The notes beneath the pieces were generated by a model. It was not told the DNA's origin. It did no database searches and was given only the letters and a program-made list of their open reading frames with translations. A program made the translations under genes and the position numbers. From Streptococcus iniae (GTDB lineage: Bacteria > Bacillota > Bacilli > Lactobacillales > Streptococcaceae): 64,000 bases of DNA. Shown piece after piece: positions 1-64,000 of the stretch. Location of the stretch: positions 772,001 through 836,000 of the forward strand of contig NZ_CP132230.1 of assembly GCF_030732225.1 (NCBI RefSeq), written 5' to 3'. Numbering within the stretch: position 1 is the first letter of the stretch; each line of letters begins with the position of its first letter.

Positions 1-862
1 CTATTTTTTGTAAGAGAGCATTAACTGGGCCTTCATCATTGAGCAAGTTTCGCATAATTAGAAGGGAAATAAATTGCGGCACAGCAATGGTAATAACGAA
101 AATAGTTCGCCACATTTTTTTCAATTGCAATCCTTTGGTATTAATCAAAAGAGCTAAGATTATTCCGAAGAAGAAGTTGGTTACAGTTGCAAAGACTGCC
201 CAAATAAGAGTCCAAGAAAGAACAGGGAAAAATGTTCCAGCCATACGACCTGAAAAGATATTTCCAAAGTTTGCTAATCCAACCCAATCAAATAATGATT
301 TTGGAGGCAGATGGTTATGGTCATAATTTGTGAAAGCTAAACAAATCATGTAAACCAAAGGTAAAATGGTAAAAAGAAGAACACCAATTAAGGGAACAGC
401 CATTAAAGTCATATGGAAACGGCCATTGGTAAGTGTTAAAACGTCTTCTTTGAAACTTGGGATGTGACTACCTTCATTTTTGAGTTGGTAAAGAGTAGCA
501 GCACTCTTTAAATTACACCAGTAAATATAGGCGAAAACCAAGCAAAAAATGAGAGCAGCAAGTCCAAAAATCAACATCAACATTGAATTATCGCCGTCAA
601 CAGCAACTTGTAATTTAATGCCATCAATTTCTTTGGTAACCATTCCTTGTGTTTGTGTTCCTAAGGTAATAAGCCCATGAACAGCTGGAATAATTTGTGT
701 GAAAAATGCTATTAGAAAAACAATTTGGCTTAGCAAAAAGAGTGAGCCTTTGATCAATTGTTTGTTAGCAAAGTTTGCAAAGCCCATGATGATAGCAGAT
801 AATTTAATATCAAAGCCACCATTTTTTAGGGCATCTGACACAGTCACGTTAGTGTTAGTCAT
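1..862 (-). CDS. malC: Maltodextrin ABC transporter permease, MalF family (3' end outside window)
   Basis: This is an inner subunit of a maltose/maltodextrin importer that forms the membrane channel with a MalG-type partner. The first 287 codons are visible and the gene runs off the left edge. Hydrophobic segments lie near residues 39-60, 94-114, 155-178, 214-240 and 254-272, with the MalF-like stretch WRTIFVITIAVPQFISL at about 251-267. The ATG at 862 follows an AGGAG box. It lies downstream of malE on the same strand, with a 217-bp gap holding two large hairpins, so it is probably expressed at a lower level than the binding protein. Family assignment is firm; sugar range is inferred from the neighbours. 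Confidence 0.9.
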   Translation of the reverse strand, partial: MTNTNVTVSDALKNGGFDIKLSAIIMGFANFANKQLIKGSLFLLSQIVFLIAFFTQIIPAVHGLITLGTQTQGMVTKEIDGIKLQVAVDGDNSMLMLIFGLAALIFCLVFAYIYWCNLKSAATLYQLKNEGSHIPSFKEDVLTLTNGRFHMTLMAVPLIGVLLFTILPLVYMICLAFTNYDHNHLPPKSLFDWVGLANFGNIFSGRMAGTFFPVLSWTLIWAVFATVTNFFFGIILALLINTKGLQLKKMWRTIFVITIAVPQFISLLIMRNLLNDEGPVNALLQKI

Positions 863-885
863 TGAATTTCTCCTTTTTATAGCTA

Positions 886-930
886 AGTGTTACTTAAATC
901 TTCAAAACTGTTAAAGATTTAAGTAGCACT
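886..930 (-). other. Intercistronic hairpin between malE and malC
   Basis: A 17-bp stem (886-902 with 914-930, one G-U pair) encloses an 11-nt loop. It lacks a following U-run on the minus strand, so it does not look like an intrinsic terminator. Hairpins like this between a binding-protein gene and its permease genes often stabilise the upstream mRNA or block exonucleases. That role is inferred here. Confidence 0.6.
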
Positions 931-952
931 ATGCTAGAAGTCACAAAACAAG

Positions 953-1003
953 TAGGAGTGGACCAAGAACCACAAGAATTAGTGGAGCTCGGTTCCACTC
1001 CTA
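953..1003 (-). other. Second intercistronic hairpin between malE and malC
   Basis: The arms 953-964 and 991-1003 are complementary apart from one bulged base, with a long loop between them. No U-run follows on the minus strand. Together with the hairpin at 886-930 it fills most of the malE-malC gap. It probably contributes to differential expression within the operon rather than ending transcription. Confidence 0.55.
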
Positions 1004-1078
1004 AGATAATGAGTAGATAACGCTAGTGAGATCAAACTCAAGTCTGTTTTGGACCTTTTAATATAGTGCTAGAACAAG

Positions 1079-2332
1079 TTATTTTGTAGCAGCGATGTCT
1101 TTGTCAAATTGTTGTAATTTAGCTAAGTAGTCGCCTTCTTTAATTTTACCATTATATGTGTCACTTAGGATAGCAGCACTTTCAGTCCAGAATGTTGCCA
1201 TTTGGCTAAGTTTTGGCATAACAACAGTGTAATCTTTTGAAGATCCCATAGTGATAACTGTTTTAGCAAGTTCATTTGATTGAACTTCTTCAGAAGCTTG
1301 GATATCTTTATTAGCTGGAACGATGTTACGTGTTTTAAACTGATTTTTTTGGCTTTCAGCATTTGTAAGGTATGATGCTAATTTGTAGCTTGCTGCGATA
1401 CGTTTTGTATCACCTTTAGCTGGTGCTTGGTTAACAGCGTATAATTTAACACCTAAGAAAGCTTTTTGTTGAACAGTTTCACCACCGATGGTTACTTTAG
1501 GATAAGCAGCAACGCCAAGTTTGTCTTTACCAATTGCTTCTTGAGCAGCAGCATAGTCCCAAGGGCCAGTTTCAAATGCAGCAACAGCACCTTCAGCAAA
1601 TTTAGACATTACATTGTTGTCATCTAAGTTAACAAAACCTTTATTGTTTGCTTGATCAGCAACCCATTTAAGAACTGCTGCACCTTTTTCGTTGCCCCAG
1701 TTTGTTCCTTTAACATCTTCACCTTTTTCACCAAAAAGTGTGTTTCCAACTGACATGAATAAAGGACCAGTTGCATATGAGTTGGCTTGTTTAAATTTAC
1801 CACCAAAAGTAGCTTTGCTTGTGATTGCTTCGTATGATGTAATATCGTCAGCACTTAATTTTTCTTTATTGTAGAAGAGAACTTGTGATTCAATTCCAAA
1901 TGGGAATGCGTAAGTTTTTCCTTTATATTGTGCACCGACAACAGCTTGTTCAGTTGCTGTAGCAGCGATGTCTTTTGTGTATTCTTCTGGAACTTCTTGA
2001 ATGGTACCAGATTCTACAAGTTGACCAAGTTGGTCATGAGGAAGAGAGAATACGTCAGCAGCTGTGCTTGCATCTTTTTTGATTTTTTCTTGTGCTTTTG
2101 GATCTTCTGATTCAACAACTTTTACTTTGAAACCAGAATCTTTTTCAAATTTAGCAACAGCATCAGCATAAGACTTTTTAGCTCCTGTTGGAACCCAAAG
2201 TTTGATAGTTTTAGCGTCTGTACCTGATGCTGATTCTGTTTTTTCTTTAGAACCAGATGCACATCCAACTAAAAGTGTACTAGCAAGTGTTAAACTTGCT
2301 CCGCTAACGATAATTTTTTGCCATGACTTCAT
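1079..2332 (-). CDS. malE: Maltose/maltodextrin-binding lipoprotein
   Basis: This is an extracellular solute-binding protein of family 1 that captures maltodextrins and delivers them to the MalC-type permease. The 417-residue product has a lipoprotein signal peptide: positive start MKSWQKI, a hydrophobic core and the lipobox LVGC, with Cys24 as the lipidated residue. The mature part carries the usual MalE-like content (KIKLWV-type first strand, FPFGIESQVLFYNKE). The ATG follows AGGAGG. Its promoter holds an operator shared with malQ. Streptococcal names malX and malE are both in use for this gene. Confidence 0.93.
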   Translation of the reverse strand: MKSWQKIIVSGASLTLASTLLVGCASGSKEKTESASGTDAKTIKLWVPTGAKKSYADAVAKFEKDSGFKVKVVESEDPKAQEKIKKDASTAADVFSLPHDQLGQLVESGTIQEVPEEYTKDIAATATEQAVVGAQYKGKTYAFPFGIESQVLFYNKEKLSADDITSYEAITSKATFGGKFKQANSYATGPLFMSVGNTLFGEKGEDVKGTNWGNEKGAAVLKWVADQANNKGFVNLDDNNVMSKFAEGAVAAFETGPWDYAAAQEAIGKDKLGVAAYPKVTIGGETVQQKAFLGVKLYAVNQAPAKGDTKRIAASYKLASYLTNAESQKNQFKTRNIVPANKDIQASEEVQSNELAKTVITMGSSKDYTVVMPKLSQMATFWTESAAILSDTYNGKIKEGDYLAKLQQFDKDIAATK

Positions 2333-2366
2333 AGCTATTTCCTCCTAAGAAATATTTTATACCTCT

Positions 2367-2395
2367 ATTATGCAACCGTTTGCAGAGAATGTCAA
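2367..2395 (-). promoter_or_regulatory. malE promoter with MalR-type operator in the spacer
   Basis: On the minus strand TTGACA (2395-2390), a 17-bp spacer and CATAAT (2372-2367) form a promoter. The spacer contains the near-palindrome TGCAAACGGTTGCA (2371-2384), which resembles known streptococcal MalR operators and LacI-family half sites. The same core lies in the malQ promoter, so a LacI-type repressor would sit directly on RNA polymerase contacts. The repressor is most likely the product of the adjacent malR. Confidence 0.85.
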
Positions 2396-2472
2396 TACTT
2401 TTTTTAAAAATTTTTGTTTAAAACATGATTTTTTTAGTTTTGAAAAAAATAATGATTGAAATAGAAAGAACT

Positions 2473-2500
2473 TTGCTTTTTGATTAGATAATTGTATAAT
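2473..2500 (+). promoter_or_regulatory. Predicted malR promoter
   Basis: TTGCTT (2473-2478) and TATAAT (2495-2500) are separated by 16 bp. No copy of the CAAACGGTTG operator overlaps it, so malR is probably not strongly autoregulated through that sequence. Confidence 0.6.
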
Positions 2501-2558
2501 GGAAAAAAACATGGAAGAGTTAGAGTATCAAAGCGTATAGCTTATAGGAAAGGCATAT

Positions 2559-3578
2559 ATGGTAACCATAAAAGATGTTGCTCAAAAAGCAGGAGTTAAT
2601 CCCTCAACAGTTAGTAGAGTTTTAAAAGATAATCACTCCATTTCTCAAAAAACCAAAGATAAAGTTCGCAAGGCCATGAGTGATTTAGGTTATGTTCCTA
2701 ATGTTGCTGCGCAAATGCTTGCTAGTGGTTTGACAAATAATATCGGTTTGGTTTTTCCACCAATCACCTTTAAAGATAGATTGAGTGAACCTTTCTTTAT
2801 GCAAATTCTCTCTACTATTACGCATGAAGCAAAGGTAAATCATTACACTGTGTCAATTGCGACAGCCATGACAGTAGAAGCTTTGGAAGAACAAGTTAAA
2901 CTCATGCATCTTCAAAAACGGGTAGACGGTTTTATTATTTTGTATTCTGAGCAAAACGATCCCGTTCGTAAATATTTGATGGCTAATAATATTCCCTTTG
3001 TTATTGTAGGGGCTCCTGAAGGTGATGAAAATAATATTACTTACATCGATAACGATAATCAGTTAATGGCTAAAACAGCTGTTGATTATTTACATAGTAA
3101 GGGACATGAAAAAATCTTATTTATTACGGATGATTTAGAGTCTGAAGTTGCTTCAGAACGTTACATTGGCTACTTTAAAGGCTGTATGAAAATAGGTCTA
3201 GAAACAACACCGATGTTACTGTTTGATCGCAGTGACCCTCTCAACGTTGATGCTTTAACAAAAACAATGTTCACATCAAAACCATCAGCATTAATTGTCA
3301 TCGGTGACATCTTATCCGTTCGCCTGATTCAGTTGCTTTCTTACGTTGGGATTTCAGTTCCGGATGATATTTCTGTGATTACTTTTAATAACTCAACCTA
3401 CTGTAAATTGGTGCATCCTTACCTGACAACTTTTGATATTAATGTGGATAATCTAGGTAAAACTAGTTTTAAACAATTAATGGAAATTATTAAGGATGAT
3501 AACCATTCCCTAAGTCAAAAAATTCTAGTTCCATTTACCTTAAAGGTCCGTGAAAGTGTACGAGACATGCACAAATAG
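2559..3578 (+). CDS. malR: LacI-family transcriptional repressor of maltose genes
   Basis: The 339-residue protein starts with a LacI-type helix-turn-helix (VTIKDVAQKAGVNPSTVSRV) and hinge helix over about residues 1-60, then a periplasmic-binding-like effector domain. In S. pneumoniae the homologue MalR represses the malMP and malXCD operons, and maltose relieves it. Here it lies between the two operons and both flanking promoters carry its expected operator. The ATG at 2559 follows AGGAAAGG. The effector is inferred to be maltose or a maltodextrin. Confidence 0.92.
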   Translation: MVTIKDVAQKAGVNPSTVSRVLKDNHSISQKTKDKVRKAMSDLGYVPNVAAQMLASGLTNNIGLVFPPITFKDRLSEPFFMQILSTITHEAKVNHYTVSIATAMTVEALEEQVKLMHLQKRVDGFIILYSEQNDPVRKYLMANNIPFVIVGAPEGDENNITYIDNDNQLMAKTAVDYLHSKGHEKILFITDDLESEVASERYIGYFKGCMKIGLETTPMLLFDRSDPLNVDALTKTMFTSKPSALIVIGDILSVRLIQLLSYVGISVPDDISVITFNNSTYCKLVHPYLTTFDINVDNLGKTSFKQLMEIIKDDNHSLSQKILVPFTLKVRESVRDMHK

Positions 3579-3619
3579 CATTGATAAAATAGCATTTTGA
3601 AAAGAATGTTATTTTTTTA

Positions 3620-3648
3620 TTGACTTACGCAAACGGTTGCGCTATAAT
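3620..3648 (+). promoter_or_regulatory. malQ-glgP promoter with MalR-type operator in the spacer
   Basis: TTGACT (3620-3625) and TATAAT (3643-3648) are 17 bp apart. The spacer is almost wholly filled by ACGCAAACGGTTGCGC (3627-3642), a 16-bp near-palindrome sharing CAAACGGTTG with the malE operator. Repressor binding would exclude RNA polymerase. The stronger symmetry than at malE suggests tighter binding at this site. Confidence 0.88.
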
Positions 3649-3681
3649 TTCATCATAGATAAATCAAGCAAGGAGAAAATT

Positions 3682-5190
3682 ATGACGAAACGCGCAAGTG
3701 GTATTTTGATGCACATCAGTTCATTACCGGGCAAATTTGGTATTGGAACTTTTGGAGAAGCAGCATACAATTTCATTGATTTTTTAAAAGAAAGTAAGCA
3801 GACTTATTGGCAGATTTTACCACTAACAACAACAAGTTTTGGTGATTCTCCCTACCAATCATTTTCAGCTATTGCAGGGAATACTCATTTTATTGATTTT
3901 GATTTACTTGTCAAAGAGGGTTACCTTGTTGAGAGTGATTTTGCAACTTGTGATTTTGGATCAAATCCAGAATCCGTTGATTATGCTTTGATTTTTAATG
4001 CCAGACGCCCTATTTTAGAAAAAGCTGTTGCTAATTTTTTAAAGAGTAGCGATGGTAAAGACAAGCTTGCTGCTTTTGAAAAAGAAGCTTCATGGGTTTC
4101 TGATTTTGCAGAATTTATGGCTATCAAAGAGTATTTTGACAATAAAGCTTTGCAAGAATGGGATGATAAAGCAATTATCAAACGTGATCAAGCTTCCCTT
4201 GTAGCTTACCGAGAAAAATTGCAGTCTGTTATTTCTTACCATAAAGTTTGCCAATATTTCTTTTATCAACAATGGTTAGCTCTAAAAGCTTATGCTAATG
4301 AAAATAATATTTCTATTATTGGGGACATGCCAATCTATGTATCAGCTGATAGTGTTGAAGTATGGACAATGCCTGAACTGTTCAAAGTTGATGAAGAATT
4401 GAAACCTCAATACATTGCGGGTGTTCCTGCAGATGGGTTTAGTGAGGATGGTCAACTTTGGGGCAATCCCATTTACAAGTGGGAAAATCATCAAGCATCT
4501 GATTTTGACTGGTGGGTATTCCGTATTCAAGAGAGTTGCAAAATATATGACAAAGTCCGTATCGATCATTTTAAAGGCTTCTCTGATTTTTGGGAAATTC
4601 CTGGCGGTGATAAAACAGCTAGAAATGGCCGTTGGGCGTCAGCACCTGGCTTTGAACTCTTTGAAACAGTTCGTGAAAAATTAGGTGATTTGCCAATTAT
4701 TGCTGAGAACCTCGGGTATATTGATGAAAAAGCAGAGCAGTTACTGGCTGCCACAGGCTTTCCTGGAATGAAAATTTTAGAATTCGGCCTATATGATGTG
4801 ACTAGTCAAAGCATTGACTTGCCACATAACTTTGATACAAATAGCATCGTTTATTGTGGTACACATGATAACGAAGTTGTTAATGGTTGGTATGAAAACT
4901 TGACTGTTCAACAGGCACGTTTTGTTGATAAGTATTTGCATCGTGCTGAAGGTGAACGCATTACAGAAGCGATGTTAAGAACTATTTTTGCCTCTGTTGG
5001 GAATATTGCAATCCTATGCATGCAAGATTTACTGGATAAGGATGCAGATAGCCGTATGAACATGCCTAATACTGTTGGTGGAAACTGGCAATGGCGTATG
5101 TTAGCGGATGATTTAACAGAAGCTGACAAAGATTATTTAATTGGCTTGACAGAACTCTACGGTCGAGCAAATACAAGTCTGAAGAATTAA
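3682..5190 (+). CDS. malQ: 4-alpha-glucanotransferase (amylomaltase)
   Basis: This GH77 cytoplasmic enzyme transfers maltosyl units between maltodextrins, releasing glucose and making chains long enough for the phosphorylase. The 502-residue product shows the family catalytic regions: RIDHFKGF with the nucleophile Asp, AENLG with the acid/base Glu, and GTHDN. An in-frame ATG at 3637 would overlap the promoter -10 box, so ATG 3682, after AAGGAGAAA, is chosen. It is followed 16 bp later by glgP. The gene is called malM in pneumococci. Confidence 0.95.
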   Translation: MTKRASGILMHISSLPGKFGIGTFGEAAYNFIDFLKESKQTYWQILPLTTTSFGDSPYQSFSAIAGNTHFIDFDLLVKEGYLVESDFATCDFGSNPESVDYALIFNARRPILEKAVANFLKSSDGKDKLAAFEKEASWVSDFAEFMAIKEYFDNKALQEWDDKAIIKRDQASLVAYREKLQSVISYHKVCQYFFYQQWLALKAYANENNISIIGDMPIYVSADSVEVWTMPELFKVDEELKPQYIAGVPADGFSEDGQLWGNPIYKWENHQASDFDWWVFRIQESCKIYDKVRIDHFKGFSDFWEIPGGDKTARNGRWASAPGFELFETVREKLGDLPIIAENLGYIDEKAEQLLAATGFPGMKILEFGLYDVTSQSIDLPHNFDTNSIVYCGTHDNEVVNGWYENLTVQQARFVDKYLHRAEGERITEAMLRTIFASVGNIAILCMQDLLDKDADSRMNMPNTVGGNWQWRMLADDLTEADKDYLIGLTELYGRANTSLKN

Positions 5191-5206
5191 AGAATAAGGG
5201 GATATT

Positions 5207-7471
5207 ATGACGACGTTTACAACTTACACTGAAAAGCAACTTGGAAAAACACTTTCACAAGCTTCAAATCAAGAAATTTACCTTTCATTGCTAAATTTTG
5301 TTAAAGAAGAAGCTCGCCAAATGTCAAAAAACACTGCCAAACGCAAGGTTTACTACATTTCTGCGGAGTTCTTAATTGGAAAATTACTGTCAAATAATCT
5401 CATTAATCTTGGGATTTATAAAGGCATCAAAGAAGAACTTGCCGCAGCAGGCAAATCTCTTGCAGAAGTAGAAGATGTGGAATTAGAACCTTCTCTTGGA
5501 AATGGTGGGCTTGGCCGTTTAGCATCATGCTTTATTGACTCTATTTCAACACTTGGAATTAACGGGGAAGGCGTTGGCTTAAACTACCATTGTGGTCTTT
5601 TCAAGCAAGTCTTCAATCATAACGAACAAGAAGCAGAGCCAAACTTCTGGATTGAAGACCAGTCATGGTTGGTGCCAACAGATGTAACTTATGATGTGCC
5701 CTTCAAAAACTTTACCTTGAAATCACGTCTTGATCGCATTGATGTTTTGGGCTATAAACGTGAAAGCAAAAACTATTTGAACCTTTTTGATATTGAAGGG
5801 GTTGACTATGGCCTGATTAAAGATGGTATTTCATTTGATAAAACGGACATTGCTAAAAACTTGACACTCTTTTTGTACCCAGATGATTCCGATAAAAATG
5901 GAGAATTGCTCCGTATTTACCAACAATATTTCATGGTTTCAAATGCTGCGCAATTATTAATTGATGAAGCTATAGAACGTGGTTCAAACCTTCATGATTT
6001 GGCTGACTATGCTTACGTTCAAATTAATGATACGCACCCATCAATGGTTATTCCAGAATTAATTCGTCTCTTAACAGAAAAACATGACATTGCCTTTGAA
6101 GAAGCTGTTACCATTGTATCAAGCATGGTTGGATACACTAATCACACCATCTTAGCAGAAGCTCTTGAAAAATGGCCATTAGAATTCTTAAATGAAGTCG
6201 TTCCTCATCTTGTTACAATCATTGAAAAATTAGATGAACTGATCAGAGCAAAAGTATCCGATGCTAGTCTTCAAATTATTGATGAAACAGGTCGTGTTCA
6301 TATGGCACATATGGATATTCACTTTGCGACATCTGTTAACGGGGTAGCTGCGCTTCATACAGAAATCTTAAAAAACAGTGAGTTAAAAGACTTCTATGAA
6401 TTGTATCCTGACAAATTTAACAACAAGACAAATGGGATTACTTTCCGTCGCTGGTTAGAATTTGCTAACCAAGATCTTGCTGATTATATCAAAGACCTAA
6501 TTGGTGATGACTATTTAACAGATGCTACAAAACTTGAAAAATTAATGGCTTTTGCTGATGATAAAGAAGTTCACACCAAACTTGCTGATATTAAACATGC
6601 TAATAAATTAAGTTTAAAACGCTATTTGAAAGATAATAAAGGGATTGAATTAGACGAGAACTCTATTATTGATACACAAATCAAACGTTTCCACGAGTAC
6701 AAGCGTCAACAAATGAATGCCCTGTATGTGATTCACAAATATTTAGAAATCAAAAAAGGGAACCTTCCTAAACGTAAAATTACCGTGATATTTGGAGGAA
6801 AAGCTGCTCCAGCATACATCATTGCACAAGACATCATTCATTTAATTCTTTGCTTATCAGAATTAATCAATAATGACCCTGAAGTGAGTCCCTATTTGAA
6901 TGTGCATTTAGTTGAAAATTACAATGTGACTGTAGCAGAACATCTTATTCCTGCAACAGATATTTCAGAACAAATTTCACTGGCTTCAAAAGAAGCTTCA
7001 GGGACTGGTAATATGAAATTCATGCTTAATGGTGCTTTGACACTAGGAACAATGGATGGTGCCAATGTTGAAATTGCAGAGCTAGCCGGCATGGACAACA
7101 TCTACACATTTGGTAAAGATTCAGATACCATTATTGATTTGTATGCCAATGCATCTTATGTATCAAAAGAGTATTACCAAGGGGACTCAGCCATTAAAGC
7201 TGCAGTAGATTTCATTGTCAGTCAAGAAGTGCTAGCATTAGGAAATGCGGAAAGACTTGAAAGATTACATCATGAATTAATCAGTAAAGACTGGTTTATG
7301 ACCCTAATTGACCTTGCTGAATACATTACTGTTAAAGAGAAAATGTTAGCAGATTATGAAGATCAAGAGCTTTGGATGACAAAAGTTATCAAGAACATTG
7401 CAAAAGCAGGCTTCTTCTCATCTGATCGTACCATTGAACAATACAACCAAGATATTTGGAAGTCCCTTTAA
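5207..7471 (+). CDS. glgP: Maltodextrin/glycogen phosphorylase
   Basis: This GT35 enzyme phosphorolyses alpha-1,4-glucans to glucose-1-phosphate in the cytoplasm. The 754-residue length matches bacterial maltodextrin phosphorylases (MalP). The pyridoxal-phosphate site is visible as [17 protein letters not shown] with the Schiff-base Lys, and the conserved VQINDTHP and KRFHEYKRQ segments are present. It is co-transcribed with malQ and ends at a terminator. Because no glycogen synthesis genes are nearby, maltodextrin is the likely substrate and malP is an equally good name. Confidence 0.94.
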
Positions 7472-7480
7472 TTAATACAT

Positions 7481-7519
7481 AAAAAAACACCGGAAATTAA
7501 AGATTTCCAGTGTTTTTTT
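7481..7519. terminator. Bidirectional terminator between glgP and a convergent gene
   Basis: A 17-bp A-rich/T-rich stem (left arm from 7481, right arm to 7519) with one C-A mismatch and a short TAAAG loop is flanked by A- and T-runs. It can stop both the mal operon and the convergent gene ending at 7522. Confidence 0.85.
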
Positions 7520-7521
7520 CT

Positions 7522-7827
7522 TTAAGCGACTAACAGTTTTGTAATAATAATATCGTGGTTAGGGTAATTTTCCTGAAGGTATTGGCTTACTTCAGCGTAT
7601 AATTTTTTAATTTCTTGGCGTTTTTCAGGCTTATCATAACCAACATAGTGAAACTGACACTCAATGGTTAAAAATAACTCATGAAAAAGCTTATTCATGT
7701 TCTCTAATTTACTTAGGAGTAAGTGATCTTCTTTAATGAAATCGGGAATAACAGTATCTTGTCCAAATTGAGCATCAGCTATTGTCAAGGGATAAGTTCC
7801 GTATTCTAAACACAATTCGTAAGTCAT
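7522..7827 (-). CDS. Conserved hypothetical protein, 101 aa
   Basis: This is a small soluble acidic protein with no signal peptide or membrane segment. It has a hydrophobic N-terminal strand (MTYELCLEYG), a central helical part rich in Leu and Glu, and a C-terminal strand ending IIITKLLVA. I do not recognise a named domain. The ATG is preceded by AGGAG. It is transcribed convergently to glgP and divergently from trhO, as a single gene. It looks real because of codon use and the good ribosome-binding site. Confidence 0.75.
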   Translation of the reverse strand: MTYELCLEYGTYPLTIADAQFGQDTVIPDFIKEDHLLLSKLENMNKLFHELFLTIECQFHYVGYDKPEKRQEIKKLYAEVSQYLQENYPNHDIIITKLLVA

Positions 7828-7974
7828 TTTTTTCTCCTATTTGATTTTGCCTTTTCTAAGATTAGTTATTTATTTCTTATAGTAAGGTTATTCTGACACA
7901 AAAGATAAGTCAAGTCAATTAATTGAAACTTGCCTTGAACTTAGTTCTTGTGATTTTATGCGCAAGCAAATTTA

Positions 7975-8004
7975 TTGCAAGCTGAGAAATAGTGAGGCTA
8001 TAAT
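7975..8004 (+). promoter_or_regulatory. Predicted trhO promoter
   Basis: TTGCAA (7975-7980) and TATAAT (7999-8004) are separated by 18 bp. The predicted start would give an mRNA leader of about 30 nt before ATG 8041. Confidence 0.6.
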
Positions 8005-8040
8005 AGTTCTATTAAAGTGAATTTTATTATAGGAGATACT

Positions 8041-9027
8041 ATGTCTGAAAAAATTAGAGTCCTACTCTATTATAAATATGTTGCCATTGAAAATGCCCAA
8101 GAATATGCAGAAAAAACCCTTGCTTTTTGTAAATCTATTGGTTTAAAAGGAAGAATTCTGATTGCTGATGAAGGTATTAATGGAACTGTTTCTGGTGATT
8201 ATGAAACAACTCAAAAGTACATGGACTGGGTTCACAGTGATGAACGTTTTTCTGACCTTTGGTTTAAAATGGATGAAGAAGACGAGCAAGCTTTCAAGAA
8301 AATGTTTGTTCGCTACAAAAAAGAAATTGTTCATTTAGGACTTGAAGATAATGATTTTGATAATGATATCAATCCTCTTGAAGTAACGGGTGAGTATTTA
8401 AATCCTAAACAATTCAAAGAAGCCTTGCTTGATGAAGATACCGTTGTTTTGGACACGCGAAATGATTATGAATATGACCTTGGTCACTTCCGTGGTGCCA
8501 TTCGTCCAGATATCCGTAATTTCCGTGATTTACCACAATGGGTACGTGATAATAAAGATAAATTCATGGAAAAACGTGTTGTTGTCTACTGTACAGGTGG
8601 TGTTCGCTGTGAAAAATTCTCAGGCTGGATGGTCCGTGAAGGGTTTAAGGATGTTGGCCAATTACATGGTGGTATTGCAACTTATGGTAAAGATCCAGAA
8701 GTTCAAGGTGAACTTTGGGATGGTGCTATGTATGTTTTTGATGAACGTATTGCTGTGCCAATTAACCATGTTAACCCTGTAGTCATCAGTAAAGATTACT
8801 TTGATGGGCAACCATGTGAGCGTTATGTGAATTGTGCTAACCCATTTTGTAACGATCAAATTTTTGCTTCAGAAGAAAATGAAGCTAAATACCTTCGTGG
8901 CTGTTCACCAGAATGCCGTGCTCATGAGCGCAATCGATACGTTTCAGAAAATGGCCTAACACGTCAAGAATGGGCGGATCGCCTTGCTGCACTTGGAGAA
9001 GTTTTACCTGAAATGGCGGCTGTTTAA
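8041..9027 (+). CDS. trhO: tRNA uridine(34) hydroxylase, rhodanese family
   Basis: TrhO (YceA family) carries out O2-dependent 5-hydroxylation of U34 in certain tRNAs, a step toward 5-methoxyuridine. The 328-residue protein has an N-terminal acylphosphatase-like part, a central rhodanese domain with the catalytic Cys in [15 protein letters not shown], and a Cys-rich tail ([27 protein letters not shown]). ATG 8041 follows AGGAG; an upstream ATG at 8017 lies too close to the promoter and lacks such a site. It has its own promoter and terminator. Confidence 0.92.
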
Positions 9028-9033
9028 GTAATG

Positions 9034-9060
9034 AAGATCTAGTTTGACTAGGTCTTTTTA
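9034..9060 (+). terminator. Terminator after trhO
   Basis: A 9-bp stem (9034-9042 with 9048-9056, one G-U pair) and a TTTGA loop are followed by a T-run. Confidence 0.75.
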
Positions 9061-9070
9061 TGATTTTCTA

Positions 9071-9079
9071 TGGTATAAT
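9071..9079 (+). promoter_or_regulatory. Extended -10 promoter for the cation transporter
   Basis: TGGTATAAT forms an extended -10 element with no clear -35. The same TGG-TATAAT arrangement recurs upstream of many genes in the window. Confidence 0.65.
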
Positions 9080-9124
9080 AGACTTTGTTTTTAATGGATA
9101 AAAGATAAGAATAAGGTGATTAAA

Positions 9125-9928
9125 GTGACACAACGAAAAACTATTTTTGAGTTAAAAGGTATGGATTGCCCAAGTGAGGAGCAACTAGTAAGGATTGTCC
9201 TAGGAAATTTCGAGAAGGTCCAGACTATTAAGGTAAATCTTGCTAAAAACCAAGTAGCAGTTACCCACCAAGAAGATAGCCAAAAACTGTTAGAAGCCCT
9301 TGATGACTTGAAATTACAAACACAACTAGTAGAAGACTTTACTGTAGAAGAGGCTGAAGCAACTGACACTAAGCAAATGCTGCAGAAGTTCATTTTAGGT
9401 CAAGTTTTGATTATTAATATAGCCTTTTTTATTTTAGAGGAACTGGCCGGTTACTACTTGCATTCCTTAGGGCTAGCTGCAGATGGTCTTGATATGTTGG
9501 CTGACAGTTTTGTTTATGGCTTGGCCTTATTTGCTGTTGGAAAGTCACTCTTATTTAAAAAGAAAGTATCAGCACTAGCTGGCTATTTCCAACTGATTTT
9601 AGCCTTATTAGGTTTTCTACAAGTTATTTACAGATGTCTCAATCACGATTACCTTCCAAATCCCTTGGGGATGTTTGTGATTGCTCTAATGGCTTTACTG
9701 GCTAACCTAATCTCTTATTACATGGTCTTAAAAGTAGATCAAACTGAAGTTCATATCAAGGCAAGTAAGCTATTTACGTCAAATGATATTGTGATAAATA
9801 TTGGCGTGATGCTTAGCAGCTTACTAGTGTATTTCTTTCAATCTCCCATTCCGGATTTAATAATTGGTAGCTTGATTTTTGCTTTAGTTTTAAAAGGCGC
9901 TTTAAAAATCATCGCTTTGTCTAAGTAA
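9125..9928 (+). CDS. Cation efflux (CDF-like) protein with an N-terminal heavy-metal-associated domain
   Basis: The 267-residue protein has an N-terminal ferredoxin-like metal-binding fold of about 70 residues with GMDCPSEE, a variant of the GMxCxxC motif that keeps only one Cys. It is followed by five or six membrane segments, the first with the CDF-like sequence ADGLDMLADSFVYG, where Asp residues bind metal in cation diffusion facilitators. GTG 9125, eight bases after AAGG, is preferred; GTG 9116 overlaps that site. It is followed by a TDT transporter 12 bp later. The transported ion is not evident, and the missing second Cys argues against classical copper handling. Confidence 0.75.
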   Translation: MTQRKTIFELKGMDCPSEEQLVRIVLGNFEKVQTIKVNLAKNQVAVTHQEDSQKLLEALDDLKLQTQLVEDFTVEEAEATDTKQMLQKFILGQVLIINIAFFILEELAGYYLHSLGLAADGLDMLADSFVYGLALFAVGKSLLFKKKVSALAGYFQLILALLGFLQVIYRCLNHDYLPNPLGMFVIALMALLANLISYYMVLKVDQTEVHIKASKLFTSNDIVINIGVMLSSLLVYFFQSPIPDLIIGSLIFALVLKGALKIIALSK

Positions 9929-9939
9929 GGGAGGCAGTT

Positions 9940-10857
9940 ATGATGCGACACTATCAAAATCCTCCGCTAGTTTTTTCAGGATTAATCTTAGGAACAATGG
10001 CTTTAGGAAATCTTCTTGCTGGCTTTTTACCAGCTGTAAAATGGCTGACAATTCCTTTAGCTCTGATCATGTATAGCTTACTAATTATGGGAATTATTCG
10101 TCATCCCAAAGAGGCTTTAAATCAATTAAAATTGCCGATTGTTGCCTCTGTTTTTCCAACCTTCTTTATGGTGGGAATGCTCTTTGCCTCATTTTTAATA
10201 CAAAGTGGTTGGGCACTTGTAGGAACTGTTTTTTGGTGGATGAATCTGATTTCAAATCTCATTTTAATTGCCTATTACCTTAACCGTTTTGTCTTTGCTT
10301 TTAAATGGGAAAATGTTTACCCTTCTTGGACAGTGCTCTTTGTAGGGGTTGCCATGTCATCACTAACAGCACCTGCCAGCAAGGCTTTCACATTGGGGCA
10401 AGTTGTCTTTTGGATTTGCCTTGTGATGACTATTATTATCTTCCCGATTCTTTTAAAAAAAACCTATCAGATAGGATTACCAGATGCCTTTTTGCCAAAT
10501 ATTTCGACCTTTTGTGCACCTTTATCCTTATTACTTGCAGGATACCTGTCAACATTTCCCCATCCCAAAACAAGTATGGTAGTTTTCCTACTATTTTCGT
10601 CTCAAACTCTTTACGTTTTTGTCATATGGCAGCTGCCTAAACTTTTGAAGCGACCTTTTACCCCAGGCTTTTCAGCCTTTACATTTCCTTATGTTATTAG
10701 TGCAACTTCCCTGAAAATGGCGCTGAGCTTCTTAGGCATAAAAGGTCTTGTGAGCTTGTTAGTCTATCCTGAATTAGCCATAGCTTTAGTGCTAGTGACT
10801 TATGTGCTAGTTCTCTATATAAGGTTTTTACAATCACAAAAAACAGTTGGTTCTTAA
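9940..10857 (+). CDS. TDT family transporter (tellurite-resistance/dicarboxylate, TehA-like)
   Basis: This very hydrophobic 305-residue protein has about ten membrane segments and typical TDT/SLAC1-fold content (N-terminal PLVFSGLILGTMALGNLLAG). Family members export small anions or tellurite-related compounds, but the substrate is unknown here. The start is an ATG-ATG pair after GGGAGG. It is in an operon with the cation transporter, and its stop codon lies inside the downstream terminator stem. Confidence 0.85.
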   Translation: MMRHYQNPPLVFSGLILGTMALGNLLAGFLPAVKWLTIPLALIMYSLLIMGIIRHPKEALNQLKLPIVASVFPTFFMVGMLFASFLIQSGWALVGTVFWWMNLISNLILIAYYLNRFVFAFKWENVYPSWTVLFVGVAMSSLTAPASKAFTLGQVVFWICLVMTIIIFPILLKKTYQIGLPDAFLPNISTFCAPLSLLLAGYLSTFPHPKTSMVVFLLFSSQTLYVFVIWQLPKLLKRPFTPGFSAFTFPYVISATSLKMALSFLGIKGLVSLLVYPELAIALVLVTYVLVLYIRFLQSQKTVGS

Positions 10858-10875
10858 CAAAACCAACTGTTTTTA
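10838..10875. terminator. Bidirectional terminator overlapping the TDT stop codon
   Basis: The left arm runs AAACAGTTGGTT (to 10852) and the right arm AACCAACTGTTT (from 10861), with outer A/T pairing. It ends both the TDT gene and the convergent DUF3042 gene. Confidence 0.85.
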
Positions 10876-10880
10876 TGTGA

Positions 10881-11057
10881 CTAACGAGCTACACGGCGAC
10901 GTGCGGCTTTTTTACGATTTTCTTCAATGAAAGCTTCTTTTTCTTCTTCTGGTTCAATAATGGTTTTTTGAACTGCAAAGATAGCTCCTGCAACAGTGGC
11001 AGCAGTGGCTAAAACACCTGTAGCTAAACCTTTAGCAAATTGATATTTCTTAGTCAT
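10881..11057 (-). CDS. Small DUF3042-family protein, 58 aa
   Basis: The product, too short for many ORF callers, starts MTKKYQFAKGLATGVLATAA and ends in the basic run RKKAARRRVAR. It has one hydrophobic segment (about residues 9-30), then an acidic EPEEEKEAF stretch and a basic tail, matching the DUF3042 family found in streptococci and relatives. The ATG at 11057 is preceded by GGAG. Function is unknown; the shape suggests a small membrane-anchored protein. It is divergent from miaA and converges on the TDT transporter. Confidence 0.85.
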   Translation of the reverse strand: MTKKYQFAKGLATGVLATAATVAGAIFAVQKTIIEPEEEKEAFIEENRKKAARRRVAR

Positions 11058-11107
11058 ACTCTTACTCCGTTTCTATGGCGGGACATTTTTAATGACTCTG
11101 CCTCTTG

Positions 11108-11116
11108 TGTTATAAT
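11108..11116 (+). promoter_or_regulatory. Extended -10 promoter of miaA
   Basis: TGTTATAAT is an extended -10 hexamer with no convincing -35; it lies about 70 bp upstream of miaA. Confidence 0.55.
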
Positions 11117-11188
11117 ATATGGTAACGAAAAAAGAGTTAAATATCAAGAAAAAGATGTCAGTAAGACCCTTTTAATAGAAAGAGCATA

Positions 11189-12073
11189 ATGAAAACAAAA
11201 ATTATAGTAGTCGTAGGGCCAACAGCTGTTGGAAAAACAAGTCTGGGGATAACGTTAGCACAAGCTTTTAATGGAGAAATTATTTCTGGGGATAGTCAAC
11301 AAGTTTATAAAGGACTTGATATTGGGACCGCAAAAGCAAGTCCTAAAGAGCAAGCAGCTGCCAAACATCACTTAATTGATATTAGGGAAATTGATGACAA
11401 CTACTCTGCCTTTGATTTTGTTAATGATGCCACTCAAGCAATTGAGCAGATAGTTGCTAAAAGAAAAGTTCCCATTATTGTTGGGGGCACAGGACTCTAT
11501 TTACAGAGTTTACTAGAAGGTTATCATTTAGGTGGAAAACTGGATCAAGAAGCTTTATTGGATTACCGTAAACGTCTGGAAGAGCGAGAAAGTGCTGATT
11601 TGTATCAAGCAGTGGCTGATAAGGGGATTGTCATTGATCAAATCAATCGTAGAAGAGCTATCAGAGCTTTAGAGTTGGCTGAATTTGGTCATTCTATGGA
11701 AAATAAAGAGACTGCCTATAACCCCTTATTAATTGGTTTAAATGATGAGCGTCAACTGATTTATGAACGCATTAATGCTCGCGTTGATGTGATGCTTGAA
11801 AGTGGGATTTTAGATGAAGCTAAAATGCTCTTTGAGAACTATCCAGAGGCTCAGGCTAGCCGTGCTATCGGCTATAAGGAGTTTTTCCCCTATTTTAAGG
11901 GAGAAATCAGTTTAGAAGAAGCCAGTCAGCAACTAAAGCAAAATACAAGACGCTTTGCCAAGAGACAGCTGACTTGGTTTCGAAATCGAATGGCAACTCC
12001 TTTTTACAAGATTACGGATAAAGACTACCCTGAATTTATCTTAGAAAAGGTAGATAATTTCCTTAAAAGTTAA
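11189..12073 (+). CDS. miaA: tRNA dimethylallyltransferase
   Basis: MiaA transfers dimethylallyl from DMAPP to N6 of A37 in tRNAs reading UNN codons, which stabilises codon pairing. The 294-residue protein has the P-loop [11 protein letters not shown] (about residues 10-20), [17 protein letters not shown] (substrate and tRNA contacts), and [14 protein letters not shown]. Length fits the family. It opens a run of housekeeping genes, although hflX downstream has its own promoter, as in the widespread miaA-hflX neighbourhood. Confidence 0.95.
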
Positions 12074-12104
12074 GGGGTCGATTACCAAATACAACTAGAA
12101 TTTA

Positions 12105-12113
12105 TGGTATAAT
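12105..12113 (+). promoter_or_regulatory. Extended -10 promoter of hflX
   Basis: TGGTATAAT at 12105-12113 within TTTATGGTATAATAGC lies 28 bp upstream of the hflX start. Confidence 0.65.
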
Positions 12114-12141
12114 AGCAGTTACGGAATTTGGAGGACAAGCA

Positions 12142-13386
12142 ATGGTATTGACAGAAACAAAACGAGAAAAAGAACGTGTGATTGTTCTAGGAGTTGAACT
12201 GCAAAATACTGAAAATTTTGCCATGTCAATGGAAGAATTGGCTAGTCTTGCTAAAACTGCAGGAGCTGAAGTGATTAGTAGCTACAGCCAAAAACGTGAT
12301 AAATATGATAGTAAGACCTTTATTGGCTCTGGAAAATTAGCAGAGTTAAAGGAGATTGTTGATGCTGAAGAAATTGACACGGTTATTGTCAATAATCGTT
12401 TGACCCCACGTCAAAATTCTAATTTAGAAGCTGAAATGGGTGTAAAAGTTATTGATAGGATGCAATTGATTTTGGATATTTTTGCCATGAGGGCTAAAAG
12501 CCATGAAGGCAAATTGCAAGTTCATCTGGCACAACTAAAATACATGTTACCACGTCTTGTTGGGCAAGGGGTTATGTTGAGTAGGCAAGCTGGCGGAATT
12601 GGTAGTAGAGGTCCTGGTGAGAGTCAATTGGAGTTAAACCGTCGCTCTATTCGTCATCAGATTACAGACATTGAACGCCAACTGGCTATCGTTGAGAAAA
12701 ATAGACAGACTATTCGTGATAAGAGACTTGCTTCAGACACCTTTAAAATTGGTTTGATTGGTTACACAAATGCTGGTAAATCAACTATCATGAATGTGTT
12801 AACTGAAAATTCACATTATGAAGCAAATGAATTGTTTGCGACACTTGATGCAACGACCAAACAAATTTATTTACAAAATCAATTTCAAGCGACTTTAACG
12901 GATACTGTAGGCTTTATCCAAGATTTACCAACAGAACTTGTAGCAGCTTTTAAATCAACTCTAGAAGAAAGCAAACATGTTGATTTACTCTTACATGTTA
13001 TTGATGCTAGTGACCCCAACCATGCTGAGCACGAAAAAGTTGTAACAACTATTTTAAGGGATTTAGACATGTTACAAATCCCAAGATTAGCTATTTATAA
13101 CAAGATGGATCAAGTTGATTACTTAAGAGCAACGGCTTTTCCTAATGTTAGAGTTTCTGCTAAAGATCCCAAGAGTCGTGATACTTTAAGGCGCTTATTG
13201 ATTGATCAAATCAGAGATATTTTTGAGCCTTTTTCGGTAAAAGTAAGTCAAGAAAAATTGTATAAGCTCTATGAATTACATAAGATTGCATTACTTGATC
13301 ATTACTCATTTGAAGACGAAATAGAAGAAATTTCGGGTTATATTGCTGCCAAAAACAAATGGAGATTAGAAGAATTATATGACTGA
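12142..13386 (+). CDS. hflX: Ribosome-associated GTPase HflX
   Basis: HflX splits stalled or hibernating 70S ribosomes in a nucleotide-dependent way. The 414-residue product has the N-terminal HflX domain (to about 200) with the glycine-rich linker GGIGSRGPGESQLE, then the G domain with G1 GYTNAGKST, G3 DTVGF and G4 NKMD. The ATG follows GGAGG. Its end overlaps the next gene by 8 bp. Confidence 0.95.
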   Translation: MVLTETKREKERVIVLGVELQNTENFAMSMEELASLAKTAGAEVISSYSQKRDKYDSKTFIGSGKLAELKEIVDAEEIDTVIVNNRLTPRQNSNLEAEMGVKVIDRMQLILDIFAMRAKSHEGKLQVHLAQLKYMLPRLVGQGVMLSRQAGGIGSRGPGESQLELNRRSIRHQITDIERQLAIVEKNRQTIRDKRLASDTFKIGLIGYTNAGKSTIMNVLTENSHYEANELFATLDATTKQIYLQNQFQATLTDTVGFIQDLPTELVAAFKSTLEESKHVDLLLHVIDASDPNHAEHEKVVTTILRDLDMLQIPRLAIYNKMDQVDYLRATAFPNVRVSAKDPKSRDTLRRLLIDQIRDIFEPFSVKVSQEKLYKLYELHKIALLDHYSFEDEIEEISGYIAAKNKWRLEELYD

Positions 13387-14017
13387 TTATTGTGAGTTAG
13401 CTTTAGCCTATGGAGGCTTTACCAGTTTAGATGTTAAGTATTTAGAAAATCTTTTAAAACAACCCTTAAACCATGAGCAAAAGCTGGCCCTTATCACACC
13501 ACCACCAAGTGTTATTAATGCCTATTTTGCAGAGATTTACCAGAAACAAGGCCCTCAAGCAGCTACAGATTATTATTATAAGCTGTCTCAAGAACTTGCT
13601 CTTTATCAGAATCAACCAAGTTTTGCCGAAGAAAAACCATTTGTTAGACTTAATCTGTCAGGAAAATCTTATGGCTTTTCTTATCAAGAAGGTGCAGAAC
13701 TTGCTCTTGTGTTTTCTGAAGAAGAACAAGCTATTAAGCCTGATGTTTGTTTTGAGTTAGCACAAATTTTTCCACACTACTTGGTTTTTGTTGATCATCA
13801 ACACATTAAGATGTCTGCTAATCCTTTTGAGTCATCCAAACAAAACAAATTAAGCTTACCTGATAATTTATTAACAGAAGGATTCCGTATTGATGAGCAT
13901 CTAATATTGCTAAAAAGCTTTAACCTTGAAGAGTTAAAAGAAGTGAGCCAGCAATTTAAGGGGCAATTTTTCTATGGATTTGAGCAAAGAGAATTTACAT
14001 TATATATTAAAGAATAG
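13379..14017 (+). CDS. Conserved streptococcal hypothetical protein, 212 aa
   Basis: This is a cytosolic protein of 212 residues with no signal or membrane segment. It starts MTDYCELALAYGGFTSLD and has an acidic mid part. Homologues occupy the same place between hflX and rnz in other streptococci and have sometimes carried a cystathionine beta-lyase label, but I see no PLP-binding Lys motif that would support that. The start overlaps hflX by 8 bp, implying translational coupling. Function unknown. Confidence 0.8.
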   Translation: MTDYCELALAYGGFTSLDVKYLENLLKQPLNHEQKLALITPPPSVINAYFAEIYQKQGPQAATDYYYKLSQELALYQNQPSFAEEKPFVRLNLSGKSYGFSYQEGAELALVFSEEEQAIKPDVCFELAQIFPHYLVFVDHQHIKMSANPFESSKQNKLSLPDNLLTEGFRIDEHLILLKSFNLEELKEVSQQFKGQFFYGFEQREFTLYIKE

Positions 14018-14041
14018 AACCTAACAGAAAGAATAGAGTGT

Positions 14042-14971
14042 ATGGAATTACAATTTTTAGGGACGGGTGCTGGTCAGCCCGCCAAGCAACGGAATGTATC
14101 TAGTTTAGTTTTAAAACTCCTGGATGAAATTAATGAAGTTTGGATGTTTGATTGTGGTGAGGGGACTCAACGTCAAATTTTAGAAACGACAATCAAACCT
14201 CGCAAAATTAAGAAGATTTTCATTACCCATTTGCATGGGGATCATATTTTTGGCTTACCAGGTTTTCTAGCAAGCCGCTCCTTTCAAGCAAGTGAAGAGC
14301 AGACTGATATTGACATTTATGGGCCTGTTGGTGTGAAACGGTTTGTGGAAACAAGTCTTCAAGTATCAGGGTCACGTTTGCCTTACAAAGTTCATTTTAA
14401 TGAATTAAGAGAAGATGCCTTAGGGAAAATTTTAGAAACAGATAAGTTTGAAGTTTATGCTGAAAAACTAGCCCATACCATTTTTTGTATTGGCTATCGT
14501 ATTGTTCAAAAAGATTTAGAAGGTACCTTGGATGCCGAAGCCTTAAAAGCAGCAGGTGTTCCCTTTGGTCCTTTATTTGGTAAAGTGAAAAACGGACAAG
14601 ATGTTACTTTAGACGATGGGACTGTTATCAAGGCAGCAGACTATATCTCTCAACCTAAAAAGGGTAAAATTATTACTATTTTAGGTGATACAAGGAAGTC
14701 ACTTGCCAGTCAACGACTAGCTGAAAACGCAGATGTTTTAGTTCATGAGTCAACATATGGTAAAGGTGATGAACGTCTAGCTAAAAATCATGGGCATGCA
14801 ACCAACATGCAGGCTGCTCAAATTGCTAAGGAAGCATCTGTTAAATTGTTGCTTTTAAACCATGTTTCAGCACGTTTTCTAGGGCGTGATTGCCGTCAGA
14901 TGGAAAAAGATGCAGCAAGTATTTTTGAGAATGTTAAGATGGTTAGAGATTTAGAGGAAGTGAGCATTTAA
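14042..14971 (+). CDS. rnz: Ribonuclease Z (tRNA 3'-endonuclease)
   Basis: RNase Z cleaves the 3' trailer of tRNA precursors, mainly those lacking an encoded CCA. The 309-residue protein is a metallo-beta-lactamase-fold enzyme with the zinc motif THLHGDH (His63, His65, Asp67, His68), GDTRKS later, and the C-terminal [11 protein letters not shown]is. It overlaps the downstream SDR gene by one base (TAATG), in a tight operon with hflX and recJ. Confidence 0.95.
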
Positions 14972-15735
14972 TGTCACCAAGAACAATTGTTATTACGGGT
15001 GCTTCAGGTGGTTTGGCTCAAGAAATCATTGGACAGCTTCCTAAAGAAGATAAAATTATTTTAATTGGTAGAAGTAAAGAGAAACTTGAGAAACGTTATG
15101 CTAAAGCCTCACATATTTCTGCTATTGGAATGGATATCAAAGACAGTAAGGCTATAGAGTCAGTTTTACAAACACTTTTTTCAGAACATGGTAGCATTGA
15201 TGTATTTATCAATAATGCTGGTTTTGGACTTTTTAAAGATTATAACGATTTTACCAGTGACGAAATTGAAGAAATGTTTGAGGTTAATACCTTGGCCAGC
15301 ATTCATTTTTCTAGACTTGTGGCGCAACATATGGCAGAACAAGGACATGGGCATATTCTTAATATTGTTTCTATGGCAGGATTAATTGCTTCAGCACGTT
15401 CAACGATTTATTCCGCTACTAAGTTTGCCATGATTGGGTTCTCTAATGCCTTAAGGCTTGAATTAGCTGATAAGGGTGTTTTTGTGACAACTGTTAATCC
15501 AGGCCCAATTGCGACTCATTTTTTTGATCTGGCTGACCCGTCAGGAGATTACTTAAAGAGTGTTGGTAAACTAACCTTGCAACCAGAAGCAGTTGCCAAA
15601 AAAATTGTCTCAATTTTAGGGAAAAATAAACGTGAACTCAATCTCCCTTGGCTTTTAGCCGTGGCACACAAATGTTATACTCTTTTTCCAAAAACGTCTG
15701 ATTATCTTGCCAGAAAGGTTTTTAATTTCAAATGA
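14971..15735 (+). CDS. Short-chain dehydrogenase/reductase
   Basis: This 254-residue classical SDR has the nucleotide-binding TGASGGLA (residues 9-16), NNAG and the catalytic YSATK (Tyr-x3-Lys). The substrate is not clear; related proteins are annotated as YvaG- or DltE-like oxidoreductases. It overlaps rnz by one base and recJ by four (ATGA), so it is translationally coupled to both. Family call is firm and function open. Confidence 0.88.
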   Translation: MSPRTIVITGASGGLAQEIIGQLPKEDKIILIGRSKEKLEKRYAKASHISAIGMDIKDSKAIESVLQTLFSEHGSIDVFINNAGFGLFKDYNDFTSDEIEEMFEVNTLASIHFSRLVAQHMAEQGHGHILNIVSMAGLIASARSTIYSATKFAMIGFSNALRLELADKGVFVTTVNPGPIATHFFDLADPSGDYLKSVGKLTLQPEAVAKKIVSILGKNKRELNLPWLLAVAHKCYTLFPKTSDYLARKVFNFK

Positions 15736-17933
15736 TAAGAAGTAAATACAAATGGAAAATACAAGAAGAGGAGCCAGATGCTGGCTTCTTTAAGCTTGCC
15801 AAAGCACAAGGTTTAACGAAAGAAGCCGCTGAAATTGTCTTTGAAAGAGGCATAAAAGATGAGAACAGTCTGTCTCAATTTTTAAAGGCCGATTTGTCCT
15901 CATTACATAATCCTTATTTGCTTTACCAAATGGATAAGGCTGTTGGCCGAATTCGTCAAGCTATTGAAAATGCTGAAACTATTTTGGTTTATGGTGATTA
16001 TGATGCAGACGGCATGACGGCAGCTTCTATCATGAAAGAAACCCTTGAGATGATGGGGTCAGAACCGTTAGTGTATCTGCCAAATCGTTTTACTGATGGT
16101 TACGGCCCCAACAAAAGTGTCTATAAATATTTTATGGATCAAGAGGCAGTTAGTCTTATTATTACTGTAGATAATGGTGTTGCTGGTCACGAAGCTATTG
16201 ACTATGCCCAAGAAAATGGTGTGGATGTTATTGTAACAGACCATCATCATTTGCCTGATGATTTGCCAAATGCCTATGCCATTATTCATCCAGAGCATCC
16301 AGAAGGACAGTATCCTTTTCAAAAACTTGCAGGTTGTGGTGTTGCTTTTAAGTTGGCGACTGCTTTATTAGAAAGTATTCCAACAGAATTTTTAGATTTG
16401 GTTGCTATTGGGACTATCGCAGATATGGTGAGTTTACGTGATGAAAACCGTGTTTTGGTCAAAAATGGTCTACAGGTTCTAAAAGCTAGCGAGCGTGTTG
16501 GTCTCCAAGAATTAATGGCACTTTCTAATGTTGATTTTGATCAGTTTAATGAGGATGTTATCGGTTTCAAATTAGCCCCGCAATTAAATGCATTAGGGAG
16601 GCTTGATGATCCAAACCCAGCTTTAGAACTCTTGACAGGTTTTGATGAAGAAGAAGCTCAGCAAATAGCAGTCATGATCAATGAAAAAAACGAAGAACGT
16701 AAAGAATTGGTTCAAGCTATCTTTGATCAAGCTAAAGAAATGATCAATCTTGATAGACCTATTCAGGTTTTGGCTAAAGAAGGTTGGCATCCAGGAGTTC
16801 TAGGGATTGTAGCTGGACGTATCATGGAAGAAATCAGTCAAACCGTTATTGTTTTAGCTATTGACAATGGAATCGCTAAAGGCTCTGCCAGAAGTATCGA
16901 AGCTATTAATATGGTTGAAGCACTTAACAGAGATAAAGGTCTTTTAACGGCATTTGGTGGGCATCCTGGCGCTGCTGGCATGACATTACCTGCCAAAAAT
17001 CTTGAAGCTTTGTCGGAATCTTTATCTGCTTATATTGCTGAAAATAACATCGATTGCCAACAAAAAAATAGTTTACATATTGATCAGGAATTAGATTTGA
17101 GTCAGCTCAGTCTTGAGACCTTGAAATCTCTCAATCAATTGGCACCATTTGGTATGGACAACACAAAGCCACTTTTTTTAGTAAAAGACTTTACATTAGT
17201 TCAAGCTAGAACTTTAGGTGCTGATAATAAACATTTGAAATTGCGCATTCAAAAAGCATCTGTGGAGACAGATGTCTTAGCCTTTAATCAAGGTCATCTT
17301 AGCCAAGAGTTTCAACAAGTTAAAGGTCTTGAGTTAGTTGTTACCTTATCAGTCAATACTTGGAATGGAAATACTAGCCTTCAATTAATGTTAGTGGATG
17401 CACGTGTTCATGGTTTGCAACTTTTTGATGTTAGGGCAAAAAATGCGACAGTTCCTCAACATGTTCCTAATATTTTTGACAAGAGTGATAGTAGGCAGGT
17501 ATTAATTGATCATATTCCAGATAACTTGGATGACCTAAAAGAATTGATTCAAACCAATGACTTTGACGCTGTTTATTTTAAAAATAGAATTGAAAAACCC
17601 TACTATTTATCAGGTTTTGGCACAAAAGAGCAGTTTGCAAGATTGTATAAAACCATCTATCAATTTCCAGAATTTGACATCCGTTTCAAACTAAATGAAC
17701 TCAGCCAATACTTAAAAATTGATAAGCTTTTAGTGATTAAAATGATTCAAATTTTTGAAGAATTAGGCTTTGTTTCAATTGAAGATGGGGTTATGACGGT
17801 CATCAAAAATGCTGAGAAAAAAGCAATTGACAGTAGTCAAATTTATCAAGATTTAAAAGAGTTGGTTAAAATGCAAGAAATCATGGCACTAGCAACACCA
17901 GAAGAAATCTTTGCCTATCTTAAGGAGCAATAA
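15732..17933 (+). CDS. recJ: Single-stranded-DNA-specific exonuclease RecJ
   Basis: RecJ is a 5'-3' ssDNA exonuclease of the DHH superfamily acting in recombination and base-excision repair. The 733-residue product shows VYGDYDADGMTAASIM (motif I), TDHHHLPDDLP (DHH) and the DHHA1 motif GGHPGAAGMT. It has the extra C-terminal domain typical of Firmicutes RecJ. The start overlaps the SDR stop as ATGA. Confidence 0.95.
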   Translation: MIRSKYKWKIQEEEPDAGFFKLAKAQGLTKEAAEIVFERGIKDENSLSQFLKADLSSLHNPYLLYQMDKAVGRIRQAIENAETILVYGDYDADGMTAASIMKETLEMMGSEPLVYLPNRFTDGYGPNKSVYKYFMDQEAVSLIITVDNGVAGHEAIDYAQENGVDVIVTDHHHLPDDLPNAYAIIHPEHPEGQYPFQKLAGCGVAFKLATALLESIPTEFLDLVAIGTIADMVSLRDENRVLVKNGLQVLKASERVGLQELMALSNVDFDQFNEDVIGFKLAPQLNALGRLDDPNPALELLTGFDEEEAQQIAVMINEKNEERKELVQAIFDQAKEMINLDRPIQVLAKEGWHPGVLGIVAGRIMEEISQTVIVLAIDNGIAKGSARSIEAINMVEALNRDKGLLTAFGGHPGAAGMTLPAKNLEALSESLSAYIAENNIDCQQKNSLHIDQELDLSQLSLETLKSLNQLAPFGMDNTKPLFLVKDFTLVQARTLGADNKHLKLRIQKASVETDVLAFNQGHLSQEFQQVKGLELVVTLSVNTWNGNTSLQLMLVDARVHGLQLFDVRAKNATVPQHVPNIFDKSDSRQVLIDHIPDNLDDLKELIQTNDFDAVYFKNRIEKPYYLSGFGTKEQFARLYKTIYQFPEFDIRFKLNELSQYLKIDKLLVIKMIQIFEELGFVSIEDGVMTVIKNAEKKAIDSSQIYQDLKELVKMQEIMALATPEEIFAYLKEQ

Positions 17934-17971
17934 GATTTCCTTTTTGATTTAAAGATAATATGAAGTCATAA

Positions 17972-18000
17972 TTTACGCAAAGCGCTTTTCGTGATATAAT
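17972..18000 (+). promoter_or_regulatory. apt promoter with a palindromic element in the spacer
   Basis: TTTACG (17972-17977) and TATAAT (17995-18000) are 17 bp apart, with TG just before the -10. The spacer carries ACGCAAAGCGCTTTTCGT (17975-17992), an imperfect 18-bp palindrome (16 of 18 symmetric) with an AAAGCGCTTT core like that of catabolite-responsive elements. CcpA binding is possible, but the flanks fit the consensus poorly. Confidence 0.6.
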
Positions 18001-18048
18001 GAAGAGTATTTAATTTTGGCAAAAAGCCACTAGAAAGAAAAAAGAATT

Positions 18049-18567
18049 ATGGATTTAACAAAGTATATCGCATCAATTGAAGACTACCCTAAAGAAGGAA
18101 TCACTTTCCGTGATATCTCTCCTTTAATGGCTGATGGTAAAGCATATAGTTATGCAATCCGTGAAATCGCACAATATGCTTGTGATAAAGAGATTGACAT
18201 GATTGTTGGACCAGAGGCACGCGGCTTCATTATTGGTTGTCCAGTTGCCGTAGAATTGGGAATTGGTTTTGCACCAGTGCGTAAACCAGGCAAATTACCA
18301 CGTGAAGTGGTTTCTGCTGACTACGAAAAAGAATACGGTTTTGATACCTTAACAATGCATGCTGATGCTATTAAACCAGGACAACGTGTGATGATTGTTG
18401 ATGATTTACTTGCAACAGGTGGTACTGTTAAAGCAACTATCGAAATGATTCAAAAATTAGGTGGTGTAGTAGCAGGCTGTGCCTTTCTTGTTGAATTAGA
18501 TGGCCTAAATGGTCGTGATGCACTTGGGGATATTGACTATAAAGTATTAATGAATTTCCCAGGCTAA
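18049..18567 (+). CDS. apt: Adenine phosphoribosyltransferase
   Basis: Apt salvages adenine to AMP using PRPP. The 172-residue protein has the PRPP-binding motif [13 protein letters not shown] and the adenine-binding N-terminal part ([14 protein letters not shown]). Length and sequence are typical. It is expressed from its own promoter after recJ, a position conserved in streptococci. Confidence 0.97.
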
Positions 18568-18628
18568 TCCCAAGACAATCAAGTAATAGAAGAGATTTGT
18601 CCAAGCGAGAAATCTTAATAGAGGGTCT

Positions 18629-19312
18629 ATGAGTTTTTTTGAAGAATATAAGTCAGGCAATCTGGTATTTCCCAGTGCCTTGCTTTTTCATTTTAAAGAT
18701 ATTTTTACAAACACAGATGATTTTTTAGTCTGGCAATTTTATTATCTGCAAAACACAACCAAAATAGATGATGTTATGCCTAGCCAAATTGCCAATGCTT
18801 TGGGGAAGACAGTTGCCGAAGTTAACAAATCTATTGCAAATTTGACCAGTCAAGACTTGTTAGACATGAAAACCATTGAACTATCCGGTGAAATTGAAAC
18901 TATTTTTGATGCTAGTCCTGCTTTGGCTAAATTGGATAGTTTAAGGGCATCTAAAAAGCAAACAGAGACAGTCTCAGAAGACTCTGTTAACCAATTTCAG
19001 AAAATTGTTGGTGAATTTGAGCGGGAATTAGGACGATTCTTGAGTCCCTTTGAGTTAGAAGACTTAGAAAAAACCATCAAAGACGATAAAACGGACATTG
19101 AATTGGTTAGAGAAGCCTTGAAAGAAGCTGTTTTTAATGGTAAAGCTAACTGGAAATATATCCAAGCTATTTTAAGAAATTGGCGTAAAGAAGGTATAAA
19201 CAATCTTTACCAAATTGAAGAAAGACGCAGAGCAAGAGAAGATGATAAAGCATCAGAACATGCTTTATCAGATGATTTTTTAACAGCAATGAACCTTTGG
19301 AGTGACCAATGA
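18629..19312 (+). CDS. dnaD: DnaD-domain replication-initiation protein
   Basis: DnaD helps load the replicative helicase during initiation and restart in Firmicutes. The 227-residue product has an N-terminal winged-helix-like part and a C-terminal DnaD domain ending with the characteristic YIQAILRNWRKEGI (YxxxIxxW motif). The start follows GAGGG. It overlaps nth by four bases (ATGA); the dnaD-nth pair is conserved in Bacillus and streptococci. Confidence 0.93.
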   Translation: MSFFEEYKSGNLVFPSALLFHFKDIFTNTDDFLVWQFYYLQNTTKIDDVMPSQIANALGKTVAEVNKSIANLTSQDLLDMKTIELSGEIETIFDASPALAKLDSLRASKKQTETVSEDSVNQFQKIVGEFERELGRFLSPFELEDLEKTIKDDKTDIELVREALKEAVFNGKANWKYIQAILRNWRKEGINNLYQIEERRRAREDDKASEHALSDDFLTAMNLWSDQ

Positions 19313-19965
19313 GAATTGGAAAAGAGCGGCTTAAGAAAGTGCTTACCATCATTGGTGAGATGTTTCCAGAAGCAAAAGGAGAATTGGTTTGGCAAACACC
19401 TTTTCAATTATTAATTGCGGTCATTTTATCTGCTCAAACAACAGATAAGGCTGTTAATAAGGTAACCCCATTACTGTGGGCAAAATACCCAGAGATTGAA
19501 GATTTAGCAGCGGCCAATTTAAGCGATGTTGAAAATTGTTTACGGACGATTGGTTTATATAAAAATAAGGCTAAGAACATTATTAAAACGGCTAATTTGA
19601 TTTTGCAACAATTTCATGGAGAACTTCCTAAAACCCATAAAGAACTTGAAAGTTTACCTGGAGTTGGCCGCAAGACAGCAAATGTTGTCTTAGGTGAAGT
19701 TTATGGTATCCCAGGAATTGCTGTAGACACCCATGTGGCTCGCGTTTCAAAACGCTTGGCTATTTCTGCCCAAGATGCTGATGTTTCTGAAATTGAAGCA
19801 GATTTAATGAAAAAGATTCCTAAAAAAGATTGGGTTATCACACATCATCGTCTGATTTTCTTTGGACGTTACCATTGTTTGGCTAAAAATCCTAAATGTG
19901 ACATTTGCCCCTTGCAATCTTATTGTCTTTATTACAAAGAAACTAGTTTACCTAAGAAAGCTTAA
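19309..19965 (+). CDS. nth: Endonuclease III
   Basis: This bifunctional DNA glycosylase/AP lyase removes oxidised pyrimidines. The 218-residue protein has the helix-hairpin-helix ESLPGVGRKTANVVLGE with the catalytic Lys, the conserved Asp in IAVDTHVARVSKRL, and a 4Fe-4S cluster loop C-x6-C-x2-C-x5-C (CLAKNPKCDICPLQSYC). It is coupled to dnaD, and its stop codon lies in the terminator stem region. Confidence 0.96.
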   Translation: MRIGKERLKKVLTIIGEMFPEAKGELVWQTPFQLLIAVILSAQTTDKAVNKVTPLLWAKYPEIEDLAAANLSDVENCLRTIGLYKNKAKNIIKTANLILQQFHGELPKTHKELESLPGVGRKTANVVLGEVYGIPGIAVDTHVARVSKRLAISAQDADVSEIEADLMKKIPKKDWVITHHRLIFFGRYHCLAKNPKCDICPLQSYCLYYKETSLPKKA

Positions 19966-19984
19966 TCAGGCTTTCTTTTTTTAT
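19954..19984 (+). terminator. Terminator at the end of nth
   Basis: The stem AAGAAAGC (19954-19961) with GCTTTCTT (19970-19977) is followed by a T-run. It overlaps the last codons of nth. Confidence 0.75.
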
Positions 19985-19995
19985 GAGGCTAAATT

Positions 19996-20004
19996 TGGTA
20001 TAAT
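19996..20004 (+). promoter_or_regulatory. Extended -10 promoter of trmK
   Basis: TGGTATAAT lies directly after the nth terminator and 44 bp before trmK. Confidence 0.6.
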
Positions 20005-20048
20005 TGATATAAGTATTTTTATAAGTTTAGATATAGAAAGAATGATTA

Positions 20049-20738
20049 ATGGAAATAAATCTATCGCAACGCTTACGAAATGTTGCACATTTTGTGCCAA
20101 ATGGCAGTAAGTTACTTGATGTCGGCAGTGACCATGCTTATTTGCCAATCTTCCTTTTAGAAAATGGCAAGATTTCCTCAGCTATTGCTGGAGAGGTTGT
20201 TAAAGGACCATTTGAATCGGCATTAAAAAATGTGTCAGAATATGGTTTAGCACAAAAAATTGAAGTTAGGTTAGCTAATGGTTTAGCAGCCTTTGAGCCA
20301 AGTGATCAGATTAAGGTCATTACTATCTGCGGCATGGGCGGAAGACTTATCGCTGATATTTTAGAGGCAGGTAAAGAGAAATTAACCACTGTTGAACGCC
20401 TTATTCTACAGCCTAATAACAGAGAAGATGATTTGCGTAGTTGGCTTCAAACGAATCACTTTCAAATTGTTGCAGAGAGCATCCTGGCTGAAAATGATAA
20501 GTATTATGAAATCATTGTTGCAGAACATGGTCAACAAGTTATGGCTGCTAAGGAATTACGTTTTGGTCCTATCCTAGGTCTTGAAAAAACACAGATTTTC
20601 AAAGAGAAATGGTCAAGAGAGTTTGATAAGTTAGAGTATGCTTTATCTTGTATCCCAGAGGATAACCTGCTAGACCGCTCAGCTATTAAGCAAAAAATGC
20701 AAACCATTAAGGAGGCTATTTCAGATGAAGGCAAGTGA
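20049..20738 (+). CDS. trmK: tRNA (adenine(22)-N1)-methyltransferase
   Basis: TrmK methylates N1 of A22 in tRNA, an enzyme common in Gram-positive bacteria. The 229-residue protein has the SAM motif [16 protein letters not shown] near the N-terminus, ICGMGG after it, and the LQPNNR motif. It overlaps the Nif3-like gene by 14 bp; the trmK-nif3 pairing is conserved in Firmicutes. Confidence 0.93.
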
Positions 20739-21513
20739 ACTAATCGAGGTATATGAAGCCTATTGTCCCCCTCAGTTATCTCTTTCTGGCGATGTGGTTG
20801 GTTTACAAATCGGAAGCTTAGATAAGGTTGTCAAAAAAGTAATGGTAACTTTAGATGTTCGTGAAGCAACTGTTCGTGAGGCTATTAGCAACAAGGTTGA
20901 TTTGATCATTACAAAACATGCTCCAATCTTCAAAGGTCTTAAGGATTTGGTCTCATCTCCTCAAAGGGATATCTTACTTGATTTGGTGAAGCACGATATT
21001 GCTGTTTATGTTAGTCATACTAATATTGATATTGTTCCAGATGGTTTGAATGATTGGTTTTGTCAGCTGTTAAACATTAAAAATACCGAGTATCTCTGTG
21101 AAACTCAAGAAGGTTTTGGTATTGGTCGTATTGGCGATGTGGACGAGATGACCTTGGAAGCATTAGCTTTAAAAGTGAAAACTATATTTGCTTTAGATGC
21201 TGTTAGAATAATTCGCTATAATCAGGCAAATCCAACCATTAGTCGTGTTGCAATTTGTGGTGGCAGTGGAGATGATTTTTACACTAGTGCTCTTGAAAAA
21301 GGTGCCCAAGTTTATATTACCGGTGATCTTTATTATCATACAGCACAAGAAATGTTAACAGAAGGGCTTTATGCCATAGATCCAGGACACCATATTGAGG
21401 TTCTATTTATTGAAAAAATCGCATCGAAATTAAGAGAATGGAAAAGTGACAGGGGTTGGGACCTTCAAGTTCTTGAAAGTTCAGAATCAACAAACCCTTT
21501 TAGCCACTTATAA
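20725..21513 (+). CDS. Nif3-like dinuclear metal centre protein
   Basis: This 262-residue member of the Nif3/YqfO family forms toroidal hexamers with two metal ions per subunit. Metal ligands are visible in [20 protein letters not shown] and the C-terminal [10 protein letters not shown]. Some homologues act as GTP cyclohydrolase I type 2-like enzymes, but the biological role is unsettled. Coupling to trmK suggests a link to tRNA or nucleotide metabolism, which is inference only. Confidence 0.88.
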
Positions 21514-21519
21514 GAGGAA

Positions 21520-22347
21520 ATGGGAATGAATTGGATTGCCAAGCAAGATCCAGTCTTTATGGCATTTTTAGCTGGTTTGTTTACATGGGGATGCACAATT
21601 TTTGGTGCTGCTATTGTTTTTTTCTTTAAAAAGATAAGCCGTAAACTGCTTGATTTAATGATGGGCTTTGCTGCTGGCGTAATGATTGCAGCTTCTTTTT
21701 GGTCTCTATTAGCTCCTTCAATTGAATTTGCCAAACCTACATACGGTAACTGGTCATGGATACCTGCAGCAGTTGGCTTTATGGTTGGAGGTTTATTTTT
21801 ACGTAGTGTTGATGCTCTTGTGCCCCATTTGCATTTAGACAAGGAAGTATCAGAGGTAGAGGGCATTCAGCCAGCTAAAAAATTATCAAAAACAGCCCTT
21901 TTATTCTTAGCCATAACCATTCATAATATTCCGGAAGGATTGGCTGTCGGGGTCACTTTTGGTGCTTTAGCACATGGTCAAATGTCTCAAGCGGCACTAC
22001 TAGGTGCACTAGGTTTAGCTATTGGCATTGGCTTGCAAAATATCCCAGAAGGAGCAACCCTTTCTATTCCAATTCGAGCAGATGGCAAAACGCGCTTAAA
22101 GGCTTTCTATTGGGGGGCAATGTCTGCAATTGTTGAGCCAATCGGAGCAGTACTTGGTGCGGCCTTAGTTATGACTATGTTACCGATTTTACCCTATGCC
22201 CTTTCTTTTGCCGCAGGGGCAATGATTTTTGTTGTTGTAGAAGAACTCATTCCAGAATCACAAACAAATGGTAATACTGACCTTGCAACTATGGGCTTGA
22301 TGATGGGCTTTGTTATTATGATGATTATGGATGTCGCTTTAGGATAG
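21520..22347 (+). CDS. ZIP family metal ion transporter
   Basis: This 275-residue integral membrane protein has eight or so hydrophobic segments and the ZIP metal-site signatures HNIPEGLAVG (about residue 132 on) and QNIPEGATLS. The family imports zinc or other divalent metals. Its start is 7 bp after the Nif3-like gene, and an oxidoreductase gene follows 8 bp later, so all three are probably one transcript. No Zur or MntR-type operator was noticed. Confidence 0.92.
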   Translation: MGMNWIAKQDPVFMAFLAGLFTWGCTIFGAAIVFFFKKISRKLLDLMMGFAAGVMIAASFWSLLAPSIEFAKPTYGNWSWIPAAVGFMVGGLFLRSVDALVPHLHLDKEVSEVEGIQPAKKLSKTALLFLAITIHNIPEGLAVGVTFGALAHGQMSQAALLGALGLAIGIGLQNIPEGATLSIPIRADGKTRLKAFYWGAMSAIVEPIGAVLGAALVMTMLPILPYALSFAAGAMIFVVVEELIPESQTNGNTDLATMGLMMGFVIMMIMDVALG

Positions 22348-22354
22348 GATAAAA

Positions 22355-23455
22355 ATGAAAATTGCAATTATTGGTGGTGGTATTGTTGGATCGACAGCGG
22401 CCTACTACCTCAGAAAATATGGTCAGGAAAAGGTAACAATTTTCGACTATGGAAAAGGACAAGCAACAAAAGCTGCGGCTGGTATTATATGTCCTTGGTT
22501 TTCCAAACGGCGCAATAAAGCCTGGTACCAATTGGCAAGGCTAGGAGCTGACTTTTACCAAGAATTGGTTTCAGATGTGATAGCAGATGGCTATATCACA
22601 GATTTTTATAAGCAGACAGGTGTTTATTTGGTCAAAAAAAAAGAAGCAGCATTAGAGGAACTTTACGAGATCGCAAAAAAACGCCATGTGGACTCCCCTC
22701 TAATAGGAGACTTGGACTTTTTGACCATTGACCAGGTAAAGCAGACCTTCCCTGACTTAGAAGGCTTTCAGAAAGTTTTATATGCCTCAGGAGCTGCGCG
22801 TGTCGATGGAGCACAATTAGTAAAAACCTTATTAGAAGCCGCTAAATTCCCACTAATCTCAGAAAAAGTGAGTCTAGTCATATCTGAAAATGGTTATGAA
22901 ATTGCTGGGCAAACCTTTGACAAGGTAATCTTAGCAAGTGGCGCTTGGTTGGGAGAAATTCTTGAACCACTTGCTTATCATGTTGATGTCAGACCTCAAA
23001 AAGGCCAACTATGTGATTACTATTTTGACGACCTTGTCACAGATGACTACCCTTTGCTGATGCCAGAAGGGGAAATTGATATTATTCCATTTGCAAATGG
23101 AAAACTATCTGTTGGTGCTAGTCATGAAAATGACAAGGGCTATGATTTAACAGAAAGTAGTAGAGTTTTAGACAGTTTAGAAGGTCAAGCAAGGCATTAT
23201 TTTCCTAAAATGAATCAGGCTAAATCAAAATCATATCGTGTGGGGACACGAGCATATACAAGCGACTTTCTTCCTTTCTTTGGTTTTGTTCCTGGAATGT
23301 CAGGAGTATATGCAGCTAGTGGTTTAGGTTCGTCAGGATTGACCATAGGTCCACTAATTGGAAAAGAGTTGGTCAACTTACTATTGGAAAAAGAGACTTC
23401 TCTAAAGCTTTCTGATTATAGTCTTGAAAACTATGTTTATCAAGCTAAAAAGTGA
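22355..23455 (+). CDS. FAD-dependent oxidoreductase (DadA/glycine-oxidase family)
   Basis: The 366-residue protein starts with the dinucleotide-binding motif IIGGGIVGSTAAYYLRKYG and ends with the D-amino-acid-oxidase-type fold segment (YTSDFLPFFGFVPGMSGVYAASGLGSSGLT). Family members oxidise amines or D-amino acids with FAD. The substrate cannot be told from sequence. It is the last gene of the trmK-led operon. Confidence 0.88.
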   Translation: MKIAIIGGGIVGSTAAYYLRKYGQEKVTIFDYGKGQATKAAAGIICPWFSKRRNKAWYQLARLGADFYQELVSDVIADGYITDFYKQTGVYLVKKKEAALEELYEIAKKRHVDSPLIGDLDFLTIDQVKQTFPDLEGFQKVLYASGAARVDGAQLVKTLLEAAKFPLISEKVSLVISENGYEIAGQTFDKVILASGAWLGEILEPLAYHVDVRPQKGQLCDYYFDDLVTDDYPLLMPEGEIDIIPFANGKLSVGASHENDKGYDLTESSRVLDSLEGQARHYFPKMNQAKSKSYRVGTRAYTSDFLPFFGFVPGMSGVYAASGLGSSGLTIGPLIGKELVNLLLEKETSLKLSDYSLENYVYQAKK

Positions 23456-23471
23456 CAAGGCTTACAAAAAG

Positions 23472-23480
23472 TGTTAAAAT
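23472..23480 (+). promoter_or_regulatory. Extended -10 promoter of the rml genes
   Basis: TGTTAAAAT is an extended -10 about 30 bp upstream of rmlA. No strong -35 is seen. Confidence 0.5.
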
Positions 23481-23510
23481 AATAAAGATTTTAATAATAG
23501 GAGATTAACG

Positions 23511-24380
23511 ATGAAAGGTATTATTCTTGCAGGAGGATCTGGGACACGTTTGTACCCATTAACCCGCGCAGCATCAAAACAATTGATGCCAATTTACGAT
23601 AAACCAATGATTTACTATCCACTATCAACTTTAATGTTGGCTGGAATCAAGGAGATTTTAATCATTTCAACCCCTCAAGATCTTCCACGTTTTGAAGATT
23701 TATTAGGTGATGGTTCAGAGTTTGGGATTTCCTTATCCTATGCAGAACAACCAAGTCCTGATGGATTGGCTCAAGCTTTTATCATTGGCGAAGATTTCAT
23801 TGGTGATGATAATGTTGCCTTGATTTTGGGAGATAATATCTACCATGGCAATGGTTTGACTAAAATGTTACAAAATGCTGCTTCTAAAGAAAAAGGAGCA
23901 ACTGTCTTTGGTTATCAGGTCAAAGATCCAGAACGTTTTGGTGTGGTTGAGTTTGATGAGAACATGAATGCTGTTTCTATCGAAGAAAAGCCTGAAGTGC
24001 CAAAATCAAACTTTGCTGTGACTGGTCTTTATTTCTATGATAATGATGTTGTAGAGATTGCTAAAAACATCAAACCATCAGAGCGCGGTGAACTTGAAAT
24101 TACAGATGTCAACAAAGCTTACCTTGAACGTGGTGACTTGTCAGTTGAATTGATGGGACGAGGTTTTGCCTGGTTAGATACCGGAACACACGAAAGCTTA
24201 CTTGAAGCAGCGCAGTACATTGAAACAGTGCAACGCTTGCAAAATGCACAAGTGGCTAATCTTGAAGAAATTGCCTATCGCATGGGTTACATCACAAAAG
24301 AAGATGTTTACAAGTCCGCCCAACCCCTTAAGAAAAACGAGTATGGCCAATACCTACTTAGATTGATTGGAGAAGCTTAA
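23511..24380 (+). CDS. rmlA: Glucose-1-phosphate thymidylyltransferase
   Basis: RmlA makes dTDP-glucose from glucose-1-phosphate and dTTP, the first step of dTDP-L-rhamnose synthesis. The 289-residue protein begins with the nucleotidyltransferase signature [20 protein letters not shown] and carries GDNIYHG and [10 protein letters not shown]. In streptococci the product feeds the rhamnose backbone of the group carbohydrate. It overlaps rmlC by one base (TAATG). Confidence 0.97.
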
Positions 24381-24973
24381 TGTCTCAAGAGTTTTTTGAT
24401 AAAGAATTAGCTGCCCGTCCTATTGAAGCTATTCCAGGACTTATTGAATTTGATATTCCAGTTCGCGGTGACAACCGTGGTTGGTTTAAAGAAAATTTTC
24501 AAAAAGAAAAAATGCTTCCCCTAGGATTTCCAGAATCTTTCTTTAAAGAGGGGAAATTACAAAACAATGTCAGTTTTTCACGAAAAAATGTTTTACGTGG
24601 CTTACATGCAGAACCTTGGGATAAATACATTTCAGTAGCAGACGAAGGTAAAGTTCTTGGAACTTGGGTAGATTTACGTGAAGGGGATTCTTTTGGTCAA
24701 ACTTACCAAACGGTTATTGATGCTTCAAAAGGTATCTTTGTTCCGCGTGGTGTTGCTAATGGTTTCCAAGTTTTATCAGACAAAGTCTCTTATAGCTACT
24801 TAGTTAATGATTACTGGGCATTGGAATTAAAACCTAAATATGCTTTTGTAAACTATGCTGATCCAAGCTTAGGTATTAAGTGGGAAAATATTGAAGAAGC
24901 AGAAGTGTCAGAAGCTGATAAAAATCATCCAATGTTAAAAGATGTTAAAGCTCTTAAAGCAGAAGATTTATAA
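24380..24973 (+). CDS. rmlC: dTDP-4-dehydrorhamnose 3,5-epimerase family protein
   Basis: RmlC epimerises dTDP-4-keto-6-deoxyglucose at C3 and C5. The 197-residue protein contains the cupin-like regions RGLHAEPWDKYISV (catalytic His region) and IFVPRGVANGF. It is coupled to rmlA by a one-base overlap and lies 24 bp upstream of rmlB. rmlD, the last enzyme, is not in the window. Confidence 0.95.
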   Translation: MSQEFFDKELAARPIEAIPGLIEFDIPVRGDNRGWFKENFQKEKMLPLGFPESFFKEGKLQNNVSFSRKNVLRGLHAEPWDKYISVADEGKVLGTWVDLREGDSFGQTYQTVIDASKGIFVPRGVANGFQVLSDKVSYSYLVNDYWALELKPKYAFVNYADPSLGIKWENIEEAEVSEADKNHPMLKDVKALKAEDL

Positions 24974-24988
24974 AAGAAATTACATTAA

Positions 24989-26044
<1,056 letters not shown>

Positions 26045-26063
26045 AAAGAGCAGATAGCTTACC

Positions 26064-26110
26064 AACTTGAAGAAAACGTCCATTTTGGGAAATTTTCTTC
26101 AAGTTTTTTC
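26064..26110 (+). terminator. Terminator of the rml operon
   Basis: The perfect stem AACTTGAAGAAAA (26064-26076) with TTTTCTTCAAGTT (26092-26104) is followed by TTTT. Confidence 0.9.
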
Positions 26111-26125
26111 TTACTTTTGAACAAG

Positions 26126-26172
26126 AAAAAACTCTTGGGAACACTGTTATATCAGTATTTCTAAGAGTTTTC
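26126..26172. terminator. Second hairpin, possible terminator
   Basis: Arms AAAACTCTT (26128-26136) and AAGAGTTTT (26163-26171) enclose a partly paired interior. It could act as a back-up terminator for the rml operon or, in reverse, for the small convergent gene. The rest of the stretch up to 26252 shows nothing recognisable. Confidence 0.5.
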
Positions 26173-26252
26173 TTTATGTAGTAGTAGTTTTCTAAATTCA
26201 TCAATTTTTCGTTACGGATAGGTTTTGTCTAGATGCTGAAAAGAGTTGGTGG

Positions 26253-26444
26253 CTACTTTCCAAATAGGCCCTTGACTTTGTCTAAAACACCATTAAAACC
26301 TTCACTACCCTCTAACAATTGTTTAGCTTCTTCAAAGTAGTTTCCTAAATCGTCTTTATGATCATCAATAAAATCTTTGGCAGTTGAAAAATCTTTCTTA
26401 GCAATCATTTCTTTAATTTCTTCAAATAGTTCTTGTGGCTTCAT
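26253..26444 (-). CDS. Small acidic helical protein, 63 aa
   Basis: The 63-residue product MKPQELFEEIKEMIAKKDFS... is acidic, helix-rich and lacks membrane segments; it ends GVLDKVKGLFGK. The start at 26444 is taken because AGAGGTAGAG precedes it; an upstream in-frame ATG at 26474 lacks this. It is a single gene, convergent to rmlB. The function is unknown; such small proteins in streptococci are often stress-related, but nothing here proves that. Confidence 0.7.
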   Translation of the reverse strand: MKPQELFEEIKEMIAKKDFSTAKDFIDDHKDDLGNYFEEAKQLLEGSEGFNGVLDKVKGLFGK

Positions 26445-26505
26445 CTCTCTACCTCTTTTCTTTATTGTCTTCATTTAACCATAATATCAGTCTTTAGGCA
26501 AGTTA

Positions 26506-27504
26506 TTAGTCGAAAAGAACACAAGTTGGTTCAGGAACCTCAAGTGTATTGCTTAGTAAGTTTAGTTTTCCAGAATCTTGATCACGTTTAAATAGACTAA
26601 TAGTGTTAGATTCTTGATGAGCAACGATTAGGTAATTTTGGCTAGGGCTAATATTAAAATCTCTTGGAGTTTGTCCAGCGCTTGCAACATAATCAAGAAC
26701 TTCTAATTGCCCATCTCGCCTGATTTTAAATAGGGTAATGGAATCATGTCCACGGTTACTACAATAAAGAAAGCGACCATCAGCAGAAATTCGAATGGCT
26801 GCGCAAGCGTTAAAATCGGCATAACTATCTGGTAGGGTTGAAACGGTTTGAAGTAATTCAAAGTAACCGTAGCCATTGTAAATTAACACCTCAACAGTAG
26901 AATTAAGTTCACACAGTAAATAGGCAATCTTTTCATTAGGGTGAAACACCAATTGGCGACAACCAGCACCTGCTTGAGCTTGGTAATGGGTAATTTTTTC
27001 TAAGTGACTGTTGTTATCCACCAATTTAAAAGTTGTTACTGCATCAGCGCCTAAATCACAAGTGACAAGGTATTTATCAGGACTTAAGCCAACAAAATGA
27101 GCACGAGATTGTCCTTGATTAGGATGTGACAATTGGAAGCAATCAGTAAGTGATAATTTTCCAAGCTGATTAAAGTGATATAAAGTGATTTCACCTTTGT
27201 GATAGTTAGCTCCAAAGGCTAATTGTCTTTGACAATCAACAGCAATATGACAAGGAGCGGGGCCTTCAATAAGGGCGCTACTAATCAAGTCATTTCTTGT
27301 ATTAAACGATGCTAATCCTGCCTTATCTCCATCTTGTATGAGTGAAAACAGGAAATCATCAGTTTTTGACAAATAGGTTGGGTTTTGAAGTGTAATTATT
27401 TTTTTAAAATCAGTGAATTGGCCATTGGTTTCATCAAGGTAAACTTGGTAGATCCCTTTTGACTTTTCTTTTGTATAGGTTCCAAAGTATATTTTTGTCT
27501 GCAT
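26506..27504 (-). CDS. pgl: Lactonase family protein (6-phosphogluconolactonase-type beta-propeller)
   Basis: This 332-residue protein belongs to the seven-bladed beta-propeller YbhE/Pgl family that hydrolyses 6-phosphogluconolactone. Blade-like repeats are visible (IYFGTYTKEKSKGIYQ, HIAVDCQRQLAFGANYHKG, IRISADGRFLYCSNRGHDSI). The start follows GGAGG. Streptococci often lack a complete oxidative pentose-phosphate route, so the physiological substrate is open. Confidence 0.85.
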   Translation of the reverse strand: MQTKIYFGTYTKEKSKGIYQVYLDETNGQFTDFKKIITLQNPTYLSKTDDFLFSLIQDGDKAGLASFNTRNDLISSALIEGPAPCHIAVDCQRQLAFGANYHKGEITLYHFNQLGKLSLTDCFQLSHPNQGQSRAHFVGLSPDKYLVTCDLGADAVTTFKLVDNNSHLEKITHYQAQAGAGCRQLVFHPNEKIAYLLCELNSTVEVLIYNGYGYFELLQTVSTLPDSYADFNACAAIRISADGRFLYCSNRGHDSITLFKIRRDGQLEVLDYVASAGQTPRDFNISPSQNYLIVAHQESNTISLFKRDQDSGKLNLLSNTLEVPEPTCVLFD

Positions 27505-27549
27505 CTGATACCTCCAAGTAATAAAAATTATAGCATATTCTGCTAAGAT

Positions 27550-27558
27550 TGGTATAAT
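27550..27558 (+). promoter_or_regulatory. Extended -10 promoter of the NUDIX gene
   Basis: TGGTATAAT lies 31 bp upstream of the start, divergent from the lactonase gene. Confidence 0.6.
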
Positions 27559-27589
27559 AGAAAAAGAAGACTAGAAGGGAAATGAAAAA

Positions 27590-28069
27590 ATGCCACAGTT
27601 AGCTACAATTTGTTATATAGATAATGGTGAAGCGCTTTTATTACTTCATCGCAATAAGAAAGAAAATGATGTTCATGAAGGCAAGTGGATTTCTGTTGGT
27701 GGCAAACTTGATCCGGGAGAGACGCCAGAAGAATGTGCTATTCGTGAGATCTATGAAGAGACACACTTAACAGTCAAAGAAATGGCTTTTAAAGGAATCA
27801 TTACTTTTCCAGAGTTTACCCCAAATTTGGATTGGTATACTTATGTTTTTAAAGTGACAGCATTTGAAGGGGAATTAATAGCGGATCAAGACTGTCGAGA
27901 AGGGACGCTAGAATGGGTGCCCTATAATCAGATATTAAACAAACCAACGTGGGAAGGGGATTACGAAATCTTTAAGTGGATTATTGAAGACAGTCCTTTT
28001 TTCTCTGCAAAATTTATTTACGGAGAAGACCATCACCTTATCGATAAAAGTGTTACTTTTTACGAATAG
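27590..28069 (+). CDS. mutX: NUDIX hydrolase, MutT/8-oxo-dGTP diphosphatase type
   Basis: This 159-residue protein has a complete Nudix box (GGKLDPGETPEECAIREIYEET, matching G-x5-E-x7-REUxEE). Sequence and length resemble pneumococcal MutX, which removes 8-oxo-dGTP. Substrate is inferred from that likeness. It is followed 25 bp later by the AI-2E family gene. Confidence 0.85.
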   Translation: MPQLATICYIDNGEALLLLHRNKKENDVHEGKWISVGGKLDPGETPEECAIREIYEETHLTVKEMAFKGIITFPEFTPNLDWYTYVFKVTAFEGELIADQDCREGTLEWVPYNQILNKPTWEGDYEIFKWIIEDSPFFSAKFIYGEDHHLIDKSVTFYE

Positions 28070-28094
28070 TATAGATAGAGAGGTTAGATAGTTT

Positions 28095-29273
28095 ATGTTA
28101 CAAAAACAAAAAGATTCGTTTTCAGAGAGTTGGTTTTACAAGTGGATTTTAAATAATCAAGCAGTCATTGGTCTTATGATTACTTTTTTGATTTTTTTGA
28201 CCCTTTACTTATTTACTAAAATATCTTCTCTTTTCACCCCCCTACTCTCTTTTTTGACGGTTTTGATGTTGCCACTAGTTATTTCAACCTTGCTGTATTA
28301 TTTAACAAAACCATCAGTTGATCGTATAGAAAAGTTTGGTTTAAGCCGTACCAATTCAATTTTTGTTGTCTTTACAGTGATTGTCTTACTCTTAGTTTGG
28401 GCTTTTTCAGGTTTTATTCCTACAATTAGTGAACAAATCAGTAGTTTTGTAAAAGATTTGCCAAAATATGTTGAAATTGTTAATAAAGAGGGCAATAAAC
28501 TCTTAGAAAATGAATGGCTCAATAATTACCGATCTGAATTACAAGATATTCTAGGTATTATTAGCGACAAGGCGCTTGATTATGCGCAAAGTTTTTCTAA
28601 AAATGCTATTGATTGGGCAGGAACATTTGCAGGGGCAGTAGCAAGAATTACCGTATCGATTATTATTTCTCCATTTATTCTCTTTTATTTTTTAAGAGAT
28701 AGTGGCAAAATGAAAGATGGTTTAGTGGAAGTTTTACCAACAAAAATAAGAGTTCCCATGTCACGTATGTTAGGTGATATTAACAATCAACTCTCAGGTT
28801 ATGTTCAAGGTCAGGTGACGGTTGCTATTATTGTCGGAATTATGTTTTCTGTTATGTTTAGTTTAGTCGGCCTAAAATATTCAGTTACCTTTGGGATTGT
28901 TGCTGGTATTCTTAATATGGTTCCGTATTTGGGAAGTTTTCTAGCTATGATTCCTGTTGTCATTATGGGACTGGTTCAAGGGCCCTTGATGTTAGTTAAA
29001 GTCCTTATTATTTTCACTATTGAACAAACCATTGAGGGACGTTTTGTGACACCCTTAGTTTTAGGGAATAAACTAAGTATTCATCCCATTACCATCATGT
29101 TTTTACTCTTGACAGCTGGTGCAATGTTTGGGGTTTGGGGAGTCTTTTTAGTTATTCCTATCTATGCTTCTGTCAAAGTTGTTGTTAAAGAGCTATTTGA
29201 CTGGTATAGAGGTGTAAGTAACCTATATGTTGATAAGAAAATTATCATTGAGGAGAAAAATGATGTTGAATAG
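28095..29273 (+). CDS. AI-2E family transporter
   Basis: The 392-residue membrane protein has about eight hydrophobic segments and the family's long central soluble region (residues about 100-180). It also has conserved GQVTVAIIVGIM and PYLGSFLAMIPVVIMGL segments. The family name comes from TqsA; many members export other solutes or Na+/H+. Its end overlaps the start of the TPR gene. Confidence 0.88.
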   Translation: MLQKQKDSFSESWFYKWILNNQAVIGLMITFLIFLTLYLFTKISSLFTPLLSFLTVLMLPLVISTLLYYLTKPSVDRIEKFGLSRTNSIFVVFTVIVLLLVWAFSGFIPTISEQISSFVKDLPKYVEIVNKEGNKLLENEWLNNYRSELQDILGIISDKALDYAQSFSKNAIDWAGTFAGAVARITVSIIISPFILFYFLRDSGKMKDGLVEVLPTKIRVPMSRMLGDINNQLSGYVQGQVTVAIIVGIMFSVMFSLVGLKYSVTFGIVAGILNMVPYLGSFLAMIPVVIMGLVQGPLMLVKVLIIFTIEQTIEGRFVTPLVLGNKLSIHPITIMFLLLTAGAMFGVWGVFLVIPIYASVKVVVKELFDWYRGVSNLYVDKKIIIEEKNDVE

Positions 29274-30498
29274 TGAAAAGATGATTTTGTCCATTGAGCG
29301 ACAAGACTTAGCACATGCCAAAAAGTATTTTGCCAAAGCATTAAAAAATGATGACGATGATAGTTTGCTTTCGTTAGGTCAGTATCTAGAGAGCATTGGA
29401 TTTTTACAAGAAGCTAAGGTTATTTATGTGAAGCTTGCTCCAAAATATCCAGAGGTTAATATTAATTTAGCCCAGATTGTGGCAGAAGATGATGCTATCG
29501 AAGAGGCTTTCTTATATCTTGATCACATCTCTAAGGATAGCCCAGACTACCTTAATGCTCTATTGGTCATGGCTGATTTATATGATTTAGAGGGATTAAC
29601 TGACGTGGCTAAAGAAAAGTTACTTGAAGCAAGTCAGATTAGTGATGATCCCTTAATTCTATTTGGCCTTGCGGAAATTGAATTAGATTTAGGTCAGTTT
29701 CAGGAAGCTATCACTAATTATTCAAAATTGGATAATCGTGATATTTTAGAACTAACGGGTATTTCTACCTATCAACGTATTGGTCGCGCTTATGCCAGCC
29801 TTGGAAAATTTGAAGCAGCAATTGAGTTTTTGGAAAAGGCCATTAGTATTGAATATGATGATGACACTGTTTATGAATTGGCAACACTTTTAGTTGACCA
29901 AGAAGAATACCAAAAGGCAAATCTCTATTTTAAACAACTAGAAGCCATGAATCCGGATTTTCAAGGTTATGAGTTTGTTTATGCTAAGAGTTTACACGAG
30001 GAGCATAAGACACAAGAAGCTTTAAGATTGACTCAACAGGCCTTACGTAAAAATGCTTTTGATGGGCAATTGTTATTATTAGCTTCTCAATTATCTTATG
30101 AATTGCATGATGTTGAAGCTGCAGAGAATTATTTGTTGAGTGCAAAAGAAGTGGCCCTTGATGACGAGGAAGTGATGATGCGTTTATCAACCTTGTATCT
30201 TGATTTGGAACGCTATGATGATTTACTAGCTTATGCAGATGGAGACTGGGATAATGTTTTAACCAAGTGGAATATGGCAAAAGCTTATCATGCAAGTGAT
30301 TTAGAAGAGCAAGCATTGACAATCTATCAAGCAATTGAAGCTGATTTGAAAGATAACCCAGAATTCTTGTCAGAATATGCATACTTGCTTAGAGAATTTG
30401 GAATGAGAGATAAGGCTAAAGAAATTGTGATTGCCTACTTAAGTCAAGTTCCTGACGATTTAAACATGCAGGCATTCTTAGAAGAACTATCTGAATAG
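29263..30498 (+). CDS. Tetratricopeptide-repeat protein
   Basis: This soluble protein of 411 residues consists of about ten TPR-like helical hairpins, for example AIEFLEKAISIEYDDDTVYELATLLVDQEEYQKA-type units. TPR proteins are scaffolds; no enzyme domain is seen. Two adjacent ATGs (29260, 29263) follow GAGGAG. The second has the better spacing of seven bases and is chosen. It overlaps the AI-2E gene by 11 bp, so translation is coupled. Homologues sit beside AI-2E genes in other streptococci, but the role is unknown. Confidence 0.88.
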   Translation: MLNSEKMILSIERQDLAHAKKYFAKALKNDDDDSLLSLGQYLESIGFLQEAKVIYVKLAPKYPEVNINLAQIVAEDDAIEEAFLYLDHISKDSPDYLNALLVMADLYDLEGLTDVAKEKLLEASQISDDPLILFGLAEIELDLGQFQEAITNYSKLDNRDILELTGISTYQRIGRAYASLGKFEAAIEFLEKAISIEYDDDTVYELATLLVDQEEYQKANLYFKQLEAMNPDFQGYEFVYAKSLHEEHKTQEALRLTQQALRKNAFDGQLLLLASQLSYELHDVEAAENYLLSAKEVALDDEEVMMRLSTLYLDLERYDDLLAYADGDWDNVLTKWNMAKAYHASDLEEQALTIYQAIEADLKDNPEFLSEYAYLLREFGMRDKAKEIVIAYLSQVPDDLNMQAFLEELSE

Positions 30499-30534
30499 CA
30501 AAAAAATTGAGGGATTTCCCTCAATTTTTTTGCT
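30497..30534. terminator. Bidirectional terminator between the TPR gene and rqcH
   Basis: The perfect stem with left arm from 30497, TTT loop and right arm to 30534 has A- and T-runs on both sides. The rqcH stop codon lies inside the right arm. Confidence 0.9.
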
Positions 30535-32188
30535 TTAGTCTTTCTTTCATAGCTTGAATCTTATCTGCCTCAGGTGTTACGCGTAAGGTTTTTTGACCTG
30601 TATAGGTAACAAAACCAGGTTTTGAGCCACTTGGTTTATGCAGTTTTTTAGCTTCAATCATATCAACTTGAACTAAATTGGACAATCGTGCTTTTGAGAA
30701 ATAAGCTGCTAATTCGGCAGCCTCAGTTTTAACGTCATCACTAGGGGTTAGGTTATCTTTGATCATAACATGGCTACCAGGGATATCTTTAGCATGGAAC
30801 CAAAGTTCCCCTTTTTTAGCCATTTTAAAGGTTAATTCCTCATTTTGTAAGTTATTTCTCCCCACCATGATGATGGTTTTGCCATCACTTGCTAAGTATG
30901 ATTCAGGTTTTTTACGTTTGTGTCGCTTGTCTTTAACGCGATATTTTACAAATCCAGCCTCTACAAGTTCTTCACGAATGTCTTCAATTTCATCCATACT
31001 AGCTTGAGATAAGTTATAATCAACACTTTCAAAATAAGTAATGGTTTGCTTAGTCTCTTCAATTAAATTGTGAAGGTGTTTAACAGCTTCTTTTAATTTT
31101 TGATATTTTTTAAAGTAGCGTTGGGCATTTTGATTCGGTGTTAAAGCCGGATCAAGTGAAATCATAATCTTTTGGCCACTGTAGTAATTGTCTAAAGTGA
31201 CCTCGTCCTTATTATTTGGCACCTGTGATAAGTAGGTGGTTAACAACTCTCCTTTTTGTCGGAAGTCTTCGGCATTATCAGTTGCAGCAAGTTCAGCTTT
31301 TTGTTTTCCTAATTTTGTTTTGTTTTTACTGAGTTCGTTTTGGACCCGATGGATCAAATCACTAGCCTGTTGCTTGACGCGATCGCGTTCAGCTTTTTCT
31401 TGATAAAAATAATCCAGTAGCTCAGAAAGACTATCAAAAGCTTGTCTTGAATCAGTGAAAGAAACAGCAGAAAAGGATTTTTCAGTGAGGTTTGGCTGAA
31501 GGGGTTTTTGAAAGAATGCTCGGAACTGTTTTAGTTTTTGATCAGTTAAGGATTGTGCTAACTGGCTTGCTGTATCTCTTCCAAGGCCTTGAAACTGTTT
31601 TTGTAAATTAGCAGGGCTTAACTCTTGTGTTTGCAATATTTCAAATAATTTTTCATCTAAAATAGTAAAGGGGTTTTTAGCAGAGCTACTAGGCGGCTGA
31701 ATATAGGCAGAGCCAGGCAGGATTGTTCTGTAAGAATTCTGAGAAAAGCCGACATGCTTGATGGATTCAATAATTTTATTTTCAGTTTTATCAATCAAGA
31801 TGATGTTACTGTGTTTTCCCATGATTTCAACCATCAAGGTTGCTTTGATAGCATCACCAATTTCATTTTTATTTGACACACTGATTTCGATGATACGGTC
31901 ATTGTCAAGTTGTTGGAAACTTTCAATAACAGCCCCTTGAAGGTATTTACGCATAATCATGGTAAACGTGTTTGGGACTTGAGGATTCTGAAAATCAGAT
32001 TTAGTAATTTGAAGGCGACCAAAAACTGGATGAGCCGATAAGAGGAGTTTATAGTTTTGGCGATGATTACGAATGGTTAAAATCAATTCCCTTTCATAGG
32101 GCTGATTGACCTTTTGAATTCTTCCAAAAAGCAAAGCTTCTTGGAGTTCTTTGGTTAAATGGTGTAAGAAAAAGCCGTCAAATGACAT
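30521..32188 (-). CDS. rqcH: Ribosome quality control factor RqcH / fibronectin-binding NFACT protein
   Basis: This 555-residue NFACT-family protein binds 60S/50S subunits with stalled peptidyl-tRNA and adds Ala tails. The streptococcal member is also known as fibronectin-binding protein Fbp54/FbpA. It has the NFACT-N domain (start MSFDGFFLHHLTKEL), helix-hairpin-helix, a coiled coil (about 280-400) and the NFACT-R domain with LWFHAKDIPGSHVMI. There is no signal peptide or LPXTG motif, so surface exposure would be non-classical. A TATAAT on the minus strand lies near 32218-32223. Confidence 0.92.
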   Translation of the reverse strand: MSFDGFFLHHLTKELQEALLFGRIQKVNQPYERELILTIRNHRQNYKLLLSAHPVFGRLQITKSDFQNPQVPNTFTMIMRKYLQGAVIESFQQLDNDRIIEISVSNKNEIGDAIKATLMVEIMGKHSNIILIDKTENKIIESIKHVGFSQNSYRTILPGSAYIQPPSSSAKNPFTILDEKLFEILQTQELSPANLQKQFQGLGRDTASQLAQSLTDQKLKQFRAFFQKPLQPNLTEKSFSAVSFTDSRQAFDSLSELLDYFYQEKAERDRVKQQASDLIHRVQNELSKNKTKLGKQKAELAATDNAEDFRQKGELLTTYLSQVPNNKDEVTLDNYYSGQKIMISLDPALTPNQNAQRYFKKYQKLKEAVKHLHNLIEETKQTITYFESVDYNLSQASMDEIEDIREELVEAGFVKYRVKDKRHKRKKPESYLASDGKTIIMVGRNNLQNEELTFKMAKKGELWFHAKDIPGSHVMIKDNLTPSDDVKTEAAELAAYFSKARLSNLVQVDMIEAKKLHKPSGSKPGFVTYTGQKTLRVTPEADKIQAMKERLKQKN

Positions 32189-32263
32189 GGTTTCTCCTTT
32201 CTTGTTTTCATTCCTTTATTATAACATAAGTCTATTAGTAGCGAAAAAAATCTGACAATTCTC

Positions 32264-32291
32264 TTGCTTTTTCTGAAATTTAGGATATAAT
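32264..32291 (+). promoter_or_regulatory. Promoter of the trp transporter leader
   Basis: TTGCTT (32264-32269) and TATAAT (32286-32291) are 16 bp apart. Transcription would start near 32298, giving a leader of about 225 nt before the first transporter gene. Confidence 0.7.
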
Positions 32292-32321
32292 GATAAAAAA
32301 TAACTTGAAAGGAAGTCCAAC

Positions 32322-32369
32322 ATGACACAACAAACACTTAGCATCACTTGGCAAAGCTGGCATAGATAA
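32322..32369 (+). CDS. Trp leader peptide, 15 aa
   Basis: A 15-codon reading frame encodes MTQQTLSITWQSWHR with two Trp codons (32349-32351 and 32358-32360) out of 15. It has a good ribosome-binding site (AAAGGAAG) six bases upstream. The downstream transcript can form alternative hairpins and ends in a terminator ahead of a tryptophan-type ABC transporter. This is the layout of a leader peptide in ribosome-mediated attenuation. It would sense charged tRNA-Trp. The call rests on composition and context, not homology. Confidence 0.75.
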   Translation: MTQQTLSITWQSWHR

Positions 32370-32486
32370 AGTTGTGTTTATGGAGCCATAGATACGACTT
32401 TTAGAGTACTTCTAAAAAGTATCTATGCGCTGATTTTGGACTTGACAAAAAGCGCCTAGTATCTGTTTACTAAGTGCTTTTTTTTT
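32358..32486 (+). promoter_or_regulatory. Trp attenuator: competing hairpins and intrinsic terminator
   Basis: Segment 1 (32358-32364, the second Trp codon) can pair with segment 2 (32379-32388). Segment 2 (32387-32395) can instead pair perfectly with segment 3 (32419-32427, GTATCTATG). Next, GCGCT (32427-32431) can pair with AGCGC (32450-32454), blocking the 5' arm of the terminator (32447-32461 with 32468-32483, followed by nine T). A ribosome stalled at the Trp codons would free segment 2 and favour antitermination. Pairings are by eye, without energy calculation. Confidence 0.65.
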
Positions 32487-32524
32487 GTTTTTAAATAGGG
32501 TATTTCAAAAAGTAAGGAGTTTCA

Positions 32525-33523
32525 ATGAAAAATAAAAGTTTACTAGCAACACTAATTCTCATTACGACTTTAGTTGTTTTCTCATTGGTGTTTGAAAAAA
32601 CAGACAATCAAGTTCCTTTAGTTGCTAAAAAAGTGGTTAAGGTTGGTATTTTACAACTGGTCACTCACGAAGCCTTAGACCAGATTGAACAAGGGATTGA
32701 AGATGAATTGGCTAAATCCCCAAATAAGAACCAAAAAATTGAGATTCATTTAATGAATGCTGAAGCTGACCAAAGTAAATTACAAACCATGAGCAAGCAA
32801 TTGGTATCCTCAGGTAATGATATTGTAGTAGGCATTGCGACACCTGCGGCTCAAGGATTAGCAACAGCAAGTAAGGATATTCCAGTGGTCATGTCAGCCA
32901 TTACAGATCCAGTAGGGGCAAAATTGGTCAAAAATCTCAAAAAACCAGAAGCAAATGTTACAGGGCTTTCCAATCAAGTGCCTGTTGCTCAAACAGTTAA
33001 ATTGATTAAAGACATTTCTCCTCAGACAAAAACAGTTGGTGTCCTCTATGCAAGCAGTGAAGACAATTCCATTTCACAAGTAAAAGCCTTTAAACAAGAA
33101 GCAGCCAAAGAAGGCATTACTGTTTTATCTTATGCTGTTCCATCTACCAATGAAGTGCCATCAACCATGGCGATAATGACAAGTAAAGTGGATGCTATTT
33201 TTATACCACAGGACAATACCATTGCTTCAGCCTTTTCAGCCGTTATCAGTGCAGCCAATGCAGCAAAGAAACCTGTTTATTCAAGTGTGGATACTATGGT
33301 TAAAGACGGTAGTATTGCTTCAGTGTCACAAAATCAATATGATTTAGGTGTTCAAACAGCCAAGCAAATCAAAGCCTTATTAAAAGGAAAGAAAGTTTCT
33401 CAAGTGCCTGTCAAAATTGTAGATACTGGAAAACCCATCCTCAATAGGAAAGCAGCAGCTGAACTTGGTATCAAGATTCCAGATGAGGTCTTGAAAAGAT
33501 CTCAAATCATTGTAAAAGAATAA
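32525..33523 (+). CDS. trpX: Tryptophan-type ABC transporter substrate-binding protein
   Basis: This 332-residue protein of the ABC_sub_bind (DUF534) family has an N-terminal hydrophobic anchor (about residues 5-22, LLATLILITTLVVFSLVF) and no lipobox Cys. It therefore appears membrane-tethered or secreted rather than lipidated. It forms an operon with permease and ATPase genes as in the trpXYZ systems of streptococci. Tryptophan specificity is supported here by the Trp-rich leader peptide upstream. Confidence 0.85.
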   Translation: MKNKSLLATLILITTLVVFSLVFEKTDNQVPLVAKKVVKVGILQLVTHEALDQIEQGIEDELAKSPNKNQKIEIHLMNAEADQSKLQTMSKQLVSSGNDIVVGIATPAAQGLATASKDIPVVMSAITDPVGAKLVKNLKKPEANVTGLSNQVPVAQTVKLIKDISPQTKTVGVLYASSEDNSISQVKAFKQEAAKEGITVLSYAVPSTNEVPSTMAIMTSKVDAIFIPQDNTIASAFSAVISAANAAKKPVYSSVDTMVKDGSIASVSQNQYDLGVQTAKQIKALLKGKKVSQVPVKIVDTGKPILNRKAAAELGIKIPDEVLKRSQIIVKE

Positions 33524-33536
33524 GAAAGGACGCCAA

Positions 33537-34406
33537 ATGATTATTTCATCAGTATCACAAGGTTTACTATGGGGGATTTTAGGATTAGGAATTTATTTGA
33601 CCTTTAGAATTTTAAATTTCCCAGACATGACAACAGAAGGTTCTTTTCCTTTAGGCGGAGCAGTAGCTGTTACTCTAATGAATTATGGGCATAACCCTTT
33701 CTTAGCCACTTTTTTAGCAGTTTTAGCGGGAGCTATGGCAGGTCTTGTGACCGGCCTCTTATACACGAAAGGTAAAATTCCGACACTTTTGGCAGGGATT
33801 CTTGTCATGACGTCTTGCAACTCTTTGATGTTAATGGTTATGGGACGCGCAAATCTGGGCTTGCATGATATCAAGAGGCTGCAGGATTACCTTCCATTTT
33901 CGACAGATGTTAACATGCTTTTGATGGGGCTTATGGCAGTAGTTGTTATGATTTTGCTCTTGATTTATTTTCTATACACGGATTTAGGCCAAGCTTATAT
34001 TGCTACAGGCGATAATCAAGATATGGCTAAAAGTTTTGGAATTAATACTGATCGTATGGAAGTGATGGGTTTGGTTGTTTCAAATGCATTGATTGCTTTG
34101 TCTGGCGCATTGGTTAGTCAACAAGACGGCTATGCAGATGTCTCAAAAGGAATTGGTGTTATCGTCATTGGACTTGCAAGTATCATTATTGGGGAGGTGC
34201 TCTATTCAACTGGTCTAACCCTTTTGGAACGCTTAATTGCTATTGTTGTTGGCTCAATTCTTTACCAATTTTTAATCTCATCAGTGATTGCCTTAGGATT
34301 CAACACCAACTACTTAAAACTTTTCAGTGCAATGGTTCTTGCAATCTGCCTCATGATTCCAGTTCTACGACAAAAATTCTTTAAGGGGGTGACATTATCA
34401 CGATGA
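33537..34406 (+). CDS. trpY: ABC transporter permease (tryptophan-type)
   Basis: This 289-residue polytopic protein has eight to nine membrane segments and belongs to the branched-chain amino-acid permease-like family that partners with DUF534 binding proteins. The start follows AAGGACG. It overlaps the ATPase gene by four bases (ATGA). Confidence 0.87.
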   Translation: MIISSVSQGLLWGILGLGIYLTFRILNFPDMTTEGSFPLGGAVAVTLMNYGHNPFLATFLAVLAGAMAGLVTGLLYTKGKIPTLLAGILVMTSCNSLMLMVMGRANLGLHDIKRLQDYLPFSTDVNMLLMGLMAVVVMILLLIYFLYTDLGQAYIATGDNQDMAKSFGINTDRMEVMGLVVSNALIALSGALVSQQDGYADVSKGIGVIVIGLASIIIGEVLYSTGLTLLERLIAIVVGSILYQFLISSVIALGFNTNYLKLFSAMVLAICLMIPVLRQKFFKGVTLSR

Positions 34407-35161
34407 CTAAAGTAATTGAATTAATAGATGCTAGTGTTTTTGTGAATAACGGCTTTGACGAAGTCAAAACCATTTTAGATAAGGTTTCTCTGACCATTTA
34501 TGAGCATGACTTTATCACCATTTTAGGTGGTAATGGTGCTGGCAAATCAACCTTATTTAATGTCATTGCAGGAACCCTGAAATTATCAGAAGGTCACATT
34601 AAAATTTTGGGCAAAGATGTGACCTCGTTTGGACCAGAAAGACGAGCAAACTATCTCTCTCGTGTCTTCCAAGATCCTAAAATGGGAACGGCTCCGCGCA
34701 TGACAGTAGCAGAAAACTTACTGATTGCGGAAAAACGGGGACAAAAGCGAAAACTAGCTTCGCGGTCCATGAAAAATCGTGATGCACAATTCACACAACT
34801 CCTTTCCAGAACGGGCAACGGTTTAGAAAACCACTTGCAAACACCAACAGGTCTTTTATCAGGAGGACAACGTCAAGCTTTGAGTCTACTTATGGCAACT
34901 TTGAAACGGCCTGACCTTTTACTTTTAGATGAACATACAGCAGCCCTTGACCCCAAAACCAGTCTTGCATTAATGGGACTCACAAATGATTGTGTCAATC
35001 AGGAAAAGTTAACGGCCCTTATGATTACACATCACATGGAAGATGCCCTAACTTATGGCAATAGGGTTCTAGTGATGAAGGATGGCAAAATCATTAAAGA
35101 CCTTAATAAAGAAGAAAAAGCACAATTAGCCATTTCAGATTACTACCAATTATTTGAATAA
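34403..35161 (+). CDS. trpZ: ABC transporter ATP-binding protein (tryptophan-type)
   Basis: The 252-residue ATPase has Walker A GGNGAGKST, the signature LLSGGQRQALSLL, Walker B LLLLDEHTAAL and the switch His in ITHHMED. It powers the importer formed with the two preceding genes and is translationally coupled to the permease. A clear terminator follows. Confidence 0.92.
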   Translation: MTKVIELIDASVFVNNGFDEVKTILDKVSLTIYEHDFITILGGNGAGKSTLFNVIAGTLKLSEGHIKILGKDVTSFGPERRANYLSRVFQDPKMGTAPRMTVAENLLIAEKRGQKRKLASRSMKNRDAQFTQLLSRTGNGLENHLQTPTGLLSGGQRQALSLLMATLKRPDLLLLDEHTAALDPKTSLALMGLTNDCVNQEKLTALMITHHMEDALTYGNRVLVMKDGKIIKDLNKEEKAQLAISDYYQLFE

Positions 35162-35164
35162 GCC

Positions 35165-35194
35165 AAAAACCAGTTCTTTGATAACTGGTTTTTT
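35165..35194 (+). terminator. Terminator of the trp transporter operon
   Basis: The stem AAAAACCAGTT (35165-35175) with AACTGGTTTTT (from 35183) encloses a CTTTGAT loop, and a T-run follows. Confidence 0.88.
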
Positions 35195-35245
35195 GATGTT
35201 TTAAAAGCAACTTGTGACTTGATAGCAGGAAAATTGAAAGATTTA

Positions 35246-35340
35246 TGGTATACTAATAGGGAGTGTAGCAAAGCTACAAAGCAGTAATTCGACTTACAAT
35301 GTAAGGACCGTTTGTAATAATAATTATCTAGAGGAGTATC
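35246..35340 (+). promoter_or_regulatory. rnjA extended -10 promoter and structured leader
   Basis: TGGTATACT (35246-35254) is an extended -10. The leader of about 80 nt contains two short perfect hairpins, GTAGC-AAA-GCTAC and CTTAC-AAT-GTAAG, then the ribosome site GAGGAG. The hairpins could protect the mRNA 5' end or bind RNase J1 itself; that is speculation. Confidence 0.55.
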
Positions 35341-37002
35341 ATGAGTGATATTAAAATTATAGCCTTAGGTGGGGTTCGTGAATACGGCAAGAACTTCTAT
35401 TTGGTTGAAGTCAATGAATCGATGTTTATTTTAGATGCTGGGCTAAAATACCCAGAAAATGAACAACTTGGTGTTGATTTGGTTATTCCAAATCTGGATT
35501 ATATCATTGAAAATAAGGATAAAGTTCAAGGAGTTTTTCTTAGCCATGGGCACGCAGATGCCATTGGGGCCTTACCTTACCTATTAGCGGAAGTTCCAGT
35601 TCCAGTTTTTGGATCAGAACTCACTATTGAATTAGCTAAATTGTTTGTTAAAAGCAATAACAGCACCAAGAAATTTAATAATTTCCATGTTGTGGATAGT
35701 GAAACAGAAATTGAATTTAAAGATGGCCTTGTTTCCTTCTTTAAAACAACACACTCTATTCCAGAATCATTAGGTGTTGTTATTGGGACAGATAAAGGAA
35801 ATATTGTTTACACAGGTGATTTTAAATTTGATCCTGCAGCGCGTGAATTTTATAGAACTGATTTAGGCCGTCTTGCTGAAATTGGTAAAGAAGGTGTTTT
35901 GGCCTTACTTTCTGATTCTGCCAATGCCACAAGTAAGATTCAAATTGCTAGTGAATCAGAAGTTGGTGAAGAAATGGACAATGTTATTGGTGATGCTGAA
36001 GGCCGTGTCATCATTGCAGCTGTTGCTTCAAACTTAGTACGTATCCAACAAGTTTTTGACTCAGCAGTGACACATGGTCGTCGTGTTGTTTTAACAGGTT
36101 CAGATGTTGAAAATGTAGTAAGAACAGCTATCCGTCTAAAAAAATTAACTATTATTGATGAAAAATTATTAATCAAACCAAAAGACATGCACAAGTTTGA
36201 AGATCATGAACTGATTATCTTAGAAGCTGGTCGCATGGGTGAGCCAATTAATAGTTTGCAAAAAATGGCAGCTGGTCGTCACCGCTATGTTGAAATTAAA
36301 AAAGGGGATTTGGTTTACATTGTTACAACCCCTAATATTTCTAAAGAAGCCATGGTTGCTCGTGTTGAAAACTTGATTTATAAAGCTGGCGGAAGAGTTA
36401 AACTCATTACGCAAAATCTTCGTGTATCTGGACATGCTAATGCACGTGATTTACAGTTGATGATTAATCTATTACAGCCTAACTATTTGTTCCCAGTACA
36501 AGGGGAATACCGTGATTTAGCAGCGCATGCTCTAGTAGCAGAAGAAGTTGGTATTTTCCCAGAAAATATTCATATTATGAAGCGTGGGGATATCATGATC
36601 CTTCATGATCAAGGGTTCTTACATGAAGGTGGGGTTCCAGCTAATGACGTTATGATTGATGGTAACGCTATTGGTGATGTTGGCAATATCGTGCTTCGTG
36701 ACCGTAAAGTGCTTTCTGAAGATGGTATTTTCATCGTGGTCATCACTGTTAATAAACGTGAGAAGAAAATCGTCTCAAAAGCAAAAGTCAATACGCGTGG
36801 GTTTGTTTACGTTAAAAAGAGTCGTGATATCTTAAGAGAAAGTGCGGAACTTGTTAATACAACAGTAGACAACTATTTGCAACAAGATAATTTTGACTGG
36901 GGTGAATTGAAATCATCTGTTAGGGATGACTTGTCAAAATTCTTGTTTGAACAAACCAAACGTCGTCCAGCCATTCTTCCAGTTGTTATGGAAGTGCGCT
37001 AA
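35341..37002 (+). CDS. rnjA: Ribonuclease J1
   Basis: RNase J1 is a 5'-3' exonuclease/endonuclease central to mRNA decay and rRNA maturation in Firmicutes. The 553-residue protein has the metallo-beta-lactamase motif SHGHADAIGALPYL, the beta-CASP domain (TGSDVENVV to SGHANARDL) and the C-terminal domain. Length fits J1. It is monocistronic or followed by estA after a possible terminator. Confidence 0.94.
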   Translation: MSDIKIIALGGVREYGKNFYLVEVNESMFILDAGLKYPENEQLGVDLVIPNLDYIIENKDKVQGVFLSHGHADAIGALPYLLAEVPVPVFGSELTIELAKLFVKSNNSTKKFNNFHVVDSETEIEFKDGLVSFFKTTHSIPESLGVVIGTDKGNIVYTGDFKFDPAAREFYRTDLGRLAEIGKEGVLALLSDSANATSKIQIASESEVGEEMDNVIGDAEGRVIIAAVASNLVRIQQVFDSAVTHGRRVVLTGSDVENVVRTAIRLKKLTIIDEKLLIKPKDMHKFEDHELIILEAGRMGEPINSLQKMAAGRHRYVEIKKGDLVYIVTTPNISKEAMVARVENLIYKAGGRVKLITQNLRVSGHANARDLQLMINLLQPNYLFPVQGEYRDLAAHALVAEEVGIFPENIHIMKRGDIMILHDQGFLHEGGVPANDVMIDGNAIGDVGNIVLRDRKVLSEDGIFIVVITVNKREKKIVSKAKVNTRGFVYVKKSRDILRESAELVNTTVDNYLQQDNFDWGELKSSVRDDLSKFLFEQTKRRPAILPVVMEVR

Positions 37003-37026
37003 TTGAAAAAATAAATAAGGACAAGG

Positions 37027-37062
37027 AAGGAGTTGCGCCAATTTGGCCAACCCTTTCTTCTA
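37027..37062 (+). terminator. Possible terminator after rnjA
   Basis: Arms 37027-37039 and 37044-37056 (AAGG, GTTG, GCC against GGC, CAAC, CCTT) pair with two bulged bases and are followed by TTTCTTCT. It is a weaker terminator than others in the window. Confidence 0.45.
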
Positions 37063-37093
37063 TCTTCTTGACACAGTAAATGGAGGGAAAGCT

Positions 37094-37879
37094 ATGGCAA
37101 GCTTAAAAATTGAATACCATTCTGAAGTGCTTGGAATGGAAAGACAGGTTAATGTGATTTATCCAGACCAAAATCAGTTACGAGCTGAGGAAAAAGAGGA
37201 TTTAGATATTCCTGTTCTTTACTTGCTTCATGGTATGGGAGGAAATGAGAATTCTTGGCAAAAACGAACTGATATTGAGCGTCTTCTTCGGCATACCAGG
37301 CTGATGGTTGTAATGCCATCAACTGATTTAGGATGGTATACAGATACTGCTTATGGTCTATCTTATTACAAGGCTCTTGCAGAGGAGCTACCAACTGTCT
37401 TACGTTATTTTTTCCCAAATATGACAAGCAAGAGGGAAAAGACCTTTATTGCAGGACTATCAATGGGAGGCTATGGTGCCTTTAAATTAGCCCTCAAAAG
37501 CAATCAGTTCTCATATGCTGCATCATTTTCAGGAGCACTTGCTATTCCAGATAGAGCATTTGATATCCTTAATGAGGAGCAAAAACCTTATTGGACTGGA
37601 ATTTTTGGGGATTTACAATCTCCGGATGTTAACAAACATTACTTGACCTCAATGGTCTGTGAATCAGATTTAAAAACACACTTTTATGCTTGGTGTGGTT
37701 ACGAAGATTTTCTGTTTGCTGCCAATGAAAAAGCTGTTGGTGAATTGACAGAATTGGGATTGCATATTACTTATCAAAAAGATCACGGCAGTCATGAGTG
37801 GTATTATTGGAATAAGCAATTAGAGGTGCTTTTGGAATGGTTACCAATCACCTATGTTAAAGAAGAAAGATTGTCTTAA
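37094..37879 (+). CDS. estA: Esterase (EstA/esterase D family)
   Basis: This 261-residue cytosolic alpha/beta hydrolase has the nucleophile elbow GLSMGGYG, the oxyanion-region [12 protein letters not shown] and a C-terminal His in [10 protein letters not shown]. It resembles streptococcal tributyrin esterase EstA. ATG 37094 after GGAGGG is chosen; the open frame extends to a TTG at 37043 without a ribosome site. It is followed 12 bp later by the matrixin-like gene. Confidence 0.9.
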
Positions 37880-37891
37880 AGAAAGGATTCC

Positions 37892-38614
37892 ATGAAGCGA
37901 TTTCTAAAACTGATTTTTTGGCTACCGAAAATGCTCTTATCCCTTATTTGGCGTATGGTCTGGAGCTTTCTTCAAACACTGGTGATTCTTTTTAGTGTCA
38001 TTTTTGCTTTGCTTTATTATGCCAATCATAGTGATTCAAAACTGGCAAATGAAGTGTCAAATCTTTCTCACCGTGTCATTTCCATTTATGATTATTTTAA
38101 ACAAAATGAGGCACAAACAAAGCCGGAAAAAGGGCACTTACATCAAACAGACCAGGTAGCACATGTTAGTGGTATCAGATGGCAAAGCAATCAGGCAACA
38201 GTTTATATAGAGGCGACTCATCCTGTTTTTGTTAATGCTTACCGCGCAGCTATTACTAATTGGAATAAAACTGGAACTTTTCAGTTCACAATAGTAGATG
38301 ATTTTAAAAGGGCAGATATTATTGCTAAAGAGACCAATGATTCAACGATGGAGGCTGCTGGTCTTGCTAAAGTGGAAAGTCAAGAAGTGACTAAAATCAT
38401 AAGGAATGCTAGTGTTTACCTTAATGCTTATTACCTTTTAGACCCACAATATGATTACTCTTCTGAGAGGATTGTGCATACGGCAGAACATGAATTGGGG
38501 CATGCTATTGGCTTAGAGCATGAAGATGAGAAGCCTTCTGTTATGAAATCGTCAGGCTCTTATTTAGGTATTCAAAAAAGAGATATGGAGAAGGTGCAAG
38601 CACTCTATCAGTGA
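37892..38614 (+). CDS. Matrixin-family zinc metalloprotease, membrane-anchored
   Basis: The 240-residue protein has one N-terminal membrane segment (about residues 18-42) and an extracellular C-terminal catalytic domain with the zinc motif HELGHAIGLEH (HExxHxxGxxH) and a downstream Met-turn-like SVMKSS. Matrixin-like predicted proteases are common in lactic acid bacteria, but few have known substrates. It lies in an operon with estA. The surface location is inferred from the single N-terminal anchor. Confidence 0.85.
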   Translation: MKRFLKLIFWLPKMLLSLIWRMVWSFLQTLVILFSVIFALLYYANHSDSKLANEVSNLSHRVISIYDYFKQNEAQTKPEKGHLHQTDQVAHVSGIRWQSNQATVYIEATHPVFVNAYRAAITNWNKTGTFQFTIVDDFKRADIIAKETNDSTMEAAGLAKVESQEVTKIIRNASVYLNAYYLLDPQYDYSSERIVHTAEHELGHAIGLEHEDEKPSVMKSSGSYLGIQKRDMEKVQALYQ

Positions 38615-38635
38615 TTCCATACTGAAAAATAAATC

Positions 38636-38670
38636 AAAGTGTCCCATTAAGGGCACTTTTTTGCTAAAAT
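38636..38670 (+). terminator. Terminator fused to an extended -10 promoter
   Basis: The stem AAAGTGTCCC (38636-38645) with GGGCACTTT encloses ATTAA. Its U-run runs directly into TGCTAAAAT (38662-38670), an extended -10 for the next gene. The same design recurs at 53039-53071. The promoter would start transcription at or next to the ABC-F start codon. Confidence 0.75.
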
Positions 38671-38676
38671 AGACTT

Positions 38677-40581
38677 ATGATTATTTTACAAGCTAATAAG
38701 ATTGAACGTTCTTTTTCAGGTGACGTTCTCTTTCAAAACATTAATTTACAAATAGACAGTAGAGATCGTATTGCATTAGTAGGCCCAAATGGCGCTGGTA
38801 AATCGACCTTGCTGAAAATTCTAGTAGGGGAAGAAGAACCTAATCAAGGGGATATTAACAAGAAAAAAGACCTTTCCCTTTCTTATTTAGCACAAGATAG
38901 CCGTTTTGAGTCGGAACTAACCATCTATCAGGAAATGCTAAAGGTTTTTTCTGATTTAAGAGAAGATGAAGCTAAGTTACGCCAAATGGAAATGGATATG
39001 GCTAATGTGACGGGGGCTGAGCTTGATAAACTGATGAAGGACTATGATCATTTATCAGAAAGTTTTCGCCAACGAAATGGTTTTTCCTATGAATCTGACA
39101 TTAAGGCAATTTTGAACGGCTTTAAGTTTGATGAGAGTATGTGGGATATGAGCATCTCAGAGCTTTCTGGAGGGCAAAATACGAGATTGGCTTTAGCTAA
39201 AATGCTTTTAGAAAGACCCGAATTATTGGTTCTTGATGAGCCGACTAACCACCTAGACATTGAAACGATAGCTTGGCTGGAAAATTACCTAACCAATTAT
39301 CAAGGAGCCCTTTTAATAGTCAGTCATGACCGCTATTTCTTAGATAAAGTTGCTACGATAACAATGGATTTAAATCAAAATGCTTTGGACCGATATGTGG
39401 GAAATTATTCACGTTTTGTTGATTTAAAGGCCGAAAAACTAGCATTAGAAGAGAAAAATTTTGAGAAGCAGCAAAAAGAAATTGCAAAATTAGAAGATTT
39501 TGTTCAAAAAAATATTGTTCGTGCATCAACAACCAAACGGGCGCAGGCTAGGCGAAAACAATTGGAAAAAATGGAGCGACTTGGAAAACCAAGTTCAGCG
39601 ACAAAGTCCGCCCATATGACCTTCTATGCGGAGAAGCCATCAGGAAATCAAGTTCTTCAAATCCGTCAAGCTGCCATAGGTTATGAGGGCAAAGTCTTAG
39701 CAGAGCCAATTGATTTTGAACTGACAAAGCTTGATGCCATTGCAATAGTTGGACCAAATGGAATTGGAAAATCTACCTTAGTCAAGTCCATTGTCGGTCA
39801 GATTCCTTTTATTGAAGGGCAAGTTAACTATGGTGCCAATCTTGATATGGGTTACTACGACCAGAAACAATCACGCCTCACTGCAGGAAATACTGTTCTT
39901 GAAGAATTATGGCAAGACTTTTCAACCCGTCCAGAATTGGAGATACGCAATCGTTTAGGAGCTTTTCTGTTTTCGGGAGACGACGTTAAAAAGACGGTCG
40001 GAATGCTTTCTGGTGGTGAAAGAGCCCGGTTACTGTTAGCTAAATTATCACTGGAAAATAATAATTTCCTTATTTTAGATGAGCCAACCAACCATCTTGA
40101 TATTGATAGCAAAGAAGTCCTTGAAAATGCACTGATTGCCTTTGATGGTAGCCTTTTATTTGTCAGCCATGACCGTTATTTTATTAACCGTGTGGCGACA
40201 AAGGTTTTGGAAATTACTGAAGAAGGCTCACAGTTATTTTTAGGTGATTATGATTATTACCTTGAGAAAAAAGCGGAGCTAGAAGAATTAGCAGCTCTTG
40301 ACAATCAAGACGATCAAGTGTCAGAAGTGATAAGTCCTAATGTTTATCAACAGCAAAAAGAAAATCAAAAAGAAGTGCGTAAATTAAGCAGACGCCTAGC
40401 AGAAATTGAAAGTCTTTTAGAAACTATTGAGGAGCAAGTTGAGGCACTCACAGAACAGATGACTATGACAAATGACGCTGTGCAATTAATGGATGCCCAG
40501 GCTCAGCTTGAAGATTTGGAAAAAGAACAAGAAAACCTAATGGATGAATGGGAGTCAATTGGGCAAGCACTAGACATTTAG
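38677..40581 (+). CDS. ABC-F family ATPase (YdiF-like)
   Basis: This 634-residue soluble protein has two ABC domains joined by a linker of about 80 residues and a C-terminal coiled coil (about 560-630). Walker A motifs are GPNGAGKST and GPNGIGKST, signatures LSGGQNTRLALAK and LSGGERARLLLAK, and Walker B LLVLDEPTNHLD occurs twice. ABC-F proteins act on ribosomes; this one resembles B. subtilis YdiF. No ribosome-binding site is visible and the -10 ends seven bases before the ATG, so the mRNA may be leaderless. Confidence 0.92.
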   Translation: MIILQANKIERSFSGDVLFQNINLQIDSRDRIALVGPNGAGKSTLLKILVGEEEPNQGDINKKKDLSLSYLAQDSRFESELTIYQEMLKVFSDLREDEAKLRQMEMDMANVTGAELDKLMKDYDHLSESFRQRNGFSYESDIKAILNGFKFDESMWDMSISELSGGQNTRLALAKMLLERPELLVLDEPTNHLDIETIAWLENYLTNYQGALLIVSHDRYFLDKVATITMDLNQNALDRYVGNYSRFVDLKAEKLALEEKNFEKQQKEIAKLEDFVQKNIVRASTTKRAQARRKQLEKMERLGKPSSATKSAHMTFYAEKPSGNQVLQIRQAAIGYEGKVLAEPIDFELTKLDAIAIVGPNGIGKSTLVKSIVGQIPFIEGQVNYGANLDMGYYDQKQSRLTAGNTVLEELWQDFSTRPELEIRNRLGAFLFSGDDVKKTVGMLSGGERARLLLAKLSLENNNFLILDEPTNHLDIDSKEVLENALIAFDGSLLFVSHDRYFINRVATKVLEITEEGSQLFLGDYDYYLEKKAELEELAALDNQDDQVSEVISPNVYQQQKENQKEVRKLSRRLAEIESLLETIEEQVEALTEQMTMTNDAVQLMDAQAQLEDLEKEQENLMDEWESIGQALDI

Positions 40582-40649
40582 GACCAGTACTTTAGAATTC
40601 ATAGCATTACTCCAAAATGAAAGAATGTAATAAAAATGAAGATAAGATG

Positions 40650-40674
40650 AAGAGAGGCTTAGCCTTTCTTTTTC
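40650..40674 (+). terminator. Terminator after the ABC-F gene
   Basis: The stem 40650-40658 with 40662-40670 (TTA loop, one G-U pair) is followed by TTT. Confidence 0.7.
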
Positions 40675-40689
40675 TGTTATATATAACAG
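40674..40689. promoter_or_regulatory. Perfect 16-bp palindrome upstream of the pdh genes
   Basis: CTGTTATATATAACAG is perfectly symmetric and lies immediately upstream of an extended -10 (TGGTATAAC, 40698-40706). Its position over the -35 region fits an operator. I do not recognise it as a known Rex, CcpA or CodY site. Confidence 0.55.
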
Positions 40690-40697
40690 TTCTATTA

Positions 40698-40706
40698 TGG
40701 TATAAC
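40698..40706 (+). promoter_or_regulatory. Candidate pdh operon promoter
   Basis: TGGTATAAC is an extended -10, giving a leader of about 130 nt before pdhA. A TATAAT at 40824-40829 is too close to the start codon to be the main promoter unless the mRNA is very short-leadered. Confidence 0.5.
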
Positions 40707-40844
40707 AAAATAGTAAGAGCTTTCACAAAGTTCAATAGTTTGATAAGCCTTGATATAAAAGGAAAAATCTCGAGAGTCAATTTCTTGCATATATTGGCTA
40801 AAAAGATTATCATTAAAATGTAATATAATATTTTGGAGGCCAAA

Positions 40845-41813
40845 ATGGTAACAGTTTCGAAAGAAAAACATATGGATATGTTCTTGAAAATGGAACGTAT
40901 TCGTGAATTTGACTCACGTATTAACAAACTCGTTCGTCGTGGATTTGTACAAGGGATGACCCATTTCTCAGTTGGTGAAGAAGCAGCCAACGTTGGTGCA
41001 GTAGCACATTTAACTTATGATGATATCATCTTTTCAAATCACCGTGGACATGGTCAATCAATTGCAAAAGACATGGATCTTAATAAAATGATGGCTGAAC
41101 TTGCTGGTAAAGCTACAGGAGTCTCAAAAGGGCGTGGTGGCTCAATGCATTTGGCTGACTTTGAAAAAGGTAATTATGGAACTAACGGTATCGTTGGTGG
41201 TGGTTATGCCCTTGCAGTTGGTGCAGCATTGACACAACAATACAATGAAACAAATAACATTGTTGTTGCCTTTTCTGGTGATGGTGCAACAAATGAAGGA
41301 TCATTCCATGAGTCTGTTAATATGGCTGCAACTTGGAAACTTCCAGTGATTTTCTTTATCATCAATAACCGTTATGGTATTTCAATGAATATCAACAATG
41401 CAACAAACACTCCTCATTTATACACTCGTGCAGAAGCTTATGGCATTCCAGGTTTCTACTGTGAAGATGGCAATGATTTAATGGCTGTTTATGAAACTAT
41501 GGATCAAGCAGTAGCTCATGTTCGTGGTGGCAATGGTCCAGCAATTGTCGAAGTAGAATCATACCGTTGGTTTGGTCACTCAACAGCTGACGCTGGTAAA
41601 TACCGTACTAAAGAAGAAGTTGATGCTTGGAAAGAAAAAGATCCAATGATCAAATACAGAGCTTACCTTACAGCAGAAGGAATTGCAACAGATGAGGAAC
41701 TTGATGCTATCCAAGCACAAGTTAAACAAGAAGTTGACGATGCTTATGAGTATGCTCAAAACAGTCCTGATCCAGAATTATCAGTAGCATACGAAGATAT
41801 TTGGGTTGACTAA
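40845..41813 (+). CDS. pdhA: Pyruvate/acetoin dehydrogenase E1 component, alpha subunit
   Basis: This is the thiamine-diphosphate-binding half of the E1 decarboxylase. The 322-residue protein has the TPP motif GDGATNEGSFHESVNMAATW...NN and the phosphorylation-loop-like YRWFGHSTAD. ATG 40845 after GGAGG is used; a TTG at 40833 extends the frame but contains the ribosome site. Streptococcal clusters like this are also annotated aco, but with lplA nearby and no acetoin genes pyruvate is the likelier substrate. Confidence 0.92.
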   Translation: MVTVSKEKHMDMFLKMERIREFDSRINKLVRRGFVQGMTHFSVGEEAANVGAVAHLTYDDIIFSNHRGHGQSIAKDMDLNKMMAELAGKATGVSKGRGGSMHLADFEKGNYGTNGIVGGGYALAVGAALTQQYNETNNIVVAFSGDGATNEGSFHESVNMAATWKLPVIFFIINNRYGISMNINNATNTPHLYTRAEAYGIPGFYCEDGNDLMAVYETMDQAVAHVRGGNGPAIVEVESYRWFGHSTADAGKYRTKEEVDAWKEKDPMIKYRAYLTAEGIATDEELDAIQAQVKQEVDDAYEYAQNSPDPELSVAYEDIWVD

Positions 41814-41902
41814 TAATTCACTAGTTTAAAGGACTTATTTAGCCTTAAAACTAATGAAACAAATCAATTTCTATTTTGTAAAAATTAGGAGAAAAAATTA
41901 AA

Positions 41903-42901
41903 ATGACAGAAACAAAATTAATGGCTTTGCGTGAAGCTGTGAATCTTGCCATGACTGAAGAAATGCGCAAGGATGACAAAATCTTCCTTATGGGAGAAGA
42001 CGTTGGTGTTTATGGTGGTGACTTTGGAACATCTGTAGGCATGCTTGAAGAATTTGGACCAAAACGTGTTAAAGACACACCAATTTCAGAAGCTGCTATT
42101 TCAGGTGCTGCTATTGGTGCTGCTATTACAGGACTTCGTCCAATTATTGACGTAACATTCATGGACTTCTTAACAATTATGATGGATGCTATTGTTAACA
42201 ATGGTGCTAAAAATAACTACATGTTTGGTGGTGGTTTAATCACACCAGTTACTTTCCGTGTTGCATCAGGTTCAGGTATTGGATCAGCTGCACAGCATTC
42301 TCAATCACTTGAAGCATGGATGACACATATTCCAGGAATCAAAGTAGTTGCTCCAGGTAATGCTAACGATGCTAAAGGACTTTTGAAATCAGCTATTCGT
42401 GATAATAATATTGTTATCTTTATGGAGCCAAAAGCACTTTACGGTAAAAAAGAAGAAGTTAACCAAGATCCAGATTTCTACATTCCACTTGGAAAAGGTG
42501 AAATTAAACGTGAAGGTTCTGACTTAACAATCGTTGCCTATGGTCGTATGCTTGAACGTGTTTTACAAGCGGCAGAAGAAGTAGCTGCTGATGGTATCAA
42601 TGTTGAAGTTCTTGACCCTCGTACATTAGTTCCACTTGATAAAGAATTAATCATTGAATCTGTTAAGAAAACTGGTAAGTTAATGTTAGTTAACGACGCC
42701 TATAAAACAGGTGGATACACTGGTGAAATTGCAACAATGATTGCTGAAAGCGAAGCATTTGATTATCTTGACCACCCAATCGTACGTTTGGCAAGTGAAG
42801 ATGTCCCTGTTCCTTATGCGCGCGTTCTTGAGCAAGCTATCTTACCAGATGTTGAAAAAATCAAGGCAGCTATTGTTAAAATGGCTAAAAAAGGAAACTA
42901 A
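41903..42901 (+). CDS. pdhB: Pyruvate/acetoin dehydrogenase E1 component, beta subunit
   Basis: This 332-residue transketolase-like subunit completes the E1 tetramer with the alpha chain. Typical segments include FLMGEDVGVYGGDFGTS, GSGIGSAAQHSQSLEAW and DPRTLVPLD. It starts after AGGAGAAAA, 90 bp downstream of pdhA, in the same transcript. Confidence 0.94.
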   Translation: MTETKLMALREAVNLAMTEEMRKDDKIFLMGEDVGVYGGDFGTSVGMLEEFGPKRVKDTPISEAAISGAAIGAAITGLRPIIDVTFMDFLTIMMDAIVNNGAKNNYMFGGGLITPVTFRVASGSGIGSAAQHSQSLEAWMTHIPGIKVVAPGNANDAKGLLKSAIRDNNIVIFMEPKALYGKKEEVNQDPDFYIPLGKGEIKREGSDLTIVAYGRMLERVLQAAEEVAADGINVEVLDPRTLVPLDKELIIESVKKTGKLMLVNDAYKTGGYTGEIATMIAESEAFDYLDHPIVRLASEDVPVPYARVLEQAILPDVEKIKAAIVKMAKKGN

Positions 42902-42914
42902 TATACAGATGAAT

Positions 42915-42951
42915 AAAGTCTCACTCAATGAGGCTTTCTTCACTGTATAAT
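42915..42951 (+). promoter_or_regulatory. Hairpin and possible internal promoter between pdhB and pdhC
   Basis: The stem AAAGTCTCA (42915-42923) with TGAGGCTTT (42929-42937) is followed by CTT, like a weak terminator or attenuator. TATAAT at 42946-42951 may be an internal -10. The pair could tune E2/E3 levels relative to E1. Confidence 0.5.
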
Positions 42952-43029
42952 CCTTATAAATGACTAAAATTATCTGCTAAATAAATGCTAATGATTTATG
43001 TGTAGTGATGATAATCGGAAAGGAAAATT

Positions 43030-44445
43030 ATGGCTGTTGAAATTATAATGCCAAAACTCGGTGTTGATATGCAAGAAGGTGAAATCATCGAGTGGAAAAA
43101 ACAAGAAGGTGATGTTGTCAACGAGGGCGATATTCTTCTTGAAATTATGTCTGATAAAACAAATATGGAAATTGAAGCTGAGGAGACGGGTGTTCTTTTA
43201 AAAATCGTTCGTCAAGCTGGTGATGCTGTCCCTGTAACGGAAGTTATTGGTTACATTGGAGCTGAAGGAGAGTCTGTAGACACGATTGCTTCAAGTGAAA
43301 AAACAACTGAAATTCCAGTTCCTAACTCAGCTGATGCAGCACCGGCTGTTGCGCCAAAAGTAGAGACTGAAGTTCCAGAAGTTGCTGTTGCTAAAACAGC
43401 TATCCCTCAAGAAGATGGTGCCAAAGTTCGTGCAACACCTGCTGCAAGACGTGTAGCTGCAGAACTTGGTATTAACTTAAGACAAGTTGCTGGAACAGGT
43501 CCATTTGGACGTGTTCACCAAGACGATGTTGAGAACTTCAAAAATGCTCAACCAAAAGCGTCACCACTTGCTCGTAAGATGGCTGAAGCTGAGGGTCTTG
43601 ATTTGGCTGACATCAAGGGAAGTGGTTATAATGGCAAGGTTATGAAAGAAGATATTCTTGCTGCTATTTTAGCTACAAAACCTGCACAAGAAACAGCTAA
43701 ACCAGCAGCAGCTAAAGAAGAGCTTAAAGCAGAATTACCTGAAGGCGTTGAAGTTATTAAGATGTCTGCAATGCGTAAAGCAATCTCTAAAGGTATGACT
43801 AACTCATACTTAACAGCTCCGTCATTTACATTGAATTACGATATTGACATGACAGAGATGATGGCTTTCCGTAAAAAATTAATTGATCCAATCATGAACA
43901 AAACAGGTTTGAAAGTCAGCTTTACTGATTTGATTGGTATGGCAGTTGTCAAAACATTAATGAAACCTGAGCATAAGTTCCTAAATGCATCATTAATTAA
44001 TGACGCTCAAGAAATCGAACTTCATGAATTTGTTAATATTGGTATCGCCGTTGGTTTAGACGGTGGACTTATTGTACCAGTTGTACACGGTGCAGACAAA
44101 ATGTCACTTGCTGATTTTGTTGTTGCTTCTAAAGACGTTATCAAAAAAGCACAAAATGGTAAGTTGAAATCAAACGAAATGTCAGGATCAACATTCTCAA
44201 TTACAAACTTGGGAATGTTTGGAACCAAGACATTTAACCCAATTATTAACCAACCTAATTCTGCAATCCTTGGTGTAGGTGCAACGATTCCAACACCAAC
44301 AGTTGTTAATGGTGAAATTGTTGCGCGTCCAATCATGGCAATGTGCTTGACCATTGACCACCGTATCGTAGATGGTATGAATGGTGCTAAATTCATGGTT
44401 GATCTTAAAAACTTAATGGAAAACCCATTTGAATTATTAATCTGA
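43030..44445 (+). CDS. pdhC: Dihydrolipoamide acyltransferase E2
   Basis: E2 accepts the acyl group on its lipoyl arm and passes it to CoA. The 471-residue protein has a lipoyl domain (residues 1-80, lipoyl Lys in SDKTNME), an Ala/Pro-rich linker, two peripheral-subunit-binding domains (about 132-170 and 175-212) and the catalytic core with DHRIVDG near the C-terminus. Two subunit-binding modules in a row are visible as RATPAARRVAAELG and ASPLARKMAEAEG. It is the lipoyl substrate of the nearby lipoate ligase. Confidence 0.94.
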   Translation: MAVEIIMPKLGVDMQEGEIIEWKKQEGDVVNEGDILLEIMSDKTNMEIEAEETGVLLKIVRQAGDAVPVTEVIGYIGAEGESVDTIASSEKTTEIPVPNSADAAPAVAPKVETEVPEVAVAKTAIPQEDGAKVRATPAARRVAAELGINLRQVAGTGPFGRVHQDDVENFKNAQPKASPLARKMAEAEGLDLADIKGSGYNGKVMKEDILAAILATKPAQETAKPAAAKEELKAELPEGVEVIKMSAMRKAISKGMTNSYLTAPSFTLNYDIDMTEMMAFRKKLIDPIMNKTGLKVSFTDLIGMAVVKTLMKPEHKFLNASLINDAQEIELHEFVNIGIAVGLDGGLIVPVVHGADKMSLADFVVASKDVIKKAQNGKLKSNEMSGSTFSITNLGMFGTKTFNPIINQPNSAILGVGATIPTPTVVNGEIVARPIMAMCLTIDHRIVDGMNGAKFMVDLKNLMENPFELLI

Positions 44446-44551
44446 TTATAAAAATAGACTTGAAACCATTGCTGATGGAATAAAGTGTATAATAAGATTA
44501 TGGATTATGGGGTTAAGATATCCTAAAGTACTGATATAAAAGGAGAAAATA

Positions 44552-46306
44552 ATGGCTGTTGAAATTATTATGCCAAAACTTGGTGTTGACATGCAAGAAG
44601 GTGAAATCATCGAGTGGAAAAAACAAGAAGGCGACACTGTCAATGAAGGGGATATCCTTCTTGAAATCATGTCTGATAAAACAAACATGGAAATTGAAGC
44701 AGAAGATGCTGGTGTTTTATTAAAAATCGTTCGTCAAGCTGGCGAAGCAGTTCCTGTAACAGAAGTTATTGGATACATTGGTGCAGAAGGCGAGGTTGTT
44801 GAAGATGGTTCAGCACCAGCGTCAACTGAAAAAGCAACAGCTGAACTTGAAGCAGCTGGTTTAGAAGTTCCTAAAGCGCCTGCACAAGAAGTTGCAGCAA
44901 GTGCTGACAAAGCACCTCTAGCAGATAACGAATTTGATATTGTTGTTGTCGGTGGTGGCCCTGCTGGTTATTATGCTGCCATTCGTGGTGCTCAACTTGG
45001 AGGAAAAATTGCCATTGTTGAGAAATCTGAATTTGGTGGAACATGTTTGAATGTTGGATGTATTCCAACTAAAACATACCTTAAAAACGCTGAAATCCTT
45101 GATGGTTTGAAAATTGCAGCAGGTCGTGGAATCAACTTAGCTTCAACCAACTATACTATCGACATGGATAAAACTGTTGATTTCAAAAACTCTGTTGTTA
45201 AAACATTAACTGGTGGTGTTCAAGGGCTACTTAAAGCTAATAAAGTGACAATCTTTAATGGCTTAGGTCAAGTGAACCCTGATAAAACTGTTACAATCGG
45301 CTCTCAAACGATTAAAGGTCGTAATGTTATTCTTGCGACAGGTTCAAAAGTATCACGCATCAACATTCCAGGAATTGATTCAAAACTTGTTTTGACATCT
45401 GATGATATCCTTGACTTGCGTGAAATGCCAAAATCACTTGTTGTTATGGGTGGTGGTGTTGTTGGTATCGAACTTGGACTTGTTTGGGCATCATACGGTG
45501 TTGATGTTACTGTAGTTGAGATGGCAGACCGTATTATTCCTGCTATGGATAAAGAAATCTCACTAGAACTTCAAAAAATCCTTTCTAAAAAAGGTATGAA
45601 AATCAAAACATCAGTTGGTGTTTCTGAGATTGTTGAAGCAAATAACCAATTAACATTAAAATTGAACAATGGTGAAGAATTAGTTGCTGAAAAAGCGCTT
45701 CTGTCAATTGGACGTGTTCCACAAATGAATGGTCTTGAAAATCTTAACCTTGAAATGGATCGCAACCGTATCAAAGTTGATGACTATCAAGAAACATCAA
45801 TCCCTGGTATCTATGCCCCAGGTGATGTCAACGGCACTAAAATGCTTGCACATGCTGCTTATCGTATGGGTGAAGTTGCAGCTGAAAATGCAATGCATGG
45901 TAAAGTTCGTAAAGCTAATCTTGAATTCACACCGGCTGCAGTATACACTCATCCAGAGGTAGCAATGGTTGGTATGACTGAAGAAGATGCTCGTGCTAAA
46001 TATGGTGATGTTCTAATTGGACGTAACAGCTTTACAGGTAATGGCCGTGCGATTGCTTCAAATGAAGCACATGGTTTTGTTAAAGTTATTGCGGATGCTA
46101 AATTCCATGAAATCCTTGGTGTACACATCATTGGTCCTGCAGCTGCAGAAATGATCAATGAAGCTGCGACAATTATGGAATCAGAATTGACAGTGGATGA
46201 ATTGTTACTTTCAATTCATGGTCACCCAACCTTCTCAGAAGTCATGTATGAAGCATTTGCTGACGTATTAGGTGAAGCTATCCATAACCCACCAAAAAGA
46301 AAATAA
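44552..46306 (+). CDS. pdhD: Dihydrolipoamide dehydrogenase E3 with an N-terminal lipoyl domain
   Basis: E3 reoxidises dihydrolipoyl groups using FAD and NAD+. The 584-residue protein is longer than a standard E3 (about 470) because of an N-terminal lipoyl domain (1-80) almost identical to that of E2. After a linker come the FAD motif VVVGGGPAGYYAA, the redox-active disulfide GGTCLNVGCIPTK, the NAD motif VVMGGGVVGIELG and HGHPTFSE with the catalytic His. Lipoyl-bearing E3 is known in streptococci. Confidence 0.95.
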   Translation: MAVEIIMPKLGVDMQEGEIIEWKKQEGDTVNEGDILLEIMSDKTNMEIEAEDAGVLLKIVRQAGEAVPVTEVIGYIGAEGEVVEDGSAPASTEKATAELEAAGLEVPKAPAQEVAASADKAPLADNEFDIVVVGGGPAGYYAAIRGAQLGGKIAIVEKSEFGGTCLNVGCIPTKTYLKNAEILDGLKIAAGRGINLASTNYTIDMDKTVDFKNSVVKTLTGGVQGLLKANKVTIFNGLGQVNPDKTVTIGSQTIKGRNVILATGSKVSRINIPGIDSKLVLTSDDILDLREMPKSLVVMGGGVVGIELGLVWASYGVDVTVVEMADRIIPAMDKEISLELQKILSKKGMKIKTSVGVSEIVEANNQLTLKLNNGEELVAEKALLSIGRVPQMNGLENLNLEMDRNRIKVDDYQETSIPGIYAPGDVNGTKMLAHAAYRMGEVAAENAMHGKVRKANLEFTPAAVYTHPEVAMVGMTEEDARAKYGDVLIGRNSFTGNGRAIASNEAHGFVKVIADAKFHEILGVHIIGPAAAEMINEAATIMESELTVDELLLSIHGHPTFSEVMYEAFADVLGEAIHNPPKRK

Positions 46307-46313
46307 CATCAAT

Positions 46314-46346
46314 TGAAAAAAGTTTAGGATTTCCTAAACTTTTTTG
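46314..46346 (+). terminator. Terminator of the pdh operon
   Basis: The perfect stem GAAAAAAGTTTAGGA with TCCTAAACTTTTTT encloses a TT loop. Confidence 0.88.
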
Positions 46347-46400
46347 ATTTTCTAATTTAAGTATTGTTCCTTGAAAGGCTATTGCAGCAAGCATTTTAGC

Positions 46401-46429
46401 TTGTATTTTAGACTCGATTCCATTACAAT
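46401..46429 (+). promoter_or_regulatory. lplA promoter
   Basis: TTGTAT (46401-46406) and TACAAT (46424-46429) are 17 bp apart, 37 bp upstream of the lplA start. Confidence 0.6.
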
Positions 46430-46466
46430 AGAAGCTGTAATAAAAACGCTTTAATTAGGAGAAAAA

Positions 46467-47456
46467 ATGAAATACATTGTTAATAAGAGTAATAACCCTG
46501 CTTACAATATTGCCTTAGAAGCTTATGCCTTTAAAGAACTTGTCTCTGAAGACGAAATTTTTATTTTGTGGATTAACGAACCTGCAATTATTATTGGGAA
46601 ACACCAAAATACCATTCAAGAGATTAATAAAGAATACATTGATCAACACGGTATTCATGTCGTGCGTCGTTTGTCAGGTGGTGGTGCTGTTTACCATGAT
46701 TTAAATAATCTTAACTATACTATTATTTCAAATAAGTCTGAAGAAGGAGCATTCGATTTCAAGACTTTTTCACAACCAGTTATTGAAACTTTAGCTGATT
46801 TAGGGGTTAAAGCTGAATTTACTGGTCGAAATGACTTAGAGATTGATGGTAAAAAATTCTGTGGCAATGCACAAGCTTATCATAAAGGTCGCATGATGCA
46901 CCATGGCTGTCTCTTGTTTGATGTTGACATGTCTGTTCTTGGAGATGCCTTAAAAGTAAGCAAGGACAAGATTGAGTCTAAAGGGATTAAATCTGTTCGT
47001 GCCCGTGTAACAAATATTTTAAATGAATTACCAGAAAAAATAACAGTTAATGAATTTTCAGAAAAAATCCTGGAAAAAATGAAAGAGACCTACCCTGATA
47101 TGACAGAATACGTCTTATCTGAAGATGAATTGGCTAAAATCCAAGAATCAGCAGATAATCAATTTGGAACTTGGGATTGGACTTACGGTAAAGCTCCAGA
47201 ATATACCATTGAACGTAATGTTCGCTATGCGGCTGGTAAAATCAATACTTTCGCAAATATTGAAAATTCTGTTATTAAAGGTCTCAAAATCTATGGTGAC
47301 TTCTTTGGGATTAAAGATGTTCAAGACATTGAAGCATTACTTATTGGAAGCAGATATGAATATAAAGATATTTTAGAAAAACTACAAACAATTGATATTG
47401 CACAGTATTTCTCACGAATGACAGTAGAAGAAGTTGCAAAAGCAATTGTTGCATAA
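46467..47456 (+). CDS. lplA: Lipoate-protein ligase A
   Basis: LplA activates scavenged lipoate with ATP and attaches it to lipoyl-domain Lys residues. The 329-residue protein has RRLSGGGAVYHDLNNLNYT (substrate loop), the KFCGNAQAYHKGRMMHHGCLLFD region and the C-terminal accessory domain. Its substrates are plausibly the E2 and E3 lipoyl domains encoded just upstream. It has its own promoter and ends at a large inverted repeat. Confidence 0.95.
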   Translation: MKYIVNKSNNPAYNIALEAYAFKELVSEDEIFILWINEPAIIIGKHQNTIQEINKEYIDQHGIHVVRRLSGGGAVYHDLNNLNYTIISNKSEEGAFDFKTFSQPVIETLADLGVKAEFTGRNDLEIDGKKFCGNAQAYHKGRMMHHGCLLFDVDMSVLGDALKVSKDKIESKGIKSVRARVTNILNELPEKITVNEFSEKILEKMKETYPDMTEYVLSEDELAKIQESADNQFGTWDWTYGKAPEYTIERNVRYAAGKINTFANIENSVIKGLKIYGDFFGIKDVQDIEALLIGSRYEYKDILEKLQTIDIAQYFSRMTVEEVAKAIVA

Positions 47457-47462
47457 GACATA

Positions 47463-47600
47463 AAAAGGGGCTGGGCAAAAAGTCGAAATCTCATTGATTT
47501 TTTCAAATTTCCGAAATAAGAAACCGCATGAAATCAACGTTTGTAAACGAAAGATTTCATGCGGTTTTGTTTATATTAGGCTTTTTGCCCAGCCCCTTTT
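47463..47600. repeat. Nested inverted repeat of 138 bp between convergent genes
   Basis: The outer arms (47463-47482 and 47581-47600) are a perfect 20-bp inverted repeat starting AAAAGGGGCTGGGCAAAAAG. Inside, a second perfect 15-bp inverted repeat (47521-47535 and 47553-47567, core AAACCGCATGAAATC) makes a second hairpin. The GGGGCTGGGCAAAAAGTC arm type recurs in streptococcal intergenic regions. It can serve as a bidirectional terminator and may be a small mobile repeat. Its right arm contains the gatD stop codon. Confidence 0.85.
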
Positions 47601-48387
47601 AATTGTCGAAACTGGCCTTACTTTTGACGTCAGCATATTCTTCAGCAACTTCTTTAGCTAAAATGCTGGCGTAACTTGCAAGTGAGCACTCCTGACCATA
47701 TTTATTTGTAATTGCAGTAGTGACGAGTCGATAAGCTAGGTTAGCATTTCTAGAAAGAAGTGGTCCGTGGAAATAAGAACCAAAGACATTCTTATAGTGT
47801 ACACCTTCTGTATTATCCTTGTCATTGTTACCATTTCCATATTCAATAATTCCAAGTGGTTTCTCGTCATCAGACAGGAAGGTCATTCCTTGATGATTTT
47901 CAAAACCAAAATAAGTTTCATTGAATTCTTGATTATGGATTTTGATATCGCCAATAAAACGGTTCTTGTCTTGATTAAGGGTATAGTGACCCATAACCCC
48001 AATACCATCAATTTTCACACCATTTGCTTGAATATAATATTGACCCAAAAGCTGGAAGCCTCCACAAATGGCTAAAATAACCTTGTTTTTGTCGATGTAG
48101 TTTGCAATGGCTTCTTTTTTACTTGGCAAGTCCTTAGCCACAATGGATTGTTCATAATCTTGGCCACCGCCAAAGAAAATAATGTCATAGTCGTCTTCCT
48201 TAAAATCGTCTCCGATGGAGACAATATCAACAGTGACCATAGCATTGAGTTTTTCAGCAACATATTTCAACATCAATACATTACCGTTGTCACCATAGGT
48301 GTTCAGAAGGTTTCCGTAGAGATGGGCAATTCGGATCTGGTAAGAATAAGTTTTATCCTGAGGAGATTGAAGTGAAGTATAAGTCAT
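47599..48387 (-). CDS. gatD: Lipid II isoglutaminyl synthase, glutaminase subunit GatD
   Basis: GatD releases ammonia from glutamine for MurT, which amidates the D-Glu of lipid II to D-isoglutamine. The 262-residue CobB/CobQ-like amidotransferase has the nucleophile Cys in [11 protein letters not shown] and [10 protein letters not shown]. The C-terminal region holds ENHQGMTF and [13 protein letters not shown] with the likely catalytic His. It overlaps murT by one base and ends within the inverted repeat. Confidence 0.93.
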
Positions 48388-49730
48388 TAGTTCATCTCCT
48401 TTCTAACCAGATGTCTATTTGATAAAAGCTCACGAAATTCCAGCATAGCAGTGTAAGTAGCTAAAATGTAGGCATGATCAGTTTCTTGTTGTTCAATAGC
48501 TGCCATGACATCTTCGAGGTTTTTGTTCTCAGTAATTTTTGTTTCATCATATCCTGATACACGTAGGCGTCTAGCAATCTCAGAATGACGAATACCACCA
48601 GCATTGATTTCAGTAATTGGCATGTCATTGATCAGTTCAAAATTAGCATCCCAAATCCACGAGGTATCAATACCATCGGCATAATTGGCATTCAGAAGTA
48701 CCGACAGGCTAAATGGATAGTCTGCGAGTTTAATCATTTCAAGAGCTTGACTAGCACCAACAGGGTTTTTAATTAAAACGAGAGTACAAGATTTATCTCC
48801 AATTGTAAAGGTTTCTTGTCGTCCAAAGACAGCACGACTCTGATTAAAACCTGCTTTAATTTTTTCAGGTGTTACTCCAAAGAACTCAGCAACAGAAACA
48901 GCTGCTAAGGCATTATAGATGTTGTAGAGACCACCAACATTAATTTTATAATCTTGTCCATCGATGATAAAAGCAGAGCTAGAATTAGTGATTTCAGTTA
49001 GTTCCGTCAATTTGTAGTGTAATTGTGGTCTTTCAAAGCCACAGTTTAAACAAGTGTAGTCACCTAGGTTAGCATAAGTGTTAAGACGATACTGTAAGAT
49101 GTGCTCACATTTTGGGCAAAGGATACCTTCGGTATTGTAGTGGGCCAGTTTTGGTTCATGTTTGTTTGTTTCAAAACCAAAATAATGAATAGGATTGATT
49201 AAATCTTTGGAAGCAAAAAGAGGACTATCTCCATTGGCAATAATTGTTGCTTGCGGTGCATTTTTAGCACCGTCAATAATCATTTGATAGGTGGTGTAGA
49301 TTTCTCCATATCTGTCCATTTGGTCACGGAAAATGTTTGTGAAGACAAAAAGACTAGGTGTGATATACTGAGTGATTTTTGGAAGGCTAGCTTCATCAAT
49401 TTCAAGCACAGCAATTTTTTTACCTGTTTTGCTTTTTTTAGCTGTGAGGAATGTTGATACAATGCCTGTAATCATGTTGGCACCGCTAGGGTTTGTTAAA
49501 ACTTCCCCGAAAGCTTCTGATAGAATGCCAACGGTTAAAGCAGTCGTAAGGGTTTTACCATTTGTTCCCGTAACGACAACGATTTCATAGTCTTTTGCTA
49601 GGGTATCTAAGATTGCTTTATCAAACTGCAAAGCTAATTTTCCAGGATAGGTTGAGCCTCGCCCCATGCTTTTTAGCAGGGCCTGTGCAGATTTTCCGGC
49701 TATAATGCCTGTTAGTGTCTTTAATTTCAT
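48387..49730 (-). CDS. murT: Lipid II isoglutaminyl synthase, Mur-ligase subunit MurT
   Basis: MurT is the ATP-dependent ligase half of the MurT-GatD complex. The 447-residue protein has the P-loop [14 protein letters not shown], the central Mur ligase domain, and an inserted Cys4 zinc ribbon (CPKCEHI...CLNCGFERP) typical of MurT. The C-terminal DUF1727 part follows. It is transcribed divergently from cdaA; a TAAAAT lies just upstream on the minus strand. Confidence 0.94.
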
Positions 49731-49786
49731 GATTCTATTTTATCACAGATTTATAGATTATGAATACAGAAAAACTTACTGAAAAG

Positions 49787-49795
49787 TGGTATAAT
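49787..49795 (+). promoter_or_regulatory. Extended -10 promoter of cdaA
   Basis: TGGTATAAT lies 41 bp upstream of cdaA in the divergent murT-cdaA spacer. Confidence 0.65.
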
Positions 49796-49836
49796 GGAAA
49801 TGTCTTAACGTTCAAAGAATCTAGAAAGAGAGTTGT

Positions 49837-50682
49837 ATGAGTAATCTAAGTCATATTGATGCTAAATTTATCATGAGCTTATTTGATGATCCTTTGGTAT
49901 TTGCTGTGCATTTATTAGATATTCTAATAGTTGCTTATTTAATTTACCGCTTCATCAGTGCTCTAGCTGGAACAAAAATCATGTCCCTGGTTCAGGGAGT
50001 CGTCCTCTTTATTTTGCTACGTTTTGTAGCTGAGTGGGTTGGCTTCACTACTATTACCTATTTGATGAATCAAGTTATCACTTACGGGGTTATTGCGGGG
50101 GTTATTATTTTTGCGCCTGAAATTCGAGCCGGTCTTGAAAGATTTGGTCGTAGCACACATGTTTTTGTGCAGCGGCAAGTTCAGAGTGATGAAGAAAAAT
50201 TAGTAGAAGCCCTATTAAAATCTGTAGCATATATGAGTCCTCGTAAGATTGGGGCTTTGATTGCTATCGAACAAACGCAAACCTTGCAGGAAATTATTAA
50301 CACTGGGATTCCCTTAAATGCTGAAATTTCAAGTCAACTCTTGATTAATATCTTTATACCAAATACCCCCTTACACGATGGTGCTGTGGTGATAGCAGAT
50401 AATAAGGTTGCAGTTGCTTCAGCTTATTTACCGTTGTCAGAATCAATGACCATCTCAAAAGAATTTGGAACTCGCCACAGGGCAGCTATTGGTTTATCAG
50501 AGAATTCTGATGCGATTACCATTGTTGTGTCTGAGGAAACAGGTGGTATTTCTGTGACAAGAAAAGGGCAATTCATGCATGACCTTAGCCGTTCAGAATT
50601 TGAGTCAGTTCTCAGGTCTTATCTTGTTAATCATACAAATGCTAAAAAGGCTTGGTATCAGAAAATTTTGGGAGGACAATAA
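49837..50682 (+). CDS. cdaA: Diadenylate cyclase CdaA
   Basis: CdaA makes the second messenger c-di-AMP from two ATP. The 281-residue protein has three N-terminal membrane segments (about 20-100) and the DAC domain with the catalytic DGAVVI and RHRAAIG motifs. It forms the conserved cdaA-cdaR-glmM cluster with the next genes, linking c-di-AMP to cell-wall precursor synthesis and osmotic control. Confidence 0.96.
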   Translation: MSNLSHIDAKFIMSLFDDPLVFAVHLLDILIVAYLIYRFISALAGTKIMSLVQGVVLFILLRFVAEWVGFTTITYLMNQVITYGVIAGVIIFAPEIRAGLERFGRSTHVFVQRQVQSDEEKLVEALLKSVAYMSPRKIGALIAIEQTQTLQEIINTGIPLNAEISSQLLINIFIPNTPLHDGAVVIADNKVAVASAYLPLSESMTISKEFGTRHRAAIGLSENSDAITIVVSEETGGISVTRKGQFMHDLSRSEFESVLRSYLVNHTNAKKAWYQKILGGQ

Positions 50683-50684
50683 CG

Positions 50685-51635
50685 GTGAAAAATTTTTTTG
50701 TTAGTCGTCTTTGGCTTGGCTTGGTGTCAATCTTATTAGCTGTTCTCTTGTTTCTAACTGCAGCATCAACTAGCACCAACTCTCAAGGCTTTACCACAAT
50801 CGAAACCTATACGCATAGCTTATCTGATGTTCCAATTGATCTCAAGTATGATAGTGATAAATATTTCATTAGTGAATACTCTTATGGAGCACAGGTTTAT
50901 CTGACGTCAACCAACCGTATTAAACTAGATTCAGAAGTCAATAGTGATACGCGTAGCTTTAATATTGTAGCTGATTTAACAGAAAGTAAACCAGGTAAGG
51001 TAACCGTTCCTTTGAAGGTGACAAATTTACCTAATGGTGTAGCAGCTAAAGTGACTCCTGATAAAATTTCAGTCACAATTGGCAAAAAGAAAACAAAAGT
51101 ATTTTCAGTGGCTGGCAGTGTAGACCCTAAACAAATCCCTAGGGGGTTTGAAATTGATAAAATGACGACAGAACTTGGTAAAGTGGAAGTAACTAGTGAT
51201 GAATCAAAAATTGAATTGATTGATCATGTTGTTGCGAAATTGCCAGAGGATGTTAAACTAGACAAAGATTATAATGACACAGTGACCTTGCAAGCTGTTT
51301 CTGCTGATGGAACCATTTTAGCAAGTGCCATAAGCCCTGCTAAAACAAGCCTATCAATTAAAGTTAAAAAAATTACAAAGACTGTACCTATTCGAGCAGT
51401 TATTGTTGGAACACTTGATTCAAATTTGAGTGAAGTACAACCAAAACTTTCAAAAGAAACAGCAACCATTTCTGGAAGTCGAGATGTTCTGGACACAATC
51501 TCAGAAGTGATTGCAGAAGTTGATATCTCAGATGTCACTAAAAACACGACTAAAACGGTCAGCCTTGACTCAGAGCTTGTCTCGATAGAACCATCATCAG
51601 TTGTCGTTCAATTAACAACTAAAAAGAAAGAATAG
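50685..51635 (+). CDS. cdaR: CdaA regulator CdaR (YbbR-domain protein)
   Basis: The 316-residue protein has one N-terminal membrane helix (about residues 8-28) and several extracellular YbbR repeats. It modulates CdaA activity. The start is GTG 50685, placed 13 bases after GGAGG and just beyond the cdaA stop; the frame extends upstream into cdaA without a better site. The non-ATG start may set its level relative to CdaA. Confidence 0.9.
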   Translation: MKNFFVSRLWLGLVSILLAVLLFLTAASTSTNSQGFTTIETYTHSLSDVPIDLKYDSDKYFISEYSYGAQVYLTSTNRIKLDSEVNSDTRSFNIVADLTESKPGKVTVPLKVTNLPNGVAAKVTPDKISVTIGKKKTKVFSVAGSVDPKQIPRGFEIDKMTTELGKVEVTSDESKIELIDHVVAKLPEDVKLDKDYNDTVTLQAVSADGTILASAISPAKTSLSIKVKKITKTVPIRAVIVGTLDSNLSEVQPKLSKETATISGSRDVLDTISEVIAEVDISDVTKNTTKTVSLDSELVSIEPSSVVVQLTTKKKE

Positions 51636-51676
51636 AAAAGAAATCATTGGAGGATGCGTTTAACGCTTATTGAATT

Positions 51677-53029
51677 ATGGGAAAATATTTTGGAACAGAT
51701 GGCGTTCGTGGAGAAGCCAACGTTGAATTAACACCGGAGTTAGCATTTAAATTAGGCCGTTTTGGTGGCTATGTTTTAAGTCAACATGAAACAGAAAGAC
51801 CCCGTGTTTTTGTCGCTCGTGATACTCGTATCTCAGGTGAAATGTTAGAGTCAGCTTTAATTGCAGGTCTTTTATCTGTTGGGATTGAGGTTTATAAATT
51901 AGGTGTCCTTGCAACACCAGGAGTTTCTTATCTTGTTCGTACAGAAAAAGCTAGTGCTGGTGTCATGATTTCAGCTAGTCACAACCCTGCTTTAGATAAT
52001 GGTATCAAATTTTTTGGTAACGACGGATTCAAATTAGCAGATGACCAAGAATTGGAAATTGAAGCATTATTAGATGCAGACACAGATAATCTTCCACGCC
52101 CTAGTGCAGAAGGCCTTGGCACACTAGTTGACTACCCAGAGGGCCTACGTAAATATGAAAAGTTCTTAGTATCAACTGGTCTAGCACTTGATGGCATGAA
52201 AGTTGCTCTTGATACTGCAAATGGTGCAGCATCAGTGTCAGCGCGTGATATTTTCTTAGATTTAGAAGCTGAAATTACTGTGATTGGTGAAGAACCAAAT
52301 GGTCTTAATATCAATGACGGTATTGGCTCAACACATCCTGAAAAATTGCAAGAGTTAGTTATTGAGTCAGGTTCAGATATTGGATTAGCTTTTGATGGGG
52401 ATAGTGATCGTTTGATTGCTGTTGATGAGAATGGCCAAATTGTTGATGGAGATAAAATTATGTTCATCATTGGTAAATACTTGTCAGAAAAAGGAATGCT
52501 AGCTAAAAACACTATTGTAACAACTGTTATGTCAAACCTTGGTTTCCATAAAGCACTTGATGAACATGGCATTAACAAAGCTATTACGGCTGTTGGTGAC
52601 CGTTATGTTGTAGAAGAAATGCGTCAGTCAGAATTCAATCTTGGTGGAGAACAATCAGGTCATGTTATTATCATGGACTACAATACTACTGGTGATGGGC
52701 AATTGACTGCTATTCAATTAACTAAAGTCATGAAAGAAACAGGCAGAAGCCTATCTGATTTAGCTTCTGATGTAACTATTTACCCACAAAAATTGGTAAA
52801 CATCCGTGTTGAAAATAGCATGAAAGAAAAAGCTATGGAAGTGCCTGAAATTGCTGCTATCATTGGTAAAATGGAAGAAGAAATGCAAGGCAATGGCCGT
52901 ATTTTAGTAAGACCAAGTGGAACAGAGCCGCTCTTACGTGTCATGGCAGAAGCACCAACCGACGAAGCAGTTGATTATTATGTTGATACCATTGCTGATG
53001 TTGTGCGTTCTGAAATTGGAATTGATTAA
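51677..53029 (+). CDS. glmM: Phosphoglucosamine mutase
   Basis: GlmM converts glucosamine-6-phosphate to glucosamine-1-phosphate for UDP-GlcNAc. The 450-residue protein has the phosphoserine loop [15 protein letters not shown], the metal loop [16 protein letters not shown] and the phosphate-binding [12 protein letters not shown]. It is the third gene of the cdaA cluster; CdaA and GlmM interact in other Firmicutes. Confidence 0.97.
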
Positions 53030-53038
53030 AAAGAATTG

Positions 53039-53071
53039 AGTGTCCTGAATGGGACACTTTTTTGCTATAAT
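53039..53071 (+). terminator. Terminator fused to an extended -10 promoter
   Basis: The stem AGTGTCC (53039-53045) with GGACACT (53052-53058) is followed by a T-run that runs into TGCTATAAT (53063-53071). It ends the cdaA cluster and starts the acetyltransferase transcript. The same terminator core and TGCTA join occur at 38636-38670. Confidence 0.8.
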
Positions 53072-53101
53072 AAAATGACTACATCAACTAGGGGAAAGTA
53101 C

Positions 53102-53758
53102 ATGAACCAAAACCAACAAGATTTTGAACAAGGTTTGGACAGCCCTTGTCATAAGTTATTTACTGAGATGATTCCAGAATTTCAAGAAGGCTACCTTTCT
53201 TATGTTTTCCAAACTGAAAAAAAGGATATTCAAAAAAGGCGCATCAAAAATATCAATAAAAGTTTTCACCGCCTTATAACAGAGCCAAGCTTTTACCTTA
53301 TGCCCTTGAGTCAGGAATCTGCTGAAGAGATTGCCAATAAATGGCATTATCAGCCTCCTTACGATTTTTATGATATGACTGCTGATATAGAAGATTATAA
53401 AGAGATACTCTCAGCTGATAAAAGAGGGGATCATTATTTTCAGGTTCTTCGCAATGGGGTTCTTTTTGGCTTTGTTGGCTTCTTTAAAAGACATGATCAA
53501 CTGGAAATAGTTTTAGGGATGAAGCCAGACTATGTTGGAAAAGGGTACGGTCGAGCATTTTTTCAAGCAATTGAAGACTATGCCAAGCTGCAATTTGCTG
53601 CCAAATGTCATGTTCTAAAGGTGGCTGATTTTAATAAGAGGGCCAAACATCTTTATTGTCAAATGGGCTATAAAGGTGTGACGGTCTATAACCAAAAGAC
53701 CAATGGGAGTGCTTATCCCTTTGTCAGAATGGAAAAATGGTTTTCAGAAAAGGAGTAG
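53102..53758 (+). CDS. GNAT family N-acetyltransferase
   Basis: The 218-residue protein has a C-terminal GNAT domain with the acetyl-CoA loop VGKGYGRAFFQ and the downstream AKHLYCQMGYKGV segment. The N-terminal 70 residues are unrelated to the domain. ATG 53102 follows GGGGAAAG; the open frame extends upstream through the terminator and is not used. The acceptor substrate is unknown. Confidence 0.88.
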   Translation: MNQNQQDFEQGLDSPCHKLFTEMIPEFQEGYLSYVFQTEKKDIQKRRIKNINKSFHRLITEPSFYLMPLSQESAEEIANKWHYQPPYDFYDMTADIEDYKEILSADKRGDHYFQVLRNGVLFGFVGFFKRHDQLEIVLGMKPDYVGKGYGRAFFQAIEDYAKLQFAAKCHVLKVADFNKRAKHLYCQMGYKGVTVYNQKTNGSAYPFVRMEKWFSEKE

Positions 53759-53785
53759 GCTGACAAAGCCAATTTACTGTCAAAA

Positions 53786-53794
53786 TGGTATAAT
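53786..53794 (+). promoter_or_regulatory. Extended -10 promoter of hemW, start codon at +1
   Basis: TGGTATAAT ends at 53794, seven bases before the hemW ATG at 53801, so transcription is expected to begin at the start codon. Confidence 0.7.
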
Positions 53795-53800
53795 AGTTTC

Positions 53801-54931
53801 ATGTTAAAAAAACCAAGTTCAGCTTATATCCATATTCCTTTTTGCACACAGATTTGTTATTATTGTGATTTTTCAAAAGTTTTCATCAAAAACCAGCCTG
53901 TTGATGCCTATCTTCAGGCTCTTATTGCTGAATTTCGCTATTATGATGTCAAAAAGCTGCGCACCCTTTATATTGGTGGGGGAACACCGACTTCCATTAC
54001 AGCTTCTCAATTAGATTATCTCTTGACAGAACTTAGTAGAGAATTGGACTTGCAAATGCTTGAGGAATTTACAATTGAAGCTAATCCTGGAGATTTAAGT
54101 CCTGATAAAATTGAAGTTTTGAAGGCTTCAGCAGTTAATCGCATTTCTCTAGGTGTTCAAACTTTTAATGATAAGCATTTAAAACAAATTGGAAGAAGTC
54201 ATAATGAGGCGCAAATTTATTCAACGATTTCGGCCTTAAAGGAAGCTGGCTTTCATAATATTTCAATTGATTTGATTTATGCGCTACCAGGTCAAACACT
54301 TGAGCAAGTCAAAGAAAATGTGGCAAAAGCATTAGCACTTGATATTCCTCACCTTAGCCTTTATAGCCTTATTTTAGAGCATCACACTGTCTTTATGAAT
54401 AAGATGCGCCGTGGCAAGTTAAACCTGCCAACGGAGGATTTAGAAGCTGAAATGTTTGAATATATTATCAGGGAAATGGAAGCCAATGGTTTTGAACATT
54501 ACGAGATTTCAAATTTTTCTAAACCAGGATTTTACAGCCAGCATAATCTTATGTATTGGAATAATGATGAATATTATGGTTGTGGGGCTGGGGCATCAGG
54601 TTATTTAAATGGCGTTCGTTACCGAAACCGAGTTCCAATTCAACATTACCTTAAGGCTGTGGCTGATGGCGATGCGCGCTTAAGCGAGGAAATCCTCAGT
54701 CAAAAAGAAATGATGGAAGAGGAAATGTTTTTAGGCTTGCGCAAAAAAACAGGTGTATCGGTGACAGCTTTTGAAGAAAAGTTTAAATGCTCGTTTCAGG
54801 AGCTCTATGGTGCAGTTGTAAGTCAGCTACAAGAAGAAGGTTTGCTCGTTAATGATGATAAGGTCATTCGAATGACAAAAAAAGGTCTCTTTCTAGGAGA
54901 CAATGTCGCTGAGAAATTTATATTAGAATAG
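53801..54931 (+). CDS. hemW: Radical SAM protein HemW
   Basis: The 376-residue protein has the radical SAM cluster motif C-x3-C-x2-C (CTQICYYC), GGGTPTS, SLGVQTFND and the C-terminal HemW domain. HemW-type proteins bind heme and may insert it into targets; they are not coproporphyrinogen oxidases despite older labels. No ribosome-binding site precedes the ATG and the -10 ends seven bases upstream. The mRNA is therefore probably leaderless. A thioesterase gene follows 17 bp later. Confidence 0.92.
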   Translation: MLKKPSSAYIHIPFCTQICYYCDFSKVFIKNQPVDAYLQALIAEFRYYDVKKLRTLYIGGGTPTSITASQLDYLLTELSRELDLQMLEEFTIEANPGDLSPDKIEVLKASAVNRISLGVQTFNDKHLKQIGRSHNEAQIYSTISALKEAGFHNISIDLIYALPGQTLEQVKENVAKALALDIPHLSLYSLILEHHTVFMNKMRRGKLNLPTEDLEAEMFEYIIREMEANGFEHYEISNFSKPGFYSQHNLMYWNNDEYYGCGAGASGYLNGVRYRNRVPIQHYLKAVADGDARLSEEILSQKEMMEEEMFLGLRKKTGVSVTAFEEKFKCSFQELYGAVVSQLQEEGLLVNDDKVIRMTKKGLFLGDNVAEKFILE

Positions 54932-54948
54932 GATAGGATAGAATACAA

Positions 54949-55683
54949 ATGGGATTAAAATACCGAGAACAATTGAGGCTTTCTTTTGATTTGTGTGATG
55001 TTAAATGTGATGTTAAATTGCCTTTATTACTTGCCTATTGTATGATTATTTCTGGCAAGCAATCTCAGCAATTAGGACGAAGTGACGCTTATGTTCTAGA
55101 TACCTATCGTTTTGTTTGGATTATCACAGACCATGAGTTTAGCTTTGAGCGAATTCCAAAATTGCATGAGACCATCACTATAGAAACAGAAGCCTTGTCT
55201 TATAATAAGTATTTTTGTTACCGTCAATTCACATTCTTTGACCAAGAGGGTGAAAAAATTGGCTGTTTGGTTACTCATTTTGCTTTGATGGATTTTGATA
55301 CCCGTAAGGTCGCCCCAATTCCAGAAGAGTTAGTAGCCATTTATCAGTCTGAATTCAGTAAAAAACTGCGCCGTACACCAAGAATGCAGGCACTACAAGA
55401 AGCTGTTGAAAAAGACTATAATGTGAGGTATTATGATATCGACTTAAATGGACATGTTAATAATAGCAAGTATTTGGAGTGGATGTATGATGTGATGGGC
55501 TTTGCCTTTTTACAATCACATCGACCAAAACACATTCAAGTTAAATACCTCAAAGAAGTTGCCCCAGGTGGCACAGTTAGCTCTCGTTACCATTTAGAGG
55601 ATTTAAAGTCTTACCATGAAATTACTTCGGAAAACGCCATGAATGCGCAAGCAATTATCACATGGGAAACAATCACAGAATAG
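54949..55683 (+). CDS. Acyl-ACP thioesterase
   Basis: The 244-residue protein has two hotdog domains of the acyl-ACP thioesterase family: N-terminal with DVKCDVKLPLLLAYCM and C-terminal with YDIDLNGHVNNSKYLEWM, which holds the Asn-His catalytic residues. It hydrolyses acyl-ACP to free fatty acids. It is co-transcribed with hemW and a HAD phosphatase, an arrangement seen in other streptococci. Confidence 0.9.
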   Translation: MGLKYREQLRLSFDLCDVKCDVKLPLLLAYCMIISGKQSQQLGRSDAYVLDTYRFVWIITDHEFSFERIPKLHETITIETEALSYNKYFCYRQFTFFDQEGEKIGCLVTHFALMDFDTRKVAPIPEELVAIYQSEFSKKLRRTPRMQALQEAVEKDYNVRYYDIDLNGHVNNSKYLEWMYDVMGFAFLQSHRPKHIQVKYLKEVAPGGTVSSRYHLEDLKSYHEITSENAMNAQAIITWETITE

Positions 55684-55692
55684 GAGAATACA

Positions 55693-56460
55693 TTGAAATA
55701 CAAAGGATATCTAATTGATTTAGATGGTACTATTTATATGGGGAAAGACCCGATTCCAGCTGGCAAAGCTTTTATCGAGTCTCTACAAGCTAAGGAGCTC
55801 CCTTACCTATTAGTAACTAATAATACAACACGAACACCTGAAATGATCCAGGAAATGCTCTTAAAGCAATTTAATATTGAAACTCCACTTAAGAGTATTT
55901 ATACTGCAACAATGGCTACAGTTGACTATATGAATGACATGAATCGTGGTAAAACCGCTTATGTTATTGGTGAAACAGGACTAAAATCAGCCATTAGTGC
56001 AGCAGGTTATCAAGAAGATAAGGAAACCCCTGCTTATGTTGTTGTTGGCTTAGACACTCAATTGACTTATGACATGTTAGCAACTGCGACACTAGCTATT
56101 GAAAAAGGGGCACTCTTTATAGGGACAAACCCAGATTTAAATATTCCAACAGAACGTGGTCTATTGCCGGGAGCTGGAACATTAGTGGCACTGTTAGAAG
56201 CAGCGACACGAGTTAAACCGGTTTTTATTGGAAAACCAAATGCTATTATTATGAACAAGGCTTTAGAAATTCTTGACATCAAGCGCCAAGATGCTCTGAT
56301 GGTTGGCGATAATTATTTGACTGACATCATGGCTGGTATTCAAAATGACATCGCGACATTGCTGGTTACAACAGGATTTACAAAGCCAGAAGAAGTTGCT
56401 ACATTGCCCATCCAACCAGATTATGTCCTTAAAAGCCTTGATGAGTGGGATTTTAAATGA
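55693..56460 (+). CDS. HAD-superfamily phosphatase, NagD/YutF-like
   Basis: This 255-residue subclass IIA HAD hydrolase shows motif [12 protein letters not shown], motif II VTNNTTR, the Lys in [10 protein letters not shown] and motif [16 protein letters not shown]. The start is TTG 55693, seven bases after GGAG. Substrate is unknown; relatives act on sugar or nucleotide phosphates. It overlaps the next gene by four bases (ATGA). Confidence 0.9.
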
Positions 56461-57098
56461 GAGAAAAATGTCGTGTAATTGGCTTATGGCTTTGGCTTTT
56501 ATCTTTTGCTGTTCTTGCAACAATTTACCTAGCTTGGCTTAGCTACCCATTAGAAATTGATTTTTTAGGGATTGATAAAGTTGTCTACATGACAAAGGCA
56601 TCTATTCTCTGTCATTTTAATGGACTCATGTCATATCTGACCAATCCTTTTCATCAGACCTTAACCTTTGCAAGTTTCTTGTCTTCTAAAGATGGTCTCG
56701 CTCATTTTCAAGATGTGAAAATCTTATTTCATGTGACACAGGCTATTTTTGTCTTATTAGCATTCCCAAGTCTTAAATTTTTAAAAACAACTATTCAAAA
56801 ACAACTGATGCCGCTCTACCAAAATGCCTTTCTCAGCGCAGCCGTCTGCCCAGTTTTAATTGCAAGTTTTGCTTTCATGATAGGCTTTGAACAGTTTTTC
56901 ATTCTTTTTCATAAAATCCTTTTTGCAGGCAAGAGCAACTGGACCTTTAATCCCCTAACAGACCCAGTTATTTGGATCTTACCCGAAAGCTTCTTTAGGC
57001 ACTGTTTTATAGCCTTTTTCATCCTCTATGAATTGGCCTTCTGGACCCTCTATAGCATCAGTAAAAAACAGGAAAATAACAAAAAGCAAACGACTTGA
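56457..57098 (+). CDS. TIGR01906-type integral membrane protein
   Basis: The 213-residue protein has four or five membrane segments (about 8-30, 90-115, 125-150, 180-205) and a loop rich in aromatic residues. Its position directly after a NagD-like gene and its length fit the TIGR01906 membrane protein family of Gram-positive bacteria. Function is unknown. It is the last core gene before the CRISPR locus. Confidence 0.8.
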
Positions 57099-57115
57099 AA
57101 ACGTTTGCTTTTTTG
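57081..57115 (+). terminator. Terminator overlapping the end of the membrane protein gene
   Basis: The stem AAAAAGCAAACG with CGTTTGCTTTTT encloses ACTTGAAAA, and a T-run follows. The stop codon of the upstream gene lies in the loop. It isolates the housekeeping operon from the CRISPR locus. Confidence 0.88.
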
Positions 57116-57171
57116 GTTTTTGAAGAGTAGAATGGAAGTATAAAATATAATATGAATGAAATATGGAAAAT

Positions 57172-57260
57172 AAAAAAACACCGAATCGGTGTTCACTTTT
57201 TCAAGTTGATTACGGACAAGCCTTATTTTAACTTGCTGTGTTGTTTTGAATGGTTCCAAC
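57172..57260 (-). ncRNA. tracrRNA, short form
   Basis: The minus strand reads GGAACCATTC, AAAACAACACAGCAAGTT, AAAATAAGGCTTGTCCGT, AATCAACTTGAAAAAGTG, then ACACCGATTCGGTG and a T-run. This matches S. pyogenes tracrRNA: anti-repeat (57225-57258), nexus (AAGGCTTGTCCG), an AACTTGAAAAAGT hairpin and the final terminator hairpin. TTGACA (57295-57290) and TATTAT (57272-57267), 17 bp apart, predict a start near 57260. The RNA would be about 89 nt, the length known for S. pyogenes. It pairs with crRNA repeats and is bound by Cas9. Confidence 0.95.
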
Positions 57261-57266
57261 AAAATA

Positions 57267-57295
57267 ATAATATAATATCTCTATTAAAATGTCAA
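57267..57295 (-). promoter_or_regulatory. Promoter of the short tracrRNA
   Basis: TTGACA (57295-57290), a 17-bp spacer and TATTAT (57272-57267) form a near-consensus promoter. Confidence 0.8.
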
Positions 57296-57343
57296 GGAAA
57301 AACAAAACAAAATAGCTCTAAAACCATAATACAATTAGCTTAT

Positions 57344-57352
57344 ATTTTAGCA
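57344..57352 (-). promoter_or_regulatory. Promoter of the long tracrRNA
   Basis: TGCTAAAAT is an extended -10 with a weak -35-like TGGATT 17 bp upstream. The predicted start coincides with the first base of the 13-nt guide match. Confidence 0.65.
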
Positions 57353-57373
57353 GAAATCTTAAAATAAATCCAT

Positions 57374-57401
57374 TTGAATATTTTAAAAACAATGTTATAA
57401 T
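57374..57401 (+). promoter_or_regulatory. cas operon promoter (Pcas)
   Basis: TTGAAT (57374-57379), 16 bp, then TGT-TATAAT (hexamer 57396-57401, extended -10). It is divergent from the tracrRNA promoters and reads toward cas9. Its product would now enter the IS element about 100 bp downstream. Confidence 0.75.
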
Positions 57402-57416
57402 AATTGTATTATGAGG
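57401..57416 (+). promoter_or_regulatory. Cas9 self-target site in Pcas: 13-nt match plus AGG PAM
   Basis: TAATTGTATTATG (57401-57413) is identical to the 5' end of the long tracrRNA and is followed by AGG (57414-57416), an NGG PAM. The match begins at the last base of the -10 box and covers the start site. Matching stops at the 14th base. A match this short should allow Cas9 to bind without cutting. The DNA copy encoding the guide is followed by GTT, not NGG, so it would not be targeted. Confidence 0.8.
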
Positions 57417-57498
57417 AATCGAGATTTAAAATTGAGAAAATAAATTTATTCAAGAGTATATTAGAAATAATAAAGCTACTTATTGACATTTTTAAAGA

Positions 57499-57506
57499 GA
57501 TTTTTA
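57499..57506 (+). repeat. Target-site duplication, left copy
   Basis: GATTTTTA directly precedes the left end of the insertion sequence and is repeated exactly at its right end. Confidence 0.88.
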
Positions 57507-58820
57507 GGTAGTGTAAAATATCTTGTGTAAACACAAAAAAGGAATAAATCCTGTATAGTAGAGTTACGACACTTCACTAGAAAGAGATTTATTCCCATGA
57601 CTCAGTTTACCACAGAATTACTTAACTTCCTAGCGCAAAAACAAGATATTGATGAATTCTTTCGATCCTCTTTAGAAATAGCTATGAATGATCTCTTGCA
57701 GGTTGAACTATCAGCTTTCCTTGGATATGAGCCATATAAAAAAGAAGGTTACAATACAGGTAATAGCCGTAATGGGACCTACTCTCGACAGTTTGAAACG
57801 AAGTATGGCTTAGTCAATTTAATCATTCCAAGAGATCGAAACGGCGAGTTTTCACCAGTTTTATTACCATCTTATGCTAGACGAGATGACCACTTGGAAG
57901 AGATGGTGATTAAACTCTATCAAACTGGCGTTACGACACGCGAAATCAGTGACATTATTGAGCGCATGTATGGTCACCACTACAGTCCAGCAACGGTGTC
58001 AAATATCACAAAAGTGACTCAAGAAAGTGTCACTGCCTTTCATGAGCGTTCCTTTCAAACTAACTACTCAGTCTTGTATCTAGACGGAACTTACTTACCC
58101 TTGCGACGAGGTACGGTCAGTAAAGAATGTATTCACATTGCACTTGGTATCACGCCTGAAGGGTATAAATCAGTTCTTGGCTATGAGATTGCCCCTAATG
58201 AAAATAATGTCTCTTGGTCAGATCTTCTTAAGAGGCTACAAAATCAAGGACTTAAGCAAGTTTCTCTAGTTGTTACAGACGGGCTTAACGGTGTGGATCA
58301 AATCATCCAACAAGCCTATCCAATGGCTAAACAGCAACGGTGTCTGGTTCACATTGGTCGCAATATCTCCAGTAAGGTCAAACGAGTAGATAGGGCACCT
58401 ATTCTAAATCAGTTCAAGCAGATTTATCGTGCCACAAATTTACAGGAGGCTATTAAATTATTGGAACAATTTGTTTCTGAGTGGAAACCTCGTTACAAAA
58501 AGGTTATGACATCACTTGAAACAACTGAAAATCTCCTAACTTTCTATCAATTTCCACATCACATTTGGTCTAGTATTTACTCTACAAACTTGATTGAATC
58601 ACTCAATAAAGAAATCAAGCGACAAAGCAAGAAGAGGGTGGTTTTTCCAAATGAAGAAGCCTTAGAACGATGCCTTGTAAGTATTTTCGAAGACTATAAC
58701 ATTAAGTTCGGAGCTCGTATTCATAAAGGATTCGGAGTATGTTTTGACACACTTGATAGCTTATTTGACTAATATTCAAAAACTCTACTCTTGTGTTTAC
58801 ACAAAATTATTGACAGTATC
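57507..58820 (+). mobile_element. IS256-family insertion sequence (IS1191-like), 1314 bp
   Basis: The element carries one transposase gene between imperfect inverted repeats of about 28-30 bp (left from 57507, right ending 58820). They share the block TTGTGTAAACACAA (57523-57536; its complement at 58791-58804) with about 23 of 28 outer positions matching. Perfect 8-bp duplications flank it, the size expected for this family. Length resembles IS1191 of S. thermophilus. It lies between Pcas and cas9 in the same orientation as cas9. Intact repeats, gene and duplication suggest a recent insertion. Confidence 0.93.
57597..58772 (+). CDS. IS256-family transposase
   Basis: This 391-residue Mutator-type (MULE) DDE transposase has the catalytic residues visible in VLYLDGTYLPLRRG (Asp), LVVTDGLNGV (Asp) and STNLIESLNKEIKRQSKK (Glu). 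The N-terminal region ELSAFLGYEPYKKEGYNTGNSR is typical. The frame is complete. It is full length, so the element may still be active. Confidence 0.96.
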   Translation: MTQFTTELLNFLAQKQDIDEFFRSSLEIAMNDLLQVELSAFLGYEPYKKEGYNTGNSRNGTYSRQFETKYGLVNLIIPRDRNGEFSPVLLPSYARRDDHLEEMVIKLYQTGVTTREISDIIERMYGHHYSPATVSNITKVTQESVTAFHERSFQTNYSVLYLDGTYLPLRRGTVSKECIHIALGITPEGYKSVLGYEIAPNENNVSWSDLLKRLQNQGLKQVSLVVTDGLNGVDQIIQQAYPMAKQQRCLVHIGRNISSKVKRVDRAPILNQFKQIYRATNLQEAIKLLEQFVSEWKPRYKKVMTSLETTENLLTFYQFPHHIWSSIYSTNLIESLNKEIKRQSKKRVVFPNEEALERCLVSIFEDYNIKFGARIHKGFGVCFDTLDSLFD

Positions 58821-58837
58821 GATTTTTATTTTATGAA
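58810..58837 (+). promoter_or_regulatory. Possible hybrid promoter at the right IS end
   Basis: TTGACA (58810-58815), inside the IS right end, points outward. TATGAA (58832-58837) in the flanking DNA lies 16 bp away. Insertion could thus have created a promoter for cas9. The -10 is weak, so this is a prediction only. Confidence 0.45.
58821..58828 (+). repeat. Target-site duplication, right copy
   Basis: GATTTTTA immediately follows the IS right end, identical to the left copy. Confidence 0.88.
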
Positions 58838-58867
58838 ATTATTAATTAATTGATATACATAAATAAT

Positions 58868-58884
58868 GCACTTTAAAAAAGTGC
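58868..58884 (+). other. Hairpin upstream of the cas9 ribosome-binding site
   Basis: GCACTTT-AAA-AAAGTGC forms a perfect 7-bp stem with a three-base loop about 7 bases before AAGGAG. It could modulate translation or mRNA stability. Confidence 0.5.
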
Positions 58885-58904
58885 TGGCAAAAAGGAGAAA
58901 ATAC

Positions 58905-61900
58905 ATGCGTAAACCTTATTCAATTGGACTTGATATTGGTACAAATAGTGTAGGATGGGCCGTTATAACAGATGATTACAAGGTTCCTTCAAAAAAAATG
59001 AGAATTCAAGGCACTACAGATAGAACTTCAATAAAGAAAAATTTGATTGGTGCATTATTATTTGATAATGGTGAAACTGCGGAAGCCACTCGTTTAAAGA
59101 GAACAACAAGAAGAAGGTATACAAGACGAAAATATCGTATCAAGGAGTTACAAAAGATATTTTCAAGTGAAATGAACGAGCTAGACATTGCATTTTTTCC
59201 ACGTTTATCAGAATCATTTTTGGTTTCAGATGATAAAGAGTTTGAAAATCATCCTATTTTTGGGAATTTGAAAGATGAAATTACTTATCATAATGACTAT
59301 CCAACTATTTATCATCTAAGGCAGACATTAGCCGATAGTGATCAAAAAGCTGATCTTAGATTAATCTATTTAGCTTTAGCCCATATTATTAAATTTAGAG
59401 GTCACTTTTTGATTGAAGGAAATTTAGATTCAGAAAATACAGACGTTCATGTGTTGTTTTTAAATTTAGTAAATATCTATAATAATTTATTTGAGGAGGA
59501 TATTGTTGAAACAGCTTCTATTGATGCAGAAAAAATACTAACATCTAAAACAAGCAAATCAAGAAGACTAGAAAATCTAATTGCGGAAATTCCTAATCAA
59601 AAAAGAAATATGCTTTTTGGAAATCTTGTCTCGCTTGCGTTAGGGTTAACACCAAATTTTAAAACTAATTTTGAACTATTAGAAGATGCTAAACTTCAAA
59701 TTTCTAAGGACAGTTATGAAGAAGACTTGGACAATCTTTTAGCTCAAATTGGCGACCAATATGCCGACTTATTCATCGCTGCTAAAAAGTTATCTGATGC
59801 AATTTTACTTTCAGATATTATAACTGTAAAGGGGGCAAGTACAAAAGCTCCTTTATCAGCATCAATGGTACAACGTTATGAAGAACATCAGCAGGATTTG
59901 GCTCTCTTGAAAAATTTAGTTAAGAAACAAATTCCAGAAAAATATAAGGAAATCTTTGATAATAAAGAGAAAAATGGCTACGCTGGTTATATTGATGGTA
60001 AAACAAGTCAGGAAGAGTTCTATAAGTATATTAAGCCTATCTTGTTAAAATTAGATGGTACAGAAAAACTAATTTCTAAACTTGAGCGGGAAGACTTCTT
60101 AAGAAAACAAAGAACATTTGATAATGGTTCAATTCCACATCAAATTCATCTGAATGAACTTAAGGCAATCATTAGACGCCAAGAAAAATTCTACCCTTTC
60201 TTAAAAGAAAATCAGAAAAAAATAGAGAAATTATTCACTTTTAAAATTCCATACTATGTCGGCCCGTTAGCAAATGGTCAGAGTTCCTTTGCTTGGTTAA
60301 AACGTCAATCAAATGAATCAATTACTCCTTGGAATTTTGAAGAAGTAGTGGATCAAGAGGCTTCAGCTAGAGCATTTATTGAAAGAATGACCAACTTTGA
60401 TACCTATCTGCCTGAAGAAAAAGTTCTTCCTAAACATAGTCCCCTTTATGAAATGTTTATGGTATACAATGAGTTGACTAAGGTTAAATATCAGACGGAA
60501 GGCATGAAAAGACCTGTGTTTTTATCATCTGAAGATAAAGAAGAAATTGTTAATTTACTTTTTAAAAAAGAAAGGAAAGTAACTGTAAAACAATTGAAAG
60601 AGGAATACTTTAGTAAAATGAAATGTTTCCATACAGTAACAATTTTGGGAGTTGAAGATCGATTTAATGCTTCGTTAGGAACTTATCATGACCTATTAAA
60701 GATTTTTAAAGACAAAGCATTTTTGGATGATGAAGCAAATCAGGATATACTAGAGGAAATTGTATGGACTTTAACACTTTTTGAAGATCAAGCAATGATT
60801 GAAAGACGTTTAGTGAAATATGCTGATGTTTTTGAAAAATCTGTTCTTAAAAAATTGAAAAAACGTCATTATACTGGATGGGGACGCTTATCTCAAAAGT
60901 TAATAAATGGTATCAAAGATAAACAAACTGGTAAAACTATACTTGGATTTTTAAAAGACGATGGAGTTGCAAACCGAAACTTCATGCAATTAATTAATGA
61001 TTCTTCACTAGATTTTGCAAAGATAATAAAGAATGAGCAAGAAAAGACAATTAAGAACGAAAGTCTTGAAGAAACAATTGCAAATTTAGCAGGAAGTCCT
61101 GCAATAAAAAAGGGTATTTTACAAAGTATAAAAATTGTTGATGAGATTGTTAAAATTATGGGACAAAATCCAGATAATATCGTTATCGAGATGGCTCGAG
61201 AAAATCAATCAACAATGCAAGGGATTAAAAATTCTCGTCAACGATTACGAAAACTTGAAGAAGTTCATAAAAATACAGGAAGTAAGATTTTAAAGGAATA
61301 CAATGTAAGCAATACACAACTCCAAAGTGATAGGTTATATCTATATCTTTTACAAGATGGTAAAGATATGTATACTGGGAAAGAATTAGATTATGACAAT
61401 TTAAGTCAATATGATATTGATCATATTATTCCGCAAAGCTTTATAAAAGACAATTCAATTGATAATACCGTCTTAACCACTCAAGCTTCTAATAGAGGTA
61501 AGTCAGATAATGTACCAAATATAGAAACAGTTAATAAAATGAAGTCGTTTTGGTATAAACAATTGAAAAGTGGTGCAATTTCACAACGAAAATTTGATCA
61601 TTTAACTAAAGCAGAACGTGGTGCCTTAAGTGATTTTGATAAAGCAGGATTCATCAAACGTCAACTTGTTGAAACTAGACAAATTACAAAACATGTTGCT
61701 CAAATATTAGATAGTCGGTTTAACAGCAATCTAACTGAGGATAGCAAAAGCAATCGCAATGTTAAAATTATTACTTTGAAATCTAAAATGGTATCAGATT
61801 TTCGTAAAGATTTTGGATTTTACAAGCTTCGTGAAGTTAATGATTATCATCATGCTCAGGATGCCTACCTCAATGCAGTTGTAGGAACAGCACTATTGAA

Positions 61901-63010
61901 AAAGTATCCTAAATTAGAAGCGGAGTTTGTTTATGGTGACTATAAACATTATGATTTAGCCAAATTGATGATTCAACCGGACTCCTCTTTAGGGAAAGCT
62001 ACAACAAGAATGTTTTTCTACTCCAATCTCATGAATTTCTTTAAAAAAGAAATTAAGCTTGCAGATGATACCATATTTACGAGACCACAAATCGAAGTTA
62101 ATACTGAAACTGGGGAGATAGTGTGGGATAAAGTAAAAGATATGCAAACTATTCGGAAAGTGATGTCATATCCTCAGGTTAATATTGTAATGAAAACAGA
62201 AGTTCAAACAGGTGGGTTTTCTAAAGAATCTATTTGGCCAAAAGGTGATTCTGATAAATTGATTGCTCGTAAAAAGTCATGGGATCCTAAAAAATATGGT
62301 GGTTTTGATAGCCCAATAATTGCTTATTCTGTATTAGTAGTTGCTAAAATTGCAAAAGGAAAAACTCAAAAACTAAAAACTATCAAAGAACTTGTGGGAA
62401 TAAAAATAATGGAACAAGATGAATTTGAAAAAGATCCTATTGCCTTTCTTGAAAAGAAAGGTTATCAGGATATTCAAACTAGTTCTATTATTAAACTGCC
62501 AAAATATAGTTTATTTGAATTAGAAAATGGTAGGAAACGGCTTCTAGCTAGTGCAAAGGAATTGCAAAAAGGTAATGAACTGGCCTTACCTAATAAATAT
62601 GTTAAATTCTTATATCTTGCATCTCACTATACAAAATTTACTGGAAAAGAGGAAGATAGAGAGAAAAAGAGAAGCTATGTTGAAAGTCATTTGTATTATT
62701 TTGATGAAATAATGCAAATTATTGTGGAATACTCTAATCGTTATATTTTGGCAGATAGTAATCTAATAAAAATACAAAATCTTTATAAAGAAAAAGACAA
62801 CTTTAGTATAGAAGAACAAGCAATTAATATGTTAAACCTTTTCACATTTACCGATTTGGGTGCACCGTCAGCTTTTAAATTTTTTAATGGTGATATTGAT
62901 AGGAAACGTTATTCATCAACAAATGAAATTATAAATAGTACATTAATCTATCAATCACCAACCGGACTTTATGAAACACGTATTGATTTAAGTAAACTTG
63001 GAGGGAAATA

Positions 63011-63011
<1 letters not shown>
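58905..63011 (+). CDS. cas9: CRISPR-associated endonuclease Cas9, type II-A
   Basis: The 1368-residue length equals S. pyogenes Cas9. The RuvC-I motif [10 protein letters not shown] places the catalytic Asp at 10; the Arg-rich bridge helix follows ([16 protein letters not shown]). The HNH motif [11 protein letters not shown] puts the catalytic His exactly at codon 840, and RuvC-III is [14 protein letters not shown]. Near the C-terminus DRKRYSST keeps Arg1333 and Arg1335, which read an NGG PAM. ATG 58905 after AAGGAG is chosen over an in-frame ATG at 58866 that lies in the hairpin. The frame is intact. It overlaps cas1 by one base. Expression may be altered by the upstream IS. Confidence 0.98.

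Positions 63012-64000
<989 letters not shown>

Follow-up and report, generated by a model that had tools for sequence, protein, structure and literature searches.

Does the type II-A CRISPR-Cas9 locus of Streptococcus iniae encode a long tracrRNA whose own first bases guide Cas9 to the promoter facing the cas genes, and would such a guide still govern cas9 in this strain? Autorepression of the S. pyogenes type II-A CRISPR-Cas9 system through the long tracrRNA, tracr-L, and the promoter Pcas was reportedly the subject of Workman et al. 2021 in Cell. The available parts of three publications describe this S. pyogenes loop (PMC11417352, PMC8616872, PMC8730458), and together with those of a fourth they mention that S. 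mutans has a divergent tracr-L with its target, that the loop is conserved in S. agalactiae and that the promoter has been lost naturally in the latter species (PMC11417352, PMC8616872, PMC8730458, PMC12216829). In the same portions, the sources disagree on the length of the S. pyogenes match, which is given as 11 nt (PMC8616872) or as 9 bp (PMC8730458), and so short a match is said to be bound and to appear uncut (PMC8616872). The regulatory principle is already published, and the locus described here adds another case, with insertion sequences. The DNA analyzed is a stretch of 64,000 nucleotides, referred to below as the window, and coordinates are those of the window unless stated otherwise (Table 1).

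The first-pass annotation, made from the letters alone, had reported that 13 bases at 57337-57325 on the minus strand are identical to those at 57401-57413 on the plus strand, where AGG follows; this proved exact on rereading. Read directly, the minus-strand copy is TAATTGTATTATG, abuts GTTTTAGAGC and runs straight into GTTTTAGAGCTATTTTGTTTTG (minus 57324-57303), while its 13-bp twin TAATTGTATTATG on the plus strand is followed by AGG at 57414-57416. The guide thus matches the predicted Pcas over 13 nt with an NGG PAM (AGG), and the first base of the target is the last base of the TATAAT (57396-57401) whose companion TTGAAT begins at 57374. It should be noted that a promoter scan of the region yields 9 promoter-like sites versus 7.3 in shuffles (sd 3.1), i.e. 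no enrichment, so that the Pcas call is based on position and on comparison with other loci.

Table 1. Positions of the tracr-L, cas and insertion-sequence features discussed in the text
Feature	Position	Strand	Basis or remark
tracrRNA body: anti-repeat, nexus, terminator-like hairpin 57194-57176	57171..57261	-	Rfam RF02348
tracr-S predicted promoter, TTGACA-17-TATTAT	57267..57295	-	11/12 consensus positions
CRISPR-repeat-like segment GTTTTAGAGCTATTTTGTTTTG, predicted partner of the tracrRNA anti-repeat	57303..57324	-	sequence, array repeat GTTTTAGAGCTGTGTTATTTTGAATGGTCCCAAAAC
tracr-L guide, 13 nt, TAATTGTATTATG	57325..57337	-	sequence
tracr-L predicted promoter, extended -10 TGCTAAAAT; predicted transcript start ~57337	57344..57352	-	sequence
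Pcas, predicted: TTGAAT, 16-nt spacer, TATAAT preceded by TG	57374..57401	+	consensus match only
Target of tracr-L guide; overlaps -10 end and expected start site	57401..57413	+	sequence
PAM AGG	57414..57416	+	sequence; NGG 20/22, NAG 2/22 loci
Upstream part of cas leader, 90 nt, ending in 8-bp target duplication GATTTTTA (57499-57506)	57417..57506	+	sequence
IS256-family insertion sequence, 1314 bp	57507..58820	+	terminal inverted repeats 57509-57536, 58791-58818
IS256-family transposase, oriented as cas9	57597..58772	+	NF033543, 374.7 bits
Second GATTTTTA copy (58821-58828), then remaining 76-nt leader to cas9 start	58821..58904	+	sequence
cas9, 1368 aa (58905-63008; stop codon to 63011)	58905..63011	+	TIGR01865, 839.5 bits
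cas1	63011..63877	+	cas2, split csn2 and array follow beyond the window (L107)

Since the region is A+T-rich, a fortuitous match was considered. Among 20,000 dinucleotide shuffles of 57338-57850, the 3′ 10-mer of the guide occurs in 50 and the entire 13-mer, on either strand, in 3, whereas the 10-mer followed by NGG occurs in none (0/20,000). These counts, along with the recurrence of the pair across the genus (see below), lead us to reject a chance match as exceedingly improbable. Elsewhere in the genome, the sole other exact site with 11 guide nt and NGG lies at C1:177811-177824 (L108), upstream of a small membrane-protein-like reading frame; the match there is 12 nt by eye with a TGG PAM, and it may be due to chance.

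Downstream of the guide, the tracrRNA body is recognized by Rfam RF02348 (minus 57171-57261; 102.6 bits vs. a gathering score of 70) and is encoded near cas9 (58905). Upstream of it, the predicted extended -10 of tracr-L (57344-57352) sits where 21 of the 22 comparable loci of the genus conserve one. The repeat-like segment lies directly after the guide in sequence (GTTTTAGAGCTA); it agrees with the repeat-start template used at 12/12 positions and with its own array repeat (GTTTTAGAGCTGTGTTATTTTG...) at 11 of the first 12 bases, and its pairing is weakly supported. The repeat/anti-repeat duplex of the window is predicted at -11.9 kcal/mol, with 12% of shuffles equally stable. Over all loci, no more than 5% of shuffles reach the stability of the duplex in 9/22 loci, and the duplex of the S. 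pyogenes-like locus L014 is weaker still at -8.2 kcal/mol, so that the shuffle test cannot tell good members from bad. The first-pass annotation had proposed folding the long tracrRNA in search of an sgRNA-like structure. When the whole 167-nt RNA is folded freely, its minimum-energy structure has the guide paired with the nexus region and lacks the canonical lower stem; the canonical single-guide fold is not the minimum-energy structure. Folding is weak evidence because the free fold of the long RNA lacks that structure.

A small RNA made divergently beside cas might also be supposed to work by antisense pairing with the cas messenger. However, the guide is of the same sense as that messenger, being plus-strand sequence, and thus cannot pair with it, but only with the template DNA strand. 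An antisense role was rejected on this ground, its probability being negligible.

Over its residues 1-1367, the Cas9 encoded in the window aligns with Cas9 chains of known structure that are 1368-1384 aa long (alignment displayed to about residue 970), the best of which are presumably S. pyogenes Cas9. It carries D10, H840, R1333 and R1335, which we take to be the catalytic and PAM residues of the S. pyogenes enzyme. Both arginines that had been said to be kept for NGG recognition, R1333 and R1335, are present, and by these two residues the protein is of the NGG type. The type II-A set of cas9, cas1, cas2, csn2 and array is found at the locus, with csn2 split by an insertion sequence (IS). The array has 10 repeats, the last of them decayed, and 9 spacers; the literature search found no paper on its repeat. 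Two spacers resemble phage sequences, namely: L107 3331-3363, with Streptococcus phage Javan64 (90.9% over 33 nt, E 0.02), and L107 3796-3826, with Lactococcus phage P162 (96.8% over 31 nt, E 4e-4). There is also a weak spacer match to prophage Javan271 of S. iniae SF1 (92.9% over 28 nt, E 0.2).

We surveyed 284 genomes of the genus, one per species, with the Rfam tracrRNA model, a first pass having covered 197 genomes. The model matches 118 of the 284 genomes at E 0.001 or better, 93 of them above the family cut-off, and gives 120 matches in total, all of which were counted, including 16 without the TTAAAAT-type core. A guide-target pair was scored where at least 10 nt ending exactly before GTTTT recur as reverse complement within 450 nt upstream; a PAM was not required. 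Such pairs are found at 22 of the 120 matches, with lengths of 10-15 nt in all 22 loci (15 nt in L026), and the other 98 have none under this rule of at least 10 nt within 450 nt upstream. Directly after the recurring copy comes NGG in 20/22 loci and NAG in 2/22, against an NGG background of 4.0%; a binomial probability of this result overstates independence, given the kinship among the 22 loci. When 73 other pentamers of similar frequency were used as a control, a mean of 0.37 loci and a maximum of 5 were obtained, with NGG after 1 of 27 matches. The two NAG targets carry TAG (L010) and AAG (L099), and NAG is described in the available part of PMC11417352 as a weaker PAM of S. pyogenes Cas9.

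In 21/22 loci, the match begins no more than 20 nt after an extended -10 motif, TGnTAnnnT, as opposed to 5.3% at background positions in the same regions, and the distance between the two has a median of 8 nt (6-9 nt in 19/21). Since the extended -10 lies just upstream in these 21 of 22 loci, the matched stretch begins about at the expected transcript start.

Among the individual pairs, that of the S. pyogenes-like L014 is TATTAAGTATT, 11 nt long with a GGG PAM, in agreement with what is in print for S. pyogenes. L138 carries TGTTATGTAGT, and L056 carries GTTATATCTTA; the latter is the nearest of the 26 rows in our Cas9 tree (the first 450 aa of Cas9 are 75% identical), which comprises 21 of the 22 positive loci, no cas9 being found in L085, and five exceptions. 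Within the clade of L079, L090, L149 and L151, ATTTGTATTTA and ATTTATATTTA are each present in both arms, and the sisters L139/L140 differ by a 1-nt insertion, an extra T, that is again present in both arms. When each guide was compared with the other 21 upstream regions, the foreign pairings are below 10 nt in 444/462 cases, own-target matches being at least 10 nt by selection, and 16 of the 18 foreign pairings of at least 10 nt involve loci that share the same guide core. In the sequences compared, guides differ among species and change jointly with their own targets. The joint change of guide and target claimed earlier is therefore seen across the genus, including between relatives as close as L139 and L140.

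These data bear on the reading of the 13-nt inverted repeat as the operator of an ordinary DNA-binding regulator. Regulators often bind inverted repeats, and the one found here spans a promoter-like site. On the other hand, one arm ends at GTTTT, by the search rule, and the free arm ends at NGG in 20/22 loci and at NAG in 2/22; the arms change together between species; and the gap between them, 63 nt at this locus and 59-113 nt among the 22, is loose for a single operator. As an operator leaves the fixed GTTTT and NGG registers unexplained, we rejected this reading, which we regard as very unlikely.

Some loci depart from the pattern. L063, L142 and L093 have the extended -10, the guide and the repeat-like segment, and in the DNA examined there is no target followed by NGG or NAG when up to 2 mismatches are allowed in 12 nt. 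Near-miss targets with a single mismatch are found in L130, where it falls on position 8 from the PAM, and in L088, where it falls on position 10. In L088, a long open frame of 310 aa, which we take to be transposase-like, lies between tracr-L and Pcas, with the target about 1.2 kb from the tracrRNA. In L077, L153 and L160, an element resembling the start of a repeat lies upstream, with neither extended -10 nor target, and these elements may be plain repeats. A guide-target pair can thus drift or be lost, as indicated by the missing targets of L063, L142 and L093 and the mismatches of L130 and L088. Independent variation of guide and target, which the first-pass annotation had named as something that would refute its reading, does occur through such loss or mismatch, yet loci with the complete tracr-L anatomy show it only as an exception.

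The Pcas-like site faces cas9, and a 1314-bp IS256-family element, overlooked in the earlier reading, separates the two. The element has the transposase, inverted repeats, 8-bp duplication and multiple copies of its family: the genome contains 27 matches to it, of which 22 span 1314-1316 bp, and the 8-bp target duplication is present at 16 of 20 copies examined. At the DNA level, the copy at 57507-58820 is about 74% identical to plasmid-borne copies that are annotated as IS905. With the insertion, 1488 nt (57417-58904) separate the PAM from cas9, versus a range of 25-270 nt over 13 other positive loci in which this distance was measured; minus the IS and one duplication, it would be 166 nt. 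When compared with the leaders of relatives, the cas9-side half of the leader (plus 40 nt of coding sequence) scores above 100 shuffles in L056 and L010, but not in L138 or L014, and the upstream half does so in none of L056, L138, L014 and L010. Within the IS, the Rfam antisense RNA Spy392987 is found on the minus strand at 57536-57598 (97.5 bits), over the transposase start codon, and this overlap suggests that the IS is controlled by an antisense RNA.

A second copy of the IS splits csn2 beyond the window (IS at L107 1620-2933, with an 8-bp duplication). The two csn2 pieces, L107 1208-1618 and 2935-3189 (genome C1 ~836208-838189), both match PF09711, and spacer acquisition may be impaired by the split.

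With the IS in place, the guide-target pair could be intact but irrelevant to cas9, which would have been uncoupled by the insertion and would now be silent or driven by a promoter of the IS or a distal one. The 1314-bp insertion in the leader and the distance it creates speak for such uncoupling, as do the breakage of csn2 by the same IS and the case of GBS strains that lost P1cas and are served by a distal promoter, as reported in the accessible text of PMC12216829. In addition, TTGACA near the right IS end (58810-58815) lies 16 nt ahead of TATGAA in the native leader (58832-58837), forming a possible weak hybrid promoter at the IS/leader junction. However, the -10 of this candidate is weak and the promoter scan does not list it; moreover, the scan of the plus strand of the IS and leader shows no terminator-like site, so read-through from Pcas into cas9 is possible. 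We consider uncoupling a serious prospect with somewhat less than an even chance of being right; it is compatible with our preferred reading, which concerns Pcas.

That preferred reading, a tracr-L guide-target design directed against the cas-facing promoter, is to our judgment highly probable from the sequence evidence; this estimate applies to the design and not to control of cas9 in this strain. On the sequence side, there are the fixed registers, an NGG-type Cas9 and a design that is conserved with changing bases in related streptococci. From these we infer a transcript, its loading into Cas9, binding and repression, as follows. tracr-L would load Cas9, and its first 13 nt would direct the complex to 57401-57413 beside the AGG. 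Cas9 would bind this target without cutting it, and initiation at Pcas would be blocked. In this strain, transcription from Pcas would enter the transposase first and reach cas9 only by read-through. Pcas itself should remain subject to the loop, but over cas9 this control is probably weaker than before or is shared with other promoters. The earlier reading of the locus as Cas9 autoregulation therefore stands in part: the sgRNA-like tracr-L with a guide against the predicted cas-facing promoter, the NGG PAM and the NGG-type Cas9 are upheld, whereas control of cas9 in this strain is in doubt because the 1314-bp IS lies between Pcas and cas9.

The locus resembles the S. pyogenes tracr-L system, as far as the available portions of the publications describe it, in having a predicted long tracrRNA with a repeat-like segment, a guide to Pcas, an NGG PAM and a SpyCas9-like Cas9, and in a short match that is expected to bind without cutting. 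It differs in its bases and in match length, which is 13 nt here versus 11 (9 in PMC8730458), and in the IS between Pcas and cas9. A longer match with other bases than in S. pyogenes had been claimed earlier and is borne out by the 11 nt of the S. pyogenes-like L014. In L014, the target starts 8 nt past the -10, whereas here it starts on the last -10 base; the repeat-like segment of L014 has 10/12 repeat-start positions, and the one here is nearer (12/12 of the template, 11/12 of its own repeat). In S. agalactiae, according to the accessible text of PMC12216829, tracr-L likewise acts on P1cas, one of two promoters (P1cas/P2cas), and natural lineages have lost P1cas and rely on the distal promoter; here, in contrast, promoter and target are intact and the insertion is downstream of both. 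Insertion sequences are known to damage CRISPR-cas loci naturally by entering cas genes (PMC10359306, available part), whereas here one copy is in the non-coding leader between Pcas and cas9 and another inside csn2. In the case of the F. novicida scaRNA, as covered in the available sections of PMC8730458, Cas9 also uses a short-match guide from outside the array and represses chromosomal genes, but with a separate small RNA plus tracrRNA, and the targets are lipoprotein genes rather than cas. Among the matches listed for tracr-L/Pcas with insertion sequences and for S. iniae CRISPR or tracrRNA, the present arrangement was not found in titles or abstract openings, which is no proof of absence.

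A further idea is that the IS has captured an autoregulated promoter, such that tracr-L and Cas9 restrain transcription of the transposase and cas9 is freed from the feedback or only loosely tied to it. We regard this as unlikely, though worth stating: if true, the capture would amount to a way around Cas9 autorepression that arose in nature, with an immune repressor restraining a resident transposon.

Taken together, the published S. pyogenes control circuit is extended here to another species with different letters, at the strength of a sequence-based prediction. The PAM and the start-site rule emerge unprompted from the comparison, which is strong sequence evidence that targeting by Cas9 keeps the pairs together, and the insertion into the leader provides a natural experiment on the separation of an autorepressed promoter from cas9.
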